Assembly (NCBI GenBank): GCA_023139225.1
Contig: JAGLNZ010000091.1
Coordinates: 1-13,874, forward strand
Length of the DNA: 13,874 bases
Direction of reading: 5' to 3'
Source of the DNA: Desulfobacula sp.
GTDB taxonomy: Bacteria > Desulfobacterota > Desulfobacteria > Desulfobacterales > Desulfobacteraceae
Shown here: positions 1 to 13,874 of the stretch, piece after piece
Layout of the letters: each line of letters begins with the position of its first letter
How positions within the stretch are numbered: the stretch's first letter is position 1
Notes under the pieces: generated by a model
What the model was told of the DNA's origin: nothing
The model's input: only the letters and a program-made list of their open reading frames with translations
Databases searched by the model: none
Position numbers and translations under genes: made by a program

Positions 1-1294
1 TCTTTTCATGGCTGGGTTTGCCCGCAACCTTACTTGGCATAATCCCCAATGCCGTTACAAACACAAGGCTTTTCCCCATGTACCCCGGATGAAACAATAT
101 CTGGCCAAAAGTGGTGGGGACACCGCTTTTATTCCCTCCGTCTTTTACACCCTCTATTACACCGTCAAGAAGGCGTCTGGGATGAAGCGGCGGATTTAAC
201 GGACCATTATAATTTATATCTCCCACACAATACCCAAAACTGCCCATGAACAGCTTTGAACCAAGCCCCGTTCCCATGGGATCACGGTAAACCCCTACAA
301 TGCCTGTTATTGCGCCACCATAGGCTTCCATATTAGAAGGGGAGTTATGGGTTTCGCCTGTAACCACATAATTATTTTCATCATCAAACCTGCCAACCCC
401 TGCATTGTCCCACAACACAGAGACCACCCAGTCTTTTTTCTCTTTAAACTTTAAGGTTGGTTCCTGGATATAGGTTTTAAACAGGTTGTTTTCAATTACT
501 TCTTCGTTATTGGCAGCATCCTTGTATCTGAAAATTCCCTGGAAGGTGTTATGATTGCAATGATCGCTCCTGGCCTGGGAAATGTATTCCAGTTCCAGGT
601 CAGTCGGTTCAAAAAGACCCACTTCTTTTCTGGATTCCATTACTTTTGAATCCAGAAAATACTCCCGAATTACTGGGATATCCCTTGGATTCAATGCCAA
701 ATTTCTTATATCTGAAATTTTTGCAAGGCTTTTATCCGATTCAATACTGATAACTTCAAAACAAGGCGTATGATCAAGAATAACCTTGGCGGGCTTAACA
801 TCCGCCCCACTCTTCTTATTCCATTTTTCAATGGAAAAAACTTTGAATTGCTGAATAATACTATTGGATAAAAGCTCGGAACCAAGTTTTTCCACGTCTT
901 CACGAACAAGTGTGTCACCTTTCAGGCAATAACGTTTTGACGTATATATGCCTTCGTCAGGTCCAAAATTTTTCCCCAAATGGTCTGTAACAGCTTCCAT
1001 TGCTGTTGCACCCGGGTTATCTTTTACCCCGGGTCTGAAACCGATCCAGATACACCAGTCAAAATCAATATCAAGGGGATTTAAGCTTGAAACCTGGGTC
1101 ACAGGGTTAGTGAGAATCTCATCTTTTACCTTTTCAAGCTGCTGCTGGTCAAGATCTGACTCAATGGTCACGATATTGATGCATCGTGCCTCTTGAATGT
1201 TAATTCCGAAATAAGATTTTGCCTTCTTTATCAGAGAAATGCCCTGGGCATCTCTCAGCTCTTTTTTAAGAGCAATCTCAATACATGAAATCAT
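1..1294 (-). CDS. purL: Phosphoribosylformylglycinamidine synthase, PurS-PurL fusion (5' part; 3' end outside window)
   Basis: This is the N-terminal part (431 codons) of FGAM synthase, which converts FGAR, glutamine and ATP to FGAM in cytoplasmic purine synthesis. The frame is open from ATG 1294 to the window edge. Residues about 1-73 look like PurS (a DAQG turn, later a NPV segment), and residues about 79-155 look like a second PurS-like unit (RPGVKDNPGATAMEAV). The catalytic part follows: SDHCNH around residues 243-248 matches the SEHCxH motif, GETHNSPS at 313-320 matches the family ETHNHPS motif with Ser for the second His, and YGGAITGIVGVYRDPMGTG and GGNKSGVP follow. A GGAG ribosome site lies 8 bases before the ATG. 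The gene starts 29 bases after rseP with no terminator visible, so cotranscription is likely. The identification is firm; the glutaminase domain, if fused, would lie outside the window. Confidence 0.93.
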   Translation of the reverse strand, partial: MISCIEIALKKELRDAQGISLIKKAKSYFGINIQEARCINIVTIESDLDQQQLEKVKDEILTNPVTQVSSLNPLDIDFDWCIWIGFRPGVKDNPGATAMEAVTDHLGKNFGPDEGIYTSKRYCLKGDTLVREDVEKLGSELLSNSIIQQFKVFSIEKWNKKSGADVKPAKVILDHTPCFEVISIESDKSLAKISDIRNLALNPRDIPVIREYFLDSKVMESRKEVGLFEPTDLELEYISQARSDHCNHNTFQGIFRYKDAANNEEVIENNLFKTYIQEPTLKFKEKKDWVVSVLWDNAGVGRFDDENNYVVTGETHNSPSNMEAYGGAITGIVGVYRDPMGTGLGSKLFMGSFGYCVGDINYNGPLNPPLHPRRLLDGVIEGVKDGGNKSGVPTTFGQILFHPGYMGKSLVFVTALGIMPSKVAGKPSHEK

Positions 1295-1323
1295 ATTATC
1301 CACTCCATATTATCTGGCCCTAA

Positions 1324-2397
1324 TTATCCAGCATTGGTGAACATTCTTACAATGTCATTATAAAAAACAAAAACCATTAAAGCTACAAGCACAGCCGCAC
1401 CCAATTGAACCAGTTTTTCGCGTAATTTATCACTAACAGCCTTGCCTGTAGCTGCTTCAATACCAAAGAATAATAGATGGCCGCCATCTAACACCGGAAT
1501 CGGAAAAAGATTTATAATACCAAGATTTACAGAAAGCAGTGCAATAAACCAGACAAAACTCATAATTCCCGCTTTTGCCTGTTCACCGGCCATTTGGGCA
1601 ATCATCAAAGGACCGCCCAGGTTGTCTGCCGAGATACTTCCATTGATCATTTTGCCAACGGAAAGTATGGTTAACTTCACAAGCCCGTAAGTATCCTTAA
1701 TGGAATGCCACAGAGCAGCAAAAGGGTTAAGGCTTTTGTGAAAAGACTCCCCTGTACCAACGATACCAATGACATATTTTTCAATTTCTTCACCAAACAG
1801 ATTTTTACCGGGCGCAAGAACCGGGGAAAGAACAATCCCTTTAAGTCTTGTGTCACGCTCGACAATAATTTCCAATTGTTCGCCGCTGCTTGCACTAATA
1901 ATCCGGGCAATGTCTTCAAATGATTCAATTTTGGTTTGGTTTATTTCTTTGATCACATCTCCTGCCCTTATTCCGGCCGTTAAGGCAGGTGTATCTTCCA
2001 TGACTTCACCCACAACCGGTTTAGCCAGGTAAATTCCTGCAAACTGGTAAAGGATATAAAAAATAAAAATGGCCAGTAAAAAATTAAAGAAAGGGCCCGC
2101 TGCTACTACGATACTTTTTTGAAGCAATGATTTGTGAGTAAAAGAAGCCTTTATATCTTCAGGGGCAAGAGTAGCTCCGGGTTCCTCACCCACCATCTTA
2201 ACATACCCGCCAAGGGGTATGGCAGACAGACAATACTGGGTGCGGCCAACTCTCTTTTTTAAAATTTTCGGTCCAAACCCCAGGGAGAACACTTCAACTC
2301 CCACTCCACATAATCTTGCCGCAATAAAATGTCCAAATTCATGAATGAAAACAAGAATGCCGATAACAATTATGAATGCAATAGCAGAATGCCCCAT
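1324..2397 (-). CDS. rseP: RIP metalloprotease RseP (site-2 protease)
   Basis: This is a membrane-embedded zinc protease of the M50 family that cleaves substrates within the membrane; in E. coli it cuts anti-sigma factor RseA and leftover signal peptides. The 357-residue protein carries the HEFGH zinc motif at residues 19-23 in the first membrane helix and the LDGGH motif at 303-307, which supplies the third ligand. A hydrophobic segment at about 92-120 is followed by one PDZ domain at about 125-200 (GIRAGDVI is the typical core), and another membrane helix lies at the C-terminus. Having one PDZ rather than the two of E. coli RseP fits the shorter form common outside gammaproteobacteria. A GAGG site lies just before the ATG. 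The gene sits 23 bases after dxr, the usual place for rseP in this cluster. Its substrate here is unknown. Confidence 0.96.
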   Translation of the reverse strand: MGHSAIAFIIVIGILVFIHEFGHFIAARLCGVGVEVFSLGFGPKILKKRVGRTQYCLSAIPLGGYVKMVGEEPGATLAPEDIKASFTHKSLLQKSIVVAAGPFFNFLLAIFIFYILYQFAGIYLAKPVVGEVMEDTPALTAGIRAGDVIKEINQTKIESFEDIARIISASSGEQLEIIVERDTRLKGIVLSPVLAPGKNLFGEEIEKYVIGIVGTGESFHKSLNPFAALWHSIKDTYGLVKLTILSVGKMINGSISADNLGGPLMIAQMAGEQAKAGIMSFVWFIALLSVNLGIINLFPIPVLDGGHLLFFGIEAATGKAVSDKLREKLVQLGAAVLVALMVFVFYNDIVRMFTNAG

Positions 2398-2420
2398 TAG
2401 ACCTCGCTTTTATGTCACTT

Positions 2421-3569
2421 TTATATTTGGGATTGCACGATGTCACGTGCCCAGCAATCCGCTTCAATAATACCTGAAAGATCTGGATTGTCAATCCGTG
2501 TATGAACTTCCATTGCCCTGGAAATAAGTCTGAAAATATCTGAAAACCCAATGCGTTTTTCAAGGAATGCCTTAACTGCTACCTCATTGGCGGCATTCAT
2601 GACAGCCGGAAGAGTCCCTTTTTGCTTACAGGCCTCAAAGGCAAATAAAAGGGAGGGAAACTTTTGTGTATCCGGTTTTTCAAATGTCAGGGAATGCAGG
2701 CTCGTAAAATCGGGAAAATCCATTTGCAGGTTAAGCCTGTCAGATCCTGACAGGGCATAGGAAATGGCCGTCTTCATATCAGGCTGCCCCATTTGTGCCA
2801 TGATACTGCCGTCTTTATACCCCACCATGGAATGTACAATACTCTGGGGATGAATAAGCACTTGGATTTCTTTATGGGTAACATCAAACAAATGGGCTGC
2901 TTCAATAATCTCAAGACCTTTATTCATCAAAGTAGCTGAATCTATCGTAATTTTATTTCCCATGTTCCAGGTAGGATGATTAAGGGCATCTTTCAGGGTA
3001 ATATCTTTGAAAGCAGCAAAAGGCTTTTCCCTGAAAGGTCCGCCTGAAGCCGTCAAAAATATTGTTTTTAAGTCTTTTTTCTGGTTTCCCTTAAGGCATT
3101 GAAAAATTGCACTGTGCTCACTGTCTACGGGCAGGATTGAAACGCCGTTTTCCAATGCTTTGGCCATGAATAGCTCACCGGCCATGACCAGGGTTTCCTT
3201 GTTGGCAAGTGCAATTTGCTTTTTTGCCTCAATGGCGCAAAGGGCAGGTTTTAGGCCTGCCGCCCCCACCATGGCCAGAAGAACGGTATCTGAATCCGTA
3301 TAAGAGGCTGCTTCAATAAATCCTGCCTCACCAAACAAAATTTGCGGCCTGCACCTTCCTTTTAACAATCGGGATAGCTCCAGGGCTTTATTTTCATCAA
3401 ACACTGCAACCAGTTCAGGTTTAAATTCATCAATCTGTCTGGAAAGACATTCTATATTATTTGCGGCTGTTAAAGCCTTTATCCGGAAAAGATCAGGATG
3501 CATCCGGACAATTTCCAAAGCACTGGTACCGATGGAGCCTGTAGAACCTAATATTGACAAGTATTTCAT
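2421..3569 (-). CDS. dxr: 1-deoxy-D-xylulose 5-phosphate reductoisomerase
   Basis: This enzyme makes 2-C-methyl-D-erythritol 4-phosphate from DXP using NADPH, the committed step of the MEP isoprenoid pathway. At 382 residues it is close to the family norm of about 390-400. The NADPH-binding GSTGSIG lies at residues 8-14. Metal-binding Asp149 and Glu151 lie in PVDSEHSAIFQ, the substrate segment LTASGGPFR at 172-180, HPTWNMG from 198, and SATLMNKGLE at 211-220, where Glu220 would be the third metal ligand. These match E. coli D150, E152 and E231. The start ATG overlaps the cdsA stop as ATGA and has only a weak ribosome site, so translation is probably coupled to cdsA. Isoprenoid precursors made here feed the UppS substrate two genes upstream. 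The symbol ispC is also used. Confidence 0.97.
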   Translation of the reverse strand: MKYLSILGSTGSIGTSALEIVRMHPDLFRIKALTAANNIECLSRQIDEFKPELVAVFDENKALELSRLLKGRCRPQILFGEAGFIEAASYTDSDTVLLAMVGAAGLKPALCAIEAKKQIALANKETLVMAGELFMAKALENGVSILPVDSEHSAIFQCLKGNQKKDLKTIFLTASGGPFREKPFAAFKDITLKDALNHPTWNMGNKITIDSATLMNKGLEIIEAAHLFDVTHKEIQVLIHPQSIVHSMVGYKDGSIMAQMGQPDMKTAISYALSGSDRLNLQMDFPDFTSLHSLTFEKPDTQKFPSLLFAFEACKQKGTLPAVMNAANEVAVKAFLEKRIGFSDIFRLISRAMEVHTRIDNPDLSGIIEADCWARDIVQSQI

Positions 3570-4381
3570 AAAACAAATACCAGGTAGACATATAAAACAG
3601 GAATGGCTAACAATAATCCGTCAATTCTATCGAGCATCCCGCCGTGCCCGGGTAGAATCCGGCCTGAATCTTTAATACCTGAAGCACGCTTCATAGCGGA
3701 TTCAAACAGGTCGCCTATTTGTCCGGCAACAGCAAGCAGAAAACAAGCCGGAATGACAAGAAATGCCAATGACAGATCATTAAAGAAAATCCAGCAAAAA
3801 ATGAATCCTATACCCACGGAAGCTGCGATGCCGCCCAATGATCCTTCAATGGTTTTGTTGGGGCTGATATTAGGAGCAAGGGCTCTTTTCCCAAAGAATG
3901 TACCCGTATAAAATGCACCGGTATCATTTGCAAAATTAACAATCAGCATCCAGATAATCCAAAATGTTCCGCCATCAAGTTCTTTAATAAAAACCAGCAG
4001 AGACAAAGATACCGGGATATAAATAACGCCTAAAACCTGCTTTGCAATAGTATCAAATATGGCATGATTGCTGGCAAACCGTGACAATACAAAAACAGAT
4101 AAGGCTAAAAGGTTCATGGCGAGGATTAAAAACAGAACCTCCCAGGATCCCAGGCAGGCACTGACAATCAATGTCATTGAAACAATATAGGAGATGACCT
4201 TGATGGTTTTGGAAACGGGTACTTCATCATTTCTTAAAATAATTCTTAAATATTCGCGCATGGCAAATATGGCAACAATGGAAACCAGTGCAGCAAGCAA
4301 TAATGTACTGCCCTTTATGAGAATCCATAAAAGTATGGGAACAAGTATGAGTGCGGTTACCCATCGTTTGAAGTGCTGCAT
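3566..4381 (-). CDS. cdsA: Phosphatidate cytidylyltransferase (CDP-diglyceride synthase)
   Basis: This integral membrane enzyme makes CDP-diacylglycerol from CTP and phosphatidic acid, the branch point to all bacterial phospholipids. The 271-residue protein is mostly hydrophobic with about seven or eight likely membrane segments, starting at about residues 8-45. The family signature lies near the C-terminus at residues 228-254: it runs from SAMKR through KDSG and PGHGG to LDRID, and fits the PROSITE CDS pattern at every fixed position. An earlier conserved segment, SPNKTIEGSLGG, is also present. The start overlaps the end of uppS by 25 bases, and the stop overlaps the dxr start by 4 bases, which suggests tight coupling. 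An AAGG site precedes the ATG. Confidence 0.96.
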   Translation of the reverse strand: MQHFKRWVTALILVPILLWILIKGSTLLLAALVSIVAIFAMREYLRIILRNDEVPVSKTIKVISYIVSMTLIVSACLGSWEVLFLILAMNLLALSVFVLSRFASNHAIFDTIAKQVLGVIYIPVSLSLLVFIKELDGGTFWIIWMLIVNFANDTGAFYTGTFFGKRALAPNISPNKTIEGSLGGIAASVGIGFIFCWIFFNDLSLAFLVIPACFLLAVAGQIGDLFESAMKRASGIKDSGRILPGHGGMLDRIDGLLLAIPVLYVYLVFVL

Positions 4382-5118
4382 TCCACCTTACCGAAGCGTC
4401 GGTCCCTTTCCTGAAAATTTTTTAAAATCTCAATGAATTCGTTTTCTGAAAAATCCGGCCACAGGGTGTCACTAATATAAATTTCAGAATATGCTGCCTG
4501 CCATAACAAAAAATTACTTAACCTGTATTCCCCGCTTGTGCGGATAATCAAGTCGGGATCAGGCATTTCTTTTGTGTAAAGGTGATCTGAAATAAGATCC
4601 TGGCTGATATCCTTGTAATCCAGATCTTTTGATTTAATTTTCTTTGCAATCTTTCTTACGGCAGTTGTAATCTCTTCTCTTGAACCATAACTTAATGCAA
4701 GATTCAAAACCATTTTTTTATTATGTTTTGTCAACTGGATTGCAGCGTCAAGTTCTTCTTGAACATCCGTGGGGAGCTTATGCATCTGACCAATGACATT
4801 GAGGCGGATATTGTTTTTTTTCAGCTCTTCTTTTTGGGACACAATAAATTTTTTTAAAAGCATCATTAATGCTTTAACTTCATGTTTAGGTCTGCCCCAG
4901 TTTTCCGTGGAAAATGCATATAGGGTGAGCATCTCTATACCAAGTTTTCCACAGGCTGTCACGATGGATCGGACGGTTTGCGAACCTTGTTCATGCCCTT
5001 TGACACGATTCAGCATTTTTTTTTTAGCCCATCTGCCGTTGCCATCCATGATAATGGCTACATGGGATGGAAGTGTTGCGGGATTAAGAATCACATCATG
5101 TGTTGCGTCAGACTTCAA
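4357..5118 (-). CDS. uppS: Isoprenyl transferase (undecaprenyl diphosphate synthase)
   Basis: This cis-prenyltransferase extends farnesyl diphosphate with isopentenyl diphosphate to undecaprenyl diphosphate, the lipid carrier for peptidoglycan. Counting from TTG 5118 the protein has 253 residues, the usual length. The diphosphate-binding HVAIIMDGNGRWA lies at residues 19-31 with catalytic Asp25. YAFSTENWGRP follows, and RTSGEYRLSNFLLWQ and EIYISDTLWPDF lie near the C-terminus; all are family hallmarks. The TTG at 5118 is chosen because an AAGGA site lies 5 bases upstream; the frame also stays open to another TTG at 5142, which lacks a ribosome site. There is no in-frame ATG before the catalytic motif. 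The start lies inside the end of frr in another frame, so translation was probably coupled to frr. The exact start is uncertain; the function is firm. Confidence 0.95.
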   Translation of the reverse strand: MKSDATHDVILNPATLPSHVAIIMDGNGRWAKKKMLNRVKGHEQGSQTVRSIVTACGKLGIEMLTLYAFSTENWGRPKHEVKALMMLLKKFIVSQKEELKKNNIRLNVIGQMHKLPTDVQEELDAAIQLTKHNKKMVLNLALSYGSREEITTAVRKIAKKIKSKDLDYKDISQDLISDHLYTKEMPDPDLIIRTSGEYRLSNFLLWQAAYSEIYISDTLWPDFSENEFIEILKNFQERDRRFGKVECSTSNDG

Positions 5119-5669
5119 GAATTTCCTTTTCTTTTTTTGCAAAAGATTTCGTCTAATCGCTTAATATATTCATTCAGTGGCTTCCTGGACCTGCTTTTGA
5201 GCCTTAAAACTGTCATCCTCTGAAATATCCCCCTCCTTTTGAAGTTCTTTTAACATTTCGTTGGAATCTCTCCGGATATTTCGAATAGCCACTTTATAAT
5301 CTTCGCATGATCTTGGCCGCACTTTTTACAATCTCTTTTCGTCTCTCTTCTGTCAAAGGCGGTATTGAAATTCTGATTAATTTACCATCGTTAGAAGGTG
5401 TCAGGCCAAGGTTGGCTTTCAAGATCGCCTTTTCGACTTCATTTATCACACTGACATCCCATGGTTTTACAGCAATAAGTCTACTTTCAGGGATGGATAC
5501 GGTTGCCATTTGCGGCAAAGGTGTCTGAGTCCCGTAGTAATCAACTTTAATACCATCAAGTATTGCCTGAGATGCCCTGCCGGTACGAACTTTTGATAAT
5601 TCCTTTATCAAAAGCTTTTTCAGATTTACCCATTCTTTCTTTGGTTTCTTGAAGCACTTCATTTATCAT
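5108..5669 (-). pseudogene. frr: Ribosome-recycling factor gene with four +1 frameshifts
   Basis: RRF works with EF-G to split ribosomes after termination and is normally essential. The start ATG 5669 follows a GAGGA site 9 bases upstream and opens with [20 protein letters not shown], typical of RRF. The frame then breaks four times, each by one extra base: near 5602-5603 (AAAGGAA where AAAGAA is expected), near 5308-5320 (exact base ambiguous), near 5172-5174 (GAATGAA for GATGAA) and at 5141-5144 (TTTT for TTT). Between breaks the sequence is fully RRF-like: [40 protein letters not shown] and KKEKEILEV. The span of 562 bases less four is 558, exactly 185 codons plus a stop, the standard RRF length, and Arg132 falls at its E. 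coli position. As written, only a 122-residue piece (5294-5662) is open. It could be an assembly error, a recent pseudogene or recoding. Confidence 0.9.
5124..5128 (-). promoter_or_regulatory. Ribosome binding site deciding the uppS start
   Basis: The minus strand reads AAGGA, then 5 bases, then TTG at 5118. The alternative TTG at 5142 has no comparable purine-rich site. The site lies inside the last codons of frr, as expected for coupled genes. Confidence 0.55.
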
Positions 5670-5678
5670 AACAATCCA

Positions 5679-5683
5679 TCCTC
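5679..5683 (-). promoter_or_regulatory. Ribosome binding site of frr
   Basis: GAGGA on the minus strand lies 9 bases before ATG 5669. It supports that ATG as the real frr start rather than the out-of-frame ATG at 5662 that opens the 122-residue fragment, since the 5669 start also gives the RRF-typical N-terminus. Confidence 0.6.
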
Positions 5684-5696
5684 AGTTAATGGTTAC

Positions 5697-6419
5697 TTAT
5701 TTGTTATAAATCCGAGTACCAATAGCCTGGCCCCTTACAGCCTTAGAAATATTATCTTCCTTATGAAGATCAAACACCTGCACTGGCAAATCATGTTCCA
5801 TTGCAAGGGAAATTGCGGTCATGTCCATTACGTGAAGTTGTTTTTCAATGACCCTCATATAAGACAATTCATCAAACATGACAGCATCATCATGAACCAC
5901 CGGGTCTTTATCATAGACACCATCAACCTGGGTGGCCTTAAATAGAATTTGAGCCCTTGTTTCATGAGCCCTTAACACAGCTGCCGTGTCCGTTGTAAAA
6001 TAGGGATTTCCCGTACCCGCAGCAAAAATAACCACACGGCCCTTTTCAAGATGCCGAATGGCTTTTCTGCGAATAAACGGTTCTGCAATTCTGTCCATAG
6101 GGATGGCAGACTGCACCCTTGTCGGGACATCACACTTTTCAAGGGCATCACAAAGAGCCAGACTGTTTATAACAGTCGCCAGCATTCCCATATTATCGGC
6201 AGAGGTTCTGTCCATACCGGCAGAACTTCCTGCAACCCCCCTGAATATATTTCCACCACCTACAACGACAGAAATCTGTACGTTAAGACGGTAAACTTTT
6301 GCAATTTCCTCTGCAACATAATGAATCATTTCAGGGGTAATGCCAAAGCCCTGATTTCCCATCAGGGCTTCCCCGCTCAGCTTAATTAAAACCCGTTTAA
6401 ACTCCGGCTCTTTGTTCAA
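5697..6419 (-). CDS. pyrH: UMP kinase
   Basis: This hexameric bacterial UMP kinase of the amino-acid-kinase fold phosphorylates UMP to UDP with ATP in pyrimidine nucleotide synthesis. Length is 240 residues, the family norm. KLSGEALMG at residues 13-21 is the phosphate-binding start, [10 protein letters not shown] follows, then [17 protein letters not shown], and [16 protein letters not shown] is the nucleotide and acceptor segment. GVYDKDP lies near the ATP site. The start is TTG at 6419, only 4 bases after the tsf stop; its AGGAG site lies within the last tsf codons. The protein start [16 protein letters not shown] fits family starts. It is part of the rpsB-tsf-pyrH-frr cluster, a very conserved order. 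Confidence 0.97.
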
Positions 6420-6423
6420 GATT

Positions 6424-7020
6424 CTATTCTCCTATCTGGAAACGTACAAATCTTTTTATTTGAATATTTTCACCGATTTTACCAATGGTTTCTTTTAATA
6501 AATCAGTAATGGTTTGCTGGGGATCTTTTACATATTGCTGGCTCATCAGGCAGACTTCTTTATAAAATTTCTCCACTTTACCTTCAACAATTTTGTCAAT
6601 AATATTCTCGGGTTTACCTTGTTCAAGCATTTGTGCACGGAAAATCTCTCTTTCCTTTTCAACAACTGCCAAATCAACATCTTCAGGATTCAGACCTACA
6701 GGATTTGCTGCGGCGACATGCATGGCAATATTTTTTACAAACATCTGGAAATCTTCTGTTTTGGCAACAAAATCAGACTCACAATTCACCTCAATAAGAA
6801 CACCTAATTTAGAACCGGTATGAATATAAGAATAAATCAGGCCTTCAGATGTTGTACGACCGGCTCTTTTTGCGGCTTTAGCCAGGCCTTTTTTTCTTAA
6901 AAGATCGATTGCTTTTTCCATATCACCTTCTGCATCAGTAAGAACTCTTTTGCAGTCCATAATACCTGAACCGGTTGCGGAACGAAGCTCTTTTACCATT
7001 GCTGCGGAAATTTGCACCAT
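6424..7020 (-). CDS. tsf: Translation elongation factor Ts (short form)
   Basis: EF-Ts exchanges GDP for GTP on EF-Tu during protein synthesis in the cytoplasm. The N-terminal UBA-like domain is clear at residues about 4-40 ([20 protein letters not shown] is a signature). The EF-Tu-contacting [13 protein letters not shown] follows at about 79-91. The protein is 198 residues, against about 283 in E. coli. The core ends after one subdomain with a [10 protein letters not shown] tail, so this is the short class known from Thermus and many deltaproteobacteria, not a truncation. ATG 7020 follows an AAGGAG site. It sits 18 bases after rpsB, the near-universal partner. Confidence 0.97.
6429..6433 (-). 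promoter_or_regulatory. Ribosome binding site supporting the TTG start of pyrH
   Basis: AGGAG on the minus strand lies 9 bases before TTG 6419, inside the final codons of tsf. It supports the non-ATG start and suggests that pyrH translation is coupled to tsf. Confidence 0.55.
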
Positions 7021-7038
7021 TTTCTTTACTCCTTATCT

Positions 7039-7890
7039 TTACTCAGTCGCTTCTGGCTCTTCGACTGGTGTTGTTCTTCTTTTAATCTTTTCAACGACAG
7101 GACCATCCGTACCATCCGACACTACTTCGATCGTCGCTTTTTCATCGGAAAAATCTTTATTTTCTTCTGCTCCGCCTTTATCGGATTCAGCTTTTTGTTT
7201 TTCTTCATAAAGCGCTCTTCCTTCGATACAGGCATCTGCAACACTGGAAGCAAAAAGCCGGATGGCTCTGATTGCATCATCATTTCCAGGAACCACATAA
7301 TCGATATCATCGGGATCACAGTTTGTATCAACAACAGCAACAATAGGGATTCCAAGTCTTTTACCCTCTTTCACGGCTATGGCTTCATTTTTGGGATCAA
7401 TAATAAAAATCGCTCCGGGCAATCTTTTCATATGACTGATACCGCCAATGGCAAACTCCAGCTTGTCTTTTTCTTTGAGCATTTTTGATTGCTCTTTTTT
7501 CGGATAATTTTCAAGACTTCCGTCATTTTCAATTGACTTTAAAAAATGGAACCGGGTGATATTATTCTTAATGGTCTGAAAGTTGGTCAGCATACCACCA
7601 AGCCACCGGTTCTGTACATAGAACTGTTCAGCACGATTTGCTTCTTCATAGATTGCTTCGGACGCCTGTTTTTTTGTCCCGACAAAGAGGACGTCCTGAC
7701 CATTGGCTGCCACACCTTTAATAAAATCATGGGCGGTTTTGAATAATTTGACAGTCTGCTGAAGGTCAATGATGTAAATTCCATTTCTTGCTCCAAAGAT
7801 ATATTTTTTCATCTTTGGGTTCCAGCGTTTGGTCTGATGCCCGAAATGCACACCAGCTTCCAAGAGTTCTCTAATTGTAATGTAAGCCAT
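7039..7890 (-). CDS. rpsB: 30S ribosomal protein S2, with acidic C-terminal tail
   Basis: S2 is a late-assembling small-subunit protein that anchors S1. The first 225 residues or so are canonical: [20 protein letters not shown] at the N-terminus, [43 protein letters not shown], and [20 protein letters not shown], then [14 protein letters not shown]. From about residue 230 to 283 there is a low-complexity, Glu/Lys-rich tail with few hydrophobic residues. Tails of this kind occur in many S2 proteins and vary widely. ATG 7890 has a GGAG site 6 bases upstream. It is the first gene of the large cluster, with a 147-base upstream gap that should hold its promoter. Confidence 0.97.
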
Positions 7891-8037
7891 TTGTTCTCCA
7901 GTTAATTAAGGTTTTTTTCCACCACTCAGATCATCCTTGAAATTCGACTTTTTTCAAAGCACCTGATTTTCAAGTCCCTGAATGTGAGTTTTTATAATCC
8001 AACAAAAATCCTAATTTATATATCAAAAAAAACTTTT
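7891..8037 (-). other. Upstream region of rpsB
   Basis: This 147-base AT-rich gap separates prmC from rpsB and is the natural place for the rpsB promoter and for end-of-transcript signals of prmC. On the minus strand it begins with A6-G-T8, which could act as a weak terminator after prmC, and contains a TATAAA about 90 bases before the rpsB start with no good -35 box. A 7-base inverted repeat, CTTGAAA and TTTCAAG, lies in the likely leader about 26 bases apart. No call is firm. S2 regulates its own operon in E. coli; whether this leader does so is unknown. Confidence 0.35.
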
Positions 8038-8952
8038 TTAATCAATTGATTTTTTAATTAAAATCACTCTGTTATGTCCGGCAAGATCCCTTATAAATTC
8101 AATGGATTGGTACTCGGGATATGGTTTTAAAATATTTTGAACCCCTTTTTTTTGATCAAAGCCCATTTCAAGCAGTATTGTTCCCCCGGGAACAAGATAA
8201 TGATGAACATCTTTTAAAATAGACCTGAAACTATCAAGCCCGTCCCTGCCGCCATCAAGGGCAAGCATGGGTTCGAACCGCCTTATTTCCGGCTGCAGGT
8301 TTTGAATATCCCCGGTGGGGATATAGGGTGGATTGGAAATGACCAGATCAAATCTCGGGTCAAATCCAGGAAATTTCTTTAATGATGATAACCAGTCGCC
8401 GACAAAAAAACTGATCTTATCTTTCATCATTCCCGGGAGTAATTTTTGGGCATTTTTTTTTGCAATTGCAAGTGCTGCAAAAGATATATCGCTTGCATAA
8501 TACACATGATCGGGATTTTTTTTTGCCAAAGAAACGACAATCGCACCGGAACCTGCCCCCAATTCAAGGACAGTCTTAGGTTTGAAATCTTTTTGCCGGG
8601 CATTTAATACTTTTAATGCTTGTTCAACAATAGTTTCAGTATCAGGCCGGGGGATCAGAACACCTTTTTCCACTTCAAAATCAGATTCAAAAAATCCTTT
8701 TTCCCCAATAATATATGCAACCGGCTCGTTTTGTATTCTTCTTTTGATTAACGCCTTAAAACGGGATAACTCATTTTTCTGAAGGGGACGGTCATGCTGA
8801 AGATAAAGATCAATCTGCTTTATGCCAAGACAATGGGCAAGCAGCATTTGGGCTGTCAATCTGGGGCTGTCAATGGAATGGTCTTTAAAATAAGATTCTG
8901 TCCAGGAAAGAATCTTAATGATGGTCCAGTCATTCGATTTATTTTCCGGCAA
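8038..8952 (-). CDS. prmC: Peptide chain release factor N5-glutamine methyltransferase
   Basis: PrmC uses S-adenosylmethionine to methylate the Gln of the GGQ motif in release factors 1 and 2, which speeds peptide release. Length is 304 residues, slightly above the usual 280-290. A small helical N-terminal domain covers about 1-75 and docks the release factor. It is followed by PVAYIIGEKGFFESDFEV and VLIPRPDTE. The SAM-binding LELGAGSG lies at residues 129-136 and the catalytic NPPY at 207-210. The start is TTG 8952, five bases after the prfA stop, with only a weak GAAGAAA before it; no ATG is available until about residue 36. The gene directly follows its substrate gene prfA, the usual arrangement. 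Confidence 0.95.
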   Translation of the reverse strand: MPENKSNDWTIIKILSWTESYFKDHSIDSPRLTAQMLLAHCLGIKQIDLYLQHDRPLQKNELSRFKALIKRRIQNEPVAYIIGEKGFFESDFEVEKGVLIPRPDTETIVEQALKVLNARQKDFKPKTVLELGAGSGAIVVSLAKKNPDHVYYASDISFAALAIAKKNAQKLLPGMMKDKISFFVGDWLSSLKKFPGFDPRFDLVISNPPYIPTGDIQNLQPEIRRFEPMLALDGGRDGLDSFRSILKDVHHYLVPGGTILLEMGFDQKKGVQNILKPYPEYQSIEFIRDLAGHNRVILIKKSID

Positions 8953-8957
8953 TTTCT

Positions 8958-10022
8958 TCAGGCAATTTCCTTTAATGCCTGTGCCCGGGTCTGTGTTGTA
9001 AGCTCATCAATAATTTCCTGAATATTGCCTTCCATGATACTGTCCAGCTTATAAAGCGTAAGGCCGATTCTATGATCCGTCATTCGGCCTTGAGGAAAAT
9101 TGTATGTCCTGATCCTGCCGCTTCTATCCCCTGTGCCCACCTGCCCTTTTCTCTGGGCCGCTCTTTTACCTTCCTCTTCTCTCACCTTGGCGTCAAGGAT
9201 ACGGGAATTAAGAACATTCATGGCTTTGGCCTTGTTTTTATGCTGGGATTTCTCATCCTGGCACGTAGCTGTAACACCGGTTGGGATATGGGTAATCCTG
9301 ACCGCAGAGTCTGTTGTATTTACAGACTGCCCGCCGGGCCCTGAAGACCTGAACACATCAATTTTAAGATCAGCAGGATTGATATCAATATCAATATCTT
9401 CTGCCTCGGGAAGGACGGCCACGGTAACAGCAGAGGTATGAACTCTTCCCTGGGCCTCTGTTTCAGGCACTCGCTGGACACGATGGGTGCCGCTTTCATA
9501 TTTAAAACTGCTGAAGGCTCCCTTCCCGCGCACCAGAAATACAATTTCTTTAAACCCGCCCGAGCTGGAGTCATTTTTCTCAACAATCTCCATGGTCCAG
9601 TTTTTGGATTCAGTATACCTTGAGTACATTCTGAACAAGTCGCCGACAAAAATACCTGCCTCTTCTCCACCGGTTCCAGCCCGGATCTCAAGGAGAACAT
9701 TTTTACTATCTCTGGGATCTTTGGGTATCAAAAGAAAATTGAGTTGAGATTTTACAGCCTGTATTTTTAAGTCAAGGCCCGGTATCTCTTCTTTGGCCAT
9801 GGCCCGTATTTCAAGGTCATCATCCTTTAAAAATTCTTTTGCCTCTTTGAGCTCTTCCAAAAATCCTTCATATTCTCTGAACATTGGAACAATTTTATTG
9901 AGTTCCCCATGTTCTATCAAATACTCCTGGTATTTTTTCTGATCACTAATGACAGCCGGATCACTCAAGAGCTGCTCAAGCTTGATAAATCTTTCTTCAA
10001 TGCCTTTTAATTTTTCTATCAT
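8958..10022 (-). CDS. prfA: Peptide chain release factor 1
   Basis: RF1 reads UAA and UAG stop codons in the ribosomal A site and triggers peptide release. Length is 354 residues (E. coli 360). The codon-reading PxT motif is Pro-Glu-Thr at residues 186-188 within RVPETEAQGRVHTSA. The catalytic GGQ lies at 230-232 (SSGPGGQSVNTTDSA). CQDEKSQHKNKAKA follows, as expected for RF1. The PxT motif, as opposed to SPF, distinguishes it from RF2. The ATG at 10022 has little ribosome-site character. A terminator-like hairpin lies 14 bases upstream, between rpmE and prfA, so prfA may have its own promoter or depend on read-through. prmC, which methylates this protein, follows. Confidence 0.97.
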   Translation of the reverse strand: MIEKLKGIEERFIKLEQLLSDPAVISDQKKYQEYLIEHGELNKIVPMFREYEGFLEELKEAKEFLKDDDLEIRAMAKEEIPGLDLKIQAVKSQLNFLLIPKDPRDSKNVLLEIRAGTGGEEAGIFVGDLFRMYSRYTESKNWTMEIVEKNDSSSGGFKEIVFLVRGKGAFSSFKYESGTHRVQRVPETEAQGRVHTSAVTVAVLPEAEDIDIDINPADLKIDVFRSSGPGGQSVNTTDSAVRITHIPTGVTATCQDEKSQHKNKAKAMNVLNSRILDAKVREEEGKRAAQRKGQVGTGDRSGRIRTYNFPQGRMTDHRIGLTLYKLDSIMEGNIQEIIDELTTQTRAQALKEIA

Positions 10023-10035
10023 AATTCAAAAACTC

Positions 10036-10066
10036 AAAAGGGGTTCTTTAAATCAAGACCCCTTTT
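10036..10066 (-). terminator. Hairpin between rpmE and prfA, probable intrinsic terminator
   Basis: AAAAGGGG-TTCTT and AAGA-CCCCTTTT pair with one bulged base around a loop of about 6 bases. Runs of A and T flank both sides, so it could work in either direction. On the minus strand the T-run after the stem is interrupted (TTTTGAGTTTTTG), so termination after rpmE may be partial. Confidence 0.6.
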
Positions 10067-10068
10067 TT

Positions 10069-10090
10069 GATTACAAATTGATTACAAATT
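10069..10090. repeat. Tandem duplication of an 11-base unit
   Basis: GATTACAAATT occurs twice in direct head-to-tail succession between the rpmE stop and the hairpin. It probably arose by slippage; no function can be read from it. Confidence 0.8.
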
Positions 10091-10101
10091 ACTAAAAAGT
10101 G

Positions 10102-10320
10102 CTAAATGAGTTTTGTTGCGTCAAACCCTGCATATTTCTTTTTGAAACGATCAATTCTTCCGGCAGTATCAACCAGCTTTTGTTTTCCGGTGAAGAAAGG
10201 ATGACACTGGGAACAAATTTCCACTTTGATATTTTCTTTTGTGGACCCAACTTCAAATTTTGCACCACAAGCACAAGAAGCTGTAGATCTTGTGTATTTT
10301 GGATGTATATCTTTTTTCAT
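10102..10320 (-). CDS. rpmE: 50S ribosomal protein L31, zinc-binding type
   Basis: L31 forms a bridge between the subunits at the central protuberance. At 72 residues it has the normal length. Cys16, Cys18, Cys36 and Cys39 ([12 protein letters not shown] and [14 protein letters not shown]) form the zinc site, so this is the zinc-containing paralog type and not the Cys-less type induced under zinc limitation. MKKDIHPKY at the start is typical. The AAGGAG site lies 11 bases before the ATG, slightly far. A small stem, TGCCT with AGGCA, sits just before that site and may influence initiation. It follows rho by 61 bases. Confidence 0.97.
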
Positions 10321-10381
10321 CTGTCTTAAAACTCCTTACCATGCCTTATTTCAGGCAATCATTTAATTCTTAACTCTAAAC

Positions 10382-11629
10382 TTATGAATTCATCAATTCA
10401 AGAAACTCTTTATTATCCTTTGTTCCTTGCATTTTTTCAAGTAAAAACTGCATGCTGTCTACAGAATTTAGACTCGACAACAATTTTCTTAAGATCCAAA
10501 CACGGTTCAAGACCATTGGATCAAGCAGCAATTCCTCTTTTCTCGTCCCTGATTTATTCATATCAATGGCAGGGAAAACTCTTTTATCCGCAAGTTTTCT
10601 ATCCAGAACAAGCTCCATATTACCCGTGCCTTTAAATTCTTCAAATATGACTTCATCCATACGGCTTCCAGTATCAACCAAGGCTGTTGCGATAATGGTC
10701 AGACTCCCGCCATCTTCGATATTTCTTGCTGCACCGAAAAATCTTTTGGGTCTGTCAAGGGCGTTGGAATCCACACCACCGGAAAGAATCTTACCCGACG
10801 GCGGCATCACGGAGTTATATGCCCTGGCAAGCCTTGTAATACTGTCAAGCAGTATCACAACATCATGACCCTGCTCTACAATTCTTTTAGCCTTTTCAAT
10901 GACCATCTCCGCCACCTGGACATGTCGTTCCGACGGTTCATCAAAAGTAGAACTGACAACTTCGGCATCAACATTTCTTGCCATATCGGTCACTTCTTCG
11001 GGGCGTTCATCAATCAGGACAATCATTGGGATGGCATCCGGATGGGCTTTAACCATACTATTGGCAATATTCTGCAACAGCATGGTTTTACCCGCCTTTG
11101 GCGGAGACACAATCAAACCGCGCTGACCAAAGCCTATGGGTGACATTAAATCAATCACGCGCATGGCGTAATTGTCCGATTCAGCCTCAAGATTCATTTT
11201 TCGATCAGGATAAAGGGGCAATAAATTATCAAAAAGAATGGTTTCAGCAGCAAGTTCAGGATTTTGAAAATTAACGGCCTCAACTTTCAGCAATGCAAAA
11301 TATCTTTCAGAATCTTTGGGTTGTCGAACCTGGCCGGAAATTGTATCACCGGTTCTTAAATTAAACCTTCTGATTTGTGAAGGGGATACATAGATATCAT
11401 CAGGGCCGGGGAGATAATTATATCCCGGGGCTCTTAAAAATCCAAAACCGTCAGGGAGAATTTCAAGCGTGCCTTCACCATAAATCTGACCGCTTTCTTC
11501 AATATTTGCCTGGAGCAATGCAAAAATCAAGTCCTGTTTTTTAAGCCCGCCAATCCCTTTGATTTTGTATTCCTTAGCAAGCTTGGTCAACTCACTAATC
11601 TTCATCTTATTTAAGTCTACAAGGTTCAT
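10382..11629 (-). CDS. rho: Transcription termination factor Rho
   Basis: Rho is a hexameric RNA helicase that loads on C-rich, untranslated RNA and pulls RNA polymerase off DNA. Length is 415 residues (E. coli 419). The N-terminal helix domain is at about 1-45 (Rho_N). The cold-shock-like RNA-binding domain spans about 48-118, with DGFGFLR and the [13 protein letters not shown] segment. Walker A PPKAGKT lies at residues 176-182, Walker [17 protein letters not shown] begins near 257, and the secondary RNA-binding Q- and R-loop regions follow. There is no insertion of the kind seen in actinobacterial Rho. GGGAG precedes ATG 11629. The 153-base gap upstream contains a 10-base direct repeat. Confidence 0.98.
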
Positions 11630-11676
11630 TCATTCTCCCAAAATTTGTTTTATTATCTTTTACAGGCTAAAGTTTG

Positions 11677-11701
11677 TTTTTGAAGTGCACCTTTTTGAAG
11701 T
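11677..11701. repeat. Direct repeat pair upstream of rho
   Basis: TTTTTGAAGT occurs at 11677-11686 and again at 11692-11701, with GCACC between, a period of 15 bases. On the minus strand this lies about 50-75 bases before the rho start, in the leader or promoter region. It could be a regulatory site or chance in AT-rich DNA. No confident promoter was found around it. Confidence 0.5.
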
Positions 11702-11782
11702 CTAAAAACCAAAAATGACATGAAAAAACAGACAGATATTTTGAAATTTATTGTTTAATTTTTGATTAATAAGGCAAAAATT

Positions 11783-12397
11783 TCACGTTGTCAAGAATTC
11801 TTTTTGGATTTTGTTAAAGAGATTGTCAACAGATTCAAAGAGTTCAGACCTTGTCCCCTTGTTGAAAACAACATGGTCCGCCCTTGCCATTTTATCTTTC
11901 TGGGGCATTTGAAGATCAAGTATCTTTTGGGCATCTTTTTTTGCAACATTGTCCCGATCAGAAATTCTTTCAACAAGATCCAACTCCTGTGCCGTGACAG
12001 CAATCGTGACATCAAATTGCTTCTCCATGCCTAATTCAAACAACAAAGGCACCTCGACAACCACGGCTTTTTTATCCTTAAACTCAGCATTCTCCATCTG
12101 GAAAACCATTTCTTTGATAATCTGAGGATGTAAAATATTCTCCATTTTTTGTCGTAATGTTAGATCACTTACAATGATATTTCTCAGTCTTGCCCTGTCC
12201 AGGGTTCCATCTTTTCGGACCACCTTTTGGCCAAACAATTCAACGATCTTTGTAAACCCGGGCATTCCAGGCTCTACAATCTGTCTTGCAATCACATCAC
12301 AATCCAAAGTGACCAGACCCATCGCTTCAAATCTCCGGCATACAAGACTCTTGCCGGAGCCTGCCGATCCTGTAACTGCAATCCTTAAAATTTTCAT
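11783..12397 (-). CDS. coaE: Dephospho-CoA kinase
   Basis: CoaE phosphorylates the ribose 3' hydroxyl of dephospho-CoA, the last step of coenzyme A synthesis. Length is 204 residues, the family norm. The P-loop GSAGSGKS lies at 10-17, with LDCDVIARQIVEPG after it for substrate binding. NILHPQI is at about 106-112. EVPLLFELGME is the lid-adjacent segment, and the C-terminal RISDRDNVAKKDAQKIL and FNKGT motifs are typical. No ribosome-site sequence is visible in the bases before ATG 12397; the leader is AT-rich (TTTCAAATATA), so initiation may be weak or leaderless. It is the first gene of the coaE-rho-rpmE-prfA-prmC run and is divergent from ndk. Confidence 0.96.
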   Translation of the reverse strand: MKILRIAVTGSAGSGKSLVCRRFEAMGLVTLDCDVIARQIVEPGMPGFTKIVELFGQKVVRKDGTLDRARLRNIIVSDLTLRQKMENILHPQIIKEMVFQMENAEFKDKKAVVVEVPLLFELGMEKQFDVTIAVTAQELDLVERISDRDNVAKKDAQKILDLQMPQKDKMARADHVVFNKGTRSELFESVDNLFNKIQKEFLTT

Positions 12398-12458
12398 TAT
12401 ATTTGAAACATAGATAACTGCATATTGTTTCGTTTAAATTAGTGTGCCAGCATAAATA

Positions 12459-12487
12459 TTGACTATAATACGGTTCTATGGTAGTTT
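12459..12487 (+). promoter_or_regulatory. ndk: Possible sigma-70-type promoter of ndk
   Basis: TTGACT at 12459-12464 and TAGTTT at 12482-12487 are 17 bases apart and lie 40 bases before the ndk start. The -10 box is weak. A better-looking TATAAT at 12464-12469 lacks a -35 box at the usual distance. Which of the two is used cannot be decided by reading. Confidence 0.4.
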
Positions 12488-12526
12488 TCAAGACCGTTTA
12501 CAATAATAATTGAAAGGATTTGGATT

Positions 12527-12946
12527 GTGGAAAGAACATTATCAATAATAAAGCCCGATGGCGTTGCAAAAAACGTGATTGGTGAAGTAATCAAACGGTT
12601 TGAAACCGATGGCATTAAAATTGCCGCCATGAAAATGATTCAGCTTACAAAAACACAGGCTAAAGGATTTTATGCCGTTCATAAAGAACGCCCGTTTTTT
12701 GACAGCTTGACGGATTTTATGACTTCAGGACCAATTGTTGTGATGGTTCTTGAAGGAGAAGATGTGATTGCAGGGAACAGAAAACTCATGGGTGCTACCA
12801 ATTTTGAGGAAGCTAAAGAAGGCACTATCAGAAAAGATTATGCAACGAATATAGAAAAAAATGTTGTTCATGGTTCTGATGCACCTGAAACAGCCGCTTT
12901 TGAAATCGGATATTTTTTCAATGATCTTGAAATCCAGAGAAGATAA
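12527..12946 (+). CDS. ndk: Nucleoside diphosphate kinase
   Basis: Ndk moves the gamma phosphate of ATP to other NDPs through a phosphohistidine, balancing NTP and dNTP pools. Length is 139 residues (norm about 140). [16 protein letters not shown] is the N-terminal signature, [17 protein letters not shown] binds nucleotide, and the active-site His115 lies in [12 protein letters not shown]. The usual MGATDP is MGATNF here, a mild change. The start is GTG at 12527 with an AAAGGA site 8 bases upstream; no ATG fits better. It is the only plus-strand gene, with its own upstream promoter candidate and a strong terminator after it. Confidence 0.97.
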
Positions 12947-12961
12947 TATCCTTATATTTAT

Positions 12962-13009
12962 AAAACCAGAACCGCAGTCTGGCTTTTATTTTTCCGCTGC
13001 GGTTTTTTT
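12962..13009. terminator. Double, overlapping terminator between ndk and the convergent PPC gene
   Basis: Two hairpins share sequence. The first pairs CCAGA (12966-12970) with TCTGG (12978-12982), flanked by AAAA and TTTT and followed by a T-rich run. The second pairs AACCGCAG (12970-12977) with CTGCGGTT (12997-13004) and runs into TTTTTTT. The two cannot form together. The T-runs suit ndk on the plus strand, and a TTTT after the CCAGA stem suits the opposite direction, so it probably stops both genes. Confidence 0.75.
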
Positions 13010-13025
13010 ATTTCCTGACATTGTT

Positions 13026-13469
13026 TCAGGGCATCAAAAGATCAAACCCCGTCGCAGCATCCTTTTTTCTCACGCCGGTTGAGTCTAAAAGCTCATGGAG
13101 AATGATCTCCATCACATGCCACACCTTTACCCCGTTTCTGACACAGCCTGTTACGGTTGAGGAGCCTCTGCCACAGGCCATATGCATATGAAGAACCGGC
13201 TCACCTTTTTCATCGGGAAAAAGTGTACCCGTCCCTGCAACCTCATGAACATCATCAAGTATATGCACCTTGGGTACTATCTGTTGGGCTCTGCCCCGGG
13301 CAGGACCCGTGACCAGTACACTTTCAGTATCTGCTCCACCCAAAACAATCAAAGATGCTGCTTTAATTTCATTCTTTTTTGCAAATTTTTCAATTTCTTC
13401 ATGTAAAATATCACCATCTTCAAGCCTGATGACAAATATCCGGCCTGGTTTGGCCAAAGAATATTTCAT
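13026..13469 (-). CDS. PPC (DUF296) domain protein
   Basis: This is a small (147-residue) stand-alone PPC/DUF296 domain protein. In plants the same fold is fused to AT-hook DNA-binding motifs; bacterial versions lack AT-hooks and have no established function. Some crystallised members are trimers with a metal site. Visible here are RIFVIRLEDGDILHEEIEKF at residues 10-29, KAASLIVLGGADTES at 37-51, a His at 75, and the HMH motif at 94-96 followed by GRGSSTVTGCVRNG, the usual end of the fold. No signal peptide, membrane segment or AT-hook is seen. An AAGGA site overlapping the larE stop lies about 9 bases before ATG 13469. It follows larE by 12 bases, so the two are probably cotranscribed; whether they work together is unknown. 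Confidence 0.88.
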   Translation of the reverse strand: MKYSLAKPGRIFVIRLEDGDILHEEIEKFAKKNEIKAASLIVLGGADTESVLVTGPARGRAQQIVPKVHILDDVHEVAGTGTLFPDEKGEPVLHMHMACGRGSSTVTGCVRNGVKVWHVMEIILHELLDSTGVRKKDAATGFDLLMP

Positions 13470-13481
13470 GATTCATTTTCC

Positions 13482-13874
13482 TTAAGTTTTATAACCATCA
13501 ATATCTACGCTGGTATGCTCAAATCCTATTTTTAGAAATTTTTTTGATATCTTGTGCCTGGTATTATCATTCAATATCTTGTCTACCAACCCGGGTTCGA
13601 CCTCAATTCTGGCTGCTTTACCATGGCATCTCACCCGTACCTGGGCAAATCCCAAATTCTGCAAAAAAACTTCTGCCATATCCACCATAGCAAGATCCTT
13701 GGCCTTTATCATTGTATTATATGGAATCCTTGTTGCCAGACAGGACTGGGAGGGCTTATCCCAGGTTGCAAGTCCCAGTTGCCTTGACAGCAGCCTGATA
13801 TCCGCTTTGGTAAACTTTTCATCCACCAGAGGGCAGAGAAAGCCAAGCTCTTTTGCAGCCCTTAACCCAGGCCG
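13482..13874 (-). CDS. larE: ATP-dependent sulfur transferase LarE (C-terminal part; 5' end outside window)
   Basis: LarE converts the adenylated pyridine-biscarboxylic acid intermediate to its thiocarboxylate for the nickel-pincer (NPN) cofactor of lactate racemase and related LarA-type enzymes. About 130 residues are present, and the frame is open to the window edge, beginning RPGLRAAKELG. The segment FTKADIRLLSRQLGLATWDKP, followed by SQSCLATRIPY, is the family signature; its Cys is, from recalled family knowledge, the sulfur-donating residue of sacrificial LarE. VRVRCHGKAARIEVEPGL follows. Two further Cys occur in this piece (FLCPL and VRCHG), spaced x30 and x37 from the motif Cys. The N-terminal ATP pyrophosphatase domain lies outside the window. 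A valine GTG at 13826 is internal, not the start. Confidence 0.87.
   Translation of the reverse strand, partial: RPGLRAAKELGFLCPLVDEKFTKADIRLLSRQLGLATWDKPSQSCLATRIPYNTMIKAKDLAMVDMAEVFLQNLGFAQVRVRCHGKAARIEVEPGLVDKILNDNTRHKISKKFLKIGFEHTSVDIDGYKT

What the first reader, a model, noticed from the sequence alone, without database searches (positions are those of the whole stretch)
5108..5669. Four single-base insertions break the essential frr gene while all other genes are intact
Reading the minus strand, RRF coding sequence switches frame at codons about 22/23, 117-120, 165 and 175. Each switch is one extra base, and each can be explained as duplication of a neighbouring base (G to GG, A to AA, TTT to TTTT, one site ambiguous). 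Removing four bases leaves exactly 185 codons plus a TGA that overlaps the uppS start, and the protein pieces show no missense decay. No other gene in about 13 kb has a frameshift, so a uniform error rate does not explain it. Options are a local assembly or consensus artefact, a very recent pseudogene with a functional frr elsewhere, or translational recoding.
Basis: partly seen in the sequence, partly recalled or inferred. Interest (0 to 1): 0.8.

Follow-up and report, generated by a model that had tools for sequence, protein, structure and literature searches.

The report
Assembly patch breaks one essential gene
The broken ribosome-recycling gene is most likely not real biology: an error-bearing 0.8-kb piece close to a sister species seems to have been spliced into this metagenome contig.

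Summary
In detail: frr (5108-5669, minus strand) carries four single-base frame breaks; no other gene compared shows a clear interior one. The window is a whole contig of a 752-contig, 77%-complete draft, genus inferred as Desulfobacula. Window 5110-5936 (827 bp: first codons of the uppS reading, all but the last two bases of frr, the 3' third of pyrH) matches sister genome G025 with 3 mismatches in 823 columns; the rest of the aligned contig has 1580 in 12,093. Both edges are sharp. In trees the patch pairs with G025 (100/99); in both flanks the G025 clade forms without the window. All four breaks lie in this 6% of the contig. In 92 of 92 other genomes with an RRF match it has no internal stop. 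No second frr or native copy was found in the held assembly. Best explanation: a gap was bridged by low-quality sequence from a G025-like population, with its insertion errors left in. Real recombination, pseudogene or recoding are less likely. Not a real feature; raw reads would settle it.

The parts
5110..5936 (.). Foreign-looking patch: near-identical to sister genome G025 inside a contig otherwise about 13% diverged from it
   Evidence: 3 mismatches in 823 columns inside, 1580 in 12,093 outside; best 820-column window outside is 91.5% against 99.6% inside; tree discordance
5108..5669 (-). frr (ribosome recycling factor) reading frame, broken at four places by single-base insertions
   Evidence: Pfam PF01765 on its longest open piece
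5140..5145 (-). frame break, one extra base in a T run (minus strand)
5173..5174 (-). frame break, one extra A (minus strand)
5308..5308 (-). frame break, one extra base, not extending a run
5602..5607 (-). frame break, one extra base, not extending a run when compared with G025
5697..6419 (-). pyrH, open, but straddles the right edge: residues 1-161 of the contig's own lineage, residues 162-240 G025-like
   Evidence: 6 of 161 against 0 of 79 residues differ from G025; weak alone, the DNA contrast is strong; PF00696
4357..5142 (-). uppS reading frame, open; only its first codons (5110-5142) lie in the patch

Best explanation
The four breaks are sequence errors inside a chimeric assembly patch. 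While the contig of this genome was built, about 0.8 kb across frr and the end of pyrH was supplied by one or a few low-quality reads, or a poorly corrected fragment, from a co-occurring population close to G025. It joined at conserved sequence, and its insertion errors stayed because no deep coverage corrected them. The different ancestry and the sharp edges of the patch are shown. That it is an assembly event, and the read-level mechanism, are inferred.
For: Sharp island: the longest stretches without a mismatch to G025 (indels not counted) are 320, 258 and 201 positions, all inside 5110-5936; the next longest is 62. G025 against G006 is 0.94-0.97 across the four 250-base rows of the block, within its range elsewhere in the contig, so the block is not merely conserved and G025 is not the chimera. 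Trees: island = window + G025 (100/99); in the right and left flanks the G025 clade forms without the window (100/99 and 98/97). All four breaks, and no clear interior one in other genes compared, are in the patch. Against the 8 nearest genomes the patch has five private differences, four insertions and one substitution, a spectrum more like sequencing error than decay. RRF without internal stops in 92 of 92 other genomes with a match. No other copy of this region in the assembly. The left edge sits on a 25-base word (5110-5134) present in 15 of 22 same-genus loci, a possible false overlap. The genome is a fragmented draft (752 contigs, 77.08% complete, 3.52% contaminated), and neighbouring contig numbers (C744-C745, C746-C747, C105-C106, C111-C114-C115-C116) lie next to each other in the same orientation along G025, which suggests contigs cut from scaffolds at gaps, hence a pipeline that handled gaps.
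Against: No raw reads or coverage could be seen. No second such patch was found in the 43,083 aligned columns from other contigs, so it is not shown to be a habit of this assembly. Two of the patch's three substitutions against G025 are shared with other relatives, and in one alignment of the 5140 site there is one more such difference, so the donor would be a near relative of G025, not G025 itself; that this population was in the sample is not shown. The conserved word at the edge would suit homologous recombination equally well.
Confidence: 0.9

Rival explanations
1. Real gene conversion: the organism took up about 0.8 kb from a G025-like donor by homologous recombination, and the four insertions are separate sequencing or consensus errors, so its frr is really intact.
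For: Tract length and sharp edges fit bacterial recombination (general knowledge); the flanking genes stay in place.
Against: It needs two independent local events; the errors would have to fall by chance only in the recombined tract, while no other gene compared in the contig has a clear interior frameshift.
Confidence: 0.07
2. A true recent pseudogene: frr was replaced and then broken, with a working copy in the unassembled part of the genome.
For: The assembly is 77% complete, so a second copy could be missing.
Against: One RRF match per genome in 92 of 92 other genomes with a match; four insertions against one private substitution is not the usual pattern of pseudogene decay (general knowledge); no other RRF match in the assembly.
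Confidence: 0.02
3. Translational recoding: the ribosome or polymerase slips at four places to make full-length RRF.
For: Nothing beyond the pieces together covering RRF.
Against: The insertions are absent from the 15 same-genus genomes aligned; two of four do not extend a run; none of the 120 best-listed protein hits, of 7989, has the truncated length (173-197 aa).
Confidence: 0.003

Closest known systems
Interspecies chimeric contig in a metagenome-assembled genome (general knowledge)
   Same: A block with another species' ancestry inside a contig, sharp edges, fragmented draft
   Different: Short (0.8 kb) and internal, with own-lineage sequence on both sides, and carrying its own frame breaks
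Frameshift errors from low-coverage or uncorrected reads (general knowledge)
   Same: Single-base insertions break an otherwise conserved essential gene
   Different: Confined to one foreign-looking block instead of spread through the contig
Homologous recombination tract (gene conversion) between bacterial species (general knowledge)
   Same: Tract length, conserved position, tree discordance
   Different: Would have to deliver or acquire a broken essential gene with no other copy seen

Membership tests
Chimeric assembly patch | Local ancestry differs from both flanks | tested here: met
Chimeric assembly patch | Sharp edges | tested here: met
   nearest mismatches outside at 5109 and 5937
Chimeric assembly patch | Reads or coverage do not support the junctions | not testable with these tools
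   no reads held
Chimeric assembly patch | Other patches of the same kind in the same assembly (helpful, not required) | tested here: not met
   none in the 22 alignments (43,083 columns) of other contigs; 67 of 752 contigs given, this one included
Pseudogene with a second copy | Intact second frr in the genome | tested here: inconclusive
   none in the held assembly, which is 77% complete
Programmed or tolerated recoding | Frame-break sites conserved in relatives | tested here: not met
   absent from 15 of 15 same-genus genomes aligned; 92 of 92 other genomes' RRF matches without internal stops
Programmed or tolerated recoding | Breaks lie on slippery runs | tested here: not met
   two of four do not extend a run
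Ribosome recycling factor (PF01765) | Pfam RRF match above cut-off | tested here: met
   144.2 bits against a cut-off of 29.7 for the longest open piece; two pieces over the cut-off

The most novel reading that the evidence does not exclude
A real transfer of frr and the end of pyrH between species some 13% apart in this region, after which the four insertions arose and are tolerated in the cell, by slippage or by a second frr in the missing quarter of the genome.
Probability: 0.02. Interest if true: 0.75.

Novelty: not a real feature. Interest (0 to 1): 0.08.

Why it matters
As biology it most likely does not. As a caution it shows how an apparently broken essential gene in a metagenome-assembled genome can be a short interspecies splice, and that comparing local ancestry with the flanks reveals it without reads. 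It also makes pyrH of this contig a mosaic gene that should not be used in trees.

Tried and rejected
A second frr in the genome: none found. Recoding: rejected. The idea that frr is simply more conserved than its surroundings: rejected, because G025 and G006 differ in the block about as much as elsewhere. The idea that G025 holds the foreign piece: rejected, G025 stays with G006, G024 and G010 in all three trees. PyrH at the protein level: 6 of 161 and 0 of 79 residues differ from G025, which is only a weak contrast by itself. Widespread frameshifts in this assembly: a crude script flagged 29 indels not divisible by three in 49,160 coding columns, 11 in this contig and 18 on other contigs, several of them compensating pairs. 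I looked at five of the 18: L070:943 and L261:2552 look like gene boundaries; the other three show no clear broken gene; the other 13 were not examined singly, so a low rate of frameshifts elsewhere is not excluded. The paper search on chimeric contigs was seen as a listing with abstract starts only and gave nothing I rely on, likewise, did not help to name the organism. The uppS scan of genome contigs returned only distant loci (best 64%); its note says that near records may be left out.

Full report
WHAT WAS CLAIMED.

THE OBSERVATION. It is right. The span from the start at 5669 to the TGA at 5110-5108 is 562 bases, 186 codons plus four. The Pfam RRF model matches in two overlapping pieces, 5237-5605 and 5128-5337, with stops inside. 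Against each of the sister genomes G025, G006, G024 and G010 there are exactly four one-base insertions in frr. Other indels against G025 that are not multiples of three lie between genes or in the C-terminal tails of rseP and rpsB, or add up to a multiple of three; 13,023-13,462 did not align to G025 and was not compared. All four insertions are absent from 15 of 15 same-genus genomes aligned. Two lengthen a run of the same base; the ones at 5308 and 5607 do not, so the statement that each is a duplication of a neighbour holds for about half of them.

WHERE IT COMES FROM. The window is the whole of contig C744 (13,874 bases) of a draft genome with 3,537,278 bases in 752 contigs, completeness 77.08%, contamination 3.52%. 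These are environmental sulphate-reducing bacteria (recalled).

THE KEY RESULT. The breaks lie in a block of different ancestry. Between 5110 and 5936 the window differs from G025 at 3 of 823 ungapped columns, plus the four insertions; in the rest of the main alignment (window 1-13,022) it differs at 1580 of 12,093. The change is abrupt: mismatches are dense up to 5109 and from 5937 on. The three longest stretches without a mismatch, 320, 258 and 201 positions, lie in the block; the next longest is 62 (indels not counted). Of 10,454 sliding windows of 820 columns outside the block, the best reaches 91.5%; in the block it is 99.6%. The block is not simply conserved: G025 and G006 differ there about as much as elsewhere.

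TREES. Trees of 21, 20 and 22 rows were built for the block, the right flank (5937-7200) and the left flank (3600-5109), out of the window and 22 genomes given. In the block the window pairs with G025 (100/99) inside the G025-G006-G024-G010 clade (100/100). In the right flank that clade forms without the window (100/99), which falls, weakly, with G004, G023 and G014 (82/70). In the left flank the clade again forms without the window (98/97). With such small counts this is weak by itself.

OTHER COPIES. In the 97 genomes, this one included, 93 have an RRF match; the 92 others each have one match, without internal stops. Four genomes (G009, G017, G022, G041) show none; their listed completeness is 68-81%. 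In this genome no RRF match lies outside the contig, and neither the frr DNA nor the corresponding G025 region finds another place. Of 7989 hits to the longest broken piece the 120 best were listed; none has its length of 122 residues, all are 173-197. So no independent assembly is seen to carry this broken form, within the limits of those 120 rows.

INTERPRETATION. The coincidence of foreign ancestry, sharp edges and all the frame breaks in one 0.8-kb block is best explained by one event: a gap in the organism's own contig was bridged by low-quality sequence from a co-occurring G025-like population. Against the eight nearest genomes the block has only five private differences, four insertions and one substitution, which looks more like sequencing error than decay. 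The left edge lies on a 25-base word found in the window and in 15 of 22 same-genus loci, which could serve as a false overlap. Contigs of this draft with neighbouring numbers lie side by side and in the same orientation along G025: C744-C745, C746-C747, C105-C106 and C111-C114-C115-C116, with distances of 2 to 118 bases between the aligned ends. That suggests contigs cut from scaffolds at gaps, so that gap bridging in this assembly is plausible (inference). Which sequencing method made the errors cannot be told.

RESULTS AGAINST. A survey of 67 pieces of this genome (341,328 bases, this contig included) against 61 pieces of G025 (921,768 bases) gave 23 alignments of 500 columns or more and 55,999 columns, 43,083 of them outside this contig; no other block of this kind was found. 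The patch is therefore a single case, and real recombination with separate sequencing errors stays possible (about 7%). The donor is near to G025 but not G025 itself, and its presence in the sample is not shown. Raw reads were not available.

VERDICT. A true observation with, most likely, an ordinary cause: a chimeric, error-bearing assembly patch. Not a biological feature.

Noticed in passing
5697-6419: pyrH of this contig is a mosaic of two lineages at the DNA level (edge at 5936/5937) though its frame is open; an ordinary annotation would probably not flag it.
   Followed up: yes
L211 (G025 contig C30) against L264, L267, L268, L269; also L063, L159, L199: Contigs of this draft with neighbouring numbers align side by side, same orientation, along G025 with 2-118 bases between aligned ends, as if scaffolds had been cut at gaps.
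   Followed up: partly
7039-7050: The last codons of rpsB differ from the four nearest genomes by a net indel not divisible by three, giving a different, probably harmless C-terminal tail.
   Followed up: no
1304-1339 and 10066-10089: Small insertions between or at the ends of genes relative to G025; at 10066 a 12-base unit appears twice in the window and once in G025.
   Followed up: no
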